Shown here: piece after piece, positions 1-58,227 of the stretch | Layout: each line of letters begins with the position of its first letter | Position numbering within the stretch: the stretch's first letter is position 1 | Assembly: GCA_029267445.1 (NCBI GenBank) | Contig: JAJUIU010000015.1 | Location: forward strand, 1-58,227 | Direction: 5' to 3' | DNA from: Rhodospirillaceae bacterium | Lineage (GTDB): Bacteria; Pseudomonadota; Alphaproteobacteria; Azospirillales; Azospirillaceae | Length of the DNA: 58,227 nucleotides | Position numbers and translations under genes: made by a program | The notes under the pieces: generated by a model | What the model was told of the DNA's origin: nothing | Seen by the model: the letters and a program-made list of their open reading frames with translations, nothing else | The model's database searches: none

Positions 1-598
1 AGCCGCCGCCCAGGCCGGTGCGCCAACGCACCCCGACCTCCCCGAATCGGAGCGGCGCGCCGCCGCTGCCCGGCTCCGCCGCGTCGGCCCGCCCCAGGCC
101 CGCCATGGCGTGCAGGCGCGGCCCGTCGCCGCCCAGGGCGTGGCTGCCGAACAGGGCGAGGCTGGCGGATTCCAGCCCGTCCTCGCCGCCCGCGTTCATG
201 TAGCTGGCCGCCACCCCGACCGCACCCCGCGGCAGGTCCAGGTCGGCCCCGGCGGTCAGCCCGTCCGTCCACAGCGTGTCGCCCACCCAGCGGGCGACGC
301 CGGTGAGGAACAGGCCGAGCCGCCGGGCGAACCCGGCCCCCTCGGTGAGACCGGGCGCCAGTGCCGCCGCCGGCAGCTCCTGCCCCTGGAGTTCCAGCGC
401 CAGCGTGTCCATGGACAGGGCGGGTGCCGGCCCGGCGGCGCGCAGGTCGAGCCGGTGGGCCATCTGCTCCAGCGCCACCGCCTGCGGCCCCTCCGGCCAG
501 GGCTGCGCCACCGATCCGCCCGTCGGCGACGCGAGGCCGAGCATCGCCGCCGCGACAAGGGCCGGCGGTCCGATCCGCCGGCAGCGTCCCCTCCGCAT
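1..598 (-). CDS. Secreted protein of unknown function, C-terminus beyond the window
   Basis: An open frame with no stop runs off the left edge, so only the first 199 residues are visible. I chose the ATG at 598 because a GGGGAGG-type ribosome site precedes it and codon third positions downstream are almost all G or C. Residues 1-32 look like a Sec signal: an Arg-rich start, a hydrophobic stretch with MLGLAS, then SVAQP. The mature part alternates short hydrophobic and Gly-rich segments such as GVAASYMN, SLALFGSHAL and AMAGLGRAD, which could be beta-strands of an outer-membrane or periplasmic protein. I recognise no family. The opposite-strand frames here have much poorer codon use. Confidence 0.6.
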   Translation of the reverse strand, partial: MRRGRCRRIGPPALVAAAMLGLASPTGGSVAQPWPEGPQAVALEQMAHRLDLRAAGPAPALSMDTLALELQGQELPAAALAPGLTEGAGFARRLGLFLTGVARWVGDTLWTDGLTAGADLDLPRGAVGVAASYMNAGGEDGLESASLALFGSHALGGDGPRLHAMAGLGRADAAEPGSGGAPLRFGEVGVRWRTGLGGG

Positions 599-1078
599 CC
601 CCAACCTCCCCGATATTGCCGGGGCGAAGGTCGGGCGGCAGGGCTGTCATCATGGTTAACGGGCGGTCGGGGTCACCCTCTTGTCACTGGTTCCCGTCAC
701 GCCCGGTCACCGCCGGGGCGGGGATCGGCCGTCTGCGCGCCGGGACCGGCCTGCGACCGATCATACGCTTATGGCTGCCCTGACCGAATTGCGGATTGAC
801 CTTGGCGGCTCGAACGTCCAATTAGCCGTTCCATGCAGGAAATTCGTTAACCGGCGCCATCACGCCTCGCCGTTGGGCGCCCTACCCGTGGCGGTCCCGA
901 AAGGGGTCGCCGCATCTTCCGCCGCGTCGCGGGCGCGGCCCCGTGGACCTTTCGTCCGCCGCCGTCGTTGGCACCAGACCCGGGGGGGAACGCCCGCCGG
1001 CGGGGCCATGAAAGGCAGGCCGGGCGGGCCAGGGCCCGGTCCCGCGGCATCGCCGGACACCAACCAAGGAGAAAGACA
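599..1078. other. Divergent intergenic region, about 480 bp
   Basis: No convincing gene is seen between the leftward secreted protein and the rightward PfpI-like gene. A possible sigma-70 promoter for the rightward gene is TTGACC at 796-801 and AATTAG at 820-825 with an 18-nt spacer. The rest is GC-rich sequence without a coding signal. Confidence 0.4.
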
Positions 1079-1651
1079 TTGACCGATCAGCCGCTCGCCG
1101 GAAAGACCGTCGCCATCCTCGTCGCCAACGGCTTCGAGGAGCTGGAGATGACCGAGCCGCAGCGCGCGCTGCTGAAGCTGGGCGCCGCGCCGAAGATCAT
1201 TTCGCCGGAGCAGGGCCTCGTGAACGGGTGGCACGGCGCCGCCTGGGGCCACTACTTCCCGACCGACAAGCATGTCGGTGACGTGCTGGCCGCCGACTTC
1301 GACCTTCTGGTCCTGCCGGGCGGCGAGCGCAGCATCACCAAGCTCGCCAACAACGCCCATACCCGCCGTATCGTCGGCAGCTTCATGGACGCCGGCAAGG
1401 GTGTCGCCGCCATCGGCGGTGGTGTCGGCCTGCTGGCCGTTGCGGAGCGCGCCAAGGGCCGCACCGTGGCCGCCCCGGAGGGTGCGGTCGAGGCGCTGAC
1501 CGCCCAGGGCGCCAAGGTCGCCGAGGAGGACGCCGTCGTGGTCGACCGCTTCCTGGTCACCGCGAAGGGCCAGGAGAACCTGGCCGAGTTCGTCGAGCAG
1601 ATGGGCAAGGTCTTCGCCGAGGCGATCGCCCAGCGCAAGCAGGCCGCCTGA
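1079..1651 (+). CDS. DJ-1/PfpI-like protein lacking the nucleophilic cysteine
   Basis: This 190-residue protein has the DJ-1/PfpI fold signature: VAILVANGFEELEMTEP at the N-terminus and FDLLVLPGGERS in the middle. The start is taken as the TTG at 1079, with AAGGAG at 1066-1071 spaced 7 nt upstream; the frame extends further upstream but without a ribosome site. In active members the nucleophile elbow reads AICHG. Here the equivalent segment is AAIGGGVGLL, so both the catalytic Cys and the following His are Gly. The protease, deglycase or glyoxalase chemistry of the family is therefore unlikely. It may be a structural, chaperone or sensing protein. A clear terminator follows. Confidence 0.85.
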   Translation: MTDQPLAGKTVAILVANGFEELEMTEPQRALLKLGAAPKIISPEQGLVNGWHGAAWGHYFPTDKHVGDVLAADFDLLVLPGGERSITKLANNAHTRRIVGSFMDAGKGVAAIGGGVGLLAVAERAKGRTVAAPEGAVEALTAQGAKVAEEDAVVVDRFLVTAKGQENLAEFVEQMGKVFAEAIAQRKQAA

Positions 1652-1695
1652 CGGTTATCGCCTCTGGCATTGCCGCCGGGGGGCCGACAGGGTAC

Positions 1696-1728
1696 GGGCG
1701 CGTTCGGGATGCCGGACGCGCCCTTTTT
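1696..1728 (+). terminator. Rho-independent terminator after the PfpI-like gene
   Basis: GGGCGCGT (1696-1703) pairs perfectly with ACGCGCCC (1716-1723) and is followed directly by five T residues. It lies 45 bp after the stop codon of the PfpI-like gene. Confidence 0.85.
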
Positions 1729-1775
1729 CTGTTATGGGTCGATTGGCTCCGCCGACGAAGGCCCAATCGGACCCC

Positions 1776-2624
1776 ATGCCCCGCCCGCAGACCTCCAATC
1801 CCATCGCCCGTCCCCTGCAACGGCTGCGACGGGAATTCGCCCGCGATGCGTCGAGGCCCGACGCGGACCGCGCCGTCGAACAGGGTGACGAGCGTGTGGG
1901 CGAAGTTCCGCCCGGCTGGACGCCGGTCAGCATCGCCACCTGGAACATCCATTCCTGCGTCGGGCTGGACGCGCGCTTCGCGCCGGAGCGGACCGCCAAG
2001 GTGATCAAGGCGCTCGACGCCGACGTGATCGGCCTGCAGGAGGTCGGCTGGCATCACCGGGGTGAGATCGGCATCGACCAGTTCGCCTTCCTGGCCGAGG
2101 CCACCGGGCACCGGGCGATTCCAGGCCCGACCAAGAACAACCGGGCCGCCCATTACGGCAACGCCGTGCTCACCCGGCTGCCGGTGCTGGACGTGCGGAG
2201 CGTGGACCTGTCCCTGCCGATCCGGGAGCCACGCGGCGCGCTCGCCGTGACGGTGGAGGCGGCGGGGGCCCCGCTCAGGGTGGTGGTGGCCCATCTCGGC
2301 CTCGACCCCTGGGAACGCAACGCCCAGGTCACCCGCGTTCTGGACTTCCTGGAGGCCGAGCCCGCCCTGCCCACCGTCTTCATGGGCGACCTCAACGAAT
2401 GGCGTCCGTCGGCCCCGCGCCTGCGCCGTCTTTACGAACGGCTGCCGGACTGCGCGGCCCCGCGTAGCTTCCACGCGCGTCTTCCCACGCTGCGGCTGGA
2501 CCGCATCTTCGTGTCGGACGACCTGCGCCTCGCCAGCTTCCACGTGGTGCGCAACGCGCTGACCCGCCGCGCGTCGGACCATCTGCCGGTGAAGGCGGTG
2601 GTGGGCGTCAGGCCGGCCGCGTGA
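1776..2624 (+). CDS. Endonuclease/exonuclease/phosphatase (EEP) family protein
   Basis: A 282-residue protein with the EEP metallohydrolase motifs in order: IATWNIHS (metal-binding Asn), VIGLQEVGW (metal-binding Glu), HLGLDPWER, FMGDLNEW (Asp/Asn pair) and the C-terminal RASDHLPVKA (catalytic Asp-His). The family cleaves phosphodiesters or phosphomonoesters in nucleic acids, lipids or sugars. Substrate cannot be read from sequence. No signal peptide is evident. An upstream in-frame ATG at 1734 nearly abuts the preceding terminator, so the ATG at 1776 is preferred, although its ribosome site is weak. Confidence 0.85.
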   Translation: MPRPQTSNPIARPLQRLRREFARDASRPDADRAVEQGDERVGEVPPGWTPVSIATWNIHSCVGLDARFAPERTAKVIKALDADVIGLQEVGWHHRGEIGIDQFAFLAEATGHRAIPGPTKNNRAAHYGNAVLTRLPVLDVRSVDLSLPIREPRGALAVTVEAAGAPLRVVVAHLGLDPWERNAQVTRVLDFLEAEPALPTVFMGDLNEWRPSAPRLRRLYERLPDCAAPRSFHARLPTLRLDRIFVSDDLRLASFHVVRNALTRRASDHLPVKAVVGVRPAA

Positions 2625-2649
2625 CCACGCCCGCCGCCTCGCCGACGTC

Positions 2650-2760
2650 CCTCGCCCTTCGACAGGCTCAGGGTGAGGGACTTCACGGTGAGCAGCGCTC
2701 CTGAACGGGGCGTTGCCATGGGCATCACCCACCCCTCACCCTGAGCCTGTCGAAGGGGGA
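2650..2760. repeat. Inverted pair of CTTCGACAGGCTCAGGGTGAG palindromic repeats
   Basis: Copy 1 (2650-2679) contains CTTCGACAGGCTCAGGGTGAG. Copy 2 (2731-2760) is its reverse complement, so the two can fold into one long hairpin with a loop of about 50 nt. The pair sits between convergent genes (EEP protein and ctaA), where such an element could act on both transcripts. Two further inverted pairs occur inside genes at 8961-9043 and 56292-56421. Confidence 0.9.
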
Positions 2761-2792
2761 GATCGGTTCTTCGCCGTCCATCCGTCCAGCGG

Positions 2793-3878
2793 CTACGCCG
2801 CCTCCGGCCGGGCCAGCTCGTGGAAGCACCAGACGATCAGGGCCACCAGCACGAAGGCCCCGCCCTGGTGGGCCGCCGCCAGCGGGATCCAGACGAAGCT
2901 GAGCAGGGTGGAGATGCCGAGCAGCACCTGCACGCCCATCATCGCCGCCAGCGCCAGGGCCAGCGTGCGCAGCCGCCCCTCCGCCCCGCCCTTGACCACC
3001 CGCCAGCACCAGGCCCAGACGGCGAGGCCGGTCAGGATGGCCAGCCAGCGGTGGGTGAACTGCACGGCGGCCGTGTTCTCCACGAAGTTCACGGCGGCGG
3101 GCGACAGGTTCCACATCTCCGGCGGGGCGAAGGTGCCGGCCATCAGCGGCCAGGTGTTGTAGGCGTGACCCGCGTCCATGCCGGCGACGAAGGCGCCCCA
3201 GACGATGGTGATCGACAGGAGCGCCGTCGCGGCCCACAGATGGCCGGAGAGCGCCCCGGCCCGCGATGGCCGCATCCCCGCCGGGCGCGGGTCCAGCACG
3301 TCCAGCGCCACCTTGAACAGCAGCGCGAAGATGATGAAGGCCACACCCAGGTGCAGGGCCAGCCGGTAGTGGCTGACGTCCGTGCGGTCGACCAGGCCCG
3401 ACTGCACCATGAACCAGCCGAGGAAGCCCTGCAGCCCGCCCAGCGCGAACAGGCCCAGGCCCTTCCACTTCAGCTCCCGCGTCAGGCGGCCGGTGGCCCA
3501 GAACCAGACGAACGGGACGAAGAAGACGAGGCCGATCAGCCGGCCCCATAGGCGGTGGAACCACTCCCAGAAATAGATGTACTTGAATTCGTCCAGGCTC
3601 ATGCCCCGGTTGATCACCTGGTACTCCGGGATCTGCCGGTACTTCTCGAACTCGGCCAGCCACTGCGCCTCGTTCAGGGGCGGCAGCGTGCCGGTGATCG
3701 GCCGCCATTCGGTGATGCTGAGCCCGCTTTCCGTCAGCCGGGTGATGGCGCCGATGATGGCCATGGCGAAGACCATGCCGGCACAGGCGAGCAGCCACGC
3801 GCCCACGGCGCGGGTGGCCCGCGCGGCCTTGTCGCTGATGCCGCCGGCGGCGGCCCGGTCGAGGGTGGCGGTGGTCAC
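2793..3878 (-). CDS. ctaA: Heme A synthase (CtaA/COX15)
   Basis: This 361-residue integral membrane protein converts heme O to heme A for aa3-type cytochrome oxidases. Family hallmarks are visible: a first transmembrane segment followed by GAITRLTESGLSITEW, then EFEKYRQIPEY, the heme-ligand segment FWEWFHRLWGR, a second set of helices with SHYRLALHLG, and FTHRWLAI and AHQGGAF near the C-terminus. Length fits alphaproteobacterial CtaA. The start is the GTG at 3878, with a weak GGAAG upstream. It converges with the EEP gene and has no other cytochrome-oxidase assembly gene beside it. Confidence 0.95.
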   Translation of the reverse strand: MTTATLDRAAAGGISDKAARATRAVGAWLLACAGMVFAMAIIGAITRLTESGLSITEWRPITGTLPPLNEAQWLAEFEKYRQIPEYQVINRGMSLDEFKYIYFWEWFHRLWGRLIGLVFFVPFVWFWATGRLTRELKWKGLGLFALGGLQGFLGWFMVQSGLVDRTDVSHYRLALHLGVAFIIFALLFKVALDVLDPRPAGMRPSRAGALSGHLWAATALLSITIVWGAFVAGMDAGHAYNTWPLMAGTFAPPEMWNLSPAAVNFVENTAAVQFTHRWLAILTGLAVWAWCWRVVKGGAEGRLRTLALALAAMMGVQVLLGISTLLSFVWIPLAAAHQGGAFVLVALIVWCFHELARPEAA

Positions 3879-3921
3879 GGCAACGGGTCTTCCGGATGGT
3901 TCGCGACGCCGATATGGACCC

Positions 3922-3939
3922 TGACCACCCCCGTGGTCA
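3922..3939. promoter_or_regulatory. Perfect dyad upstream of ctaA
   Basis: TGACCAC and GTGGTCA flank a 4-nt CCCC centre, 44 bp upstream of the ctaA start. The placement suits an operator or a leader hairpin. No regulator is identifiable. Confidence 0.35.
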
Positions 3940-3947
3940 AACCCTTG

Positions 3948-3976
3948 CGACCCGGCGTCGCGGGGACGCCGGGTCG
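3948..3976 (-). terminator. Strong hairpin after oligopeptidase B gene
   Basis: CGACCCGGCGTC (3948-3959) and GACGCCGGGTCG (3965-3976) form a perfect 12-bp stem with a 5-nt loop, 11 bp beyond the ptrB stop. There is no T-run, so it may be an imperfect terminator or a 3'-end stabiliser. Confidence 0.5.
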
Positions 3977-3986
3977 TCGAGCCCCC

Positions 3987-6236
3987 TCACTCCACCCCGT
4001 GCGCCCGCAGCAGGAAGGCCTGGGCGAGCGCGATCTCCTTCAGCCGGTCGAACCGGCCGGAGGCGCCGCCATGGCCGGCCCCCAGGTTGGTGTAGGAGAG
4101 CAGGACGTTGTCGTCCGTCTTGCGCGCCCGCAGCAGGGCCGCCCACTTCGCCGGCTCCCAATAGGTCACCTGGCTGTCGGCGATGCCGGCGGTCATCAGC
4201 ACGTGCGGGTAGGGCCGCGCCGTGACGTTGTCGTAGGGGCTGTAGGACTTCAGACGGAAATAGGCGTCGGGCTCGTTGGGGTTGCCCCACTCGTCATACT
4301 CGCCCTCGGTCAGGGGCAGCGTGTCGTCCAGCATGGTGGTGACCACGTCGACGAAGGGCACGTAGGCGACGGCCGCCCCGTACAGCCCCTCCGGCGCCAT
4401 GTTCATCACGGCACCCACCAGCAACCCGCCGGCGGACCCGCCGGACATGCTGATGTTGCCGGGCTTGGCGAAGCCCTTCTCCACCAGGAACTGGGTGGCG
4501 TCGATGAAGTCGGTGAAGGTGTTGACCTTGTGCTCCAGCTTCCCGTTCTCGTACCAGGCGCGGCCCAGGTCGTCGCCGCCGCGCACATGCAGGATGGCGT
4601 AGGCGAAACCCCGGTTCAGCAGCGACAGCGCGGTGGTGGAGAAGGTCGGGTCGGTGCCGAACCCGTAGGAGCCGTAGCCGTAGACGTGCAGCGGGGCGGA
4701 CCCGTCGGTCGGGCGGTCCTTGCGGTAGACGATGCTGATCGGGATCATCGTCTTGCCGTCGCGGGCCGGGGCCATCAGCCGCTCCGACGTGTACAGGCTG
4801 GCGTCGTAGCCGCTGGGGATCTCCTGCACCTTGCGCACGGTCAGCGTCCGCGCGGCCATGTCGTAGTCGTAGGTGGTCGGCGGTGTGACCATCGACTGGT
4901 ATCCCAGGCGCAGCACGTCGGTGTCGTAATGCTCGTTGGCGCCCGCGAACACCGTGAAGGCGGCATCCGGGAAGGCGATCGTGTGCTCGTTCCCGGCCGC
5001 GTCGCGCACCCGCACCCGGTCCTGTCCGTCCACCTTGTCGAACACGACCAGCCAGTTGCGGAAGGCGAGCACGCCGGTGATGTAGACGTGGTCGTCGCCG
5101 GGGATCACCTCCACCCAGTTCTCCTTGCGCGGATCGGCGGCCGGGGCGCGGACGAGGCGGAAGTTCCGGTGGGTGTCGTTGGTGCGGATCCAGAGGGTGT
5201 CGCCCTGGTTGGTGACGTAGGTCTCCACGAAGGGCTTGCGCTCCACGAACAGGGTGGGCGTCGCCTCCGGCTGGTCGGCCGGCAGCAGCCGCACCTCGTT
5301 GGTGGCGTTGTTGTCGGAGTAGATGACGATCCGCTCGCCCGACAGGGTGCGCGTCAGGCCGACGGTCCAGGGGCCGTCCGGCTCCGCGTGCACCACGGCG
5401 TCGTTGCCGGGGGCGCTGCCCATGGCATGGCGCATGACCTTCTTCGGGCGGATGTTCTCGTCCTGCAGGGTGTAGAACAGGTGCCTGCCGTCGGCCGACC
5501 AGGCGATGGAGGCACTGCTGGTCTCCGTCAGGTCGGGCAGGTATTCGCCGGTCTGCAGGTCCTTGATCCGGACCGTGAATCGGATCGATCCGTCGTCATC
5601 CTCCGCATAGGCGAGGTAGCGGCCGTCCGGGCTGGGCGTCAGCGAGGCCACGCGGATGTAGCCAGTCCGCTCGGCCAGCTGGTTCACGTCCAGGATGGTG
5701 GTGAACTCCCCGGCGGAGCCCCAGGGGCGGCGCACGAAGATCGGGTACTGCTTGCCGGTCTCGAATCGCGACTGGTACTCCCAGTCGCCCTCGCGGTAGG
5801 GCACGCCAGTGTCGTCCTGCTTGATGCGGCCCAGCAGCTCGTCGAACAGGGCCTTGCGCAGGCCCTCGTCCTCCTTGCCCAGAACCTGCTCGATGTAGGC
5901 GTTCTCCGCCTTCAGGTGGTCCAGGATCGGCGCGTCGTCCACGGTGGGATAGTCGGGATCGCGCAGCCAGAAATAGGGGTCGACGCGGACATCGCCATGC
6001 TTCTCGAGCTTGGTTTCGATGACGGTGGCGACCGGCACGGGGCCGAAACTGCTCTGCTGGAACGGCACTGTCTTCCTGTCCTCCGTTGCGGCCTCGGCCG
6101 CCGGGGCCGCCGTGGCCTTCGACGCGGCGGCGGAGTTCGCGGCCGAGACCTGATCGAACGCGATGTAGGTTAAACCAACCACTGCCGCACCGAGGAATAC
6201 GGTGACCGCACCCTTGCCCAACGCCGAACCCGACAT
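3987..6236 (-). CDS. ptrB: Oligopeptidase B-type S9A serine peptidase, exported or membrane-anchored
   Basis: A 749-residue prolyl-oligopeptidase-family protein, beta-propeller first and alpha/beta hydrolase second. The catalytic triad is readable: Ser601 in SGGSAGGLL, Asp687 in TAGIADSQV and His722 in GAGHGGASG. The Ser-Asp and Asp-His spacings of 86 and 35 match oligopeptidase B, which cleaves short peptides after basic residues. I chose the ATG at 6236, preceded by GGGAGCGGGC. The new N-terminus (VTVFLGAAVVGLTYIAF) is a signal peptide or anchor, unlike the cytosolic E. coli enzyme, and an Ala-rich linker follows. The frame extends upstream to 6470, but that part has no family similarity. 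Confidence 0.92.
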   Translation of the reverse strand: MSGSALGKGAVTVFLGAAVVGLTYIAFDQVSAANSAAASKATAAPAAEAATEDRKTVPFQQSSFGPVPVATVIETKLEKHGDVRVDPYFWLRDPDYPTVDDAPILDHLKAENAYIEQVLGKEDEGLRKALFDELLGRIKQDDTGVPYREGDWEYQSRFETGKQYPIFVRRPWGSAGEFTTILDVNQLAERTGYIRVASLTPSPDGRYLAYAEDDDGSIRFTVRIKDLQTGEYLPDLTETSSASIAWSADGRHLFYTLQDENIRPKKVMRHAMGSAPGNDAVVHAEPDGPWTVGLTRTLSGERIVIYSDNNATNEVRLLPADQPEATPTLFVERKPFVETYVTNQGDTLWIRTNDTHRNFRLVRAPAADPRKENWVEVIPGDDHVYITGVLAFRNWLVVFDKVDGQDRVRVRDAAGNEHTIAFPDAAFTVFAGANEHYDTDVLRLGYQSMVTPPTTYDYDMAARTLTVRKVQEIPSGYDASLYTSERLMAPARDGKTMIPISIVYRKDRPTDGSAPLHVYGYGSYGFGTDPTFSTTALSLLNRGFAYAILHVRGGDDLGRAWYENGKLEHKVNTFTDFIDATQFLVEKGFAKPGNISMSGGSAGGLLVGAVMNMAPEGLYGAAVAYVPFVDVVTTMLDDTLPLTEGEYDEWGNPNEPDAYFRLKSYSPYDNVTARPYPHVLMTAGIADSQVTYWEPAKWAALLRARKTDDNVLLSYTNLGAGHGGASGRFDRLKEIALAQAFLLRAHGVE

Positions 6237-6496
6237 GCCAGCCCGCTCCCTGAATTGACGAACCGGAACGACAATATGGGTGCCCCGTCCGTTCGGCCAT
6301 ACCCTTCTGGGTGCCGCTTCGACATCGCGGGATCGATGGGCGGCGTCTTGCCACAGGGCGGACCGGCGGATGGACCCGATGATGCGGAGGGCGAACTTGT
6401 ACACCCCGAAGGATTGCGCCATGTCAACGACGGGGCGCACGGCAGCCGGAAATCTGGCATGCTTCCGCAAGCGCCACGGAACCGTTCACCGGCCTC

Positions 6497-9400
6497 ATGA
6501 TGACCGACCTGACCCTCGCCTTCGGCCTCGCCTTCACGGACCTTTACGACCGCGACGGTCTGGTGCGCATCGACAAGCGGTTCCTCGACCATCTGCGGGA
6601 GGCTGACGCCGCGCTTCACACCCGCCTGCTGGCCGGCCGCGCCGATCCGGACGCGCTGGAGCCCAAGGCGGAAAGCGACCTGCTGATCGCCCTGGGCCCG
6701 CACCTGGACGATTTCCTGGGCGCCTTGTTCGGCATCCGGGCGGAACTGACGGCGTTGCAGGCGAAGCACCGGGAGCTGGCGCCGCTCTACACCGTGAAGC
6801 GGCTGTTCGTGCAGCGCCGCGCGGCCAAGGCCGTGGCGCCGGAGGAGGCGGCCACCCTCGACCCCGCCCACCTGCTCCAGACCCTGGACCTTCCCGCCGA
6901 TCCCGGCACCCCCGCCTTCGAACTGGCCTTCGCGCATGCCGTCACCGCGTGGGAGGCGGACGAGGCCGCGAACGCCGCGAAGCTGGACGCCGCCGCCCGC
7001 TACGCCGCCTGGGCCCTGCATGCGCCTGAGGGTCGCGCCGTGCACGGTTCCGGCCTGCTGTTCCAGGTGCCGCGCAAGACGGACCCGATGAACCTCGTCC
7101 ATCCCGAGACGATCGAGGTCGACGGGGTCACCATGCTCCAGCTGCCGTGGGAGAAGCGGCGGCACCGGGAAGGCTTCGCCCTGACCGACGCGGGTGCGGA
7201 CCTCGCGGGGGCTCTCGATCAGGCGAACTACTGCATTTGGTGCCACAACCAGGGCAAGGACAGCTGCTCAAAGGGGCTGAGGGACCGCAAGACGGGCGAG
7301 TTCCAGAAGTCGCCCTTCGGCGTCACGCTGGCGGGCTGCCCGCTGGAGGAGAAGATCAGCGAGTTCCACGCGCTGAAGGCGGAGGGGCACCCGGTCGGGG
7401 CGCTGGCCATGATCGCTGTGGACAACCCGCTCTGCGCGGCCACGGGCCACCGCATCTGCAACGACTGCATGAAGTCCTGCATCTACCAGAAGCAGCAGCC
7501 GGTCGACATCCCGCAGGCGGAGACGCGGACGCTCAAGGATGTGCTGGCCCTGCCCTGGGGCTTCGAGATTTATGGCCTGCTGACCCGGTGGAACCCGCTG
7601 AACCTGCGCCGCCCGCTGCCCCGGCCGGACAGCGGCTACAAGGTGCTGGTGGTGGGGCTGGGGCCGGCCGGCTTCAACCTGTCGCACCACCTGATGAACG
7701 ACGGGCACACGGTCGTCGCAATCGACGGGCTGAAGATCGAGCCGCTGCGGCCGGAGGTGAGCGGCGTCGATCCGCTGGGCAACCGGGTGCCGTTCCGCCC
7801 GATCCGGGACATCGCGTCCTTGCGCGAACCGCTGGACGACCGGGTGATGGCCGGCTTCGGCGGCGTGGCGGAGTACGGGATCACCGTCCGCTGGGACAAG
7901 AACTTCCTGAAGATCGTCCGCCTGCTGCTGGAACGGCGGGCCGCCTTCGCAATGATCGGCGGGGTGCGCTTCGGCGGCACCCTCACCATCGACGACGCCT
8001 TCGCGGCCGGGTTCGACCATGTCGCCCTGTGCATGGGTGCGGGCCGCCCGACCGTGATCCCGATGAGGAACGGCCTCGCCCGCGGCGTGCGGCAGGCGTC
8101 CGACTTCCTGATGGCGCTGCAGCTCACGGGGGCGGCCCGGCTGGACACGCTGGCGAACCTGGAGGTGCGCCTGCCCATCGTCGTCGTGGGTGGTGGGCTG
8201 ACCGCCATCGACACCGCGACCGAGAGCCTCGCCTACTATCCGGTGCAGGTGGAGAAGTTCCTCCAGCGGCACGAGGCGCTGGCGGCGGAGATCGGGGTGG
8301 AAGCCCTGCGCGCCCGCTGGACGGAGGAGGAGCGGGAGGTCGCGGACGAGTTCATCGCCCACGCCCGAGCCCTGCGCGCCGAGCGCGAGGCCGCCGCGCG
8401 GGAGGGCCGGGCGCCGCGCATCCAGGCGCTGCTGACGGAATGGGGCGGTGCCACCCTGGCCTATCGCCGCCGCATGGTGGACGCGCCCAGCTACACCCTG
8501 AACCACGAGGAGGTGGAGAAGGGCTTCGAGGAGGGCATCCGCTTCGTCGAGACCGCCACGCCCACCGCCGTGGAGGTGGACCGGTACGGCCACGCGTCGG
8601 GCCTGACGGTGACGCTGGGCGACGGCAGGGCGAAGACCCTGCCCGCCCGCACCATCCTGATCGCCGCCGGAACCCAGCCGAACACCGTGCTGGCGCGGGA
8701 AGACGGCCGGATCGAGCTGGACGGCAAGTATTTCCGCGCCCTGGACACGGACGGCAGGCCGGTGACGCCGGAGCGCCTGTCCAAGCCGGCGGCGGTGCAT
8801 GTGCTGATGCACGGGGCGGGCGACGGCCGGTTCGTCAGCTTCTTCGGCGATCTGCACCCCAGCTTCGCCGGCAACGTGGTGAAGGCCATGGGCGGGGCCA
8901 AGCAGGGCTACCCGGTGGTGAGCCGCATCCTGGCGGGGCGGCCGCCGGTCGAACTTCAAACCTCGCCCTTCGACGGGCTCAGGGTGAGGTCGGAGGGGAC
9001 GACCGCCGCAACCGGCCCTCATCCCGAGCCTGTCGAGGGAGGGGGCCGGCGCACGCCCGCGCAGACGCTGATCGCCCGCATGAACCAGGAACTCCGCGCC
9101 GTGGTGGAGCGGGTGGAGCGGCTGACGCCGACCATCATCGAGGTGGTGGTGCGCGCCCCCCGCGCCGCGCGGCGGTTCGAGCCGGGGCAGTTCTACCGCC
9201 TGCAGAACTTCGAGGTGCTGGCGCCCAAGGCCGCCGGCACCACGCTCGCCATGGAGGGCCTCGCCCTGACCGGCGCCTGGGTGGACAAGGACCAGGGCCT
9301 GCTCTCCACCATCGTGCTGGAGATGGGCGGCAGCTCCGACCTCTGCGCCTACTTGAAGCCCGGCGAGCCGGTGATCCTGATGGGTCCGACGGGCGAGCCG

Positions 9401-10072
9401 ACGGAGATCCCGGCCGGGGAGACGCTGTGCCTCGTGGGCGGGGGTCTCGGCAACGCGGTGCTGTTCTCGATCGGGCAGGCGGCGCGGGCCAAGGGCAACC
9501 GGGTCGTCTACTTCGCCGGCTACAAGAAGCTGATCGACCGCTACAAGGTGGAGCAGATCGAGGCGGCGGCCGACGAGGTGATCTGGTGCAGCGACGAGGC
9601 CCCCGGCTTCGCGCCCACCCGGCCGCGGGACAAGAGCTTCGTCGGCAACATCGTGCAGGCGATGGTCGCCTATGCGGAGGGGCGTTTAGGCGAACCGGGC
9701 GTGTCGCTGGTGGAGGTTGACCGCATCGTCGCCATCGGCTCCGACCGGATGATGGCCGCCGTGGCCCAGGCCCGGCACGGGGTGCTGGCCCCGCATCTGA
9801 AGCCGGGCCATGTCGGCATCGGCTCCATCAACTCCCCCATGCAGTGCATGATGAAGGAGATCTGCGCCCAGTGCCTCCAGCTCCACAAGGACCCGGTGAC
9901 GGGGGAGGAGACGGTGGTGTTCTCCTGCTTCAACCAGGACCAGAGCCTGGACCGGGTGGACTGGGGCGTGCTGCGCGAGCGGCTGGGCCAGAACAGCGTG
10001 CAGGAGAAGCTGACCGCCGCCTGGATCGACCGCTGCCTGGGCGTGCGCCCCTGGCGGCAGGCGGCGGAGTAG
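6497..10072 (+). CDS. Fused GltD-like/PyrK-like iron-sulfur flavoprotein oxidoreductase
   Basis: This 1191-residue protein combines two modules. The first resembles the glutamate synthase small subunit: cysteine clusters near residues 246-257 (CIWCHNQGKDSC) and in RICNDCMKSC for iron-sulfur centres, an FAD-binding VVGLGPAGFNL near 385 and an NAD(P)-binding VVVGGGLTAID near 561. The second resembles the electron-transfer subunit of dihydroorotate dehydrogenase B: a ferredoxin-reductase fold, CLVGGGLGNAVLF near 978, and a C-x5-C-x2-C-x17-C cluster at Cys1117, 1123, 1126 and 1144, likely for [2Fe-2S]. The architecture suggests NAD(P)H-linked transfer of electrons to an unknown acceptor. The linker between modules (residues about 822-849) is encoded by a palindromic repeat pair. 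The ATG at 6497 has no obvious ribosome site; a second ATG follows immediately. Confidence 0.85.
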   Translation: MMTDLTLAFGLAFTDLYDRDGLVRIDKRFLDHLREADAALHTRLLAGRADPDALEPKAESDLLIALGPHLDDFLGALFGIRAELTALQAKHRELAPLYTVKRLFVQRRAAKAVAPEEAATLDPAHLLQTLDLPADPGTPAFELAFAHAVTAWEADEAANAAKLDAAARYAAWALHAPEGRAVHGSGLLFQVPRKTDPMNLVHPETIEVDGVTMLQLPWEKRRHREGFALTDAGADLAGALDQANYCIWCHNQGKDSCSKGLRDRKTGEFQKSPFGVTLAGCPLEEKISEFHALKAEGHPVGALAMIAVDNPLCAATGHRICNDCMKSCIYQKQQPVDIPQAETRTLKDVLALPWGFEIYGLLTRWNPLNLRRPLPRPDSGYKVLVVGLGPAGFNLSHHLMNDGHTVVAIDGLKIEPLRPEVSGVDPLGNRVPFRPIRDIASLREPLDDRVMAGFGGVAEYGITVRWDKNFLKIVRLLLERRAAFAMIGGVRFGGTLTIDDAFAAGFDHVALCMGAGRPTVIPMRNGLARGVRQASDFLMALQLTGAARLDTLANLEVRLPIVVVGGGLTAIDTATESLAYYPVQVEKFLQRHEALAAEIGVEALRARWTEEEREVADEFIAHARALRAEREAAAREGRAPRIQALLTEWGGATLAYRRRMVDAPSYTLNHEEVEKGFEEGIRFVETATPTAVEVDRYGHASGLTVTLGDGRAKTLPARTILIAAGTQPNTVLAREDGRIELDGKYFRALDTDGRPVTPERLSKPAAVHVLMHGAGDGRFVSFFGDLHPSFAGNVVKAMGGAKQGYPVVSRILAGRPPVELQTSPFDGLRVRSEGTTAATGPHPEPVEGGGRRTPAQTLIARMNQELRAVVERVERLTPTIIEVVVRAPRAARRFEPGQFYRLQNFEVLAPKAAGTTLAMEGLALTGAWVDKDQGLLSTIVLEMGGSSDLCAYLKPGEPVILMGPTGEPTEIPAGETLCLVGGGLGNAVLFSIGQAARAKGNRVVYFAGYKKLIDRYKVEQIEAAADEVIWCSDEAPGFAPTRPRDKSFVGNIVQAMVAYAEGRLGEPGVSLVEVDRIVAIGSDRMMAAVAQARHGVLAPHLKPGHVGIGSINSPMQCMMKEICAQCLQLHKDPVTGEETVVFSCFNQDQSLDRVDWGVLRERLGQNSVQEKLTAAWIDRCLGVRPWRQAAE
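8961..9043. repeat. Inverted palindromic repeat pair inserted in frame in the flavoprotein gene
   Basis: Copy 1 (8961-8989) reads CTTCGACGGGCTCAGGGTGAG. Copy 2 (9016-9043) is the inverse form with CCCGAGCCTGTCGAGG. Both are translated, giving SPFDGLRVRSE and PHPEPVEGGG, and the frame stays open. The site is the junction between the two enzyme modules. Confidence 0.9.
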
Positions 10073-10134
10073 GTGCCGGTTGATAAGGGCGGCGGCCGCG
10101 TTATCTTCCGGCGCCCCACCAGCTGAAGGCCCCC

Positions 10135-10809
10135 ATGCCCTTCCCCCGCCCGATCCGGGCCGTCGTGTTCGACATGGACGGCCTGCTGCTGGATACCGAG
10201 AAGCCGGTGCGCACGGCGTCGCTGGCGGCGGCGGCGCGGCTGGGCCGGCCGATGGACGAGGCGACGTACGCCCTGCTGATCGGCCGCACCTTCCCCACCG
10301 TGCGGTCCCTGCTGCTGGAGCATTTCGGCGGGGAGGCGGAGCTGGAGGCGTTCTGGACCGCCTTCCGCGGCATCCTGGCCGATGTGTCGGCGGGCGGCAT
10401 CGCCCTGATGCCGGGGGTTGTGGAGCTGATCGACCATCTGGACGCGCGCGGGCTGCCGCTGGCCGTCTGCACCTCCACGGGGCGGGAGCGGGCGCTGCAC
10501 CACCTCGCCAAGGCCGGGATCTCCCACCGCTTCCGCCATGTGGTGGGCGGGGACGACGTGGAGCGGGGCAAGCCGCACCCGGACCCCTACCTGAAGGCGG
10601 CCGGCCTGCTGGGCCAGGACCCGGCCCACTGCCTGGCCCTGGAGGACAGCCACAACGGCATCCGCGCCGCCCACGCGGCCGGCATGATGGCGGTGATGGT
10701 GCCGGACCTGCTGCCTGCGACGGACGAGATGCGGGGCCTCTGCCTGCACGTGGCGGACGACCTGCACGCCGTGCGCGCCCTGCTCGCCCGGATCGACGCG
10801 GCGGCCTAG
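10135..10809 (+). CDS. HAD-superfamily phosphatase, beta-phosphoglucomutase-like
   Basis: A 224-residue cytosolic HAD hydrolase with all four motifs: I, VVFDMDGLLLDTE, nucleophile Asp and acid/base Asp; II, CTSTGRE; III, the Lys in GKPHPDPY; IV, LALEDSHNGI. A helical cap lies between motif I and motif II, as in subfamily IA phosphatases and beta-phosphoglucomutase. Substrate is unknown; sugar phosphates are typical. It follows the flavoprotein by 62 bp. Its stop codon interlocks with that of thiE on the other strand, with 4 nt shared. Confidence 0.9.
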   Translation: MPFPRPIRAVVFDMDGLLLDTEKPVRTASLAAAARLGRPMDEATYALLIGRTFPTVRSLLLEHFGGEAELEAFWTAFRGILADVSAGGIALMPGVVELIDHLDARGLPLAVCTSTGRERALHHLAKAGISHRFRHVVGGDDVERGKPHPDPYLKAAGLLGQDPAHCLALEDSHNGIRAAHAAGMMAVMVPDLLPATDEMRGLCLHVADDLHAVRALLARIDAAA

Positions 10810-11420
10810 CCTTTCCAGGCCCGGATCAGGGCGGCCATGGCGGCCCCCGGATATTCCGCCGCCATCACCCCGCCCATGACGGCGATCCCCGCCGCCCCGC
10901 CCGCGCGGCAGGCGGCGGCGTTGGCGGGCGCGATCCCGCCAAGGGCCAGGACGGGGACGCCGAACCGTTCCGCCTGCGCAACGATGCCGGACCCCAGCGC
11001 CGGGCCGTAGCCGGGCTTGCTGTCCGTCGGGAAGATCGGGCTGAGGGTCACGTAGTCTGCCCCGGCCTCCGCCGCGCGGCGCACATCGTCAAGCGTGTGG
11101 CAGGAGAGGCCGACGAGGGAATCCCGGCCCAAAACCGCCCGCGCGGCGCGGACGTCCCCACCGCCGGGCAGGTGGATGCCGTCGCAAAGCCGGGCGGCCT
11201 CCAGGTCGCCATGGACGGTGAGCACCGCGCCATGGCGGCGGGCGACCGGCAGCAGCGCGCGCAACAGGTCCAGCCGCTCGGCCGGCGTCAGGTCCTTCTC
11301 CCGCAGGCTGGCCCAGCGGCAGCCGGCGGCGAAGGCTTCCTCCAGCACAGCGGCAAGCGGCGTCCGCGCACCGAGCCGGTCGGTGATCAGCAGGATCGGC
11401 GGATCGGGCAGCGCCGTCAC
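10806..11420 (-). CDS. thiE: Thiamine phosphate synthase (ThiE)
   Basis: A 204-residue TIM-barrel enzyme that joins HMP pyrophosphate to the thiazole phosphate. Visible signatures are LLITDR at the first strand, SLREKDL (diphosphate-binding), DGIHLPGGGDV, VGLSCHTLDD, YVTLSPIFPTDSKPGYGP and the phosphate-binding ALGGI and IAVMGGV. It is the last gene of the leftward thi operon. The start is the GTG at 11420. Its likely ribosome site, GAGGGGGGTGAGGG, is the edge of a palindromic repeat filling the gap to thiG. TenI-like roles cannot be excluded, but the operon context supports ThiE. Confidence 0.88.
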   Translation of the reverse strand: MTALPDPPILLITDRLGARTPLAAVLEEAFAAGCRWASLREKDLTPAERLDLLRALLPVARRHGAVLTVHGDLEAARLCDGIHLPGGGDVRAARAVLGRDSLVGLSCHTLDDVRRAAEAGADYVTLSPIFPTDSKPGYGPALGSGIVAQAERFGVPVLALGGIAPANAAACRAGGAAGIAVMGGVMAAEYPGAAMAALIRAWKG

Positions 11421-11594
11421 CCCTCACCCCCCTCGCTCACGCTCGGGACCCTCTCCCGCAGGGGGAGAGGGGGAACCTGCACCGGCGCCCTTCTGGCGCA
11501 GCTGATGTCGCGGCAAGGGAAATGACGCGGTCCCAGTGAACCCTCTCCCCTTGCGGGAGAGGGTGGCGAGGCGGAGCCGAGCCGGGTGAGAGGG
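11418..11594. repeat. Inverted pair of CCCTCTCCC-GGGAGAGGG palindromes between thiG and thiE
   Basis: One copy occupies 11418-11473 (CCCTCTCCCGCAGGGGGAGAGG core plus a CCCTCAC-rich arm). The other occupies 11541-11594 in opposite orientation (CCCTCTCCCCTTGCGGGAGA core plus GGCGAGGCGGAG and GGTGAG arms). Each has its own small hairpin and the two can pair with each other. A second pair of the same family lies at 26722-26903. Confidence 0.85.
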
Positions 11595-11605
11595 AGCTCG
11601 CCGCT

Positions 11606-12385
<780 letters not shown>

Positions 12386-12432
12386 TCAGGCTTCGAACCG
12401 GGTGTACGGAACATGGACCCTGGCAGGTTCGG

Positions 12433-12572
12433 TCCACAGATGGACACAGATGGACACAGATGCCGTGCTTGAGGATCTGCCAGATGAAACCCTGCTGTCC
12501 TCAATCGCCTGCGGCGCAGAAGCGTCGCCAGGCCAGCCGCAGCATCTGTGTTCATCTGTGTCCATCCGTGGA
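12433..12572. repeat. 31-bp inverted repeat built of ACAGATGGAC iterations, between thiS and thiG
   Basis: The left arm (12433-12463) contains tandem ACAGATGGAC units. The reverse complement of the right arm (12542-12572) matches it at 29 of 31 positions, with a loop of 78 nt. It sits inside the thi operon, 56 bp before thiG. It is likely a member of a dispersed palindromic repeat family and may shape mRNA processing or relative expression of thiG. Confidence 0.85.
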
Positions 12573-12587
12573 CGAAATAAACAGGCC

Positions 12588-12788
12588 TCACCCGCCCTGC
12601 AGCACCTTGACGATCTCCACGCTGTCGCCGGGGTTCAGCATGGTCGCCTCCCAGGCGGAGCGGGGCACCACCTCCCCGTTCAGCGCCACGGCGATGCCCC
12701 GGGCCCCTGGCTGGACGCCGTCGGCCGCCAGCAGCTCGATCAATGACGGCGGCGCGTCGGGCCGGGGCTTGCCATTCACCGTGATCAT
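12588..12788 (-). CDS. thiS: Sulfur carrier protein ThiS
   Basis: A 66-residue ubiquitin-like sulfur carrier ending in the required Gly-Gly (KVLQGG), the site of thiocarboxylate formation. It begins MITVNGKPRPD and contains ALNGEVVPRS and NPGDSVEIVKVL, all typical. Its ATG overlaps the TGA of thiO (ATGA), so the two are translationally coupled. No adenylyltransferase gene (thiF) is in the window. Confidence 0.95.
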   Translation of the reverse strand: MITVNGKPRPDAPPSLIELLAADGVQPGARGIAVALNGEVVPRSAWEATMLNPGDSVEIVKVLQGG

Positions 12789-13957
12789 GCGGCGGCCTCC
12801 CGTCCCTTCAGGAACCGGTCCAGGCCGAAGCCGGCGATGCGCGGGTCGATGCGGCCGGTCAGCACGAAGTCGGCCACGCAGTCGGCGGTGACCGGGGTCA
12901 ACAGGATGCCGTTGCGATGGTGCCCGGTGGCGAGCACGAGGCCGTCCACACCCGGCACCGGGCCCAGCACCGGCGCGTCGTCCCTGCTGCCGGGGCGGAA
13001 GCCGGTCCACATCTCCGCGATCGGAAGCTCCTCGATGCCGGGGATGGCGCGCCACGCGGCCTCCAGCAGGGCCAGCACCCCGCCGGCCGTGAGGTCGGCG
13101 TTCCAGCCCTTCTCCTCCGTCGTGGCGCCGACGATCAGGGTGCCGTCCGCACGGGGCACGAGATAGCATTTGGGCGCCCAGATCACATGGCTGGCCAGCG
13201 GGGCCGCCGGGTCCATCCGCAGCGACAGCATCTGCCCCTTCACCGGGCGCACGGGCGGCAGCAGCTCCGGCGGCAGGCCGCCGATCCGGCGCGACCAGGC
13301 GCCGGCGGCCAGCACGACCATGTCCGCCCGGCGCACCTCCCCGTTCACCACCACGCCCCGGACGCGCCCGCCGTCCAGCTCCAGCGCGTCCACGGCGAAG
13401 CCCTCGTGGATGGTGCCGCCGGACGCGACGAAGGCGTCGACCAGCGCGGCGGTGACCGCGCGGTTGTCCACCTGCCCGTCGGCCGGGCTGAACACGGCGG
13501 CGGCGGCGCGCGGGTTCAGGTGCGGTTCGCGCTCCTTCGCTTCGGCCCCGTTCAGCCAGTGGAGGTCGAGGCCCAGCTTCCGCTGGAATTCGTAGTTCGT
13601 GCGCAGCAGGGCCACGTCGTCCCGCGTCAGGGCCACGACCAGCGTCCCCTCCCGCCGCAGGCCGACAGGGCGGCCGCTCGCCGCCTTGAGCTCCGCCGCG
13701 AAGCCGGGCCAGAGCGCCTGGCTTTCGCGGCACAGCGGCAGCAGCGGCTGTTCGCCCGGCTCCGCCTCCACCCCGGCGGCCAGCATCCCGGCGGCGGCGT
13801 GGCTGGCGCCCATGCCCACCGGCCCCTTGTCGTAGAGGTCGACCCGGCAGCCGGAAGCGGCCAGCCGCCAGCCGATGGACAGGCCGATGACGCCACCGCC
13901 GATGACGATGACGTGCGGCCTGGAGGATGCGCGTGTTGGGGTGGATGTCGCGGAAAT
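12785..13957 (-). CDS. thiO: Glycine oxidase ThiO with a probable ATT start
   Basis: A flavoprotein of about 390 residues that oxidises glycine to dehydroglycine for ThiG. It has an N-terminal FAD-binding VIVIGGGVIGLSIGWRLA, GASHAAAGML, a DAO-family core and the C-terminal GLVLATGHHRNGILLTPV. The frame stays open through the upstream riboswitch to 14065. Downstream of the aptamer there is no in-frame ATG, GTG or TTG before the FAD motif. An ATT at 13957 has an ideal ribosome site, GGGAGG at 13965-13970 with 7-nt spacing, and is my chosen start. The alternative is an ATG at 13981 inside the aptamer core. Its stop overlaps the thiS start. Confidence 0.85.
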   Translation of the reverse strand: MSATSTPTRASSRPHVIVIGGGVIGLSIGWRLAASGCRVDLYDKGPVGMGASHAAAGMLAAGVEAEPGEQPLLPLCRESQALWPGFAAELKAASGRPVGLRREGTLVVALTRDDVALLRTNYEFQRKLGLDLHWLNGAEAKEREPHLNPRAAAAVFSPADGQVDNRAVTAALVDAFVASGGTIHEGFAVDALELDGGRVRGVVVNGEVRRADMVVLAAGAWSRRIGGLPPELLPPVRPVKGQMLSLRMDPAAPLASHVIWAPKCYLVPRADGTLIVGATTEEKGWNADLTAGGVLALLEAAWRAIPGIEELPIAEMWTGFRPGSRDDAPVLGPVPGVDGLVLATGHHRNGILLTPVTADCVADFVLTGRIDPRIAGFGLDRFLKGREAAA

Positions 13958-13964
13958 CTTGGGA

Positions 13965-14042
13965 CCTCCCTTCGCCGGCATGACCCGGATCAGGTTCGAC
14001 GGGTGTGATCTCAGCCGCCCGCATGGTCGGACGGCACCCCGG
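13965..14042 (-). promoter_or_regulatory. TPP riboswitch (THI element)
   Basis: Read on the minus strand, the conserved THI-box elements occur in order: GGGGTGCCG, GGCTGAGATCAC, ACCCG, GAACCTGATCCGGGTCATGCC and GGCGAAGGGAGG. The 3' AGGGAGG doubles as the apparent ribosome site of thiO, so ligand binding would hide it and repress translation of the thi operon when thiamine pyrophosphate is plentiful. Confidence 0.96.
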
Positions 14043-14113
14043 ATGATGCCCGGATTCATGGACATCCCGGCTCACGAAAGCAAGGGCCTGGAACGCCCGG
14101 ATTCCGCCAAGCT

Positions 14114-14184
14114 GTAAAGGCACCGCGTCAATCGGTAAAGGACGCTTGACAGGCCCATCGCGCCGATGTAAAGGTCCCTTGTCA
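14114..14184 (+). promoter_or_regulatory. Three phased 17-bp operator-like repeats around a sigma-70 promoter
   Basis: Copies of GTAAAGG-N6-GTCA type start at 14114 (GTAAAGGCACCGCGTCA), 14135 (GTAAAGGACGCTTGACA) and 14168 (GTAAAGGTCCCTTGTCA). Copies 2 and 3 share 14 of 17 bases, and copy 3 has an AAGG-TC-CCTT dyad. Starts are 21 and 33 bp apart, about two and three helical turns, so all lie on one DNA face. A promoter fits within them: TTGACA at 14146-14151 and TAAAGG at 14169-14174, spacer 17. The XRE protein encoded at the end of the downstream operon is the obvious candidate ligand. Confidence 0.6.
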
Positions 14185-14257
14185 TTTGGTCAGGTGTGGT
14201 TGACAGGCGGGCTGGATCGGCCCGCGCCACACCGGACCGCGAGGGACGGAGGGCGTC

Positions 14258-14473
14258 ATGGGACGGGAGCGGATGGCGGCGGCGCGGCGGAAGGGGTTGG
14301 CGATCGCGCTCGCCTTCTTCGCGCTGGGCTACGCCGCTGGCGCCGACCGGACTGAGGCTCCGGCCCCGCATCACGCCGACCGGCAGGCGGCGGAGCAGGT
14401 GACGGCGCTCAGCCACGCCGTACGCGACCTGGCCGAGGCGGTGGCGGCGATCGCCACCACGCGGAACCCCTGA
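14258..14473 (+). CDS. Small single-pass membrane protein, first gene of the membrane/XRE operon
   Basis: A 71-residue protein with a good ribosome site (GGAGGG). A basic N-terminus (RERMAAARRKG) leads into one hydrophobic helix, LAIALAFFALGYAAGA. A His/Ala-rich stretch and an amphipathic helix follow (AAEQVTALSHAVRDLAEAV). I recognise no family. It is not visibly a paralogue of the four larger proteins downstream. It sits 21 bp before the next gene and should share its promoter. Confidence 0.6.
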   Translation: MGRERMAAARRKGLAIALAFFALGYAAGADRTEAPAPHHADRQAAEQVTALSHAVRDLAEAVAAIATTRNP

Positions 14474-14493
14474 CGGCGGCGAGGGAAACGGAC

Positions 14494-14970
14494 ATGACCG
14501 ACGGGATCGACACGAACACCAAGGGCTGGGCGTTCGGCGGCTGGTGCGGCAACTCGGAGGAGGAGCGGCGGCTGCTCCGCCGGGCGTTCCTGCTCGGCTT
14601 CTTCTGCGGCGCGCTGACGGTGCTGTCCCTGCTGGAATCCTGCCATGTGTCGCTGAGCATGGTGACGGGCGACGCGTGCCGGCCCTGGCCCGCCTGGGTC
14701 GCCGGCCTGACCGGCGGCCTGCCGATCGCGGCGCTGGCCTGGATGATCGTCGGCGCCGTGCGCAAGGCGCGGGCGGGGGACGAACTGGCCCAGCGGATCG
14801 AGATGGAGGCCTGGACCCTGGCCGCATGGGTCACACTGGCGACACTGGGGATTCTGGGCTTCGTTGAACTTGTCATCGACGGGTTCGACGTGCCGCTGGT
14901 CGTCTTCATCCTGCCGCTGGTCTTCGGCTACGTGGTCGGGCTCGCCCGCGCCATGGGCCGCTACAACTGA
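14494..14970 (+). CDS. Four-helix membrane protein, paralogue A of the XRE cassette
   Basis: A 158-residue membrane protein with about four hydrophobic segments (residues 31-48, 70-90, 106-128, 133-152). A cytoplasmic-looking loop before helix 3 carries GDELAQRIEMEAWTL (Asp96-Glu97), a signature shared by all four paralogues. LLESCH and IDGFDVP are shared with paralogue B. Membrane proteins with a DE-x4-I-x5 loop encoded beside small XRE regulators occur in other bacteria, where their function is unknown. The ribosome site is GCGAGGG. Confidence 0.7.
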   Translation: MTDGIDTNTKGWAFGGWCGNSEEERRLLRRAFLLGFFCGALTVLSLLESCHVSLSMVTGDACRPWPAWVAGLTGGLPIAALAWMIVGAVRKARAGDELAQRIEMEAWTLAAWVTLATLGILGFVELVIDGFDVPLVVFILPLVFGYVVGLARAMGRYN

Positions 14971-14984
14971 GGGGAGCCGGGACG

Positions 14985-15434
14985 ATGACCGACATCATGA
15001 CCGATCGGCGCCGCCGCTTCGCCAGGTACCGGGACGGGGCCGTCCTGTTCGTCGCCGGCATGGTGTCGGGCTATCTGGGCTCGGCCGCCTTGCGGGAAAG
15101 CTGCCACGGCTTCTGGACGGACGCGACCTGCGTGCCTGAGCCGGGCTGGAGTGCGGCGATCAAGGCGGCCCTGTCCATGGGCGTGCTGCTGCTCGCCCTG
15201 GTCATGGCCCAGAGGGTCAGCCGGGGCTGTGACGAGATGGTCCAGATGATCGACCTCAAGGGCTGGCGCCTGTCGGCCTGGATCGCCGTCGCCGCGCTGG
15301 GCGTGATCGGCGTGCTCGAGGTCGCCATTCCCGGCTTTGACGTGCCTGCGCTGCTGCTGGCCCTGATCCTGCTGCTGGGGCAGGCGGTCGGCCGCACGCT
15401 GGTCGGCTGGCAATACGGTGCCACGGAGGATTGA
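14985..15434 (+). CDS. Four-helix membrane protein, paralogue B of the XRE cassette
   Basis: A 149-residue membrane protein starting 15 bp after paralogue A, with a GAGGGGAG ribosome site. It keeps the family loop as CDEMVQMIDLKGWRLSAW (Asp83-Glu84). It shares ESCH near residue 38 and PGFDVPALL with paralogue A, so A and B look like the most recent duplicates. Additional Cys residues lie in the first extracytoplasmic loop (ESCH, ATCVPEP). Function unknown. Confidence 0.7.
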   Translation: MTDIMTDRRRRFARYRDGAVLFVAGMVSGYLGSAALRESCHGFWTDATCVPEPGWSAAIKAALSMGVLLLALVMAQRVSRGCDEMVQMIDLKGWRLSAWIAVAALGVIGVLEVAIPGFDVPALLLALILLLGQAVGRTLVGWQYGATED

Positions 15435-15437
15435 CCC

Positions 15438-15917
15438 ATGACCGACATCCTGAACATCGCGGAGGGGACCATGACCGACGGCGAAACCCGTGAGACCGGC
15501 CAGGGCCGGGGCCGCTTCGCCCAGTGGCTCTCCTGCCTGTCCGCCGCCGACCGCAAGGACCTGCGGTGGCTCGGCGTGGGCGGCCTGGGCATGGGCTTCT
15601 TCACCGGCCTGCAGGCCGGGGGCGACGCGGCCGGCCTGTCGGCGGCCAACATCGGCATGATCCTGGCGACGCTGGCCTTCCTGGCGCTCACCATCCGCCA
15701 CTGGCTGCGCATCTCCGGCCGGCAGGACGAGATGTACCGGCAGATCGAGGGCTTCGGCCTGCGCGCCGCCGGGATCGCCGTGGTGGCGCTGGCCGTGTTG
15801 AGCGGGCTGCTGGAGCTGCACCTGGGCACGCCCGTCGTGCCCATCTGGGTCGCCATCCCCGTGTTCATGGTCACACTGGTCGCTGGCACGGTGATCGCCG
15901 GCCGCCGGTACGAGTGA
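15438..15917 (+). CDS. Four-helix membrane protein, paralogue C of the XRE cassette
   Basis: A 159-residue membrane protein starting 4 bp after paralogue B stops. The family loop reads RQDEMYRQIEGFGLRAAG (Asp97-Glu98). The segment SAADRKDLRWLGVGGLG resembles the N-terminal part of paralogue D, so C and D form a second duplicate pair. An internal ATG at 15471 also has a strong ribosome site (GGAGGGG) and would give a 148-residue form closer in length to its siblings. Function unknown. Confidence 0.7.
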   Translation: MTDILNIAEGTMTDGETRETGQGRGRFAQWLSCLSAADRKDLRWLGVGGLGMGFFTGLQAGGDAAGLSAANIGMILATLAFLALTIRHWLRISGRQDEMYRQIEGFGLRAAGIAVVALAVLSGLLELHLGTPVVPIWVAIPVFMVTLVAGTVIAGRRYE

Positions 15918-15948
15918 CCGGGTGCTGCGAGGATGAGGAACCCGACCG

Positions 15949-16383
15949 ATGGCTGAGATCACCCTGGGCGGCCTCTGGATCAAATGGTCCAGCCTGTCCA
16001 AGCGCGACAAGCGGACCCTGCTGGCCGCCGCCGGGCTGTCGGGTCTGGCCGGCGGTCTGGCGGGCGCGATGGACGACCTGATCGCCGGCCCGAAGGACGC
16101 CCTCGGCCCGGTCGACATGCTGTGGATCGCCGCCCCCCTCGCCTGCCTCGGTGGCATGATCTGGCTGCTGGCCCGCTTCTCCGCCCGCCAGGACGAGCTC
16201 TACCGGACGCTGGAGACGCTCGCCCTGAAGATCGCCGCCGTCATCACCTTCTCCGTGCTGTTCGCCGCCATGGTGATCGAAGAGGCGCTGGGCGTCTGGC
16301 TGTTGAAAAGCGACGGCACCTTCCTGGTCTGCGTCCTGGCCTACGTGATCGGCTGGGTCGTCGCCACCCGGAGACACCTGTGA
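15949..16383 (+). CDS. Four-helix membrane protein, paralogue D of the XRE cassette
   Basis: A 144-residue membrane protein. The family loop reads RQDELYRTLETLALKIAA (Asp82-Glu83). Helices flank it at about residues 22-40, 56-76, 92-108 and 116-138. Its stop codon overlaps the ATG of the XRE regulator (TGATG), so the last membrane protein and the regulator are translationally coupled. Function unknown; a sensor or sequestering role toward the XRE protein is a reasonable inference. Confidence 0.7.
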   Translation: MAEITLGGLWIKWSSLSKRDKRTLLAAAGLSGLAGGLAGAMDDLIAGPKDALGPVDMLWIAAPLACLGGMIWLLARFSARQDELYRTLETLALKIAAVITFSVLFAAMVIEEALGVWLLKSDGTFLVCVLAYVIGWVVATRRHL

Positions 16384-16601
16384 TGCACAACCGTCTCCAC
16401 ATCCTGCGTGCCGAACACCGCTGGTCCCAGGGGGAGCTGGCCGAACGGCTTGGCGTCTCCCGGCAGACGGTGAACGCGATCGAGACCGGCAAGTACGACC
16501 CGTCCCTGCCGCTCGCGATCAAGATCGGCCGGCTGTTCGGCCAGCCGGTGGAGGCGATCTTCCTTCTCGACGAACCGGGAACGGAGGCCGCCGCAGAGTA
16601 A
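16383..16601 (+). CDS. Small XRE-family HTH regulator of the YozG type
   Basis: A 72-residue protein that is essentially one Cro/CI helix-turn-helix: HILRAEHRWSQGELAERLGV, then SRQTVNAIETGKYDPSLPLA, and a short tail with PVEAIFLLDE. The SRQTVNAIE recognition helix and the DPSLPLAIKIGRLF pattern are typical of minimal XRE regulators encoded beside membrane proteins. It is the last gene of the cassette and overlaps paralogue D. It probably autoregulates through the GTAAAGG repeats upstream of the operon. Confidence 0.9.
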   Translation: MHNRLHILRAEHRWSQGELAERLGVSRQTVNAIETGKYDPSLPLAIKIGRLFGQPVEAIFLLDEPGTEAAAE

Positions 16602-16756
16602 CCGCCTGTGCACGGCGCCGATGGCGCCGCGCCCCAACCGACAACCAGAGGAACAGAATCCTCCGCGTCGCAGCGACAATGACGGCGCGGACGGGGCCCC
16701 ACAGCCCCGGAAACGGGCAGAAACCATCAACCACGCACATGCTGAGGAGCACATCG

Positions 16757-18652
16757 ATGAGGACCTTCCGAAACCGCCTTCTGGGCGCCGCCGCCATGGC
16801 CGTCGTCGCCTTCGCCATCGCTGGTGCCACGCCGGCTCCGGCCCACGCCCAGGGCAAGACCGTGATCGAGAGCGCGGCCGACCTGCCCCGCTTCGCCTAC
16901 AGGCTGGACCAGAAGCCGAGCGCCTATCTGGCCGACGAGGCGGCGGCCAAGGCGCTGCTGGACCGCGCCGCCAAGGACGCGGCGGCCGTGCTTGAGAAGT
17001 ACGAGATCAAGGACCGCCAGGGCCGCGACCTCTATCGCGGGCTGCTGCGCGACCAGGCGATCGTCGAGAAGCGCTGGGACGACGCGCTGAAGATCATGGA
17101 CGCCATGGCGGCGGAGATCGAGAAGCCGTCGGACAAGCTGACCGCCGGCCTGCTGTCCCGTCCCTATATCGCCGCCGAGCGGGCGGGCGGCGACGCCGCC
17201 GCGAAGAAGGCCGCCTTCCGCAAGGCGCTGGAGGACCGGCTGAAGACCCTGCCCTGGGAGGTCGTGCAGGACAGCGTCAAGGCGACCAAGGGCCAGCTCG
17301 AAACCTTCAATCCGGAGCTGATCAAGGGCGCCTTCGAGGCCCAGCTGGACAAGATCCACGCGGGCAACCCGGAAATGGGCTTCGACGTGGTGCGCGGCAT
17401 CATCGGCGCCCGCATGACCCTGGCGATGCTGCCGCCCTACCGGGAGGAGGCGTTGGCCGCCATCACCGCCTACATCGCCGCCAACGACACCTCCGGCACC
17501 AAGGCCAACATCTGGGCCGCCCGCGACGTGACGCTGCCGAACGATCCGCGCCTGTCGCCGGTGGTCGTCGCCGTCTGGGACAGCGGCGTGGACACCTCCC
17601 TGTTTGACGGCCAGTGGTGGGCAAACGCCAAGGAGACGGCCAACGGCAAGGACGATGACGGCAACGGCTTCGTCGACGACGTCCACGGCATCGCCTTCGA
17701 CCTGAAGTACCAGCGCACCGCAGGCGGGCTGAACCCGCTGACCGACGCGCAGAAGGCCCGCACGCCGCAGATGCTGGCCACCACCAAGGGCGCGCTAGAC
17801 CTGCAGGCCAATCTGGACACGCCGGAGGCGCAGGCCTTCCGGGCCAAGCTGTCCTCCATGAAGCGGGAGGAGGTGCCGGCCTTCATCGAGGAGGCGGGCC
17901 TTTACAGCAACTACATCCACGGCACGCACGTGGCCGGTATCGCCGCGAAGGGCAATCCGGCGGCCCGCCTGCTGCACATCCGCAACCACTGGCCGACGGG
18001 CATCCTGCCGCCGGCGATCGACGAGACCTATGCGGCGGCCATGGTGAAGGCGGCGGAGGAGAGTGTCGCCTACATGAAGGCGAACGGCGTGCGCGTGGTG
18101 AACATGAGCTGGCGCATCACCCGACCGATGATCGAGGGCACGCTGGCCGCCAACAATATCGAGACGGATCCGAAGGCCCGCGCGGCGCGCGCCGACAAGA
18201 TCTTCGGCCAGATCCGCGACGGCCTGACCGCCGCCTTCAAGACCGCCCCGGAGATCCTGTTCGTGGCCGGCGCCGGCAACGAGGACCAGGACATCAACTT
18301 CGCGGGCTCCGTCCCGGCCGGCATCGACCTGCCGAACGTGGTCACGGTGGGTGCCGTGGATCAGGCGGGTGAGGAGACGGGATTCACCAGCGTCGGCGCC
18401 TCGGTCGACTTGCACGCCAACGGCTTCCAGGTGGACAGCCTGGTGCCCGGCGGCACGCCGCTGAAGCTGTCCGGCACCAGCATGGCGGCACCGCAGGTGA
18501 CCAATCTGGCCGCCAAGCTGTTCGCCGCGGCCCCGGCCCTGACGGCCGAGCAGGCGCTGGAGCTGATCCGCAAGGGGGCCGATCCGCGCACCCCGCGCGG
18601 CGTCAGCCTGATCAACCCGAAGAAGACCTTCCAGCTGGCTTCCGGCCAGTAG
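16757..18652 (+). CDS. Secreted S8 (subtilisin-family) serine protease
   Basis: A 631-residue protein with a clear Sec signal (MRTFRNRLLGAAAMAVVAFA, AHAQ cleavage). I chose the ATG at 16757 after GAGGAG. A long N-terminal region of about 240 residues, probably a prodomain or extra helical domain, precedes the catalytic domain. The triad is Asp275 (AVWDSGVD), His391 (HGTHVAGIAAKG) and Ser575 (SGTSMAAPQV), with the oxyanion Asn in AGAGNED. The Asp-to-His spacing of 116 residues is far larger than in subtilisin and holds DDDGNGFVDDVHG, a possible metal site. It heads a co-directional set with a secreted hydrolase and an ABC exporter. Confidence 0.93.
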   Translation: MRTFRNRLLGAAAMAVVAFAIAGATPAPAHAQGKTVIESAADLPRFAYRLDQKPSAYLADEAAAKALLDRAAKDAAAVLEKYEIKDRQGRDLYRGLLRDQAIVEKRWDDALKIMDAMAAEIEKPSDKLTAGLLSRPYIAAERAGGDAAAKKAAFRKALEDRLKTLPWEVVQDSVKATKGQLETFNPELIKGAFEAQLDKIHAGNPEMGFDVVRGIIGARMTLAMLPPYREEALAAITAYIAANDTSGTKANIWAARDVTLPNDPRLSPVVVAVWDSGVDTSLFDGQWWANAKETANGKDDDGNGFVDDVHGIAFDLKYQRTAGGLNPLTDAQKARTPQMLATTKGALDLQANLDTPEAQAFRAKLSSMKREEVPAFIEEAGLYSNYIHGTHVAGIAAKGNPAARLLHIRNHWPTGILPPAIDETYAAAMVKAAEESVAYMKANGVRVVNMSWRITRPMIEGTLAANNIETDPKARAARADKIFGQIRDGLTAAFKTAPEILFVAGAGNEDQDINFAGSVPAGIDLPNVVTVGAVDQAGEETGFTSVGASVDLHANGFQVDSLVPGGTPLKLSGTSMAAPQVTNLAAKLFAAAPALTAEQALELIRKGADPRTPRGVSLINPKKTFQLASGQ

Positions 18653-18673
18653 GACCGGTCACGGGGCCCGTGG

Positions 18674-18701
18674 GGGACCGGCGGCCAGCTCCGCCGGTCC
18701 C
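18674..18701 (+). terminator. Perfect hairpin between the subtilase and hydrolase genes
   Basis: GGGACCGGCGG (18674-18684) pairs perfectly with CCGCCGGTCCC (18691-18701) around a 6-nt loop, 21 bp after the protease stop. There is no T-run. It may reduce read-through or protect the upstream message. Confidence 0.45.
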
Positions 18702-18741
18702 GCCCCGCGACATCACAATGCAACCGATGCCGAAGGGACCG

Positions 18742-20202
18742 ATGCGAAACACGATCCTGATCTCCACCGCGCTCGCGGGCATTCTGCTGGCCGGTCCGGC
18801 GCCGGCCCAGACGCCGTCGGGCGCCGCGGGCCGGCCGGCCGGCACCGCCTGCCACGTGCAGGGCGTGTCCGACCGCGCCGTCTGCCACACCATCGCGGTG
18901 CCGCTGGACCGTGCCAACCCGGGCGACGGCCGGACCGTGGACCTGCATGTGGCGGTGCTGCCGGCCCGGTCGCCCAACCCGGCCGCCAGCGCCCTGTTCC
19001 TTCTGGCGGGCGGACCCGGCCAGGCGGCGACCGAGTACGGCGCCCTGGTCAACCGCTTCCTGGAGGGTGTGCGGGAGACGCGCGACATCGTGCTGATGGA
19101 CCAGCGGGGCACCGGCAAGTCAGGCGGGCTCGCCTGCCCCGTCACCGGCGACTTGGACGAGGCGCTGGACCCGTCCAGCCTGCCCCGCCTGCTGGCGGAG
19201 TGCCGGAAGGGCTGGAACGCCGACCTCACCCATTACGACACCCCCGCCGTGGTGGAGGATGTGGAGCAGGTGCGGGCCACGCTGGGCTATCCGCAGCTCG
19301 ACCTCTGGGGCGGGTCCTGGGGTACGCGCACGGCCCTGCTGTACATGCGTGCATATCCCGCGTCCGTCCGCAGCGCCGTGCTGGACGGGGTGGCCCCGCC
19401 GCACCGCCGCCTGCTGGCGGACGAACCCGGGTTCAGCCAGGCGGCCCTGGACGCGGCCTTTCGCGCCTGCGCCGACGATGCCGCCTGCGCCGCCGCCTTC
19501 CCGGACCTGGAGCGCCGGTTCAAGGACTGGCTCGCCGGGTTCGACGGCCCGCGCGATTTCGACGTGATCCGGCCCGACACCGGCCGTCCGGACACGGTCA
19601 GCCTCGTCCGCGAGGGTGTCGCCCAGGTGATCCGGGGCGCCCTTTACACACCGTCCGGCGCCGCCCTCGTCCCCTTCGTGGTCGACCGGCTGATCGCCGG
19701 CGACGCCACCGCCCTGCTCACGCTCGGCGTCAACGGCATGGGCTTGGCGGAAAGCATGTATCTCGGCGCCACGCTGGCCTCGCTCTGCCGGGAGGAGGTG
19801 CAGCGCACCCCGGCGGCGGAGCTGGCCGCCCCGGCCGCCGCCAGCTTCACCGGCTCGAGCTGGTACACCGGCTGGGTGGAGGCCTGCGCCGATGTGGCCG
19901 TGCGCCCGCTGCCCGACGGCTATGACGCGCCGGTGACGGTGGACGTGCCGGTGCTGATCCTGTCGGGCGGCATCGACCCGATCACCCCGCCCTTCTACGG
20001 GGAGGAGGCGAAGAAACACCTGCCGCGCGCCTGGCACATCGTGGCGCCCGTGGCCGGGCACAACGTCACCGTCGCCCGCTGCGCCGACGACATCGTCGCC
20101 GACTTCGTCAAGGCGGCGGACGGCGGCGGCCTGGACGCGAGCTGCCTGGAGAAGCAGACCCGCCCGCCCTTCAGCGTCGGCCCCACCGGGCCGAAGCCCT
20201 GA
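18742..20202 (+). CDS. Secreted alpha/beta hydrolase, TAP/proline-iminopeptidase-like (S33)
   Basis: A 486-residue exported hydrolase. The signal peptide is NTILISTALAGILLAGPAPAQ; the ATG at 18742 is preferred over two nearby upstream ATGs. S33 signatures are present: LLAGGPGQ (oxyanion loop), DQRGTGKSGG, nucleophile Ser192 in WGGSWGTRTA, Asp412 in SGGIDPITPP and His440 in VAGHNV, plus the C-terminal TAP-like domain typical of tripeptidyl aminopeptidases. It probably removes short N-terminal peptides in the periplasm or outside the cell, a natural partner for the preceding subtilase. The gap to the ABC ATPase gene is 40 bp, with a direct repeat CCTGATCACCGG. Confidence 0.9.
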   Translation: MRNTILISTALAGILLAGPAPAQTPSGAAGRPAGTACHVQGVSDRAVCHTIAVPLDRANPGDGRTVDLHVAVLPARSPNPAASALFLLAGGPGQAATEYGALVNRFLEGVRETRDIVLMDQRGTGKSGGLACPVTGDLDEALDPSSLPRLLAECRKGWNADLTHYDTPAVVEDVEQVRATLGYPQLDLWGGSWGTRTALLYMRAYPASVRSAVLDGVAPPHRRLLADEPGFSQAALDAAFRACADDAACAAAFPDLERRFKDWLAGFDGPRDFDVIRPDTGRPDTVSLVREGVAQVIRGALYTPSGAALVPFVVDRLIAGDATALLTLGVNGMGLAESMYLGATLASLCREEVQRTPAAELAAPAAASFTGSSWYTGWVEACADVAVRPLPDGYDAPVTVDVPVLILSGGIDPITPPFYGEEAKKHLPRAWHIVAPVAGHNVTVARCADDIVADFVKAADGGGLDASCLEKQTRPPFSVGPTGPKP

Positions 20203-20242
20203 TCACCGGCCAACCTGATCACCGGATGAAAGGACCACTGCC

Positions 20243-20956
20243 ATGATGACGGTTGAGACCCTGGTGAAGCGCTTCGGCAAGGTGACGGCCGTGGACGGCG
20301 TCGGCTTCACCGCCCGGGACGGCGAGATCACGACCCTGCTGGGCGCCAACGGCTCGGGCAAGACCACCACGCTGGTCAGCCTCGTCGGCCTGTACCGGCC
20401 GGACGGGGGCCGGGCGCTGATCGACGGGATCGACGTGCAGGCCGATCCGAAGGCGGCCCGGCGCGCGCTGGGCTGGTTCCCGGACGCCTTCGGCCTGTAC
20501 CCGCGCCTGACCAGTCGCGAGCATCTGCGCTACTTCGCGCGGCTGCACGGCATGCGGGGTGCCGCCCTGGAATCGGCGATGGAGGAGGTGATCGGCCTCC
20601 TGGGCATGGAGGAGATCGCCGACCGCCGGACGGAAGGCTTCTCCACCGGCCAGCAGATGAAGGTCGCCCTGGGGCGCGCCCTCATCCACAAGCCCCGCAA
20701 CCTGATCCTGGACGAGCCGACGCGCGGCCTGGACGTGATGAGCATCCGCCTGCTGCGCGAGACCCTGCGGGCGCTGAAGCGGGAGGGGCGCTGCATCCTG
20801 CTGTCCAGCCACGTGATGGCGGAGGTGGAGGAGCTGTCCGACCGGGTGGTCTGCATCGCCCGGGGCCGCATCGTCGCCGACAGCACACCGGCCGAGCTCA
20901 TCGCCAGCACCGGCGCTGCAAACCTTGAAGACGCCTTCGTGCAAGTCGCCGCCTGA
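20243..20956 (+). CDS. NatA-like ABC transporter ATPase
   Basis: A 237-residue ABC ATPase with Walker A GANGSGKTT, Q-loop region WFPDAFGLYP (where Gln is not evident), signature FSTGQQMKVALGRAL, Walker B LILDEPTRGLD and the switch His in LLSSHVM. The signature FSTGQ departs from LSGGQ in the way seen in NatA/CcmA-type ABC-2 exporters. The cognate permease follows after 13 bp. Substrate unknown; linkage to two secreted peptidases suggests a peptide or peptidase-related substrate. Confidence 0.92.
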   Translation: MMTVETLVKRFGKVTAVDGVGFTARDGEITTLLGANGSGKTTTLVSLVGLYRPDGGRALIDGIDVQADPKAARRALGWFPDAFGLYPRLTSREHLRYFARLHGMRGAALESAMEEVIGLLGMEEIADRRTEGFSTGQQMKVALGRALIHKPRNLILDEPTRGLDVMSIRLLRETLRALKREGRCILLSSHVMAEVEELSDRVVCIARGRIVADSTPAELIASTGAANLEDAFVQVAA

Positions 20957-20969
20957 GGAGGACGGACCC

Positions 20970-22136
20970 ATGCTGCAAGACATCCTGACGGTCCTCCGCA
21001 CCGAGCTGGTGGACCACAGCCGCGACCGGCGCTCGCTGTTCGCGGCCTTCGCCTACGCCCTGTTCGGGCCGGTCTTCCTGGTGGTCGGGCTGAATTTCGC
21101 CGTGGGCGAGATCACCCGGGACGAGACGGCGGTGGTCGCCGTCTACGGGGCCGCCAACGCGCCCACGCTCGTTTCGGAGCTGGAACGGCGTGGCCTTAAC
21201 GTGGAGCGGCGCGACGGCGACGAAGCCATCCCGACCCTCGGCTCCGCCCAGGTGGCGATCCGCATCCCGGCCGACTATGCGGAGAAATGGACGGCCGGCC
21301 GCAGTGCCGAGATCACCCTGTTCCGGGACGAGGCGCGCCAGTCCTCGCTGCGCGCGTCGCGGCAGGTGGCCGGCGCCATCCGCGCCTTCGGCACGGAGGT
21401 GGCGCAGGCCCGGCTGCTGGCGCGCGGCGTGCCGGGGGAGACGGTGGCCCCCATCGCCATCACCGAGGCCAACGTCGCCGTCACCGGCGTCGGCACCGTC
21501 CAGATCGCCAACATGCTGCTCTACTTCTTCCTGCTCGCACCGTTCTTCATCGGCATGAGCATGGCGATCGACAGCACCGCCGGGGAGCGGGAACGGCGCA
21601 GCCTGCGCCCCCTGCTGGCCCAGCCGGTGACGCCGTTGTCCCTGATCCTGGGCAAATGGGCGAACGCCACGATGTTCTCCGTCATCGGGACCGGCGTCAC
21701 CATCGTGCTGGGCGTCAACCTGCTGCGCTTCGCACCGCTGGAGCAGCTCGGCATCACCATGCAGCTGACGGCGACCACGCAGCTGCTGATGTGGCTGACG
21801 CTGCTGCCGGTCTGCCTCGCCGTCTCGGCCTGCCAAGTCCTGCTGGCCCTGCTGGCGAAGAACTTCAAGGAGGCCCAGACCTACATCCAGCTGTTCAGCT
21901 TCCTGCCGGTGATCCTGGTCGTGTTCACCAGCTTCTCCGGCCGCGATCCGGAGGGCGCGCAGAAACTGGCGCCCATCATGGGCCACAGCGACGTGCTGCG
22001 CCGCCTCGTTTCCGAAGGGGCGTACGAGGCGGGCCAGGGGCTGATCGTGTCCCTGATCACCCTGGCCGTCTGCGCCGCCGCCCTCTGGTACGCGCAGCAG
22101 AAGCTTCGCGACGAGCGGATCCTGACGGCGGCGTGA
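20970..22136 (+). CDS. NatB-like ABC-2 permease
   Basis: A 388-residue ABC-2 permease with an N-terminal helix (FAYALFGPVFLVVGLNF), a large extracytoplasmic region of about 140 residues, then five to six helices starting with MLLYFFLLAPFFIGMSMAID. The motif ERERRSLRPLLAQPVT is the usual ABC-2 coupling segment. The ATG at 20970 has GAGGAGGA upstream; the longer frame from 20925 overlaps the ATPase gene and is not needed. A strong terminator follows, closing the cluster. Confidence 0.9.
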   Translation: MLQDILTVLRTELVDHSRDRRSLFAAFAYALFGPVFLVVGLNFAVGEITRDETAVVAVYGAANAPTLVSELERRGLNVERRDGDEAIPTLGSAQVAIRIPADYAEKWTAGRSAEITLFRDEARQSSLRASRQVAGAIRAFGTEVAQARLLARGVPGETVAPIAITEANVAVTGVGTVQIANMLLYFFLLAPFFIGMSMAIDSTAGERERRSLRPLLAQPVTPLSLILGKWANATMFSVIGTGVTIVLGVNLLRFAPLEQLGITMQLTATTQLLMWLTLLPVCLAVSACQVLLALLAKNFKEAQTYIQLFSFLPVILVVFTSFSGRDPEGAQKLAPIMGHSDVLRRLVSEGAYEAGQGLIVSLITLAVCAAALWYAQQKLRDERILTAA

Positions 22137-22187
22137 ACTCCGGCCGGGACCTGCTGGCGTGACCTGTGGGCAACACCCGTTGCGAAT

Positions 22188-22220
22188 GGGCGGCGTTTTC
22201 GGACGCCGCCCTTTCTTTTC
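22188..22220 (+). terminator. Rho-independent terminator after the NatAB genes
   Basis: GGGCGGCGT (22188-22196) pairs with ACGCCGCCC (22203-22211), loop TTTCGG, followed by TTTCTTTTC. It lies 52 bp after the permease stop. Confidence 0.9.
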
Positions 22221-22305
22221 CCCCGCCGTGCCGATTGTTCGCCACGGTTCCGTCTCGATATCCTGTCCCCGTCGGGATCGGGGCGGAGCTGGGACGGGCT
22301 GACAC

Positions 22306-24078
22306 ATGATCGACACGGTGAACCTCGCGATCCTGATCGGTGCGGGGCTCATCGCGATCAGTGTTTTCACCAGCCTCATCTCCCAGCGCATCGGCGCGCC
22401 GCTGCTGCTGATCTTCCTCGGCATCGGCCTGCTGGCCGGCGAGGACGGCCTGCTCCGCATCGATTTCGACGACGGCCCGGCGGCCTATTTCATCGGCTCG
22501 CTGGCGCTGGCCATCATCCTGTTCGACAGCGGCTTCGAGACGCGGCTGCGCAGCTACCGGGTCGCCGCGGCCCCGGCGCTGACGCTCGCGACCGTCGGTG
22601 TCGTCCTGACGGCGGGATTCCTGGGCCTGGCCGCCAAGCCGCTGCTGGGTCTCACCTGGACGGAGGCGCTGCTGCTGGGCGCCATCATCGCCTCCACGGA
22701 TGCGGCGGCGGTGTTCTTCCTGCTGCGGGTCGGCGGTGTCAATATGCGGGAAAGGGTCGGCGCCACGCTGGAGATCGAGTCCGGGACCAACGATCCCATG
22801 GCGATCTTCCTGACGCTGGCGCTGGTGGAGCTGGCGGCCGCGCAGGCGTCGTTTGAGGCGTGGGGCTGGGGCCTCGCCTTGACCTTCATCCAGCAGATGG
22901 GCATCGGGCTTCCGGCCGGGATGATCGGAGGGTTCGCCATCGCCGCCGTGCTGGGCCGCGTCAGAAACCTGGAGATCGGACTCTACCCCATCGCCGCCCT
23001 CAGCATGGCGCTGGTGGTCTTCGCCGCGACGGGCATGGTGGGCGGCAGCGGCTTCCTCGCGGCCTATGTGGCGGGGCTGGTCGCCGGCAACCTGAACATC
23101 CGGCACGCGGCCCGGCTCCGCCGCTTCCAGCTGGGCATGACCTGGCTGGCCCAGATCGGCATGTTCCTCACCCTCGGCCTGCTGGCCACGCCGTCGCAGT
23201 TCGGAAGTGTCGCCCTCCCGGCGGTGATGCTGGCGCTGGTGCTGATCCTGTTCGCCCGGCCGCTGGCGGTCTGGCTCTGCCTGCTTCCCTTCGGATTCAG
23301 CCGGCGGGAGATCGTGTTCTCGGGCTGGGTGGGGCTGCGCGGCGCGGTGTCCATCCTGCTGGCGATCCTGCCGACCATCGGCGGTGTCGAGAACGGGCAG
23401 CTTTACTTCAACGTCGTCTTCATCATGGTCCTCGCGTCGCTGCTGATCCAGGGATGGACGGTCGGGCCGATGGCCCGCTGGCTGAAGCTGGCGGTACCCC
23501 CACGCACCGGGCCCGTGGACCGGCAGGAACTTGAACTGCCGGGCGGCACGGAGCACGAGCTGGTCGGCTACCGCATCCACCCCGACAGCGCGATCGCCAA
23601 GGGCGACCGCGTGCCCCGCTGGGCGCGACCCGTCCTGGTGCTGCGGGGCGGGCAGGCGCTGAACGTGCACAATGCGGGACCGCTTCAGCCCAAGGACCAG
23701 GTCTACCTGTTCGCCTCGGCCCGGCAGATCCCCCTGCTGGACAAGGTCTATGCGGGGCCGTCGGGTGAGACCGACGCCGGCTTCTACGGCGATTTCCCCC
23801 TGGCCGCCGACACTACGCTGGGCGAACTCGCCGCCCAATACGGCATCCTGATCAGCGAGGCCGATCCGGAGACCCGCTTGGGCGACATGCTGTCACGCGC
23901 CTTCAACGGCCGCCCGGAGGTCGGGGACCGCCTGGCCGCCGGCCCGGTGGAGCTGGTCGTGCGGTCATTGGCCGAAACGGGCGCCGTCGCCGAGGCCGGG
24001 ATCGTCCTCGACCCGTCACGCGGCGGCGACGGGCCGCGCTGGCTGGTGCTTGCGCGCCGCTGGCTGTCGTCCCGCTGA
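22306..24078 (+). CDS. NhaP2/CvrA-type potassium/proton antiporter
   Basis: A 590-residue CPA1-family antiporter. About 12-13 helices are visible up to residue 395; ASTDAAAVFFLLR carries the ion-binding acidic residue, and IESGTNDPMAIFLT and GWVGLRGAVSILLA are signature loops. The C-terminal 190 residues hold a TrkA-C-like domain (ELPGGTEHELVGYRI, LNVHNAGPLQPKDQVYLF) and a CorC/HlyC-type domain (FPLAADTTLGELAAQYGI), the architecture of NhaP2. It exports K+ or Na+ in exchange for protons. Its stop is 3 bp from that of the convergent CorC-type gene. Confidence 0.93.
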   Translation: MIDTVNLAILIGAGLIAISVFTSLISQRIGAPLLLIFLGIGLLAGEDGLLRIDFDDGPAAYFIGSLALAIILFDSGFETRLRSYRVAAAPALTLATVGVVLTAGFLGLAAKPLLGLTWTEALLLGAIIASTDAAAVFFLLRVGGVNMRERVGATLEIESGTNDPMAIFLTLALVELAAAQASFEAWGWGLALTFIQQMGIGLPAGMIGGFAIAAVLGRVRNLEIGLYPIAALSMALVVFAATGMVGGSGFLAAYVAGLVAGNLNIRHAARLRRFQLGMTWLAQIGMFLTLGLLATPSQFGSVALPAVMLALVLILFARPLAVWLCLLPFGFSRREIVFSGWVGLRGAVSILLAILPTIGGVENGQLYFNVVFIMVLASLLIQGWTVGPMARWLKLAVPPRTGPVDRQELELPGGTEHELVGYRIHPDSAIAKGDRVPRWARPVLVLRGGQALNVHNAGPLQPKDQVYLFASARQIPLLDKVYAGPSGETDAGFYGDFPLAADTTLGELAAQYGILISEADPETRLGDMLSRAFNGRPEVGDRLAAGPVELVVRSLAETGAVAEAGIVLDPSRGGDGPRWLVLARRWLSSR

Positions 24079-24081
24079 GGC

Positions 24082-25398
24082 CTACTTCGCCGCCGTCTCG
24101 AGCCGCGGCGGGAGGGGCATCGCCAGCACCTTGTCGATGCGGCGGCCGTCCATGTCGACCACCTCGAAGCGCCAGCCGTCATGGTCGAAGGCCTCCCCCG
24201 CCGTGGGGATGTGGCCCAGCTTGAACAGGATGAAGCCGGCCAGCGTGTGGTAGTCGCCGTCCTCGTCCTTCAGGCTCCTCAGCGCCAGGACGTTCTCCAC
24301 CTCCTCCACCGCCAGCAGCCCCTCGATCAGGTAGCTGCCGTCGGCGCGGCGGACGATGTCGGCCTCCTCGTCGGTGGCGCCCATTTCCGGCATCTCGCCG
24401 GCAATCGCCTCCAGCACGTCGGTCAGGGTGACGATCCCCTCCACCGTGCCGTACTCGTCCACCACCACGGCCATCTGCTGGCCGGACTGCTTGAACAGCT
24501 CCAGCATCCGCATCGCCTCGGTGCCGTCATGCACGACGAGCGCGTCCGTCACGGCGGCCCTTATGTCGAAGGGCTTGTCGGCGAAATGCGCGTGTAGCAG
24601 GTCGCGGGTGTGGACGATGCCGACCACGTCGTCGAAGTCGCCCCGGCAGACGGGGAAGCGGCTGTGGCCGCTGTCCACGATCTCCTTGCGGATGGCGTCG
24701 GGATCGTCGTCGATGTCGAGCCAGGTCACGTCCAGGCGCGGCGTCATGATGCTGCGCACGGTGCGGTCGGTCAGGCGCATCACGCCCTCGATCAGGCGGC
24801 GCTCCTCCTCCTCGAACACGCCGCTGGCCGTCCCCTCCGCGATCAAGCTCTTCACCTCCTCCTCGGTCACGGCGTTGTCCGCCTTCTCCGGCACACGGAG
24901 CAGGCGGAGCACGAACGAGGTGGAGGCGCCCAGGAACCAGACGACGGGCCCCGCCACCCGCGACAGGCCGCGCATGAAGGGGGCGACGCCGGCGGCGATC
25001 CGTTCCGCGTTCACCAGCGCGAACCGCTTCGGCACCAGCTCGCCCGCGATCAGCTGCAGGTAGGCGATGGGGATGACCACCACCGTGATGGCGATCAGGC
25101 CGGACCAGTCGTCCAGCGTCGGGAACCGGGCCAGCCACACGTCAAGCCGGTCGCCCAGCGTGGCGCCGCCGAACGCGGCGCTGATGGTCCCGACCAGGGT
25201 GATGCCGACCTGCACGGTGGACAGGAAGCGCGACGGATCGTCCTGCAGCTCGAGCGCGACGCGGGCGCCCTTGCTGCCGTCGTCGGCCATCTGCTGAAGC
25301 CGTACGCGGCGGGCCGAGACCACCGCGAGTTCCGACATGGCGAAGAATCCGTTCAGCAGCGCCAGAAGGACGATGACGGCGATTTCGAAATAAAGCAT
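24082..25398 (-). CDS. CNNM/CorC-HlyC-type membrane protein with CBS pair
   Basis: A 438-residue protein. The N-terminal CNNM (DUF21) domain has four hydrophobic segments (MLYFEIAVIVLLALLNGFFA, VQVGITLVGTISAAFGG and two more), then two CBS domains (RSIMTPRLDVTWLD, FPVCRGDFDDVVGIV, VVVDEYGTVEGIVTL) and a C-terminal CorC_HlyC domain (YLIEGLLAVEEVENVL, TLAGFILFKLGHIP). The family is linked to Mg2+/Co2+ export or membrane stress; the label hemolysin is historical. I chose MLYFEIAV at 25398; an upstream ATG at 25455 adds 19 residues with no family match. Confidence 0.92.
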   Translation of the reverse strand: MLYFEIAVIVLLALLNGFFAMSELAVVSARRVRLQQMADDGSKGARVALELQDDPSRFLSTVQVGITLVGTISAAFGGATLGDRLDVWLARFPTLDDWSGLIAITVVVIPIAYLQLIAGELVPKRFALVNAERIAAGVAPFMRGLSRVAGPVVWFLGASTSFVLRLLRVPEKADNAVTEEEVKSLIAEGTASGVFEEEERRLIEGVMRLTDRTVRSIMTPRLDVTWLDIDDDPDAIRKEIVDSGHSRFPVCRGDFDDVVGIVHTRDLLHAHFADKPFDIRAAVTDALVVHDGTEAMRMLELFKQSGQQMAVVVDEYGTVEGIVTLTDVLEAIAGEMPEMGATDEEADIVRRADGSYLIEGLLAVEEVENVLALRSLKDEDGDYHTLAGFILFKLGHIPTAGEAFDHDGWRFEVVDMDGRRIDKVLAMPLPPRLETAAK

Positions 25399-25605
25399 CG
25401 AGTCCGGGGTGGCGGCACGGGCACGGTCGCGGCCCGCGGGCCCATAGTACGGCATTGGACAGGAAATGCGAGGGGGTGGCGCAGGGACTTTCGGGCCCGC
25501 CCGTCCTCGCGCTCTTCCCGCCAGTGAGCGGCGTCACTTCACTTTATCGAACGGTACATTATTTCATCACGCAGTGACCCCTCCCCCTCCCGACCGGGAC
25601 CCATC
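25399..25605. promoter_or_regulatory. AT-rich divergent promoter region before the old yellow enzyme gene
   Basis: The local base composition dips at 25535-25570, with TTTATCGAACGGTACATTATTTC and flanking GTCACT and AGTGAC arms. This is a likely promoter/operator for the old yellow enzyme gene. No regulator gene is adjacent, and I cannot assign the -35 and -10 boxes with certainty. Confidence 0.4.
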
Positions 25606-26712
25606 ATGACCGACAGCATCCTGTTCACGCCCGTCCGCGCGGGCGCCGTCACCCTGCCGAACCGTCTGGTGATGGCGCCGCTGACGCGCAGCCGCGCCCT
25701 GTCCGGCAACGTGCCGAACCCCCTGGCCGCGACATACTATGCCCAGCGCGCCACCGCCGGCCTGATCGTGGCGGAGGCCACCCAGGTGACGCCGGAGGGT
25801 CAGGGCTATCCGGACACGCCCGGCATCCATTCCGACGCGCAGGTGGAGGGCTGGAAGTCCATCGTCGAGGCCGTGCACGCGGCCGGCGGGCGCATCTACC
25901 TGCAGCTCTGGCATGTCGGCCGGGTGTCGCATCCGCTCTATCAGCCGGCGGGCGCCCTGCCCGTGTCGGCCAGCGCCATCGGCATCAAGGGGCAGCTCTA
26001 CACCCATGAGGGCATGAAGGATTACGTCACCCCCCGCGCGCTGGAGACCGAGGAGGTGCCGGGTGTCGTCGCCCAGTACGCCGACGGGGCGGCCAAGGCG
26101 AAGCGGGCCGGGTTCGACGGCGTGGAGGTCCACGCCGCCAACGGCTACCTGATCGACCAGTTCCTGCGCAGCGGCAGCAACATCCGCACCGACCGCTACG
26201 GCGGCAGCGTGGAGAACCGCGCCCGCTTCCTGCTGGAGGTGACGGAGGCGGTGGTCGACGTCTGGGGTGCCGAGCGGGTGGGGGTGCGCTTCTCCCCCAC
26301 CGGGAACGGCAACGGCATGTGGGATGCGGACCCCGTTGCCACCTTCGGCCACGCCACCGAACGGCTGAACCGCTTCGGTCTGTCCTACCTGCATGTGATC
26401 GAGCCGCCGGTGGACGGCCACCCGATGAGTGTGCCGCCCGGCGTGCCGCGCGTGGCCGACCATCTGCGCGGCCTGTTCAAGGGCACCTTCATCCTGAACG
26501 GCGGCTTCACGAAGGAGCTGGCGGAACAGGCGATCGCGCAGGGCCGGGCGGACGCGGTGGCGTTCGGCGTGCCCTACCTCGCCAACCCCGACCTTCTGGA
26601 GCGCTTCCGCCGGAACGCGCCCCTGAACCCGCCCGACCGCGACACCTTCTACGGCGGCGGCGCCAAGGGCTACACCGACTATCCGTTCCTGGACACGGTG
26701 GCGGCGGAGTGA
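25606..26712 (+). CDS. Old yellow enzyme, NemA-type alkene/nitro reductase
   Basis: A 368-residue FMN-dependent ene-reductase of the classical OYE class. Motifs: NRLVMAPLTRSRA (FMN-binding Thr), ATQVTPEGQGYPDTPGI, LQLWHVGRVSH (FMN contacts), FDGVEVHAANGYLIDQFL (substrate-binding His and Asn), NIRTDRYGGSVENR, VGVRFSPTG, LNGGF and DAVAFGVPYLANPDL (phosphate-binding). It reduces activated C=C bonds and often nitro or maleimide compounds using NAD(P)H. No signal peptide. It is followed by a palindromic repeat pair. Confidence 0.96.
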   Translation: MTDSILFTPVRAGAVTLPNRLVMAPLTRSRALSGNVPNPLAATYYAQRATAGLIVAEATQVTPEGQGYPDTPGIHSDAQVEGWKSIVEAVHAAGGRIYLQLWHVGRVSHPLYQPAGALPVSASAIGIKGQLYTHEGMKDYVTPRALETEEVPGVVAQYADGAAKAKRAGFDGVEVHAANGYLIDQFLRSGSNIRTDRYGGSVENRARFLLEVTEAVVDVWGAERVGVRFSPTGNGNGMWDADPVATFGHATERLNRFGLSYLHVIEPPVDGHPMSVPPGVPRVADHLRGLFKGTFILNGGFTKELAEQAIAQGRADAVAFGVPYLANPDLLERFRRNAPLNPPDRDTFYGGGAKGYTDYPFLDTVAAE

Positions 26713-26721
26713 CGGGCGGCT

Positions 26722-26903
26722 CCCTCACCCCTCACCCGGCTCACTGACGTTCGCCACCCTCTCCCGCAAGGGGAGAGGGTTGACTTGGGGCCGCGCTTGA
26801 TCCCGTGGCCGCCTAGCCCGCGACGGCAGAACCGCGTCGGTGTCCAGTTCCCCCTCTCCCCTTGCGGGAGAGGGTCCCGAGCGGAGCGAGGGGGGTGAGG
26901 GGT
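26722..26903. repeat. Inverted pair of CCCTCTCCC-GGGAGAGGG palindromes between OYE and PBP1A genes
   Basis: One copy is 26722-26780 (CCCTCTCCCGCAAGGGGAGA core, preceded by a CCCTCACCC arm). The inverted copy is 26850-26903 (CCCTCTCCCCTTGCGGGAGA core, followed by GAGCGAGGGGGGTGAGGGG). It belongs to the same family as 11418-11594 and separates two convergent genes, a suitable place for a bidirectional terminator. Confidence 0.88.
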
Positions 26904-26923
26904 GGAACCCACCCTGGGTTCGG

Positions 26924-28942
26924 TCACCCCCCGCCGGTCAGGCGGCGGATCAGGCCGGCGATGCCGCCGCCGTCGGTGTCGGGGCGCTCCACCGTTTCGG
27001 GGCGGGGCGCGTCGGCGGGCTGTTCGGCCACGAGCTCGTCCTGGGTCGGCCGGCGCACGCCACCGCCCAGGGCCGGCAGGTCGCGCGGCGGCATCCCGGC
27101 ATGGGCGTCCACCATGATGTCCCGCCACAGCCGCGAGGGCAGGCCGCCGCCGGTCACCCGCCGCATCGGCGCGCCGGTGTCATTGCCAAGCCAGACGCCG
27201 GCGACGAGGTCGGCGGTGAACCCGACGAACCAGGCGTCGCGGTAATCCTGGGTGGTGCCGGTCTTGCCCGCCGCCATGCGCCCGCCCAGGTTCGCCGCCG
27301 TGCCGGTGCCGAAGGCGATGGGGCCCAGCAGCAGCTTCGTCGCCGCCTCCACGTCCGGGGCCGCGATGGCGAAGCCGGCCCCCGACCCGCGCCGCTGGTA
27401 CAGCAGCTGCCCGTCCATGTCGCGGATTTCCAGGATGGCGTAGGGGATGACCCCGCGCCCGCCGTTGGCGATGGTGGCGTAGGCGCCGGTCAGCTCCAGC
27501 AGCGTGGTCTCGCTGGTGCCCAGCGCCAGCGACAGGTCGCGGCGCATCTGGCTGGTCAGGCCCAGGCGCCGGGCCATGGACATGGCGCGGTCCACCCCCA
27601 CCGCCTCCAGCAGGCGCACGGTGGCGGTGTTGGAGGAATGGGCCAGCGCCTCGTTCAGGGTGACCTCACCCCGGTACTTGCCATCATAATTCTCCGGCGC
27701 CCATTTGCCCTTGCGGTAGGGCGCATCCTCGATCGTCGACGCCTCCGTCCAGCCGGCCTCCAGGGCCGCCAGGAAGACCACCGGCTTGAAGGCGGAGCCC
27801 GGCTGGCGCAGCGCCTGGGTGGCGCGGTTGAACTGGCTCTCGTCGTAGTCGCCCCCGCCCACCAGCGCGCGCACGGCCCCGTCCGGCGTCATCACCACGG
27901 CGGCCGCCTGCCCCACCCGCGCCTCCGCCCCCGGCCCGCGCAGCATGTCGGCCACATGGCTGGATGCGGCGCGCTGCATGCCGGGATCGAAGGTCGTGTA
28001 GACGATCAGGTCGCCATGGTCCGGCCCGACGAAGGCGGCCACCTGATCGGCCACCCAGGCGGCGAAGTAGCGCCCGTCGCCCTCGCTGCCGGGCTTGCGG
28101 CGGGGGATGGTCGGCGTCTCCAGCGCCGCCTTCATTTCAGCCGGCTGGATGAAGCCCGCCTCCACCATGGCGGCCAGCACCACCTCCGCCCGCCGCACGG
28201 CGCGCTCGGGGCTGGAGGTGGGGCTGTAGCGCGACGGCGCCTTCAGGAGGCCGACGACGATGGCGCTTTCGCGCAGAGTCAGCTCGGTCGCCGGCTTGTT
28301 GAAGTAGGTGCGGGCGGCCGCGTCCACCCCGAAGGTGCCGGCCCCCAGATAGACCCGGTTCAGATAGGCGGTGAGGATCTCGTCCTTGCTGTATTTGCGC
28401 TCCAGCCAGACGGCGAGCATCGCCTCCTGGATCTTGCGCTTGAGGGTCTGTTCCGGGGTCAGGAACAGGTTCTTCACCAGCTGCTGGGTGATGGTGGACC
28501 CGCCCTGCACGGTACGCCCGGCCTGCCAGTTGACGTAGAAGGCGCGGGCGATGCCCAGCGGATCAACACCGAAATGGCTGTAAAATCGCCGATCCTCGGT
28601 CGCGATCAGGGCCTGCACCAGATGCTTGGGCAGGTGCGCCACATCCACCGTGGCGCCGCGCAGGTCGCCCAGCCGGCCGAACTTCGACCCGTCGGCGGCC
28701 ACCAGCGTGATAGCCGGGCGCCGTTCGACCTGCACCGCCTGGTTCACGTCCGGCAGGTCGTGGGCGAACCAGGCCAGCGCGAACAGGCCGCCCATGAAGC
28801 CCCAGATGGCGGCCAGTGCCGCCGCCTTGCCCAGCAGCGCGCCCCAGCGCCGGGGCTTCGCCCGCTTCGGCTTGGCCTCCGTCTTCCTCGGTTTCGGCTT
28901 CGCCCGGTCGGGGGCGCGGAGCGGGCTCACAGGGTCTACCAT
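26924..28942 (-). CDS. Penicillin-binding protein 1A family, bifunctional class A PBP
   Basis: A 672-residue peptidoglycan synthase. A short basic cytoplasmic tail precedes one transmembrane helix (AAALAAIWGFMGGLFALAWF). The GT51 glycosyltransferase domain has ATEDRRFYSHFGVD (catalytic Glu), QGGSTITQQLVKNLFL and RKIQEAMLAVWLERKYSK. The transpeptidase domain has SxxK in PGSAFKP, SxN in AHSSNTATV and KTGTTQDYRDAWF. It is shorter than gammaproteobacterial PBP1A, without the OB-like insert. The C-terminus is Pro/Asp-rich. The ATG at 28942 is preferred over the one at 28972. Confidence 0.94.
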   Translation of the reverse strand: MVDPVSPLRAPDRAKPKPRKTEAKPKRAKPRRWGALLGKAAALAAIWGFMGGLFALAWFAHDLPDVNQAVQVERRPAITLVAADGSKFGRLGDLRGATVDVAHLPKHLVQALIATEDRRFYSHFGVDPLGIARAFYVNWQAGRTVQGGSTITQQLVKNLFLTPEQTLKRKIQEAMLAVWLERKYSKDEILTAYLNRVYLGAGTFGVDAAARTYFNKPATELTLRESAIVVGLLKAPSRYSPTSSPERAVRRAEVVLAAMVEAGFIQPAEMKAALETPTIPRRKPGSEGDGRYFAAWVADQVAAFVGPDHGDLIVYTTFDPGMQRAASSHVADMLRGPGAEARVGQAAAVVMTPDGAVRALVGGGDYDESQFNRATQALRQPGSAFKPVVFLAALEAGWTEASTIEDAPYRKGKWAPENYDGKYRGEVTLNEALAHSSNTATVRLLEAVGVDRAMSMARRLGLTSQMRRDLSLALGTSETTLLELTGAYATIANGGRGVIPYAILEIRDMDGQLLYQRRGSGAGFAIAAPDVEAATKLLLGPIAFGTGTAANLGGRMAAGKTGTTQDYRDAWFVGFTADLVAGVWLGNDTGAPMRRVTGGGLPSRLWRDIMVDAHAGMPPRDLPALGGGVRRPTQDELVAEQPADAPRPETVERPDTDGGGIAGLIRRLTGGG

Positions 28943-29156
28943 GCGTGGTGGCGGCCGGCGGGTTGGCCACAAGATAATGGGAATGGCCGGACAAGGGGAG
29001 GGGCAAAGGACCGCTTCCCCCCGATCCGGCCCCGATCCGCCTCCGGTGTGCGCCGCGATCTGGGCGATTTGTGGGCGCGGGCGGCTCGACCTGGACGCGA
29101 ACTATCCGCCCGCTTATACTCGTAGGCGCGCTCGACCCCATCGGAACCGCCCCGCC

Positions 29157-29609
29157 ATGCGGGCCCCCGCCGCCCTGGCCCTGCTCACCCTCCTCGCCAC
29201 CGCGCCCGCCCGGGCCGGCGGGGAGGAGCCGGTCGTCTGCACCCTGAAGAACCAGGAGTTCTGTGGGTTTTGGTGGGGTTCCGCAGCGTTTGGCGACGTG
29301 ACGATTCAGGATGGCGGCTGGCGCGACCCGAAGCGGGACTCCACACGTCGGTGCACGGTCCTTGAGGAGTTCCGGCGTGAGGGGCGGCCTTTCTCGGTCT
29401 TCGAATGCGTCTACTCCAGCCCGCGCGTCACCAATCCCGCCGAATTCGTCCTGCTCAGTCTGATAGTGAGGTATGGAGTTCCGAGAATGGTGTTTACGTC
29501 GGCAAGATCCAGAGCATGCCTGGACATCTCCATCCAAGAGATGTTGACCGACCGTCGGATTCTGGCCAATTGCATAACGGGTCAGCACTACTTCAGACGC
29601 CCTGATTAG
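29157..29609 (+). CDS. Secreted six-cysteine protein, first of a tandem pair
   Basis: A 150-residue protein with a Sec signal (MRAPAALALLTLLATAPARA). The mature part has six Cys, in CTLKNQEFCG, RRCTVLEEFRR, FSVFECVYSS, RACLDISI and NCITGQH. All six are conserved in the neighbour at 29759-30244, implying three disulfides. I recognise no family. The gene runs away from the PBP1A gene. Its codon use is less G/C-extreme than the flanking genes, especially toward the 3' end. Confidence 0.75.
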   Translation: MRAPAALALLTLLATAPARAGGEEPVVCTLKNQEFCGFWWGSAAFGDVTIQDGGWRDPKRDSTRRCTVLEEFRREGRPFSVFECVYSSPRVTNPAEFVLLSLIVRYGVPRMVFTSARSRACLDISIQEMLTDRRILANCITGQHYFRRPD

Positions 29610-29758
29610 GCGGGGTTCGACTGACAGGGCACAAGGGACGAGCCGGAACGGTCCATCCGAGCGCGCGATTCAGCGGGCGCTGGCTCTTCCACCTTGACGT
29701 GAATAGCAGCAATATTCATACTCGTTTGAATGCGTCGTCCTTGGTCGGCCGTGCTGCC

Positions 29759-30244
29759 ATGCGGGTCCCTGCCGCCCCGGTCCTCCTTACCCTGCTCGCC
29801 GCCGCGCCCGCCCTGGCCGGCGGGGATGAGCCGATCGTCTGTACGCTGAAGAACCAGGAGTTCTGTGGGGAGTGGGGTGCGGCGAAAACGGGCGGAAGGC
29901 TCACCATACAGGATGGCGCCTGGACTTATGCCCCCGGTGACAGCGGCCATCGTTGCACGGTCCTGGAGGAGTTCCGGAGGGCGGACCGGCCGTTCTCGGT
30001 GTTCGAGTGCGTCTATTTCAGTCCCCGCAGCACCAATCCCGCAACCTACGTTTTGTTGAGCACACGCAAGCGGGACAACGAGCGAATACTGGTGTTCACG
30101 TCCTCCTCCAGGCGGGCCTGCTTCGACGGGGTAATCGACGGGGAACTTACCGGACGCGAGCTGCCAGTGAATTGTATCACCGGACAGCATTTCCACGGGC
30201 GCTTCCCGCAATGGCGGTATCGCGGAGATACGGGCTGGAGATAG
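29759..30244 (+). CDS. Secreted six-cysteine protein, second of a tandem pair
   Basis: A 161-residue paralogue of the preceding gene, with its own signal peptide (MRVPAAPVLLTLLAAAPALA) and the same six Cys. Shared blocks are CTLKNQEFCG, RCTVLEEFRR, RPFSVFECVY, TNPA and NCITGQH. It carries a short extra C-terminal tail. I chose the ATG at 29759 by alignment with the first copy; the frame is open to 29699. The 149-bp gap between the two is moderately AT-rich. It converges with the lysozyme gene, 2 bp between stops. Function unknown; possibly a lysozyme-inhibitor-like or envelope protein, which is speculation. Confidence 0.75.
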   Translation: MRVPAAPVLLTLLAAAPALAGGDEPIVCTLKNQEFCGEWGAAKTGGRLTIQDGAWTYAPGDSGHRCTVLEEFRRADRPFSVFECVYFSPRSTNPATYVLLSTRKRDNERILVFTSSSRRACFDGVIDGELTGRELPVNCITGQHFHGRFPQWRYRGDTGWR

Positions 30245-30246
30245 CC

Positions 30247-31317
30247 TCAGGGCTCGGACAAGCCATCAATGGAAAGCGCCTTCAGGAACTCGGTCTTGGT
30301 TCTTTCGTTTCTTTCGGGCTGAACCTCAAATCGATTGCTCTCCGCCGCAGCCCTCTCCCAATCGCGATCCCGTACCGCCTGGAACAGATTGGGCCACTCC
30401 AGGGCCGAAAATTTTGTGGCACCGATATTGTAGATAAGGTCCATCAGCGCTGATTTGGCCGGAGTCGGCAAACAGTCGAAATCCGCAAACTTCTGCCGAA
30501 GATCGTGATGGAAGCGCTCGATCTTCTGCCTGACGATTTTCAATGCATCACCACGACTGAGTCTCAGTAGTGTGTAATCTATGTAGTCACCAGCCTCCCA
30601 TTTCAACTTCTTGGCTCCCTGTCCGGCCGCCTTCCAGGCGGCTGCCACCGCTTTCTCCATCGCTTCGAAACCGGCAGCCTTCTCTGCTTCGGTGGCCAGT
30701 GGGCCATCTTCCGCGCCAATGCGGAAGGGCATGCCCTGAAAGTCGCTCAAGGCGTTCACGTTGAAGCCGAAGCCCGTGGTGATCTTGCCCTTTGTGTCGC
30801 CATAGGGGTGGGGCACGAAGCCCTCGTTCCGCTCCACAAGGTCCAGGGCCTCCTTGAGCCACGGCCCGGTGTGGCAAACGGGGCCGACGGGTTCGGCCCA
30901 GCAGCGGCAGCCGGGGGCCGTGCCGGGGTGGCCCTCGGCCGGGGGTGCGGCCCAGGTGAAGCTTCGCCCCTCCAGCGCCGCGTGGGCCGGGCGCACCCTG
31001 TCGTCGCCGACGGTGCGCCAGACATAGCGGCGGCCGCCGGGCCACGCCGCAAGCGCCGCGTTCAGCACGCCGATGGCGGGATCGTCCGGCCGCAGCGGAG
31101 CGCCCGTCGGCAGGCCGTTGTTGCGCCGGAACCGGTCCAGCGCGTCGAACAGGTCGGTGCCGGCATAGGCGTTCATGCCCAGGCGGCGGTCGGGCACGAA
31201 CAGGCCCAGCCGGTTCAGCACCCGCCTCAGCGCCAGCGTGTCGTCCGGCTGCGCATGGGACTTGGTGAGCGGCTGGGCGATCCGCAGGACTGGGGCGGCG
31301 GGCGACTGGGCGGTCAT
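30247..31317 (-). CDS. T4-type (GH24-like) lysozyme with an N-terminal extension
   Basis: A 356-residue protein. Residues 155-350 match phage-type lysozymes: NEGFVPHPYGDTKGKITTGFGF places Glu165, Asp174 and Thr180 at exactly the spacing of the T4 lysozyme triad (Glu11, Asp20, Thr26). It would hydrolyse peptidoglycan. The first 100 residues (LRRVLNRLGLF, DLFDALDRFRRNNGLP) resemble a peptidoglycan-binding helical domain. A CRCWAEPV segment near 138, with another Cys ten residues on, is often seen in phage proteins. No signal peptide is evident at the chosen start, ATG 31317. It looks like a domesticated phage endolysin, as no other phage gene is nearby. Confidence 0.8.
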   Translation of the reverse strand: MTAQSPAAPVLRIAQPLTKSHAQPDDTLALRRVLNRLGLFVPDRRLGMNAYAGTDLFDALDRFRRNNGLPTGAPLRPDDPAIGVLNAALAAWPGGRRYVWRTVGDDRVRPAHAALEGRSFTWAAPPAEGHPGTAPGCRCWAEPVGPVCHTGPWLKEALDLVERNEGFVPHPYGDTKGKITTGFGFNVNALSDFQGMPFRIGAEDGPLATEAEKAAGFEAMEKAVAAAWKAAGQGAKKLKWEAGDYIDYTLLRLSRGDALKIVRQKIERFHHDLRQKFADFDCLPTPAKSALMDLIYNIGATKFSALEWPNLFQAVRDRDWERAAAESNRFEVQPERNERTKTEFLKALSIDGLSEP

Positions 31318-31383
31318 GGCGGCGGCGGGCTCCGGACAAAAAGAAAGCCCGCCGGGCGGCGGGCGCACGGCGGGCGTTGGTTG

Positions 31384-31417
31384 CAGGACTATAGTCCTGG
31401 CGCCTTGTGCCCGTCAA
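31384..31417 (-). promoter_or_regulatory. Promoter with a 16-bp palindrome over the -10 box, lysozyme gene
   Basis: On the minus strand TTGACG (31412-31417) and TATAGT (31388-31393) are separated by 18 nt, a good sigma-70 match. The -10 lies inside a perfect palindrome, CAGGACTATAGTCCTG (31384-31399), suggesting a repressor site that would block the lysozyme promoter. The palindrome could also influence the divergent endonuclease V gene. Confidence 0.6.
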
Positions 31418-31493
31418 GCCGGGTGGGCCCGGCGGGCCTGACGCCTTTGCCCGCCTTGCCCCGCCGCCGCCGCGCGCCGATGATGCGGGCCCC

Positions 31494-32210
31494 ATGCCGC
31501 CCCTGCCCCCCATCCCCGACGCGTGGCTGTCCCCGCCGGACCTGACCGTGGCCTCCACGGTGCAGCGGGATCTGGCGGCGCGGGTGACGCCCGAGGGTGC
31601 TCCCGGGCCGCTGCGGACCGTGGCGGGGGTGGACGTCAGCAGCTTTCCGCGCGACCCGGCGGGGCGCATCTTCGCGGCGGTGGTGCTGCTGGACGCCGAC
31701 ACGCTGCGGCCGCTGGAGACGGCGACGGCCATGCGGATCGCACCCATCCCCTATGTGCCGGGATATCTGGGATTCCGTGAGGTGCCGGCCCTGCTGGCGG
31801 CGTTCGCGGAACTGTCGCGCTGGCCGGACCTGATCGTGGTGGACGGGCATGGGGTCAGCCACCCGCGCGGGCTGGGCATTGCCGCCCATCTGGGCGTGCT
31901 GCTGGACCGGCCCACCCTGGGCTGCGCCAAATCCATCCTGGTGGGGGCACCGGCGGGGCCGCTGGCGGACGCGCGCGGGGCCACGGTGCCGCTTGTCTGG
32001 AAGGGCCGGTCCATCGGCACGGTGCTGCGCACCCGGCCGGGGGTGGCGCCGGTCTATGTCTCCCCCGGCCAGCGTATCGGGCCGGAGGCGGCGACGGCGG
32101 CCGTGTTGCGCCTCGCCCCGCGCTGGCGCCTGCCGGAGCCGGTGCGCGCCGCCCACGCCGCCGCCAACGCGTTCCGCCGGGACTGGGCGGCGGCCAATGG
32201 CCGGCAATAA
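31494..32210 (+). CDS. nfi: Endonuclease V
   Basis: A 238-residue DNA repair nuclease that nicks DNA 3' of deaminated bases such as hypoxanthine. Signatures are RTVAGVDVSS (metal-binding Asp47), PYVPGYLGFREVPALL (the PYIP wedge strip) and LIVVDGHGVSHPRGLGIAAH (metal-binding Asp117), then CAKSILVG. The N-terminus is Pro-rich; the ATG at 31494 is used because the upstream frame from 31407 overlaps the promoter region shared with the divergent lysozyme gene. Length is close to that of the E. coli enzyme. Confidence 0.94.
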   Translation: MPPLPPIPDAWLSPPDLTVASTVQRDLAARVTPEGAPGPLRTVAGVDVSSFPRDPAGRIFAAVVLLDADTLRPLETATAMRIAPIPYVPGYLGFREVPALLAAFAELSRWPDLIVVDGHGVSHPRGLGIAAHLGVLLDRPTLGCAKSILVGAPAGPLADARGATVPLVWKGRSIGTVLRTRPGVAPVYVSPGQRIGPEAATAAVLRLAPRWRLPEPVRAAHAAANAFRRDWAAANGRQ

Positions 32211-32273
32211 AGGGGTAAGTCGCGGTTCGGCGGCGAGGTATAAACGTTCAAGTAACCAGAGCCTATGAGGATT

Positions 32274-32301
32274 GGCCTACTTCATCCGGACCAAGTAGGC
32301 C
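32274..32301 (+). promoter_or_regulatory. Hairpin masking the ribosome site of the ABC exporter gene
   Basis: GGCCTACTT (32274-32282) and AAGTAGGCC (32293-32301) form a perfect 9-bp stem with a 10-nt loop, ending 3 nt before the ATG at 32305. The only Shine-Dalgarno-like sequence, AGTAGG (32294-32299), lies in the 3' strand of the stem, so the folded form would hide it. A TATAAA at 32240-32245 may be the promoter -10. Confidence 0.6.
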
Positions 32302-32304
32302 GCA

Positions 32305-34077
32305 ATGTCCGCCGACTCCTCACTCTTGCGTGGCATCGGGCGTCTCTACGCCACCTTGTGGCGGGAGGCCAAGGGCGACAGGCTGCGCGTGGTCGCCGCC
32401 CTGGCCCTGCTCACGGGTGCCGTCCTCGTCAACCTGCTGGGCCCCTGGTACACCGCGCAGGCGGTGAACGCGCTGCAGATCGGTGGGGCCGGGGCCGTGG
32501 CGGAGGCCGGATGGTACCTGCTGGCCACACTGGGGGTCAGCATCGTCGGCTGGGCGCTGCATGGGCCCGGCCGGGTCCTGGAGCGGTTCGCCGCCGTGGC
32601 CCTGCGCGGGCGGTACGCGGACGCCCTGTACCACCGGCTGCTGACCCTGCCCATCGCTTGGCACGCGCGGCACCATTCGGGCGAGATCATCCAGCGCATG
32701 GGCCGGTCCGTCGGCGCGCTGCACAGCTTCGGCCAGAGCCAGTTCATCTACATCCAGAACGCCGTGAACCTGGTCGGCCCGCTGGTCGCCCTGCTGGTGA
32801 TCTGCTGGCCGGTCGGTGTCACCGGGATGCTGGGCTACGTGGTCCTGGCAACCATCCTGGTGCGCCTGGACCGGGTGATGGTCCGCCTGCTGAGGGAGGA
32901 GGCGGAGGCGGACGGCCGCTTCGGCGCCACCATCATCGACGGGCTGGGCAACATCGGCACGGTGCGGGCGCTCAGGATCGAGGAACCGCTCCGCGATCTC
33001 GCCGCCCGGCGGATGGAGGATGCCGCCCGCCCGCACCGCCGGTCCGTCGTCATGAACGAGGCCAAATGGGCCACCATCGACCTCCTGTCCGCCACGCTCC
33101 GGGTGGCCCTCGTCGGCCTCTATGGCTGGATCGCCTGGCGGGAGGGCGGCACGGTCATGGTCGGCACGGCGGTGCTGGTGCACCAGTACGCGCACCAGGC
33201 CGGCGGCGTGGTGAACGCCATGGCGGCGCACTGGGGCAACCTGGTGCGCTGGCAGGCGGAACTCGGCCTCGTCGACCCGATCCGGGACGCCGCCGACACC
33301 GTGCCGCCCGCCACACCCGTTCCGGCCGATTGGCGCGAGCTGTCGGTCCAAGGCCTGTCGTTCCGCCATCGCAACGGTGAGGAGGAGGGCCGTGCCGCCG
33401 GCGTGGCGGAGGTGGACATCACGCTGCGCCGGGGGGAGCGCGTGGCCCTGATCGGGGAGAGCGGATCGGGCAAGAGCACGCTGCTGCGCCTGCTGGCCGG
33501 GCTCTACGCGCCGGAGACGGTCCGGGTGGCCGTGGACGGGGTGCCCCGCCTGGACATGCGCCACCTGGGCGGGGCGGGCACCCTGATCCCGCAGGAATCC
33601 GACATGTTCGAGGCGACCCTGCGCCACAACCTGACCTTCGGGCTGGCGGCACGGGAGGAGGAGATCGAGGCCGCCCTGGCCGGGGCCGCCCTGACCGGGC
33701 TGGTGTCAAGCCTGCCCCAGGGGCTGGAAAGCCGGATCGAGGAGCGCGGGGCGAACCTGTCCGGCGGCCAGCGCCAGCGCGTGGCCCTCGCCCGCGGCCT
33801 GCTGGCGGCCAGGGGCAAGGGCCTGCTGCTGCTGGACGAGCCGACGGCGAGCCTGGACCCCGCCACGGAGGCGCAGGTCTACGACGCGCTGTTCGACCGC
33901 TTCCACGACGCCTGCGTCGTCTCCACCCTGCACCGGCTGCACCTGCTGGACCGGTTCGACCGGGTGGTGGTGATGGCCGATGGCCGCATCGTCGACCAGG
34001 GCCGCCCCGACGAGGTGCTGGCCCGCCTGCCGGACCTTGCGGGCAAGGCGGCACCGGAGGTGCCGGTGGCCGCCTGA
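32305..34077 (+). CDS. ABC exporter, fused permease-ATPase half-transporter
   Basis: A 590-residue half-transporter. About six transmembrane helices lie in residues 25-290 (VVAALALLTGAVLVNLLGPW first), followed by an ATPase domain with Walker A GESGSGKST, Q-loop IPQESDMF, signature NLSGGQRQRVALARG, Walker B GLLLLDEPTASLD and the switch His in STLHRLH. It should act as a homodimer or with an unlinked partner. Substrate is unknown: lipids, peptides or drugs are all possible. It is preceded by an RBS-sequestering hairpin, which suggests conditional translation. Confidence 0.92.
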   Translation: MSADSSLLRGIGRLYATLWREAKGDRLRVVAALALLTGAVLVNLLGPWYTAQAVNALQIGGAGAVAEAGWYLLATLGVSIVGWALHGPGRVLERFAAVALRGRYADALYHRLLTLPIAWHARHHSGEIIQRMGRSVGALHSFGQSQFIYIQNAVNLVGPLVALLVICWPVGVTGMLGYVVLATILVRLDRVMVRLLREEAEADGRFGATIIDGLGNIGTVRALRIEEPLRDLAARRMEDAARPHRRSVVMNEAKWATIDLLSATLRVALVGLYGWIAWREGGTVMVGTAVLVHQYAHQAGGVVNAMAAHWGNLVRWQAELGLVDPIRDAADTVPPATPVPADWRELSVQGLSFRHRNGEEEGRAAGVAEVDITLRRGERVALIGESGSGKSTLLRLLAGLYAPETVRVAVDGVPRLDMRHLGGAGTLIPQESDMFEATLRHNLTFGLAAREEEIEAALAGAALTGLVSSLPQGLESRIEERGANLSGGQRQRVALARGLLAARGKGLLLLDEPTASLDPATEAQVYDALFDRFHDACVVSTLHRLHLLDRFDRVVVMADGRIVDQGRPDEVLARLPDLAGKAAPEVPVAA

Positions 34078-34106
34078 GCCGTGCGGCGGGCGCCCCCGAC
34101 GCTGCG

Positions 34107-34697
34107 TCAGCCCACCATCTGCTTGTTCATCTGGACCTGCTGCTCGATCATCTGGAGCTGCGAGGCCTCGAGCTGCTTCTGCATGCGCGGGAAGATCTCG
34201 CTCTCCTCCTCCTCGACATGCTCCGTGATCGTCCGGGTGAGCTGCTTGACCTTGCCCTCCCAATCCTCGCCCGTCATGGCGGCCATCTCCACCTCGAACA
34301 GGTGGACCTTCATCAGGGCATGCTCCTCATAGGCCTCCTGCGCCTCCTCCTCGCTGTCGGCGATGGTCTGGAGGGCCGGGTAGAGGGCGTTCTCCTCCGC
34401 CACGGCATGGGCCGTCAGCAAGGTCTTCAGTTGCTTCACATCCCGCTGCCGTTCCTGGGAGTCCGTCAGCGTCGCCATCTTCTGGAGCATCTGCGAGATT
34501 TGCCGATGGTCCTGGATCAGGTCGGCGAAGGGCTGGCCGCCGGCGGCGGTGGCGCGGCTGGGGCCGGTGGCGGCCCCGCCGGAGCCCTGGGTCTGGGCCA
34601 GTGCCGGCCCGGCGACGGCCGTGGCCGCGAGGGCGCCGGCGAGGCTGCCGGCAAGGGTGCCGAAGGCGCGGCGGTCGAAGGTGCGCTGGTCGGACAT
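34107..34697 (-). CDS. Tat-exported hemerythrin-domain protein
   Basis: A 196-residue protein. The N-terminus has twin arginines (DRRAFGTLAG) then a hydrophobic stretch ending AGPALAQ, a plausible Tat or Sec signal. The HHE domain follows, with candidate di-iron ligands in LIQDHRQIS, TAHAVAEENALYP, YEEHALMKVH and ITEHVEEEESEIFP. The C-terminus is Gln/Met-rich (QMIEQQVQMNKQM). Periplasmic hemerythrins may sense or bind O2 or NO. Tat export would suit insertion of the metal centre before transport. It converges with the ABC exporter gene. Confidence 0.88.
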   Translation of the reverse strand: MSDQRTFDRRAFGTLAGSLAGALAATAVAGPALAQTQGSGGAATGPSRATAAGGQPFADLIQDHRQISQMLQKMATLTDSQERQRDVKQLKTLLTAHAVAEENALYPALQTIADSEEEAQEAYEEHALMKVHLFEVEMAAMTGEDWEGKVKQLTRTITEHVEEEESEIFPRMQKQLEASQLQMIEQQVQMNKQMVG

Positions 34698-34826
34698 GGC
34701 GTGTCTCCCGCATGGGTGGCCGGGCGGGGTGCCCGGGGCTGCGGGCTACAACATCGGCCGCCGGTTCCCGTTACGCGGGAAGGACCGCCTGCGAATCACT
34801 CTCATGGCAGGCGGCGTGATTCCCGA

Positions 34827-35273
34827 TCACAGGTCCGTATAGGCCAGCCGGACGACCCGCCCCTCAACCGCCACCACGGCGGCCGCGCGGTCGGCGACCC
34901 AGCCGGACACGGTCAGCAGGGCGTGGTCGCCCGTCACCACGCCATGCCCCTCCGCAAGCTGCAGGCTGGCGCCGGTGCGCGACAGGTTGCGCGTGTGTCC
35001 GGCCAGCACCCGGTCGGCCACGGTCAGCAGCGCCGCCGACTCCACCGGGACACGGGGGAAACGCCGGCGCTCCCGGCCGTCGCGGGCACCGGAAGCAGCG
35101 CCGGTTCCGGCCCGCCGGTGGCCCAGGGATTCGGCGAGATCCACCCACTTGCGGCTTTCATCCGGGTCGTCCGTGTTCAGGGCCGCGCGCCAGCATTCGC
35201 GGATGCGGGCGATGCGCTCCTCCGTGTCCAAGGGATCGGTTTCGGGGCGGTCGCTGTCGACGGTGGCGGCCAT
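34827..35273 (-). CDS. PilZ-domain protein, probable c-di-GMP receptor
   Basis: A 148-residue cytosolic protein. The C-terminal half is a PilZ domain with the RxxxR-type motif in RERRRFPRVPV and the second c-di-GMP motif NLSRTGASLQL. The N-terminal half (ERIARIRECWRAALNTDDPDESRKWVDLAES) is acidic and helical. I chose the ATG at 35273; the longer frame reaches 35615 but overlaps the divergent outer-membrane gene region. The output is unknown; PilZ proteins commonly act on motility or polysaccharide export. Confidence 0.85.
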   Translation of the reverse strand: MAATVDSDRPETDPLDTEERIARIRECWRAALNTDDPDESRKWVDLAESLGHRRAGTGAASGARDGRERRRFPRVPVESAALLTVADRVLAGHTRNLSRTGASLQLAEGHGVVTGDHALLTVSGWVADRAAAVVAVEGRVVRLAYTDL

Positions 35274-35469
35274 GCGGGCGGCTTCCGGAAGGGGTGGTCT
35301 GCCGCCGCATCCTACGCCATGCGGCGGCGGCGCGCACCAGTCGCGCATGGCCCTATCTCCGTTGGGGAATATGTCGGCCGGCACCGGACCTGTTGAACCT
35401 TCCCGATTGATAACCGGCGGCGCCGCGCCATTTAGGGGTAGCCGCCGGGCGCCGCCCGGTCCCGCCACC

Positions 35470-36408
35470 ATGACACCGGTTCCGATGTCCAACACCGCCC
35501 CGTCCCCCATCATGGCAGCCCGCCGCCTCGCCGGCACCGCCGCCGCCATCGCCACCCTGGCCGCCACGTCCTTCGCGGTCCCCGCCGCCGCCCAGCAGGA
35601 ACCGCGCGGCCCCACGCCGCCCGCCCTGGGCGCCCAGGGCCCCGGCCAGCCGCTGTGGGAAGCGGGCCTGTTCGCCGCCGGCGGCTGGGTCGCCGACTAT
35701 CCCGCCTCCGGCGAGGGGCGGTGGCGCGGCCTGCCGGTGCCCTACGTCATCTACCGGGGTGAGATCATCCGCATCGGCGACCAGGGCGCCATCCGCGCCC
35801 GCCGCACCTTCATGGACGACCGGCTGGAGCTGGACATCGGCCTGGGCGGCGCCTTCGACGTCGACAGCGACGACAACGACGCCCGCCAGGGCATGCCCGA
35901 CCTCGACTTCCTGTTCGAGCTGGGCCCGTCGGTCGAGTACCGCTTCCTGCCGGCGGATTCGCCGGTGCAGGTGGAGGCGTCGCTGGAGGTCCGCGCCGTC
36001 TTCTCCACCGATTTCGGCAGCGTCGACCACCAGGGCTATGTCATCAACCCGCAGCTCAGCTACTTCAACCGCGCCGTCGGCGGCTCCCCCGTCAGCCTGT
36101 TCCTGGCCGTCGGGCCGATCTGGGGGCTGGGCGGGGTGAACGACTACTTCTACACGGTCGAGCCGCAGTTCGCCCGCCCCGGCCGCGCCGCCTACGAGGC
36201 GGATGACGGATACATCGGCACGGAATTCACGCTGGGGTTGAGCTACAAGGTGACGGACAGGCTCCGCGCCTTCTTCGGCGGCCAAGTCGGATACTTTGGC
36301 GGCTCCGCGAACGAGGACAGCCCTCTGTTCCAAGACGAGGTCAACTACAGCGTCGGCTTTGGCCTCAACTGGACCATCTACGAGAGCGCGAGTAGGGCGC
36401 GGAGTTAA
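35470..36408 (+). CDS. MipA/OmpV-family outer membrane protein
   Basis: A 312-residue protein. Signal peptide AARRLAGTAAAIATLAATSF with cleavage after AAAQ. The mature part matches the MipA/OmpV pattern: GAGGW-like FAAGGWVADYPASGEG, PYVIYRGEIIRIGDQG, DIGLGGAFDVDSDDNDAR, GMPDLDFLFELGPSVEYRF and the C-terminal amphipathic strand FGLNWTIYESA. This family includes murein-hydrolase scaffolds and OmpV porin-like proteins. Starts at 35470 or 35485 are both possible. It is divergent from the PilZ gene. Confidence 0.88.
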   Translation: MTPVPMSNTAPSPIMAARRLAGTAAAIATLAATSFAVPAAAQQEPRGPTPPALGAQGPGQPLWEAGLFAAGGWVADYPASGEGRWRGLPVPYVIYRGEIIRIGDQGAIRARRTFMDDRLELDIGLGGAFDVDSDDNDARQGMPDLDFLFELGPSVEYRFLPADSPVQVEASLEVRAVFSTDFGSVDHQGYVINPQLSYFNRAVGGSPVSLFLAVGPIWGLGGVNDYFYTVEPQFARPGRAAYEADDGYIGTEFTLGLSYKVTDRLRAFFGGQVGYFGGSANEDSPLFQDEVNYSVGFGLNWTIYESASRARS

Positions 36409-36532
36409 TTACTTAGAAACCTATTCATACTTATGCATCACCGCGTGTTCGCCCTTCCGCAGATGAACGCAATCTGATATACCACGATCGAGCGTGCGGG
36501 CCGGTGCGGGTGCCCGCTTGTCCGAGGGTTCG

Positions 36533-37069
36533 ATGGCATCGACGGTGTTGGTGAGCGATGCGCGACTTCAGGGGCCGGCCTGGGCGCGTATCGACAGGCT
36601 TGTGCGTCTCTGGAAGTCCCACGCCGACCGCGGCTGGCCGCCGCGGTTCGAGGCGCTGGACCTTCCCTTCTCCATCGCGGAGTACCTGCCCGGCGTGCTG
36701 ATCGTCGGCCGCGCGCCGGATGGCCGCTTCCGGTTCCGCCTGATCGGGACGGAGGTGGTGGCCTGGGCCGGCCGCGACCGCACGGGCCAGATCGTTCCAC
36801 CCGACGCCTATGGCGAGGGCATGGAGAGCTGGCAGCGGATCATGAACGCGACGATCGAGGGTGAGGGCATTCCCCGCTGGCTCGCCATCGGCCTGTGGCC
36901 CGGCTTCTCCACCCCGATCCGGGCCGTGTCGCTGCCGCTGGTCCGCAACGGCGAGCGGCAGATCCTCTCCTATCTCGAGCTCGAGGAATGGCCGCCGATC
37001 CCGGTCAAGGTCGCCCCAACCCACAGGCTGGTCGCCGAGTCGTGGGAGCGGATCGACTCCGCCGGCTGA
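36533..37069 (+). CDS. PAS_5 (DUF1457-like) domain protein
   Basis: A 178-residue protein composed of one PAS_5-type domain: RLVRLWKSHADRGWPPRFEALD, then LDLPFSIAEYLPGVLIV, FRFRLIGTEVVAWAGRD, and a C-terminal strand pair with AVSLPLVRNGERQIL. Such stand-alone PAS proteins are abundant in Rhodospirillales; their ligand and partners are unknown. The upstream region (36409-36532) is unusually AT-rich. The gene converges with the hybrid histidine kinase, its stop 1 bp away. The ATG at 36533 has GAGGG upstream. Confidence 0.82.
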   Translation: MASTVLVSDARLQGPAWARIDRLVRLWKSHADRGWPPRFEALDLPFSIAEYLPGVLIVGRAPDGRFRFRLIGTEVVAWAGRDRTGQIVPPDAYGEGMESWQRIMNATIEGEGIPRWLAIGLWPGFSTPIRAVSLPLVRNGERQILSYLELEEWPPIPVKVAPTHRLVAESWERIDSAG

Positions 37070-37070
37070 T

Positions 37071-39254
37071 CTAGGCCGCGCGCAGGTCCGTTCCGCCGGT
37101 GAGGGCCGCGCCGATGGCCGCGCGAAGCTGTTCCGGATGGAAGGGCTTGGCCAGCACCGTCGTGTCGGGCGGCAGCCCGTCGCGCAGCAGCAGCTCCCCC
37201 GTCACCAGCAGGGCCGGCATGTCACGGCCGGAGGCCTGCCGCAGGGCGGTGACCATGGCGATCCCGTCCCGGTCCCCGCGCAGGCGGAAATCCGTCAGCA
37301 GCAGGTCCGGCGGGTCCGCGCGGGCGGCCTCCAGCGCCGCCTCCACCGTCGATACCGCCGTCACCCGGCAGCCCCAGTCGCCCAGCATCATCTCGGTGGC
37401 GGCGAGCTGCAGCGCGTCGTCCTCCAGGACGAGCACATGGCGGCCGCGCGGCTCCGCCGTCACGGTCGCGGCCCTCTGCGGCGCCGCCTCGGCCCGCCGG
37501 GCCCGTGGCACGGTTATGGCGAAGACGCTGCCCCGTCCCGGCTCCGAGCGGAGGGTCAGCGGCAGGCCCAGCAGCTTCGTCAGCCTGTCCACGGTGGCGA
37601 GCCCGATGCCGAGACCCTTGGCCCGGTCCCGCTCGGGGTTCTGGAGCTGGTGGAACTCCTTGAAGATCTCCTCACGCTGGGCGGCGGGAATGCCGGGGCC
37701 CGTGTCCCAGACCTCGATCCGCAGCCGGTCGCCCGCCGGCCGGCAGCCCACGGCCACGCCGCCGGATCCCGTGTGCCGGATCGCGTTGGAGACGAGGTTG
37801 CGCACGATGGCGCCCAGAAGGTCGCGGTCGGTCTCCAGCCAGCCGGCGCAGGGCATCACGCGCAGGCGCAGCCCCTTCTCCGCCGCCACCGGACCGAACT
37901 CCACCGCCATCTCGTCCAGCAGCTCCTGCGCCGGGAAGCGGGTCGGCCGGGGCTCGGTCAGGCCGGCGTCCAGCTTGGAGATATCCAGCAGCGCGTTGAC
38001 CAGCCCGGCGTTCGCGCGCACCGCCACCTGCAGCTTGGCCGCCAGTTCCCGCTCCGGCCCCTCCGGCAGCCGCTCCACCAGCAGGTGCGACAGGCTGCGC
38101 ATGGCCTGCAGCGGCTGGCGCAGATCGTGGCTGGCCGCCGCCAGGAAGCGCGTCTTGTCCCGGTCGGCGGCTTCGGCCCTGGCGCGGGCGGCATCGATCT
38201 CGGCCTGCATGCGCTCCAGCTCCGCCACGTGCCGCTCGGTCGCCACCAGATCCCGCTCGGCCTCCGTCCGGCGGTCAACCTCTGCCCGCAGCGCGTCGGC
38301 AGCACGGCGCCACCGGGCGGTGGCCTTGCGTTCCCGCCGCGCGTTCGCCATCGCCAGTACCGTCATGCCGGTAAGGGCCGCGCTGCCCAGGAGAGCCGCC
38401 AGCAGGATCCAGCCCATCTGGTCGCGCCAGGGCTTCAGCGCCCCCAACCTGTCGATGCCGAAGACCAGGAAGGCCGGATAGTCGCCCAGCTTGGCGAAGC
38501 CGTAGATGCGCTCCACCCCGTCGGCGGCGGAGACGAATTCGTAGGTCCCCGAACGCCGCTCGCCCATCAGGCGGTAGAGCGGGCTCGCCTCCGGGATGCG
38601 GGGCGGCGGCCGGTCCATGCCGGGATAGCGGGCCAGCAGCTTCCCGTCGGCCCGGACCAGCCCGACCACATGCGGCGCCATGGCATGGATGCCGCCCCAG
38701 AACGCCTCGAAGTACTCCAGCGAGGAGGTGACGAGGATCAACCCGTCGAAGGTGCCCGGCGGCTGGCCGGCCGTCGGGCTGCGGCGGCGGCTGAGATTGA
38801 AGTTCAGGTTCCCCTTCAGACGGCCGACGATCATCTCTCCCAGGTGCGTCTCGTCCCGGTCCCGCAGGACCTGGAAATACTCCCGCTCCGTCACGGTGGA
38901 GTGGGGCATGGGGAAAAAGTCGGCGCTGTTGACGGTCCGCCCCTGGGGGTCGACCAGCCAGATGCCGTCCACATGGGGCGACTGGTCGCGCATGGTCTGA
39001 AGCAGGCCGTGGATGTCGGCCGACGTCTCGATGGTGTCCCAGGACAGGCCGCGCGTGCGGGCGTCGATGCGCGCGATCACCTGCTCTTGCGCCTCCAGCA
39101 CGCGCAGCGCGTGCTCACGCAGCAGCAGGGCCATGTCCTCCGCCTCCGCCCGGGCCTGCGCCAGGGTGGATTCGCGCAACAGCAGCCCGCTCGCCACCGC
39201 CGCGATCAACGGCAGGAGCAGGCAGGCCGCCAACAGGATGGGGAGGGGACGCAT
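37071..39254 (-). CDS. Hybrid sensor histidine kinase with receiver domain
   Basis: A 727-residue membrane kinase. Helix 1 (residues 5-26) and helix 2 (about 280-302) bound a periplasmic dCache-like sensor of about 250 residues (GIWLVDPQGRTVNSADFF, TEREYFQVLRD, VVGLVRADGKLLARYP). A coiled coil follows, then the HisKA box with His376 (AASHDLRQPLQAM), the ATPase boxes NLVSNAIRH, WDTGPGIP and KGLGIGLA, and a C-terminal receiver with the phosphoacceptor Asp655 (LLLTDFRLRG). The HDLRQP variant is typical of this alphaproteobacterial group. No response-regulator gene is adjacent. Confidence 0.94.
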   Translation of the reverse strand: MRPLPILLAACLLLPLIAAVASGLLLRESTLAQARAEAEDMALLLREHALRVLEAQEQVIARIDARTRGLSWDTIETSADIHGLLQTMRDQSPHVDGIWLVDPQGRTVNSADFFPMPHSTVTEREYFQVLRDRDETHLGEMIVGRLKGNLNFNLSRRRSPTAGQPPGTFDGLILVTSSLEYFEAFWGGIHAMAPHVVGLVRADGKLLARYPGMDRPPPRIPEASPLYRLMGERRSGTYEFVSAADGVERIYGFAKLGDYPAFLVFGIDRLGALKPWRDQMGWILLAALLGSAALTGMTVLAMANARRERKATARWRRAADALRAEVDRRTEAERDLVATERHVAELERMQAEIDAARARAEAADRDKTRFLAAASHDLRQPLQAMRSLSHLLVERLPEGPERELAAKLQVAVRANAGLVNALLDISKLDAGLTEPRPTRFPAQELLDEMAVEFGPVAAEKGLRLRVMPCAGWLETDRDLLGAIVRNLVSNAIRHTGSGGVAVGCRPAGDRLRIEVWDTGPGIPAAQREEIFKEFHQLQNPERDRAKGLGIGLATVDRLTKLLGLPLTLRSEPGRGSVFAITVPRARRAEAAPQRAATVTAEPRGRHVLVLEDDALQLAATEMMLGDWGCRVTAVSTVEAALEAARADPPDLLLTDFRLRGDRDGIAMVTALRQASGRDMPALLVTGELLLRDGLPPDTTVLAKPFHPEQLRAAIGAALTGGTDLRAA

Positions 39255-39392
39255 GCGCCGGACCCGAACGATTCGGTCCCTAAGGATGGGACGGCGCAGT
39301 GTGCAACCCGTTCTCGCGTGGGGCGATACGCCCCTTTCGGCTATGACCTACAGCCTACCACGCCCGCGCGGGCGCGGCGGTCGCCGGGCCGG

Positions 39393-39467
39393 TCAGTTCG
39401 GATCGGTGAGCAGGCAGAGCGCGCCGATGGCGATCAGGATGGCGATGACCATGAGGGACTGGTCCAT
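39393..39467 (-). CDS. 24-residue single-helix membrane peptide
   Basis: A tiny gene encoding 24 residues: MDQSL, a hydrophobic run MVIAILIAIGALCLL and the tail TDPN. Support comes from a GGAG ribosome site 9 nt upstream of the ATG, G/C-ending codons and a protein entirely consistent with one transmembrane helix. It is isolated between the histidine kinase and the ClpP-like gene. It may be a membrane micropeptide regulating a larger complex; no partner is evident. Confidence 0.6.
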   Translation of the reverse strand: MDQSLMVIAILIAIGALCLLTDPN

Positions 39468-39578
39468 GGGGGAACTCCAGACTGGGTTTCGCGATCGCCG
39501 CGCACTCTATCCATCCCCGCGGGCGCCGTCACGCGTCCGTTGGTCGCGGCCCGATGTCTCCGGTTCGGGGCAGCGCCG

Positions 39579-40247
39579 TCAGTTCACGACATTGTAGGAG
39601 GTGAGCTCGGCCGGGGTGAGCCAGTGGATGTCGTCGTGGAAGGTGCCGAAGATGCGGTCGAGGACGCGCAACGACACCCCCATCTTCACCAGGTGGACGG
39701 CCTGCGCCCCGGCGGCGGAGGCGGCGAACCTCTCAGTCACCATGATGATCTGCTCCACACGCTGATCGACGCTTCCCAAAGTCGGGTCGAGCAGCGCCTC
39801 GGTGATGAGCTGGCGATACCGCTCGCTGCCCGACCGGGAGGCGTTGTGCAGGCCGATCCGGCCGCCCGGCTCGACGGTCCGGGAGAAGCCGCCGACGAAG
39901 GCGAAGAAACAGGCGCTCGCGCAGGTGGTCCCCGCGCGGACCCTCGTCGGAAGGCGTTTCTCACGGATGAGGTCGCCCATCGCGATGCCGGCCCCGAGGC
40001 TGCCGCCCTGGGAGGCCAGCCAGACCTCGCCGACGCCCGGGTTGGCGGCAAGGGCCGCCTGGAACCGCCGGTCGTCTTCCGGGAGGATACGCCCACTGAC
40101 GGTCAGGATCGGATAATGCGGCCCGGCGACCACCGCGAACTCCACCGCCGCGGCCGGCCCGGCCGACACCAGGACGGCAAGCCCGAGGCCGAGCCCAAGT
40201 CGGAGCCGGAGAAGGACCCGCAGCGCGCCGCTCAGGCCAGGGACCAT
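39579..40247 (-). CDS. Secreted ClpP/crotonase-fold protein (COG3904-like)
   Basis: A 222-residue protein with a signal peptide (LRLGLGLGLAVLVSAGPAAA). The core resembles COG3904 periplasmic proteins with a ClpP-like fold: EVWLASQGGSLGAGIAMGDL corresponds to the Gly-rich oxyanion strip, TTCASACFFAFVGG carries the would-be nucleophile Ser between Cys residues, and GRIGLHNAS supplies a His in the position of the ClpP catalytic His. Activity is unproven in this family. It starts 16 nt inside the upstream lipoprotein gene, so the two are coupled. Confidence 0.8.
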   Translation of the reverse strand: MVPGLSGALRVLLRLRLGLGLGLAVLVSAGPAAAVEFAVVAGPHYPILTVSGRILPEDDRRFQAALAANPGVGEVWLASQGGSLGAGIAMGDLIREKRLPTRVRAGTTCASACFFAFVGGFSRTVEPGGRIGLHNASRSGSERYRQLITEALLDPTLGSVDQRVEQIIMVTERFAASAAGAQAVHLVKMGVSLRVLDRIFGTFHDDIHWLTPAELTSYNVVN

Positions 40248-40741
40248 GCCCCGTTCCTGAAGCAGAAGCGGGAGGTTTCCGCCTTCTCCTGGCCATCGAT
40301 CACATAGACGCTCCGCACATCCTTGCAGAGATCATTGTTAACGACCTTCGCCGGCGACGCGGGCTCGGCATATCCATGGACTCCGGGGTTCTTCTCACTC
40401 TCCCAGATGATCCGGTCGGCACCCTGGGCGTTCGCGGCCCGGGTGGCGGCGGCCTGGGCCCTGATCCGGTCGGCTTCGTCAAGCTCCCGGCCGATGGCGC
40501 CGCCGGCTGCCGCCCCCAAGGCGGCACCGGCGAGGATGGCGGCGGTGTTTCCCCGGCCATCCCCGATCTGGGAACCGAGCGCGGCACCCAGGATGGCCCC
40601 CAGAATCGCCCCCGTCTGTTGCTTGTTGGCTTGTCCGTCCTGTGTGGCGCACCCCGTGAGCATCAAGGAGACGGCGCCAAGGACCGCGACGACGCGTGCG
40701 AAATCAGAGAGGGAAGTCCGCATGGATTGCCCCTTCATCAT
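40232..40741 (-). CDS. Glycine-zipper surface lipoprotein (17-kDa antigen-like)
   Basis: A 169-residue lipoprotein. The signal peptide ends in the lipobox LMLTGC, and the Cys would be acylated. A glycine-zipper domain follows (TGAILGAILGAALGSQIGDG, then LAGAALGAAAGGAIGREL), like the Rickettsia 17-kDa antigen and SlyB families. The C-terminal domain has three conserved-looking features: DRIIWESEKNPG, CKDVRSVYVIDGQ and SRFCFRNGAWSLA. The ATG at 40741 with GAGGTGGG upstream is preferred. The 3' end overlaps the ClpP-like gene by 16 nt. Confidence 0.86.
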   Translation of the reverse strand: MMKGQSMRTSLSDFARVVAVLGAVSLMLTGCATQDGQANKQQTGAILGAILGAALGSQIGDGRGNTAAILAGAALGAAAGGAIGRELDEADRIRAQAAATRAANAQGADRIIWESEKNPGVHGYAEPASPAKVVNNDLCKDVRSVYVIDGQEKAETSRFCFRNGAWSLA

Positions 40742-40850
40742 CGTCCCACCTCGTCGGATTAGGGCGATTCCGCCGGACACTGTCCAGGATTTTTCCGCAA
40801 AGGTTGCCCTGGCGGTACCGGGGGTGGGTCGGGCGGGCGTCGTTCCGGCC

Positions 40851-41336
40851 CTATTCCGCCGCGAGCGCGCGCAGCGTGCGGCGCCGGGGGCCGCGCAGGA
40901 GCTTCAGCCAGAGGGCCAGATAGGCCGGCTCGCCCGTCTCGTCCGCCAGCGGCTGCATCAGCCGTTCATAGGCGACCTCGCCCAGGCGGGTGTCGAAGCT
41001 GACGAGTTGCGCCGTCAGCCCATGCCCGCGCAGCCCGGCCAGATGGTGGCGCCGCGTCTCGTCGTCCGGCTCCCCGGTGACGAGGGATCCCAATTCCATG
41101 CCGGTGATCTCCCCGCCGTAACTGCCGCAGATGCTGGTCCCGGCGAGCCGGACCCACAGCCTGTCCGGCGGCGTGAAGCGCAGAATGCACAGGTTGGGAA
41201 GCAGGGCGGGGCCCAGGTTCTCGGGCACGAAGCGGCACTTCGGCACCAGGCCGTCGACGGCATGGGCCATGCAGAACGCCGCGAAGGCGGCGGCACCGCA
41301 GCTGTAGTCACGCATGGCGAGCGGGCGGGTCGGCAT
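40851..41336 (-). CDS. PAS_5-like domain protein
   Basis: A 161-residue protein resembling PAS_5 sensory domains: DYSCGAAAFAAFCMAH, LGPALLPNLCILRF, RLWVRLAGTSICGSYGGEITG (the usual FRLVGT-x-I-x-x-x-x-G-E-x-T-G pattern), then a C-terminal RGPRRRTLRALAAE tail. It carries five Cys, more than the family usually shows. It is distantly related to the protein at 36533-37069. A GGGAGACGG ribosome site precedes the ATG at 41336. Ligand and output are unknown. Confidence 0.72.
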   Translation of the reverse strand: MPTRPLAMRDYSCGAAAFAAFCMAHAVDGLVPKCRFVPENLGPALLPNLCILRFTPPDRLWVRLAGTSICGSYGGEITGMELGSLVTGEPDDETRRHHLAGLRGHGLTAQLVSFDTRLGEVAYERLMQPLADETGEPAYLALWLKLLRGPRRRTLRALAAE

Positions 41337-41381
41337 TGTTCGCCGTCTCCCTGGGAGCACCGCCGCCAGCGTAGGGAGCGA

Positions 41382-41404
41382 TTCCTTAAACGGGGGTTAA
41401 GGAA
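41382..41404. promoter_or_regulatory. Perfect 8-bp inverted repeat between RTX and PAS genes
   Basis: TTCCTTAA and TTAAGGAA flank a 7-nt ACGGGGG centre. It lies 14 bp beyond the RTX stop and 46 bp upstream of the PAS_5 start, so it may be an operator for the PAS gene or a weak terminator. Confidence 0.45.
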
Positions 41405-41417
41405 CCGCCCCCCGCCA

Positions 41418-42563
41418 TCAGACGAAGACGAACCACTCGGCCGTGACCGCCGTCCAGACGACCGCGCCCATGCTGATGGTGGAGCCGTCGCCCAGGGTGA
41501 TCAGCGCCTCGCCGCCGTTCCCCTGGCTGACGGACCATGTCGTGCCGGGGGCGAGCTGGATGCGGTCGCCCTCGCCGAAGTTGAAGTCGGCGATCCGGTC
41601 GGCCCCGCCGCCCGTTCGGAACACGAACCGGTCGGCACCCGCCCCGCCCCAGAGCGTGTCGTCGCCGAGGTCGCCGGACAGGGTGTCGTTCCCGGCCCCG
41701 CCATACAGCAGGTCCTGGCCCTGGCCGCCGAAGACGGCATCGCCGCCGTCGTCGCCGTACACCGTGTCATTGCCGATGTTGCCGTTGACGTGCAGGTCGT
41801 TGCCGGCACCGCCATAGACAAGATCGTTTCCTTGGCCTCCACGGACCCAAGAGTCGTCGCCATCGCCACCATAAACGGTGTCCTGGCCTAGATTGCCATT
41901 AAGGTCGTCCGAGCCGTCACCACCATAAATCAGATCATTATCATCAAGGCCACGGACACTATCATTCCCGGCATCGCCGTAGATCGTGTCATTTCCCGCA
42001 TCACCGTCGATCCAATCAGCGCCTCCATTGCCCCAAATCCTATCCCCGGCCAGGCCTCCATAGATCTGTTCACCGATGTTCTCACCGCGGATGAAGTCAG
42101 GGTCGGGCGTTCCAAACAACGTCGACGGACGAGTAGCACCTGGCGCGAGAGAAATACCAACACCCGTAGTACCAAATGCGCCTTGGACAAATTCCCAGGA
42201 GACAAACAGGTAATATGTTCCGCTCTGTGGTGGCGTAAAGTTGATGATTGTATCTTCCCTGAAGCCCTCTATGGCACTGCCGCCGTCAGTAAAACTTAGC
42301 AAATACCCAGCAGAATCGTATATAGAGATTGACGGTGTGTAGTCAGCTACTAGCGCCGCGATAAGCGGGACTCTCTCTCCTCCCGTCAGATTTACGGGAA
42401 TGAATACAGCAGATCGAGATGAGCTGAGTGTAATAATATCGGCCGCAATTAACCTTCCCTCATCATTTAATCTGAAAGTCAGCTGATTTTCCGGAAAGAG
42501 CCACGTATTCAAGCTTCTTGCCAGAGCGGCGTCTGACGCTGTCCAGAATAGATTCCGTGCCAT
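41418..42563 (-). CDS. RTX calcium-binding protein with a PPC-like N-terminal domain
   Basis: A 381-residue protein, probably exported by a type I system. Residues 1-150 are not RTX: FPENQLTFRLNDEGRL and INFTPPQSGTYYLFVSW look like a bacterial pre-peptidase C-terminal (PPC) domain. Residues 155-330 contain many GGxGxD nonapeptides (YGDAGNDSVRG, YGGAGNDLHVNG) that bind Ca2+. The last 60 residues (FRTGGGADRIADFNFGEGDR onward) are the usual C-terminal secretion region. The 5' two-thirds is distinctly more AT-rich than the 3' third, which is almost identical to the next RTX gene, a mosaic pattern. No T1SS genes are in the window. Confidence 0.88.
   Translation of the reverse strand: MARNLFWTASDAALARSLNTWLFPENQLTFRLNDEGRLIAADIITLSSSRSAVFIPVNLTGGERVPLIAALVADYTPSISIYDSAGYLLSFTDGGSAIEGFREDTIINFTPPQSGTYYLFVSWEFVQGAFGTTGVGISLAPGATRPSTLFGTPDPDFIRGENIGEQIYGGLAGDRIWGNGGADWIDGDAGNDTIYGDAGNDSVRGLDDNDLIYGGDGSDDLNGNLGQDTVYGGDGDDSWVRGGQGNDLVYGGAGNDLHVNGNIGNDTVYGDDGGDAVFGGQGQDLLYGGAGNDTLSGDLGDDTLWGGAGADRFVFRTGGGADRIADFNFGEGDRIQLAPGTTWSVSQGNGGEALITLGDGSTISMGAVVWTAVTAEWFVFV
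41421..41815. repeat. Segment nearly identical to 42736-43130 (RTX 3' ends)
   Basis: About 395 bp at the 3' end of this RTX gene match the 3' end of the second RTX gene with only scattered substitutions. Upstream of about 41820 the two diverge sharply. This is the footprint of a recent duplication or gene conversion. Confidence 0.85.
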
Positions 42564-42733
42564 TGTTGTCCCCATATCACCGCATTTCGACGTACTCCCA
42601 TAGAGTATGCACAAGGAAGTTATTCAATCAACCAGATGAACATGTTTAGGTTTCTAAGAAGTCTGGCTGCTAGCTAGTTAATTGTTATGCACCTTGAGTT
42701 TGCATCCAGACGGCCAGTTGAAGCTCGGCACCG

Positions 42734-43786
42734 TCAGACGAACAGGAACCAGTCGGCCGTGACCGCCGTCCAGACGACCGCGCCCATGGTGATGGTGGAG
42801 CCGTCGCCCAGGGTGATCAGCGCCTCGCCGCCCGCACCCTGGCTGACCGACCATGTCGTGCCGGGGGCGAGCTGGATGCGATCGCCCTCGCCGAAGTTGA
42901 AGTCGGCGATCCGGTCGGCCCCGCCGCCCGTCCGGAACACGAACCGGTCGGCACCCGCCCCGCCCCAGAGCGTGTCGTCGCCGAGGTCGCCGGACAGGGT
43001 GTCGTTCCCGGCCCCGCCATACAGCAGGTCCTGGCCCTGGCCGCCGAACACGGCGTCGTCGCCGTCGTCGCCGTACACCGTGTCGTTGCCGATGTTACCG
43101 TTGACATGCAGGTCGTTTCCCGCGCCGCCCTGGACGACGTCATCGCCCTGGCCGCCGCGCAGCCACGTGTCGTCGCCGTCGCCGCCGATCACAGTGTCGG
43201 CGCCGAGATTGCCGTTTAGATCGTCGGCCCCGGCGCCGCCATCGATCCAGTCGTCGCCGTCCAGGCCGCGCACGCTGTCGTCCCCGGCGCCGCCGAACAC
43301 GGTATCCGCGCCGGCCCCGGCATCGATCCGGTCGTTGCCGCCATCGCCCATGATGCGGTCGTCGCCGGCACCGCCATCGATGACGTCATGGCCGTCCATG
43401 CCGCGGATCGTGTCGTTGCCGTCCAGGCCGAAGATGACGTTGTCGGCCAGGTTCCCGGTGATGCGGTTGTCCAGGCCGTTGCCGGTTCCGTTCAGGGCCC
43501 ACTGGCCTTCGGGGATGGGCTGGGGAATGGGGCCCGACCGGTAGGTGTGGCTGAGGATCAGGTCCTCGACATGGTCCGGCAGCCTGAAGTCGCGCACGCG
43601 GGAGATGACGGTGTCATGCCCTTCGCCCGCCAGCTCGCGGACGACGGTACCACCGTAAATGACGTCGTAGGCATCGTCGCCGGCACCGCCGGCGAGCGTG
43701 CTGCCCGGCGCCAGGTCCATCAGGTCGTCGTCGGCCGGGGTGCCGTTCTGAGTCAACGGCGCGCCGGTGAACCAATCGTAGATCAT
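42734..43786 (-). CDS. RTX calcium-binding protein
   Basis: A 350-residue protein beginning MIYDWFTGAPLTQNGTPADD, without a Sec signal. It is built largely of Ca2+-binding nonapeptides: an initial LAGGAGDDAYDV block, a short linker DFRLPDHVEDLILSHTYRSG, then a long run from NGTGNGLDNRITGN through GGxGxD repeats to LWGGAGADRFVFRTGG. The C-terminal region is shared with the upstream-numbered paralogue. Type I secretion to the cell surface or medium is likely. G/C-rich throughout, unlike the first half of its paralogue. Confidence 0.92.
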   Translation of the reverse strand: MIYDWFTGAPLTQNGTPADDDLMDLAPGSTLAGGAGDDAYDVIYGGTVVRELAGEGHDTVISRVRDFRLPDHVEDLILSHTYRSGPIPQPIPEGQWALNGTGNGLDNRITGNLADNVIFGLDGNDTIRGMDGHDVIDGGAGDDRIMGDGGNDRIDAGAGADTVFGGAGDDSVRGLDGDDWIDGGAGADDLNGNLGADTVIGGDGDDTWLRGGQGDDVVQGGAGNDLHVNGNIGNDTVYGDDGDDAVFGGQGQDLLYGGAGNDTLSGDLGDDTLWGGAGADRFVFRTGGGADRIADFNFGEGDRIQLAPGTTWSVSQGAGGEALITLGDGSTITMGAVVWTAVTADWFLFV

Positions 43787-43840
43787 GAGACTTCACCCAA
43801 TCAGCGCCCCCACGCGGCCGGGGTGTTTACGCCTCTAGAT

Positions 43841-43862
43841 TTGTCCGGACAAGTCGCTTGTC
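43841..43862. promoter_or_regulatory. Overlapping GACAA/TTGTC dyads upstream of the RTX gene
   Basis: TTGTCCGGACAA (43841-43852) is a perfect 12-bp palindrome. GACAAG-TCG-CTTGTC (43848-43862) is a second dyad sharing a half-site. Three half-sites in 22 bp, 55-76 bp before the RTX start, suggest an operator array. The rest of 43787-44055 shows no coding signal. Confidence 0.45.
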
Positions 43863-44055
43863 TCGGGCATGTCATGCCCAACTCTTGGCAGTTTTCACCG
43901 GTCTGACAGGATCGTTCCCGCGCGGACTTCGGCGCGCACGATGCTTTCGCGCGCCGCCCGTCGGCGGGAAGAAGATGGCCCGAGGATTGAACCGGGATCG
44001 GGTTTCACATGCGCCGGGCGCATTGCCCGGGGACCCGGTCGCTCCATCGTCACTA

Positions 44056-44195
44056 ATATTTCGATGATCGTCGAAATATATCGTTGACAGCCATCCCGAC
44101 CCCTGATATTTCGATGATCGTCGAAACGTTGTGGGCGGCCTCCAAGCCGCACACGCCGGGTGGACGCCGGACCAATTATTCGATACTCTTCGAAT
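44056..44195 (+). promoter_or_regulatory. Three ArsR-type operators upstream of the arsenic operon
   Basis: Operator 1 (44056-44079) is a perfect palindrome with ATATTTCGA arms. Operator 2 (44109-44126) is TTTCGATGATCGTCGAAA. Operator 3 (44178-44195) is ATTCGATACTCTTCGAAT, ending 1 bp before the arsR ATG. All share TTCGA-N8-TCGAA. The last position would block the arsR ribosome region or promoter, giving tight arsenite-relieved autorepression. Confidence 0.8.
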
Positions 44196-44196
44196 C

Positions 44197-44607
44197 ATGG
44201 AACAGACAGCCGCCATCGACGCCCTTGGCGCCCTCGCGCAGGACACGCGCCTTTCCGTCTTCCGCCTGCTGGTCCGCATGGGGCCGAACGGGCTGAACGC
44301 CGGGGAGATCGCGGATCGCCTGGGCGTGGCCGCCTCCACCCTGTCGCACCACCTGTCCCAGCTCGAGCGGGCGGGACTGCTCCGCTCCTGGCGGGTGGCG
44401 CGGCAGATCTTCTACGCGACCGACTATGAGGGCATGCGGCGGCTCCTCGCCTTCCTGATGGAGGATTGCTGCCAGGGCCGTCCGGAGATCTGCGGCGGGA
44501 TCGCCGCGCCCTCCGACTGCGCCCCCACCGCCTGCACCCCGGCCGCCGGCGCGTCCGATATGAAGGACATCACCGATGAAGCGTCTGCATCTCCATGTCG
44601 CGGTTGA
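44197..44607 (+). CDS. arsR: ArsR-family arsenite-responsive repressor
   Basis: A 136-residue winged-helix repressor with ALAQDTRLSVFRLL, the recognition helix in AASTLSHHLSQLERAGLL and the wing SWRVARQIFYA. A C-terminal Cys set, Cys91-Cys92 and Cys99 (DCCQGRPEIC), resembles the As(III) site of Acidithiobacillus-type ArsR, rather than the CVC site in the DNA-binding helix of E. coli ArsR. Further Cys at 108 and 113 extend it. Its 3' end overlaps arsI by 32 nt. It should repress the operon until arsenite or organoarsenical binds. Confidence 0.94.
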   Translation: MEQTAAIDALGALAQDTRLSVFRLLVRMGPNGLNAGEIADRLGVAASTLSHHLSQLERAGLLRSWRVARQIFYATDYEGMRRLLAFLMEDCCQGRPEICGGIAAPSDCAPTACTPAAGASDMKDITDEASASPCRG

Positions 44608-45118
44608 GGACCTCTCCGCCTCCATCCGCTTCTATTCCACCCTGTTCGCCGCCGAGCCCACCGTCCGCAAGGACGACTACGCCAAGTGGATGCTGGAGGA
44701 CCCCCGCGTGAACTTCGCGATCAGCGCGCGCGGACACGCCGGGATCGAGCATCTGGGCATCCAGGTCGACGACGCCGGCGAGCTGGCGGAGGTCTACGGC
44801 CGCCTGAAGGAAGCCGGCCGGCCGGTGCTGGAGGAGGGTCACACCACCTGCTGCTACGCCAAGTCGGAGAAGTCGTGGGTGACCGATCCGGCCGGCGTGG
44901 CGTGGGAGGTCTTCCACACCTATGGCGGCAGCGCCGTCTATGGCGGCGGGGAGACGGCGGTCGATCCGCGCCTCGCCTCCACGGCCGCACCTGTCGCGGC
45001 GGCGCCCGTCGCGGCGCCCGGCAGCGCCGTCTCCGCCGGCTGCGGCTGCGGCCCGGCGACAGTTCCGGAACCGAAACCAGTGCCGGTCGCGGCATCCTGC
45101 TGCGCCCCGGCCGCCTGA
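44576..45118 (+). CDS. arsI: ArsI C-As lyase (organoarsenical demethylase)
   Basis: A 180-residue glyoxalase-fold dioxygenase that cleaves the C-As bond of trivalent methyl- and aryl-arsenicals. Ligand positions match ArsI: His5 near the N-terminus, His59 (GIEHLG), Glu111 (AWEVFHTYG) for Fe(II), and the arsenic-binding pair Cys92-Cys93 in [17 protein letters not shown]. The C-terminal tail is Ala/Pro-rich with CGCG and SCC, a likely extra arsenic-binding tail. An AAGGA ribosome site lies within the end of arsR. Confidence 0.93.
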
Positions 45119-45132
45119 GAGGGAGGACCACC

Positions 45133-45681
45133 ATGGCCTTGGAAGCGGCACCCGACAGTCCCCGCGTCTTCAACGTGCTGTTCCTGTGCACGCACAACAG
45201 CGCCCGCAGCGTGATGGCGGAAGCCATCCTGAACCGCGAGGGCCGGGGCCGCTTCCAGGCCTTCAGCGCCGGCAGCCACCCGTCGGGGCGGATCAACCCC
45301 TATGTGCTGGACCTGCTGGCGAAGCTGAAATACCCGACCGAGGGGCTGCGCTCGAAGGACTGGACGGAGTTCGCGCAGGATGGCGCTCCCCGGCTGGACT
45401 TCGCCTTCACCGTCTGCGACCGGGCGGCGGGGGAGGTCTGTCCGGTCTGGCCGGGGCAGCCGATGACGGCGCACTGGGGTTTCCCCGACCCTGGCGACGC
45501 CACCGGCACGGACGCGGAGAAGGCGGCCTTCGTGGCCGACGTCTACCGCATGATCCATCGGCGCATTGGCATCTTCGTCAACCTGCCGATCGGCTCGCTC
45601 GACCGGCTCAGCCTGCAGAAGCGGCTGGACGACATCGGCCGGATGGACCCGGCGCTGGCCGACATGCCCCAGGCATCCTGA
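45133..45681 (+). CDS. arsC: Arsenate reductase ArsC, low-molecular-weight-phosphatase type
   Basis: A 182-residue cytosolic enzyme reducing arsenate to arsenite. The phosphatase loop CTHNSARS starts at Cys19 (CX5R with Arg25). Later elements are [13 protein letters not shown], the redox region [16 protein letters not shown] and [12 protein letters not shown] with the acid Asp. The C-terminus is extended relative to the thioredoxin-coupled S. aureus enzyme. Located 14 bp after arsI with GGGAGGA upstream. Its product is exported by the Acr3 pump at the operon end. Confidence 0.92.
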
Positions 45682-45707
45682 CACCCGTCACGCATCCCGA
45701 GGACCCA

Positions 45708-46730
45708 ATGCCAGCACGCGTCGCCGTCAACGGTCTCGGCCGCATCGGCCGTCTCGCCATCCGCGCCCTCCATTCCGGGGCCGGACCCGGCCTGACCCTG
45801 GCCCATGCCAACGAGATGAAGGGCGGTGCCGTCACGGCGGCCCACCTGCTGGAGTTCGACAGCGTGCACGGCCGCTGGCCGGTTCCGGTGCGGGCCGAGG
45901 GGGACACGGCCCTGGCGATCGACGGCGCCCCCGTCGCCTTCACCGAGGTGGCGAAGCCCGGCGACGTGGCCTGGGGCGATCTCGGCATCGACATCGTGCT
46001 GGAGTGCACCGGCAAGTTCCGCACGCCGGAGGCGCTCCAGCCCTATTTCGACCGGGGCGTGAAGACCGTGATCGTGGCAGCACCCGTGAAGGCGGCCGAG
46101 GCGCTCAACATCGTCATGGGTGTGAACGATCACCTCTACGATCCCGCCCGGCACCGCCTGCTGACGGCGGCCAGTTGCACCACAAACTGCCTCGCCCCGG
46201 TGGTGAAGGTGGTGCATGAGGGGCTGGGCATCCGCCATGGCGTCATCACCACCATCCACGACGTGACCAACACCCAGGTGGTGGTGGACGCCCCGCACAA
46301 GGACCTGCGCCGGGCCCGCTCCGCCCTGATGAACCTGATCCCCACCTCCACCGGATCGGCCACGGCCATCGGACTGATCTATCCGGAACTCCAGGGCAAG
46401 CTGAACGGCATCGCCGTGCGCGTGCCGCTGCTGAACGCCAGCCTGACCGACTGCGTGTTCGAGGTGGCGCGCCCGACCACCGTGGCGGAGGTGAACGGCC
46501 TGCTCCAGGCGGCGGCGGAGGGGCCGCTGAAGGGCATCCTGGGCTACGAGACCCGGCCGCTGGTCAGCATGGACTATGTCAACGACACCCGCAGCGGCAT
46601 CGTCGACGCGCCCTCCACCATGGTGGTCGACGGAACGCAGGTGAAGGTGCTGGCCTGGTACGACAACGAGATGGGCTACGCCTGGCGCATCGTCGAACTG
46701 GCCGCCAAGGTCGCGGCGATTTCGACATGA
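45708..46730 (+). CDS. ArsJ-associated glyceraldehyde-3-phosphate dehydrogenase
   Basis: A 340-residue GAPDH. NAD-binding [15 protein letters not shown], catalytic Cys in [21 protein letters not shown] and [14 protein letters not shown], and [11 protein letters not shown]. In arsJ operons this enzyme uses arsenate in place of phosphate to form 1-arseno-3-phosphoglycerate, which ArsJ expels. The assignment to that role rests on the immediate overlap with arsJ (ATGA). It is unlikely to be the housekeeping glycolytic enzyme. Confidence 0.95.
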
Positions 46731-48007
46731 CAACCACGACCGCCGAGAAGGGGGCCGCCCGAGGCCTGCGCGATTACGCCATCGTCACGGCCTCCTACTG
46801 GGGGTTCACCCTGACGGACGGCGCGTTGCGCATGCTGGTGCTGCTGCATTTCAACCAGCTGGGCTACACGCCCTTCCAGCTGGCCTTCCTGTTCGTGCTG
46901 TACGAGTTCTTCGGCATCGTCACCAACCTGTTCGGGGGCTATCTCGGCGCCCGCTTCGGGTTGCGCTGGACGCTCTATGCCGGGCTCGGCCTCCAGGTGG
47001 CGGCCCTGCTGATGCTGTCCATGCTGGACCCGGAATGGGCGCTGGCGGCCTCCGTCGCCTATGTGGTGGCGGCACAGGGCCTGGCCGGCATCGCCAAGGA
47101 CCTGACCAAGATGTCGTCCAAGAGCGCCATCAAGCTGGTGGTGCCGGACGGCGGGAACTCCACCCTGTTCCGCTGGGTGGCGATCCTGACGGGGTCGAAG
47201 AACGCGCTGAAGGGGCTGGGCTTCTTCGTCGGCGGGCTGCTGCTGTCCACCGCCGGGTTCCAGGGCGGGCTGTGGATCATGGCCGGTGCCCTCGCGTGCG
47301 TGCTGCTGGGGGCGCTGCTGCTGCTGCGCGGCGATCTCGGCCGGTCCAAGGCCAAGCCGAAGTTCAGCACGCTCCTGTCCAAGACGACGGAGATCAACTG
47401 GCTGTCCGCCGCCCGCTTCTTCCTGTTCGGGGCGCGGGACGTCTGGTTCGTCGTCGGCGTGCCGGTGTTCCTCTACAGCCAGCTCGGCTGGACCTTCATC
47501 CAGGTCGGCACCTTCCTGGCCGCCTGGGTGATCGGCTACGGCTTCGTGCAGGCCGCCGCCCCCGCCGTCGTCAGCCGCTCCCCCGACGGGCGCAGTGCCG
47601 AGACCCGGGCCGCCCGCCTCTACGCGCTGCAGCTCGCCTTCATCCCCGTGCTGATCGTCGTCGGCCTGAATGCCGGCTTCCCGCCGGACATCGTCATCAT
47701 CGCGGGGCTGCTGCTGTTCGGCGTCTATTTCGCCATCAACTCCTCCGTCCACAGCTATCTGATCCTGGCCTATTCGGACGGTGACAAGGTCGCCCTCAAT
47801 GTCGGCTTCTACTACATGGCGAACGCCGGCGGCCGGCTGGTCGGCAGCCTGCTGTCCGGCCTCGTCTACCAGTATGCCGGGATCGTGGGCTGCCTGCTGA
47901 CGGCCAGCGCCATGGTGGCCGCTTCCTTCATCATCACCCTGGTGCTGCCCACGAAGGGGTTCGAGGGCGTGGTCGCCCCCCAGGGCGCCCTGCCGGATTC
48001 GGAGTGA
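46727..48007 (+). CDS. arsJ: ArsJ organoarsenical (1-arseno-3-phosphoglycerate) efflux permease
   Basis: A 426-residue major-facilitator protein with 11-12 helices. Characteristic segments are [58 protein letters not shown] and [21 protein letters not shown]. It exports the unstable arseno-phosphoglycerate made by the preceding GAPDH, giving a reductase-independent arsenate resistance route. Its start overlaps the GAPDH stop. Confidence 0.94.
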
Positions 48008-48014
48008 CCCGCCC

Positions 48015-49085
48015 ATGACCAGCACGACCTCGGACGCGGCCCCCAAGCTCGCCGCCCCCATGGGCCTGTTCGAACGCTGGCTCACCCTCTGGGTGGCGCT
48101 GGCGATCGTGGGCGGCATCGGCCTCGGCACCCTGTTCCCCGGCCTGTTCGGGTTCCTGTCGGGGCTGGAGGTGGCGAACGTCAACCTCGTGGTCGCCGTC
48201 CTGATCTGGGTGATGATCTACCCGATGATGGTGTCGGTGGATTTCGGCGCCCTGCGACGGGTGGGCGACAAGCCCAAGGGCCTCGTCATCACCCTGGTGG
48301 TGAACTGGCTGATCAAGCCCTTCACCATGGCCGCGCTCGGCATCCTGTTCTTCGAGGTGCTGTTCAAGGGCCTGGTCGATCCGCAGGACGCCAAGGAATA
48401 CATCGCCGGCATGATCCTGCTGGGGGCCGCCCCCTGCACCGCCATGGTGTTCGTCTGGTCGCAGATGACCAGGGGGGACGCCACATACACCCTGGTCCAG
48501 GTCGGGCTGAACGACGTGATCATGGTGATCGCCTTCGCGCCCATCGTCGCCCTTCTGCTGGGCGTGACGGACGTGATCGTGCCCTGGGACACGCTGCTGC
48601 TGTCCGTGATCCTCTACGTCGTGCTTCCGCTGGCCGCCGGCTACGCCACCCGCCGGGCGTTGGAACGCACGGGCGACAGTGCGGCCGTCGCCCGCTTCAC
48701 CGGCGGGTGCAAGCCCTACACGGTGGTGGGGCTGCTGGCGACGGTGGTGCTGCTGTTCGGCTTCCAGGGCGGCACCATCCTGGAGCAGCCCTTCGTCATC
48801 CTGCTGATCGCGGTGCCGTTGCTGGTGCAGAGCTACGGCATCTTCCTGATCGCCTACGCCTGGGCCTGGGTGTGGCGCGTCCCCTTCGCCATCGCCGCCC
48901 CCGCCGCCCTGATCGGCACGTCGAACTTCTTCGAGCTGGCGGTGGCCGTGGCGATCAGCCTGTTCGGCCTGGACAGCGGGGCCGCACTCGCCACCGTGGT
49001 CGGCGTGCTGGTGGAGGTGCCGGTGATGCTGTCCCTGGTGGCGCTGGCCAACCGTACCCGCGCGCACTTCCCCGCCACGGCGTGA
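48015..49085 (+). CDS. acr3: Acr3-type arsenite efflux permease
   Basis: A 356-residue permease with ten helices. The Acr3 signature region [22 protein letters not shown] contains the conserved Cys in helix 4; [29 protein letters not shown] and [19 protein letters not shown] are also typical. It extrudes arsenite driven by the proton-motive force. Last gene of the operon, 7 bp after arsJ; converges with the toxin-antitoxin pair. Confidence 0.95.
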
Positions 49086-49109
49086 GGGCCCCGCGACGGT
49101 GTCCTGGGG

Positions 49110-49397
49110 TCAGTCGCCCCGAGGCACGAAATCGATCCTGACACGGGTTCCCGTCGCGGCCGCGAACCGGGCCAGGGTCTTCGTGCTGGGCATGGTCTTC
49201 CCGCTCTCAAGCCGCGCCACGGTCGACTGCGTCGTGCCCATCCGGTTCGCGACTTCGGCCTGGGTCAGCCCGGCAGACAGCCGCGCGCGAATGAGATTGG
49301 CTGCGATTTCATACTCCTGCGCCAGCGCCTCATACGCGGCCCGTGTTTCGGGATCGTCGAGCAGGCGCTCTTTAACCACGTCAAACGGAATGGTCAT
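49110..49397 (-). CDS. XRE-family antitoxin, HigA-like
   Basis: A 95-residue protein with a helix-turn-helix in residues 38-75: IRARLSAGLTQAEVANRMGT, then TQSTVARLESGKTMPSTKTL. The ending ATGTRVRIDFVPRGD is typical of antitoxins paired with Gp49/HigB-type toxins. It is the second gene of the pair, its ATG overlapping the toxin stop (ATGA). It should neutralise the toxin and repress the operon. Confidence 0.9.
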   Translation of the reverse strand: MTIPFDVVKERLLDDPETRAAYEALAQEYEIAANLIRARLSAGLTQAEVANRMGTTQSTVARLESGKTMPSTKTLARFAAATGTRVRIDFVPRGD

Positions 49398-49720
49398 CGA
49401 TCCAATTCCTTCATGCGTTCAAGGGCGATGTCGATCTCGCGCCGGGGCGTCTTCTGCGTCTTCTTCTGAAAGGCGCGTAGCACCACCACCCGGCGCCCGA
49501 TAGCCGCGACGTAGAGCGCACGGCCTATCCCGTCCCGCCCCGACATGCGCATTTCCCAGATCTTCCCTTCAAGGTGCTTCACATGCGGCTCCCCCATAGC
49601 GGGCAGCCCGAATGTGCGGATGAGATCGGAAATCCTGATGAACCGCGCACGCAAGTCCGCAGGCAGGGCTGCGATCTCGTCTTCGACGGTCGCATTCAGG
49701 ATTTCAACTCGCCAGACCAC
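49394..49720 (-). CDS. RelE/HigB-superfamily toxin, Gp49-like
   Basis: A 108-residue basic protein. Features of the phage-derived Gp49/HigB-like family are visible: [71 protein letters not shown]. The conserved Arg and Lys residues fit a ribosome-dependent mRNA interferase. Toxin-first order is that of higBA systems. It lies 31 bp downstream of the phnC-type gene, so it may be transcribed with or independently of it. Confidence 0.9.
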
Positions 49721-49751
49721 ACCGTCAATATCGCATTTTTGCGATGAGGAT

Positions 49752-50519
49752 TCAATCCCCCGCGGCCGCCAGCGCCTCCGGCTCCGCGCCGAACAGGTCG
49801 CGCAGCAGGTCGCGCCCCACCGCGCGCGGCGGCAGGTCGAAGGCGATCCGCCCGTCCTTCAGGCCCAGCACCCGGTCGGCGAAGCGCAGCGCCAGATCCA
49901 CCTGGTGCAGGCTGACCAGGCAGGCGGCGTTCCGTTCCGCCGCCACGTCGCGCAGCAGGGCCAGAACCCCGGCCGCCGTCTCCGGGTCCAGGCTCGCCAC
50001 CGGCTCGTCCGCCAGGATCAGGGCCGGGTCCTGCACCAGGGCGCGGGCGATCGCCACCCGCTGCTGCTGCCCGCCGGACAGGCGGTCGGCCCTGGTATAG
50101 GCGTGGTCCAGCAGGCCCACCCGGTCCAGTGCGGACAAGGCGTCCTGCCGGTCGGCATCCGGGAACCGGCGCAGCACGGCGCGCCAGACCGGCACCGCCG
50201 CCAGCCGGGCGGCCAGCACGTTGTCCACGGCCGACAGGCGCCGCACCAGGTTGAACTGCTGGAACACCAGCCCGATCCGCCGCCGCGCGGCGACAAGCTC
50301 CCGCCCCGACAGCGCCGCCAGATCGGCCCCGTCCAGCCGCACCACACCCGCGTCCGGCTCGATCAGCCGGGTGACGCAGCGGAACAGGGTGGTCTTGCCC
50401 GCCCCGCTGGGGCCCAGCAGGGCCACCACCTCCCCCGGCGTCACGGTCAGGTCCACGCCCGCCAGCACCCGCCGCCCGGCGAGGTCCTTGGATAGGTCCC
50501 GGATGACGAGCCCCCTCAT
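49752..50519 (-). CDS. phnC: PhnC-type ABC ATPase
   Basis: A 255-residue ATPase with Walker [11 protein letters not shown]-loop [18 protein letters not shown], signature [16 protein letters not shown], Walker [15 protein letters not shown] and switch His in LVSLHQVD. The FNLV and SAVDNVL segments are characteristic of phosphonate importers. Its start overlaps the permease stop (ATGA). Third gene of the leftward phnDEC set. Confidence 0.92.
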
Positions 50520-51340
50520 GCCAGCCTCGCCCGCAGGTACGCGCTCGTCCGATCGATGGCGGTGACCAGCAGCAGGATCACGATCAGGATCGCCAGCACC
50601 CGGTCGAACAGCAGCAGGTCCACCGCACTCTTCAGCTCCTGCCCCAGCCCGCCGGCCCCCACGATGCCCAGCACGGTGGAGGCGCGGACGTTGAATTCCC
50701 AGATGTACAGCACCGTGCCGGTCAGGTTCGGCAGCCGGTCGGGCAGGATGGCGAAGGCCGCCATGCGCGACCGCCCCGCCCCGGTCAGGGACAGGGCCTC
50801 GATCGGCCCCTTGTCGGCGCCCTCGATATCCTCCGCCCACAGCTTGGCGATGCTGCCGGCCGAATGCAGCAGCACGCCCAGCATCCCGGCGAAGGGTCCC
50901 AGCCCCACCGCCGCCACGAACAGCAGGGCGAAGACGAACCCGTCCACCCCGCGCAGCGTGTCCAGCACCGCCCGCACCGGCTGACGCACCGCCGGCGACG
51001 GGGTCAGGGGCTTGGCCGCGAGGACTGCCAGCGGCAGGGCCAGCACCGTCGCGAACAGGGTGCCCAGCGTGCCGATGGCCAGCGTCTCCCCCGCCCGCAG
51101 CAGCAGCGCGTCCCATTCCGCGAAGTCCGGCGGCCAGGCCCGTCCGGCCCAGTCGATCAGGCGCGGGATGCCGCGGACCAGCCGGCCCAGGTCCACGTCC
51201 ACGATCCACAGGCACAGCGCCACGAAGCCCGCGAACGCGCCGATCCCGGCCAGCAGCCGGAGGGACGGGCGCCACGCCGGCTCCCGGTAGCCGCCATGGC
51301 CGTCGCGGATCGGGCCGGGCCTCGCTTCAGGCTGGCTCAC
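50516..51340 (-). CDS. phnE: PhnE-type ABC permease
   Basis: A 274-residue permease starting at a GTG that overlaps the phnD stop (GTGA). About six helices: [20 protein letters not shown] first. [24 protein letters not shown] and the coupling segment around [20 protein letters not shown] (an EAA-like loop), then [21 protein letters not shown] single permease presumably works as a homodimer. Confidence 0.92.
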
Positions 51341-52185
51341 TTCAACCGGCCCACGGCCTTGCCCGCCGCCTCGATCGATGCGTAAGCGGAATGATCGGCG
51401 GCGACCCAGCCCGTGTAGTTCTTCGGCATCAGCGTGGCCGCCTGATCCTCCGTGATCGCCACGGCGGCGGCGCGCAGGGTCGCCACCAGGGCCGGGTCCA
51501 GGCCGGTGCGCACGGCCAGCGCGTCGTTCGGCAGCGGGTCGGAGGTCCAGACCACTTTCACGTCGCCCTCCCTGATTGTGCCGCGCTCCATCATCGCCCG
51601 CAGGTTCCGGTCGAAATCGGTGGCCAGGTCGACCTGACCCGTGGCGACCGCCGTCACGTTGGCGGCGTGGCTCGCCCCCTCCCGGTACCGGAAGAAGCTC
51701 TTGGGATCGATGCCACGCGCCATCAGGTCGTGGGTCGGGATCAGCCAGCCGGAGGTGGAGCCCGGGTCGGCGAAACTGATGGACAGGCCCTTGGCGTCGT
51801 CCGGCCAATTCGCGATTGTCAGGTCCGGCCGGCCGATGACGACCGCGTGGTATGTCGGCTTGCCCTGGTACTTCACCGTGGCGATGGCCTCCGCCCCGCC
51901 GGCATGGTGGGCCAGCACATAGCCCCAGGGGCCCATCCAGGCCACGTCCACATTGCCGGTCGCCAGCGCCGTGGCGATGCCCGCCCAGTCCGTCGTCACC
52001 GTCAGCTCGTAGGGCCGGCCCACCGTCTCCGCCAGATGCTTGAAGAAGGGCTCGTAGGCGCGGCGCGTGTCCGTCGGGCTCGCCTGGAACGGCCCGACCG
52101 CGAACCGGATCGGCTCGGCGGCCCCGGTCGGCCCCGCGACGAGCGTGGCGGCGAGGGCGAGAAGGGACAGGACGCGCTTCAGCAT
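51337..52185 (-). CDS. phnD: PhnD-type periplasmic phosphonate/phosphite-binding protein
   Basis: A 282-residue binding protein with signal peptide LKRVLSLLALAATLVAGPTGAAE. Family signatures: RFAVGPFQASPTDTRRAYEP, VTTDWAGIATALATGNVDVAWMGPWGY, SFADPGSTSGWLIP and SHAANVTAVATGQVDLATD. The ATG at 52185 heads the three-gene transporter operon. No C-P lyase, phosphonatase or phosphite dehydrogenase gene is nearby, so the ligand (phosphonate, phosphite or phosphate) is uncertain. Confidence 0.93.
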   Translation of the reverse strand: MLKRVLSLLALAATLVAGPTGAAEPIRFAVGPFQASPTDTRRAYEPFFKHLAETVGRPYELTVTTDWAGIATALATGNVDVAWMGPWGYVLAHHAGGAEAIATVKYQGKPTYHAVVIGRPDLTIANWPDDAKGLSISFADPGSTSGWLIPTHDLMARGIDPKSFFRYREGASHAANVTAVATGQVDLATDFDRNLRAMMERGTIREGDVKVVWTSDPLPNDALAVRTGLDPALVATLRAAAVAITEDQAATLMPKNYTGWVAADHSAYASIEAAGKAVGRLK

Positions 52186-52323
52186 GGGGACGTTCCGGAC
52201 CGTTTGGCTGGGCGGGAGTGTGCCGCCCGGCGTGAACTGGCCCAAGTCACAATCCTGTCAACGAGCGGTTCGACCGCACCCTCCACCCTCGCGCCCGCCG
52301 TCCGGGCGCGCTAGCATCGCTCC

Positions 52324-53217
52324 ATGACGATTCCCGTGCTGCGACCGCCCGGCCCCCTCCTCGTCTTCGGCGGCCCTTATTCCAACCTCCAGGCGCTGAC
52401 GGCCCTCAAGGCGGAGGCCGGCCGGCTGGGCCTGCCGCCCGCATCCGTCCTCTGCACCGGGGACGTCGTGGCCTATGCCGCCGATCCGGGACCTTGCGTC
52501 GACCTCGTCCGGGCCTGGGGCATCCCGGTGCTGGCCGGCAACGTGGAGGAGCAGCTGGGCGCCGGGGCCGACGATTGCGGCTGCGGCTATGACGAAGGGA
52601 CCGCCTGCGACGCCCTGGCCGCCCGCTGGTACCGCCACGCCGACGCCGCGATGACGCCGGCGATGCGCGCCTGGATGCGCGGACTGCCGCAGCGGATGGT
52701 GGTGGAGATGGCGGGCCGGTGCCTCGCCGTGCTGCACGGGGCGGCCAGCGCCATCAACCGCTTCCTCTTCCCCTCCGCCCCCGATGCCGATCTCGCGGGC
52801 GAACTGGACCTCGCCGCACGGCAGGTCGGCGGCTGCGACGGCGTCATCGCCGGGCACAGCGGCATGCCCTTCACCCAGGTCCTGCCGGACGGCCGCCTGT
52901 GGCACAACGCCGGCGTGATCGGCATGCCGCCCGACGACGGCACCCCGCGCGTCTGGTACGCCCTGCTGACGCCGGGGCCGGACGGCCTGCGGATCGAGCA
53001 CCGGCCCCTGTCCTACGACCATGCGGGCGCCGCCGCCGCCATGCGCGCGGCCGGGCTGCCCGAGGGCTACGCCGCCTGCCTTGAAACCGGCCTCTGGCCG
53101 ACGGACGACACGCTGCCCCCGGCGGAACGGCTGATCCGGGGCCAACGCCGGGATCCGTCGCCGCGGGTCTGGCCCTCAAAAGGAACGCCGCGCCCGGTCT
53201 GCCCGGACGCGGCGTGA
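52324..53217 (+). CDS. Metallophosphoesterase-fold protein with altered first metal motif
   Basis: A 297-residue protein related to YfcE/diadenosine-tetraphosphatase-like calcineurin-fold enzymes. GDVVAYAADPGPC matches the GDxxxxG motif, LAGNVEEQL replaces GNHD, and VLHGAAS and VIAGHSGMPF supply the later His ligands. The first motif DxHGN is FGGPYSNLQAL here, missing both usual ligands. DDCGCGYDEGTAC is an unusual Cys/Asp-rich loop. A degenerate or differently metallated active site is likely. It is divergent from phnD and converges with the tyrosinase gene. Confidence 0.78.
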   Translation: MTIPVLRPPGPLLVFGGPYSNLQALTALKAEAGRLGLPPASVLCTGDVVAYAADPGPCVDLVRAWGIPVLAGNVEEQLGAGADDCGCGYDEGTACDALAARWYRHADAAMTPAMRAWMRGLPQRMVVEMAGRCLAVLHGAASAINRFLFPSAPDADLAGELDLAARQVGGCDGVIAGHSGMPFTQVLPDGRLWHNAGVIGMPPDDGTPRVWYALLTPGPDGLRIEHRPLSYDHAGAAAAMRAAGLPEGYAACLETGLWPTDDTLPPAERLIRGQRRDPSPRVWPSKGTPRPVCPDAA

Positions 53218-53242
53218 ACCTCGCCTCAGCGCTGGACCGGCG

Positions 53243-54703
53243 TCAGCCGACCAGGGACACGGATGCCAGCGTGGCGTTCGCCTTCGCCTGCGGCTCGCCG
53301 GTCGGCACGATCTGCACCGTCGGGGTGTCCGACAGCAGGTTGCGCCGCGCCAGCTCGGCAAGCGTGTCCGTCACGTTGAGGAGGCGGGTATCCCCCTCCG
53401 CCCCATGGCTGCCATGGGAGTCGCCGTCCGTATGGGCGATGACGCCGAAGAAGTTGACCGTCCCCACATAGTGCGGGCTGTCGGCGGTGGGCGGCTGCCC
53501 GGCCGGCAGGTCCAGGAACACATTGTAGGCGACGCCCGGCTGCTCGTCCGCCTTCAGCCCGCCGATCCGCAGATAGGTCTGGCCGCTGCGGCTGGCCAGC
53601 GCCCCGGCGGCGGCGGCGGCCGGCGCCTGCTGCAGCGGCAGGCTGACGGGCTTGCCGGTCAGCGCCACCGGCTGCGGAACGGATGCGACGCGCAGGGTGG
53701 CCGCCGTTGCCCCGGCCGCCGACGCGACGGCCGCGGCGGCCGCCGGAGCGGATTTGGGCGTCGACAGGAACTCCTTGTACGTGTAGCCGAGCGGCGCGAT
53801 GTCGAGGAAATCCTTGATCGTGGCCACGACCCGCTGCCCGTTCTCATCCACGAAGACGAAGGTCTGCGCCTGCCAGGTGGAATCCGTCGGATTCTTGTTG
53901 CCCTCCTTGTTCCAGCTGGCCCACACGCGGTCGATGTTGCAGTGGTGGAACCAGAAGACCGGGTCGCCCGCCGCCGTGGGCACGCTGCCCATGCCCTGGG
54001 TGTTGCCGGTGAAGACATGCACGTTGCCGTGCAGCCCGCCGTCCAGCGCGTTGCAGAAGCCGGTCGCCCCGCTGTAGTTCGTCTGCTTCATGGAATTGAG
54101 GTTGAGGGCCCCCGGGCCGCCATTGCCGACGGTGATCGCGGTCCCGTCGTTCACCCCCGGGTTGCGATTGGGCCGGTAGAGCGGGTTGGTCGCGCCGCCA
54201 GGCTTGTAGAAGGCGTCCGGCAGGGCCTGCCGCGCGGGATCGGTGTAATCCCAGTAGGGCAGCGTCCAGGTGGCGTCCCCCGTCAGCTTCCGGACGATGC
54301 GTTCGAAGAAGTAGACGTACATCCGGTGCCAGGGCAGGAAGTTGTCCGGGTTCATGCCGCCGCCGTGCGGCTGGCAGGTGTTCCACATCTGTTGGGCCAG
54401 CGTGTTCCCGCTCGGACCGAACAGACGCAGGATCTCGGCCGACTTGCCGGGGCTGGGCGTCCAGTGCGTGTACCACTGCCAGACCCAGGACAGCGGGTCG
54501 GTGGCCTTCGTGCCCATCATCGTCTGGACGGCGGCGGCGTATTTCGTCGTCATCGCCTGTCCCTCGGCCGAGGCGGCGTTGAAACGCGTCAGGGTCGTCT
54601 GGGCGGAAGCCTGACGCTCGAACCAGACGGGAAACGGAATGGCCGCAAGGCCGGCACCGGCTGCACTGGCTGCGAGAATCGAACGGCGGGATACGCTTTT
54701 CAT
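53243..54703 (-). CDS. Tat-exported tyrosinase with C-terminal KFDV-like domain
   Basis: A 486-residue type-3 copper oxidase. The N-terminus MKSVSRRSILAASAAGAGLA is a Tat signal, consistent with export after copper loading. CuA His are in WYTHW, CQPHGGG and FLPWHRMYVYFFE; CuB His in GGLHGNVHVF and DPVFWFHHCNIDRVW. An Ala-rich linker leads to a C-terminal domain of about 120 residues (TYLRIGGLKADEQPGVAYNV, HYVGTVNFFGV) like the PPO1_KFDV domain of polyphenol oxidases. It should oxidise phenols to quinones. The same C-terminal domain is encoded alone by the gene just upstream. Confidence 0.93.
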   Translation of the reverse strand: MKSVSRRSILAASAAGAGLAAIPFPVWFERQASAQTTLTRFNAASAEGQAMTTKYAAAVQTMMGTKATDPLSWVWQWYTHWTPSPGKSAEILRLFGPSGNTLAQQMWNTCQPHGGGMNPDNFLPWHRMYVYFFERIVRKLTGDATWTLPYWDYTDPARQALPDAFYKPGGATNPLYRPNRNPGVNDGTAITVGNGGPGALNLNSMKQTNYSGATGFCNALDGGLHGNVHVFTGNTQGMGSVPTAAGDPVFWFHHCNIDRVWASWNKEGNKNPTDSTWQAQTFVFVDENGQRVVATIKDFLDIAPLGYTYKEFLSTPKSAPAAAAAVASAAGATAATLRVASVPQPVALTGKPVSLPLQQAPAAAAAGALASRSGQTYLRIGGLKADEQPGVAYNVFLDLPAGQPPTADSPHYVGTVNFFGVIAHTDGDSHGSHGAEGDTRLLNVTDTLAELARRNLLSDTPTVQIVPTGEPQAKANATLASVSLVG

Positions 54704-54826
54704 GGTTATTACCCCCTCCCGGTTAGCCAACTTGGGAGCGGACGATATACCATCTGATGCGTATTAGCTGCAATTGCAGATCAGAATTTCTCGTATGACG
54801 CTTTTGCGGCGCGCCGCGCGGCCGCG

Positions 54827-55399
54827 CTAGCGACGCTCGATGCGGACAGCGCGGATGCTGGCCCCGGCGCCCGCGGCGGCACGGGCCTCCCCGAGCGGCC
54901 GGATGTCCACCGTGAGCGGCGCATCCGGTGAGGACGCCATCTCCGCCAGCCAGCCCTCCAGCGGCAGCACCCTGTCACGGCCCGGCGCCTCGGCGCCCGG
55001 CAGGGTGACGGCGTCGAAGAAGCTCAGGGTCCCGACATGGTGCGGGCTCTCCACCGTGGCGGGCGCGCCGGCTGGAAGGTTCAGCCACACGCCATAGACG
55101 ACGCCGGGCGGATTGTCGGCGCGGACACCCTCGAGCACCAGGCCGATGGCGGCGGGCGGCTCACTGCCGGCGGGCCGGGCGGCGGTCTCCCCGGCCGGGG
55201 GCGTGCGCAGGGTGATGCGGGCGCCGTCCGGGCCCAGCGCGACCGGCCCGGAACCGTCCGGGGTGTGCGCGGGCATGGTCATGGGAGCCTCCCCGGGCGC
55301 GGCCGCCGGGGCGCCGACGACCGCCGCGACAAGGGCCACGGCCGACAAGGCGCGTGCCAGACGGCCGTTGGCGCGACGACGTGGCGTGATCCGGTGCAT
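54827..55399 (-). CDS. Secreted stand-alone homologue of the tyrosinase C-terminal domain
   Basis: A 190-residue protein with signal peptide RALSAVALVAAVVGAPAAA and GGAAGG-like GGAAGG absent but GGAAGG-equivalent GGAAG site upstream of the ATG at 55399 (read as GGAAGG on the minus strand). Its mature part aligns with the tyrosinase C-terminal domain: LVLEGVRADNPPGVVYGVWL against IGGLKADEQPGVAYNVFLDL, and SPHHVGTLSFFD against SPHYVGTVNFFG, then a matching C-terminal strand. It lacks copper-binding motifs. It is transcribed toward the tyrosinase and ends 124 bp before its start; the pair probably forms one operon. It may act as a lid, chaperone or copper-site protector for the tyrosinase, an inference. 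Confidence 0.78.
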   Translation of the reverse strand: MHRITPRRRANGRLARALSAVALVAAVVGAPAAAPGEAPMTMPAHTPDGSGPVALGPDGARITLRTPPAGETAARPAGSEPPAAIGLVLEGVRADNPPGVVYGVWLNLPAGAPATVESPHHVGTLSFFDAVTLPGAEAPGRDRVLPLEGWLAEMASSPDAPLTVDIRPLGEARAAAGAGASIRAVRIERR

Positions 55400-55557
55400 G
55401 GCGAAACCTTCCGCTCGTCCAATGGAGATATGGCCCTTTCCGCCAACACGGTCAATCCAACCGGCGCCTACAGCCCAGAGTGGTGGCGCCATCGCGCATT
55501 GCCCGGCCCGTTCCGATGGAGTAGGACACGCCATCGGCCTGCCGGGGATCACCCACC

Positions 55558-55881
55558 ATGCGCACACCGGAGATGTCGAGCGTCGCCGTGCCCCGCTGGG
55601 CGTTGCGGCTGTTCCTCGGCCTGTGCCCCTATTTCGCGGCGCTGATCGGCGTCCACGCCTTCAGCCTGCTGTCGGCCGGGATCGGCGCCCAGGGCTGGCT
55701 GGACGCGCTGTTCTGGGTGGCGGTGGTCTGCTTCGTCATCTCCAGCCTGGGCGCGTTCCTCGTCTACCTGACGAAGGAACCGGCGCTGGGCCGCGTCGGC
55801 CGTCTGGTCATCGGCGGCCTCGCGTCCGCCGTCATGGCGGTGACGGCCGCGCTCTCGGTGGCGATGCTCTCCGCCGGCTGA
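55558..55881 (+). CDS. Small membrane protein of unknown function
   Basis: A 107-residue protein with three hydrophobic segments: ALRLFLGLCPYFAALIGVHA, LDALFWVAVVCFVISSLGAF and LVIGGLASAVMAVTAALSVA. The short loop YLTKEPALGRVGR is probably cytoplasmic. No family is recognised. It lies 58 bp before the acyl-CoA dehydrogenase gene on the same strand and could be co-transcribed. Confidence 0.6.
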   Translation: MRTPEMSSVAVPRWALRLFLGLCPYFAALIGVHAFSLLSAGIGAQGWLDALFWVAVVCFVISSLGAFLVYLTKEPALGRVGRLVIGGLASAVMAVTAALSVAMLSAG

Positions 55882-55939
55882 CCCCTTCCATTCCCGACCC
55901 CGCCCGTCCATCCTGGGCGGGCAGGGGAGGACCGGCCGC

Positions 55940-57817
55940 ATGCCCGATACCGTGTCGAAGACCGAAGAAGCGGCGGACTATCCGCCCACGGCGCGCGGCA
56001 CCAACCTGTTCGACACGGACGTGAACCTGAAGCGCCTGCTGGAATGGCGCGCGCCGGAGACACTGTACCTCCAGGGCGACCGCCTGTCCGACTTCGGCGC
56101 CTGGGCCGGCGGCCCGCTGGACCGGCAGGCCGAACACACCGACCGCTTCGCCCCGCCGCGCCTGGACCCCTACGCACCCGACGGCTCGCGCACGGGCCGC
56201 GTGGTGTTCAATTCCGAGTATCTCGCCTGCCATGCGGAGGCCTACCGCCGGGGCGCCGTCGGCCTGCCCTATGCGGGCCGCGTGCCCGGAACCCTCCCCC
56301 TTCGACAGGCTCAGGGTGAGGGTTCCCATGCGTCTGGCCTCCGGCCCGACTCCCCCTCGCCCCACCCTGAGGCCGCCGTCCCTTCGCCTCACCCTGAGCC
56401 TGTCGAAGGGCGAGGCGAAGGGCTGGGCGAAGGACCGGGCACCGGCGCCTCCCACGTGCCCTGCTTCGTCATGGGCTATCTGCTGTCCCATGCCGACATC
56501 TCCATCCACTGCCCGGTGACCATGACAGGGGCCGTGGCCCACGTGCTGGACCGCCTCGCCCCCGCCGATATCAAGGCGAAGTACCTGCCCGAGCTGGTGC
56601 GGATGGACGGGCGCGCCCTGTCCGGCGGCACCTGGGCGACGGAGCTGCATGGCGGCTCCGACGTCGGCGCCACCACCACCCGGGCGGAGCGGCACAACGA
56701 CGGGTTCCGGCTGCACGGGGTCAAGTGGTTCACCAGCAACGCGGGTTCCGGGCTCGCCCTCGCCACCGCACGGCCCGGCGACGAGCCCGGCGGCAGGGGC
56801 CTCGGCTGCTATCTGGTGCCCAGCCACCTGGATGACGGCACGCCGAACCACTACCGCCCGCGCCGCCTGAAGGAGAAGGCGGGCACCCGCGGCCTCGCCA
56901 CGGCGGAGCTGGACCTGGAGGGCTGCGTGGCGTTCGAGGTGGCGGGACCGCCCGACGGGCTGAGGGTGATGATGGCGGCCCTGGAGTACAGCCGCGTCCA
57001 CAACGCGGTCGGGGCCGCCGGGATGCATCGCCGCGCCTTCCTGGAATCCGCCGGCTGGGCCACCCACCGCATCGCCTTCGGCAACCCGATCCGCCGCTAT
57101 CCCATGGTCCAGGACCAGCTGCTGGACATGCAGATGGAGCTGGAGGCGGGGGTGGCCCTGGCCTTCGAGAGCGTCTTCGCGCTGGACCGGTCGCTCACCG
57201 ATCCCGACGCCGCCGACTGGCTGCGCCTCGCCACCGCGCTCGCCAAGTACCGCACGGCGGAACAGTGCGTACGCGCCTGCCGGCAGGCGGTGGAGATCGT
57301 CGGCGGCAACGGCTACACGGAGGAATGGCCGACGGCGCGGCTCTACCGCGACTGCCTCGTCACCGCCGTGTGGGAGGGGCCGGCCAACATCCAGGCGCTG
57401 GAGCTGCTGCGCCTCGTGACAGGCAGGCGCGCCGGCGACGCCGTCTTCCTCGCCCGCGTCGGCACGGTCCTGTCCGACCTGCCGACCGACAGCCGCATGC
57501 CCGGCGCCTCCGACACCGCCGCCATCCTGGAGGGTGCGATCGAGGAGTGCCGCGCCGCCCTCTCCTACCTCCGCCAGCGCCCCGAGGACGGGCCGCGCCA
57601 CGGCCGGCGCCTGCTGGACCTGATGGCCGACACGCTGGCGGCGGCCCTGCTGGCGGAGGAGGCGGTGGAGGACTTGAAGCTGGGCGACCGCCGCAAATGG
57701 CTGGTGGCCAGCCGCTTCATCGCCAAGGTGCTTGGCCGGGCGGACCCCATCGGCCCCGGCTACGACCCCGCCAATGCGGAATTCGACGCGGTGCTCGCCT
57801 ACGAACCGGTGGATTGA
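55940..57817 (+). CDS. AidB-like acyl-CoA dehydrogenase family protein
   Basis: A 625-residue flavoprotein of the acyl-CoA dehydrogenase superfamily, most like AidB: CPVTMTGAVAHVLDRL, GGTWATELHGGSDVGATTTRA, GVKWFTSNAGSGLALATARP, the central RLKEKAGTRGLATAELDLEG, MVQDQLLDMQMELEAG, EIVGGNGYTEEWPTARLYRD and WEGPANIQALELLR. AidB-type proteins bind FAD and DNA and are tied to the alkylation response in E. coli; the role here is open. Residues about 118-161, just before the core, are encoded by palindromic repeats and should form a disordered insertion. It overlaps the convergent Uma2 gene by 19 bp. Confidence 0.9.
   Translation: MPDTVSKTEEAADYPPTARGTNLFDTDVNLKRLLEWRAPETLYLQGDRLSDFGAWAGGPLDRQAEHTDRFAPPRLDPYAPDGSRTGRVVFNSEYLACHAEAYRRGAVGLPYAGRVPGTLPLRQAQGEGSHASGLRPDSPSPHPEAAVPSPHPEPVEGRGEGLGEGPGTGASHVPCFVMGYLLSHADISIHCPVTMTGAVAHVLDRLAPADIKAKYLPELVRMDGRALSGGTWATELHGGSDVGATTTRAERHNDGFRLHGVKWFTSNAGSGLALATARPGDEPGGRGLGCYLVPSHLDDGTPNHYRPRRLKEKAGTRGLATAELDLEGCVAFEVAGPPDGLRVMMAALEYSRVHNAVGAAGMHRRAFLESAGWATHRIAFGNPIRRYPMVQDQLLDMQMELEAGVALAFESVFALDRSLTDPDAADWLRLATALAKYRTAEQCVRACRQAVEIVGGNGYTEEWPTARLYRDCLVTAVWEGPANIQALELLRLVTGRRAGDAVFLARVGTVLSDLPTDSRMPGASDTAAILEGAIEECRAALSYLRQRPEDGPRHGRRLLDLMADTLAAALLAEEAVEDLKLGDRRKWLVASRFIAKVLGRADPIGPGYDPANAEFDAVLAYEPVD
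56292..56421. repeat. Inverted palindromic repeats inserted in frame in the AidB-like gene
   Basis: Copy 1 (56292-56322) contains CTTCGACAGGCTCAGGGTGAG. Copy 2 (56381-56421) is the inverse, with CTCACCCTGAGCCTGTCGAA. A partial copy, CCCACCCTGAG, lies at 56360-56370. They encode PLRQAQGEGS and PHPEPVEGRGEG without disturbing the frame. Confidence 0.9.
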
Positions 57818-58227
57818 GCGGCGGGTCCCTCGTCCTCCAGTTCCAGCCCGGCATAGAGGGCGCCAAGGGGAATGTCGGCGCCGATGCTCTCCAGCCGCAG
57901 CACGGCATCGTCGCCGCGCGCCAGATCGACCGTCCAGCGTTCCCCGTCCAGGCGCCGGTGCAGCTCGGCGAACCGGGCCCGGCTGTCCACCAGCAGGATT
58001 TCGCGAAGGCTCGGGATCAGCCGGTACTCCGGCAGCTTGGCGCGCCGCACCTCCCGTTCCGTCCCCTCCGACGGGATCTCCACCAGCAGAACCGGGTCGC
58101 TCGCCATATGGTCCGCGTCCCGGCGGTGCGGGGCGCAGGTCACGGCGATGTCGGCGACGAAAAAGGTGTGCGACCGGCGCGGCGCCGTCACCCCCGCCTC
58201 CGTGATGGGCCGGCAGGGTGGCCGCCC
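57799..58227 (-). CDS. Uma2-family (DUF820) putative endonuclease, N-terminus beyond the window
   Basis: The frame is open to the right edge, so only the C-terminal 142 residues are seen. Uma2 features are present: upstream GRPPCRPITEAGV, then RSHTFFVADIAVTC, DPVLLVEIPSEGTEREVRRAKLPEYRLIP and LREILLVDSRARFAELHRR. The Asp, Glu and Lys of these segments correspond to the restriction-endonuclease-like catalytic set. A GTG at 58191 could be read as a start, but homologous sequence continues upstream of it. The 3' end overlaps the AidB-like gene by 19 bp. Function of the family is poorly known. Confidence 0.82.
   Translation of the reverse strand, partial: GRPPCRPITEAGVTAPRRSHTFFVADIAVTCAPHRRDADHMASDPVLLVEIPSEGTEREVRRAKLPEYRLIPSLREILLVDSRARFAELHRRLDGERWTVDLARGDDAVLRLESIGADIPLGALYAGLELEDEGPAAQSTGS

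What the first reader, a model, noticed from the sequence alone, without database searches (positions are those of the whole stretch)
56292..56421. Second in-frame insertion of the same repeat, in an AidB-like dehydrogenase
The same family inserted about 44 residues before the conserved catalytic core of an acyl-CoA dehydrogenase, again as an inverted pair plus a partial third copy. Copy 1 is read in a different frame from that in the flavoenzyme, while copy 2 gives PHPEPVEG in both. Two independent in-frame cases in 58 kb suggest a coding-tolerant mobile palindrome, comparable in principle to Rickettsia palindromic elements.
Basis: partly seen in the sequence, partly recalled or inferred. Interest (0 to 1): 0.65.

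Follow-up and report, generated by a model that had tools for sequence, protein, structure and literature searches.

The report
REP palindrome pair inserted inside genes
A short repeated DNA palindrome that normally sits between genes has here landed inside an enzyme gene without breaking its reading frame; the genome has about five such cases, one in the cell-wall gene murD, but this is rare survival of insertions rather than an element adapted to coding DNA.

Summary
Window 56293-56415 is an inverted pair of ~29-nt REP hairpins, with a degenerate third copy, read in frame in an AidB-like acyl-CoA dehydrogenase. The 27 aligned relatives lack it; they carry only a short loop there. The genome holds ~74 clusters of this REP family, mostly inverted pairs. 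About 93% lie outside genes, usually just after stop codons. Five lie inside reading frames, four of them in clear enzymes (AidB-like, the window's flavoenzyme, murD, hydantoinase A/B); relatives lack those inserts too. murD is single-copy and expected to be essential. AlphaFold models the AidB and MurD inserts as low-confidence loops in otherwise confident folds. The element is not specially coding-tolerant: 33% of frames through a pair are open, against 46% for random intergenic DNA. In-frame cases are therefore best read as survivors of selection at permissive loops. The 16-nt core is patchy across Alphaproteobacteria (50 of 385 genomes) and shows no link to RAYT-type transposases; none was found in this genome. 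It lacks the defining GTAG and CGTC tags. In-frame REPs are already described (Di Nocera 2013; Rickettsia RPEs). I file it as a new REP family of a known kind. Unexplained: each hairpin carries its own outer stem.

The parts
55940..57817 (+). AidB-like acyl-CoA dehydrogenase ORF (625 aa) carrying the insertion
   Evidence: coding potential on both sides of the insert in one frame; no significant amino-acid rate acceleration relative to its nearest orthologue
56293..56321 (+). REP copy 1 (core 56300-56315), read as LRQAQGE
56288..56326 (.). REP copy 1 with its own 5-bp outer stem GGAAC/GTTCC
   Evidence: (I6)
56346..56372 (-). degenerate third copy, 78% in-register direct repeat of 56373-56399
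   Evidence: D1
56387..56415 (-). REP copy 2 (core 56393-56408), read as PHPEPVEG
56380..56422 (.). REP copy 2 with its own 7-bp outer stem CCCTTCG/CGAAGGG
   Evidence: (I3)
8961..9045 (.). second in-frame REP pair of the window, inside the flavoenzyme ORF 6500-10072 (+)
   Evidence: eight orthologues aligned, none carries it
2650..2762 (.). ordinary intergenic REP pair between convergent genes (25 and 30 nt from the two gene ends)

Best explanation
The segment is a dimer (BIME/REPIN-like inverted pair) of a REP family with unit consensus CCTCGCCCTTCGACARGCTCAGGGTGAGG. It inserted, lineage-specifically and in frame, into a surface loop of an AidB-like enzyme that already varies in length among orthologues. 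SHOWN: repeat identity and copy number, mostly intergenic placement, insertion absent from orthologues, in-frame continuity, the same kind of event in three other enzymes including single-copy murD. INFERRED: insertions fall widely; those that break a frame or hit structured protein are lost; the few that survive in genes are those whose length and frame happen to be open and whose site is a flexible loop. The inserted peptide is a neutral, probably disordered loop without function of its own. Intergenic copies sit just downstream of genes as typical REPs do. How copies spread is not shown; no RAYT/IS200-type transposase was found in this genome, so spread by a lost or unrelated enzyme, or by replication template switching at hairpins, remains open.
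For: 161 copies of the core within 2 mismatches against 12 for the control; 125-copy consensus. 60 of 72 neighbouring copy pairs are '+-' inverted. 74 clusters: 40 tandem-intergenic, 15 convergent, 3 divergent, 11 at contig ends, 5 inside ORFs; median 29 nt to a neighbouring stop and 90 nt to a start. AidB: insert absent in 27 aligned orthologue rows, whose loop there varies in length. MurD: about 42-aa insert in the Mur ligase middle domain, absent in 28 orthologue rows, no second murD in the genome. Flavoenzyme and hydantoinase inserts absent in 8 and 13 orthologues. AlphaFold: AidB 122-168 and MurD 216-254 are pLDDT < 50 within otherwise confident folds. Relative-rate tests show no significant acceleration in aidB, murD or the flavoenzyme. 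About 0.33 x 0.33 = 0.11 of random insertions would be in frame and open, yet all internal cases found are.
Against: Only five intragenic cases, so selection statistics are thin, and a frame-broken gene is harder to recognise than an intact one. Two genes end inside an element (L121, L130) and could be truncated; the 227-aa gene in L130 has no Pfam match. Hydantoinase A/B shows some rate acceleration (chi-square 6.2). Activity and expression of the interrupted enzymes cannot be shown here. No same-genus genome was available, so the insertion event is not seen at close range.
Confidence: 0.85

Rival explanations
1. Coding-adapted mobile palindrome: the repeat is shaped to stay open in many frames and spreads into genes as peptide-making modules, as proposed for Rickettsia palindromic elements.
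For: Four enzymes carry it in frame, one of them single-copy murD. Copy 2 is often read as PHPEPVEG.
Against: Only 5 of 74 clusters are in ORFs; frames are less open than random intergenic DNA (33% vs 46%); the consensus unit has stops in two of six frames; several frames are used (LRQAQGE, FDGLRVR, FDKLSVR, PHPEPVEG, LTLSPSKG); 0 of 20 clusters in genes in a second genome.
Confidence: 0.08
2. The segment is an ancestral part of AidB lost in relatives, or a protein-level low-complexity expansion, not a DNA insertion.
For: The loop is length-variable in the family.
Against: The DNA is the genome-wide repeat with inverted symmetry; all relatives lack it; unrelated enzymes carry the same DNA in different frames.
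Confidence: 0.02
3. RAYT-mobilised REPIN: a REP-associated tyrosine transposase (now lost or missed in the draft assembly) spreads these dimers.
For: Dimers look like REPINs/BIMEs; RAYTs are the proposed mobilisers of GTAG REPs (PMC3733652).
Against: No Y1_Tnp in this genome although controls ring. Y1_Tnp occurs in 5 of 18 core-rich and 13 of 44 core-free genomes. No core copy in the fetched stretches around the nine Y1_Tnp loci examined in core-rich genomes.
Confidence: 0.15
4. The family spreads and grows by DNA-hairpin template switching during replication, without a dedicated transposase; copy-specific outer stems are its trace.
For: Bases just outside the conserved unit pair with each other copy by copy: 99%, 95% and 73% for the first three outer pairs against 41%, 50% and 36% expected; mean extension 3.6 bp against 0.76 shuffled. 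Template switching in replication is reported to create and maintain hairpins (PMC8794818, abstract only). The murD insert is bracketed by a 10-bp inverted repeat whose left arm is host coding sequence.
Against: Inverted repeats around whole insertions are not in excess overall. Insertion into pre-existing small palindromes, reported for other REPs (PMC3733652), or compensatory evolution would give similar stems. Copies in G603 show conserved outer sequence instead.
Confidence: 0.2

Closest known systems
REP / BIME / REPIN elements in general
   Same: 20-40 nt hairpins, >100 copies, mostly inverted dimers, intergenic, near gene ends, avoiding divergent promoter regions
   Different: No associated RAYT found; each copy has its own outer stem; core shared patchily across distant families
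CGTC-tagged REPs (Di Nocera et al. 2013, PMC3733652), which include Rickettsia RPE-4 and RPE-6
   Same: Mainly alphaproteobacterial, mostly dimeric, no associated transposase, sometimes inside genes
   Different: No fixed unpaired CGTC/TGTC tag, no CCA tail, no 4-5 nt loop; stem and loop do not match the CGTC definition
Rickettsia palindromic elements (RPE)
   Same: Palindromic repeats read in frame inside apparently working proteins
   Different: Here intragenic copies are about 7% of clusters; sequence not shown to be related
GTAG REPs and REPINs with RAYT
   Same: Inverted dimers, copy number
   Different: No GTAG tag, no RAYT found

Membership tests
REP (general definition as in PMC12306157) | Short, palindromic, highly similar, many copies, mostly outside genes | tested here: met
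   definition
BIME / REP dimers | Neighbouring copies in inverted orientation | tested here: met
   60 of 72 neighbouring pairs are '+-'
CGTC superfamily | Unpaired CGTC/TGTC/CCTC tag at one end, 8-9 bp stem starting with A/T pairs, 4-5 nt loop, CCA tail | tested here: not met
   Consensus CCTC-G-CCCT-(11 nt)-AGGG-T-GAGG; its CCTC end can pair with GAGG, so it is not an unpaired tag
GTAG REPs | GTAG at one end | tested here: not met
RAYT-mobilised REPIN | RAYT gene in the genome and flanked by the REP | tested here: not met
   the draft assembly leaves some doubt
RPE-like in-frame element | Lineage-specific insertion read through in frame in conserved proteins | tested here: met
RPE-like in-frame element | Interrupted protein is expressed and active | not testable with these tools
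   needs proteomics or enzyme assay

The most novel reading that the evidence does not exclude
A REP family that spreads without any transposase, by hairpin-primed template switching during replication, leaving copy-specific outer stems copied from neighbouring host DNA, and that can lengthen single-copy essential enzymes such as MurD by tens of residues.
Probability: 0.15. Interest if true: 0.7.

Novelty: new member of a known kind. Interest (0 to 1): 0.38.

Why it matters
It adds a widely but patchily distributed REP family, for which I found no description and no transposase partner, with clean in-frame insertions in conserved enzymes including single-copy murD. That gives natural insertion mutants for testing how proteins gain new loops, and a case for asking how REPs without RAYTs move.

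Tried and rejected
(1) Inverted repeats flanking whole insertions as a general insertion signature: tested against shuffled flank pairs, no excess; only murD stands out with 10 bp. (2) RAYT association: none. (3) The first coding classifier was contaminated by antisense ORFs and was replaced by a GC-seeded, iterated model. (4) An apparent intragenic hit in an MFS gene (L080:4062) was dropped as a chance weak match: the flanks of the core do not match the unit. (5) No held paper contains the core sequence or PHPEPVEG. (7) Rfam: no match at the element. (8) One region request for G603 was mostly outside the contig.

Full report
WHAT IS THERE. The ORF at 55940-57817 (+) encodes a 625-aa AidB-like acyl-CoA dehydrogenase: AidB_N at 15-117 and ACAD middle and C-terminal domains at 231-488. 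Inside it, 56293-56321 and 56387-56415 are 29-nt arms, 97% complementary, 65 nt apart, with a degenerate third copy at 56346-56372. The strand folds into a long hairpin (z = -4.7). Copy 1 reads LRQAQGE and copy 2 PHPEPVEG; in the window's other case (8961-9045, flavoenzyme) copy 1 reads FDGLRVR and copy 2 again PHPEPVEG.

FAMILY IN THE GENOME. The core CTTCGACAGGCTCAGG occurs 161 times with up to two mismatches against 12 for the reversed control. From 125 copies the unit is CCTC(G/C)CCCTTCGACA(G/A)GCTCAGGGTGAGG, an imperfect hairpin. Copies come mostly as inverted '+-' pairs (60 of 72 neighbouring pairs). I fetched the listed clusters with flanks, trained a gene caller on them and placed the clusters: of 74 clusters kept, 40 lie between tandem genes, 15 between convergent genes, 3 between divergent genes, 11 at contig ends, and 5 inside ORFs. 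Gaps over 20 nt in the same loci are 253 tandem, 44 convergent and 78 divergent, so convergent gaps are favoured and divergent ones avoided. The median distance is 29 nt to a neighbouring stop codon and 90 nt to a start. This is ordinary REP behaviour, in sequence that is about 85% coding. Some two-mismatch copies were not listed by the search, so the cluster count is a slight underestimate.

INSERTIONS INSIDE GENES. Besides the two in the window, in-frame copies lie in murD (three units, 41 aa), in a fused hydantoinase A/B (one unit next to another repeat family) and in a small ORF without known domain. Orthologues show clean insertions. The AidB insert is absent from all 27 aligned rows (some species may appear twice), where the same loop varies in length. 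The murD insert lies in the Mur ligase middle domain, about nine residues after K204 of the conserved AAK motif, and is absent in 28 rows. Flavoenzyme and hydantoinase inserts are absent in 8 and 13 orthologues. The genome has no second murD, and murD is expected to be essential (established knowledge), so the interrupted version very likely works. AlphaFold models put the AidB (122-168) and MurD (216-254) inserts at pLDDT below 50 within folds of mean pLDDT 81 and 89; as the aligned relatives lack the inserts, low confidence there is expected in part for that reason. Relative-rate tests show no significant speed-up in aidB, murD or the flavoenzyme since divergence from their nearest orthologue (chi-square 0.4, 1.3, 0.7); hydantoinase shows some (6.2).

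IS IT CODING-TOLERANT? No more than other local DNA. Through 54 dimers, 33% of six frames are open, against 46% for random intergenic 117-mers; the consensus unit has stops in two of six frames. A random insertion would be in frame and open about 0.11 of the time. The internal cases found are all in frame, as expected if broken genes are lost. Two genes end inside an element (L121, L130) and may be extended or truncated. In a second core-rich genome (G603) none of 20 clusters is in a gene. I therefore read the in-frame cases as survivors at permissive loops. Small numbers and the difficulty of recognising broken genes are the main weakness.

DISTRIBUTION AND MOVEMENT. The exact core is in 50 of 385 alphaproteobacterial genomes, patchily (0-132 copies; reversed control zero), and in 25 of 299 genomes of a phylum-wide draw, including other classes. 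This genome has 110 exact copies while the four same-family genomes sampled have 0-3, which fits recent expansion or acquisition. Plasmid hits name Nitratireductor, Phyllobacterium, Sphingobium, Novosphingobium and Comamonas. No Y1_Tnp (RAYT/IS200) is found in this genome; presence is 5 of 18 in core-rich and 13 of 44 in core-free genomes, and the nine Y1_Tnp loci examined in core-rich genomes had no core copy in the fetched flanks. This resembles CGTC REPs, which 'apparently lack a dedicated transposase' (PMC3733652).

AN UNEXPLAINED FEATURE. The bases just outside the unit pair with each other copy by copy: 99%, 95%, 73%, 46% and 48% for successive pairs against 41%, 50%, 36%, 25% and 25% expected, with all four Watson-Crick types present; mean extension 3.6 bp against 0.76 for shuffled flanks. 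AidB has 5 and 7 bp, one murD unit 7, the small ORF 6 and 6, so selection for a terminator is not needed. Template switching, insertion into small host palindromes, and compensatory change are all possible. Inverted repeats around whole insertions are not in general excess, and copies in G603 have conserved rather than copy-specific outer sequence (read by eye).

COMPARISON. By definition and behaviour this is a REP family with BIME-like dimers. It does not meet the tag and loop features of the GTAG or CGTC superfamilies. Intragenic REPs, often as dimers coding 20-30 residues, are already described, including RPE-4 and RPE-6 of Rickettsia (PMC3733652). I found no paper holding this core, in a library that lacks most subscription journals. 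Verdict: new member of a known kind, with a useful example in a gene expected to be essential and an unexplained stem feature.

Noticed in passing
L110:4928-5048 (gene 4144-5685, -): Three REP units in frame in the only murD of the genome, with a 10-bp inverted repeat GGCGTTCCGT/ACGGAACGCC around the insert.
   Followed up: yes
L111:5059-5300 (gene 3242-7063, +): The hydantoinase A/B gene holds this REP plus a second repeated sequence (LSPARGEGE... PLPRAGEGGERSEPGEG), parts of which match elsewhere in the genome (C97, C27, C153, C116), also in frame.
   Followed up: partly
own genome, 99 copies (AidB copies at window 56288-56326 and 56380-56422): Copy-specific outer stems that covary around each REP unit.
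   Followed up: partly
L085:4943, L087:4896, L090:4933, L122:4726; second copies in L095 and L129: Hybrid copies in which one outer arm is replaced by a shared stretch like TTCGGCGTCCGCTGAAGCGACGACARGCTCAGG; looks like a composite of two repeat families.
   Followed up: no
L112 about 2880-2910: CGTCATTCCCGCGAAAGCGGGAA motif next to the REP pair; from memory it resembles dRS3/CGTC-1 repeats.
   Followed up: no
G603 loci L321-L341: Same core but dimers in the opposite '-+' arrangement with conserved outer sequence CCGTAG/CCGTTTG; all 20 clusters intergenic.
   Followed up: partly
window 13950-14051 (-): TPP riboswitch, 63.2 bits.
   Followed up: no
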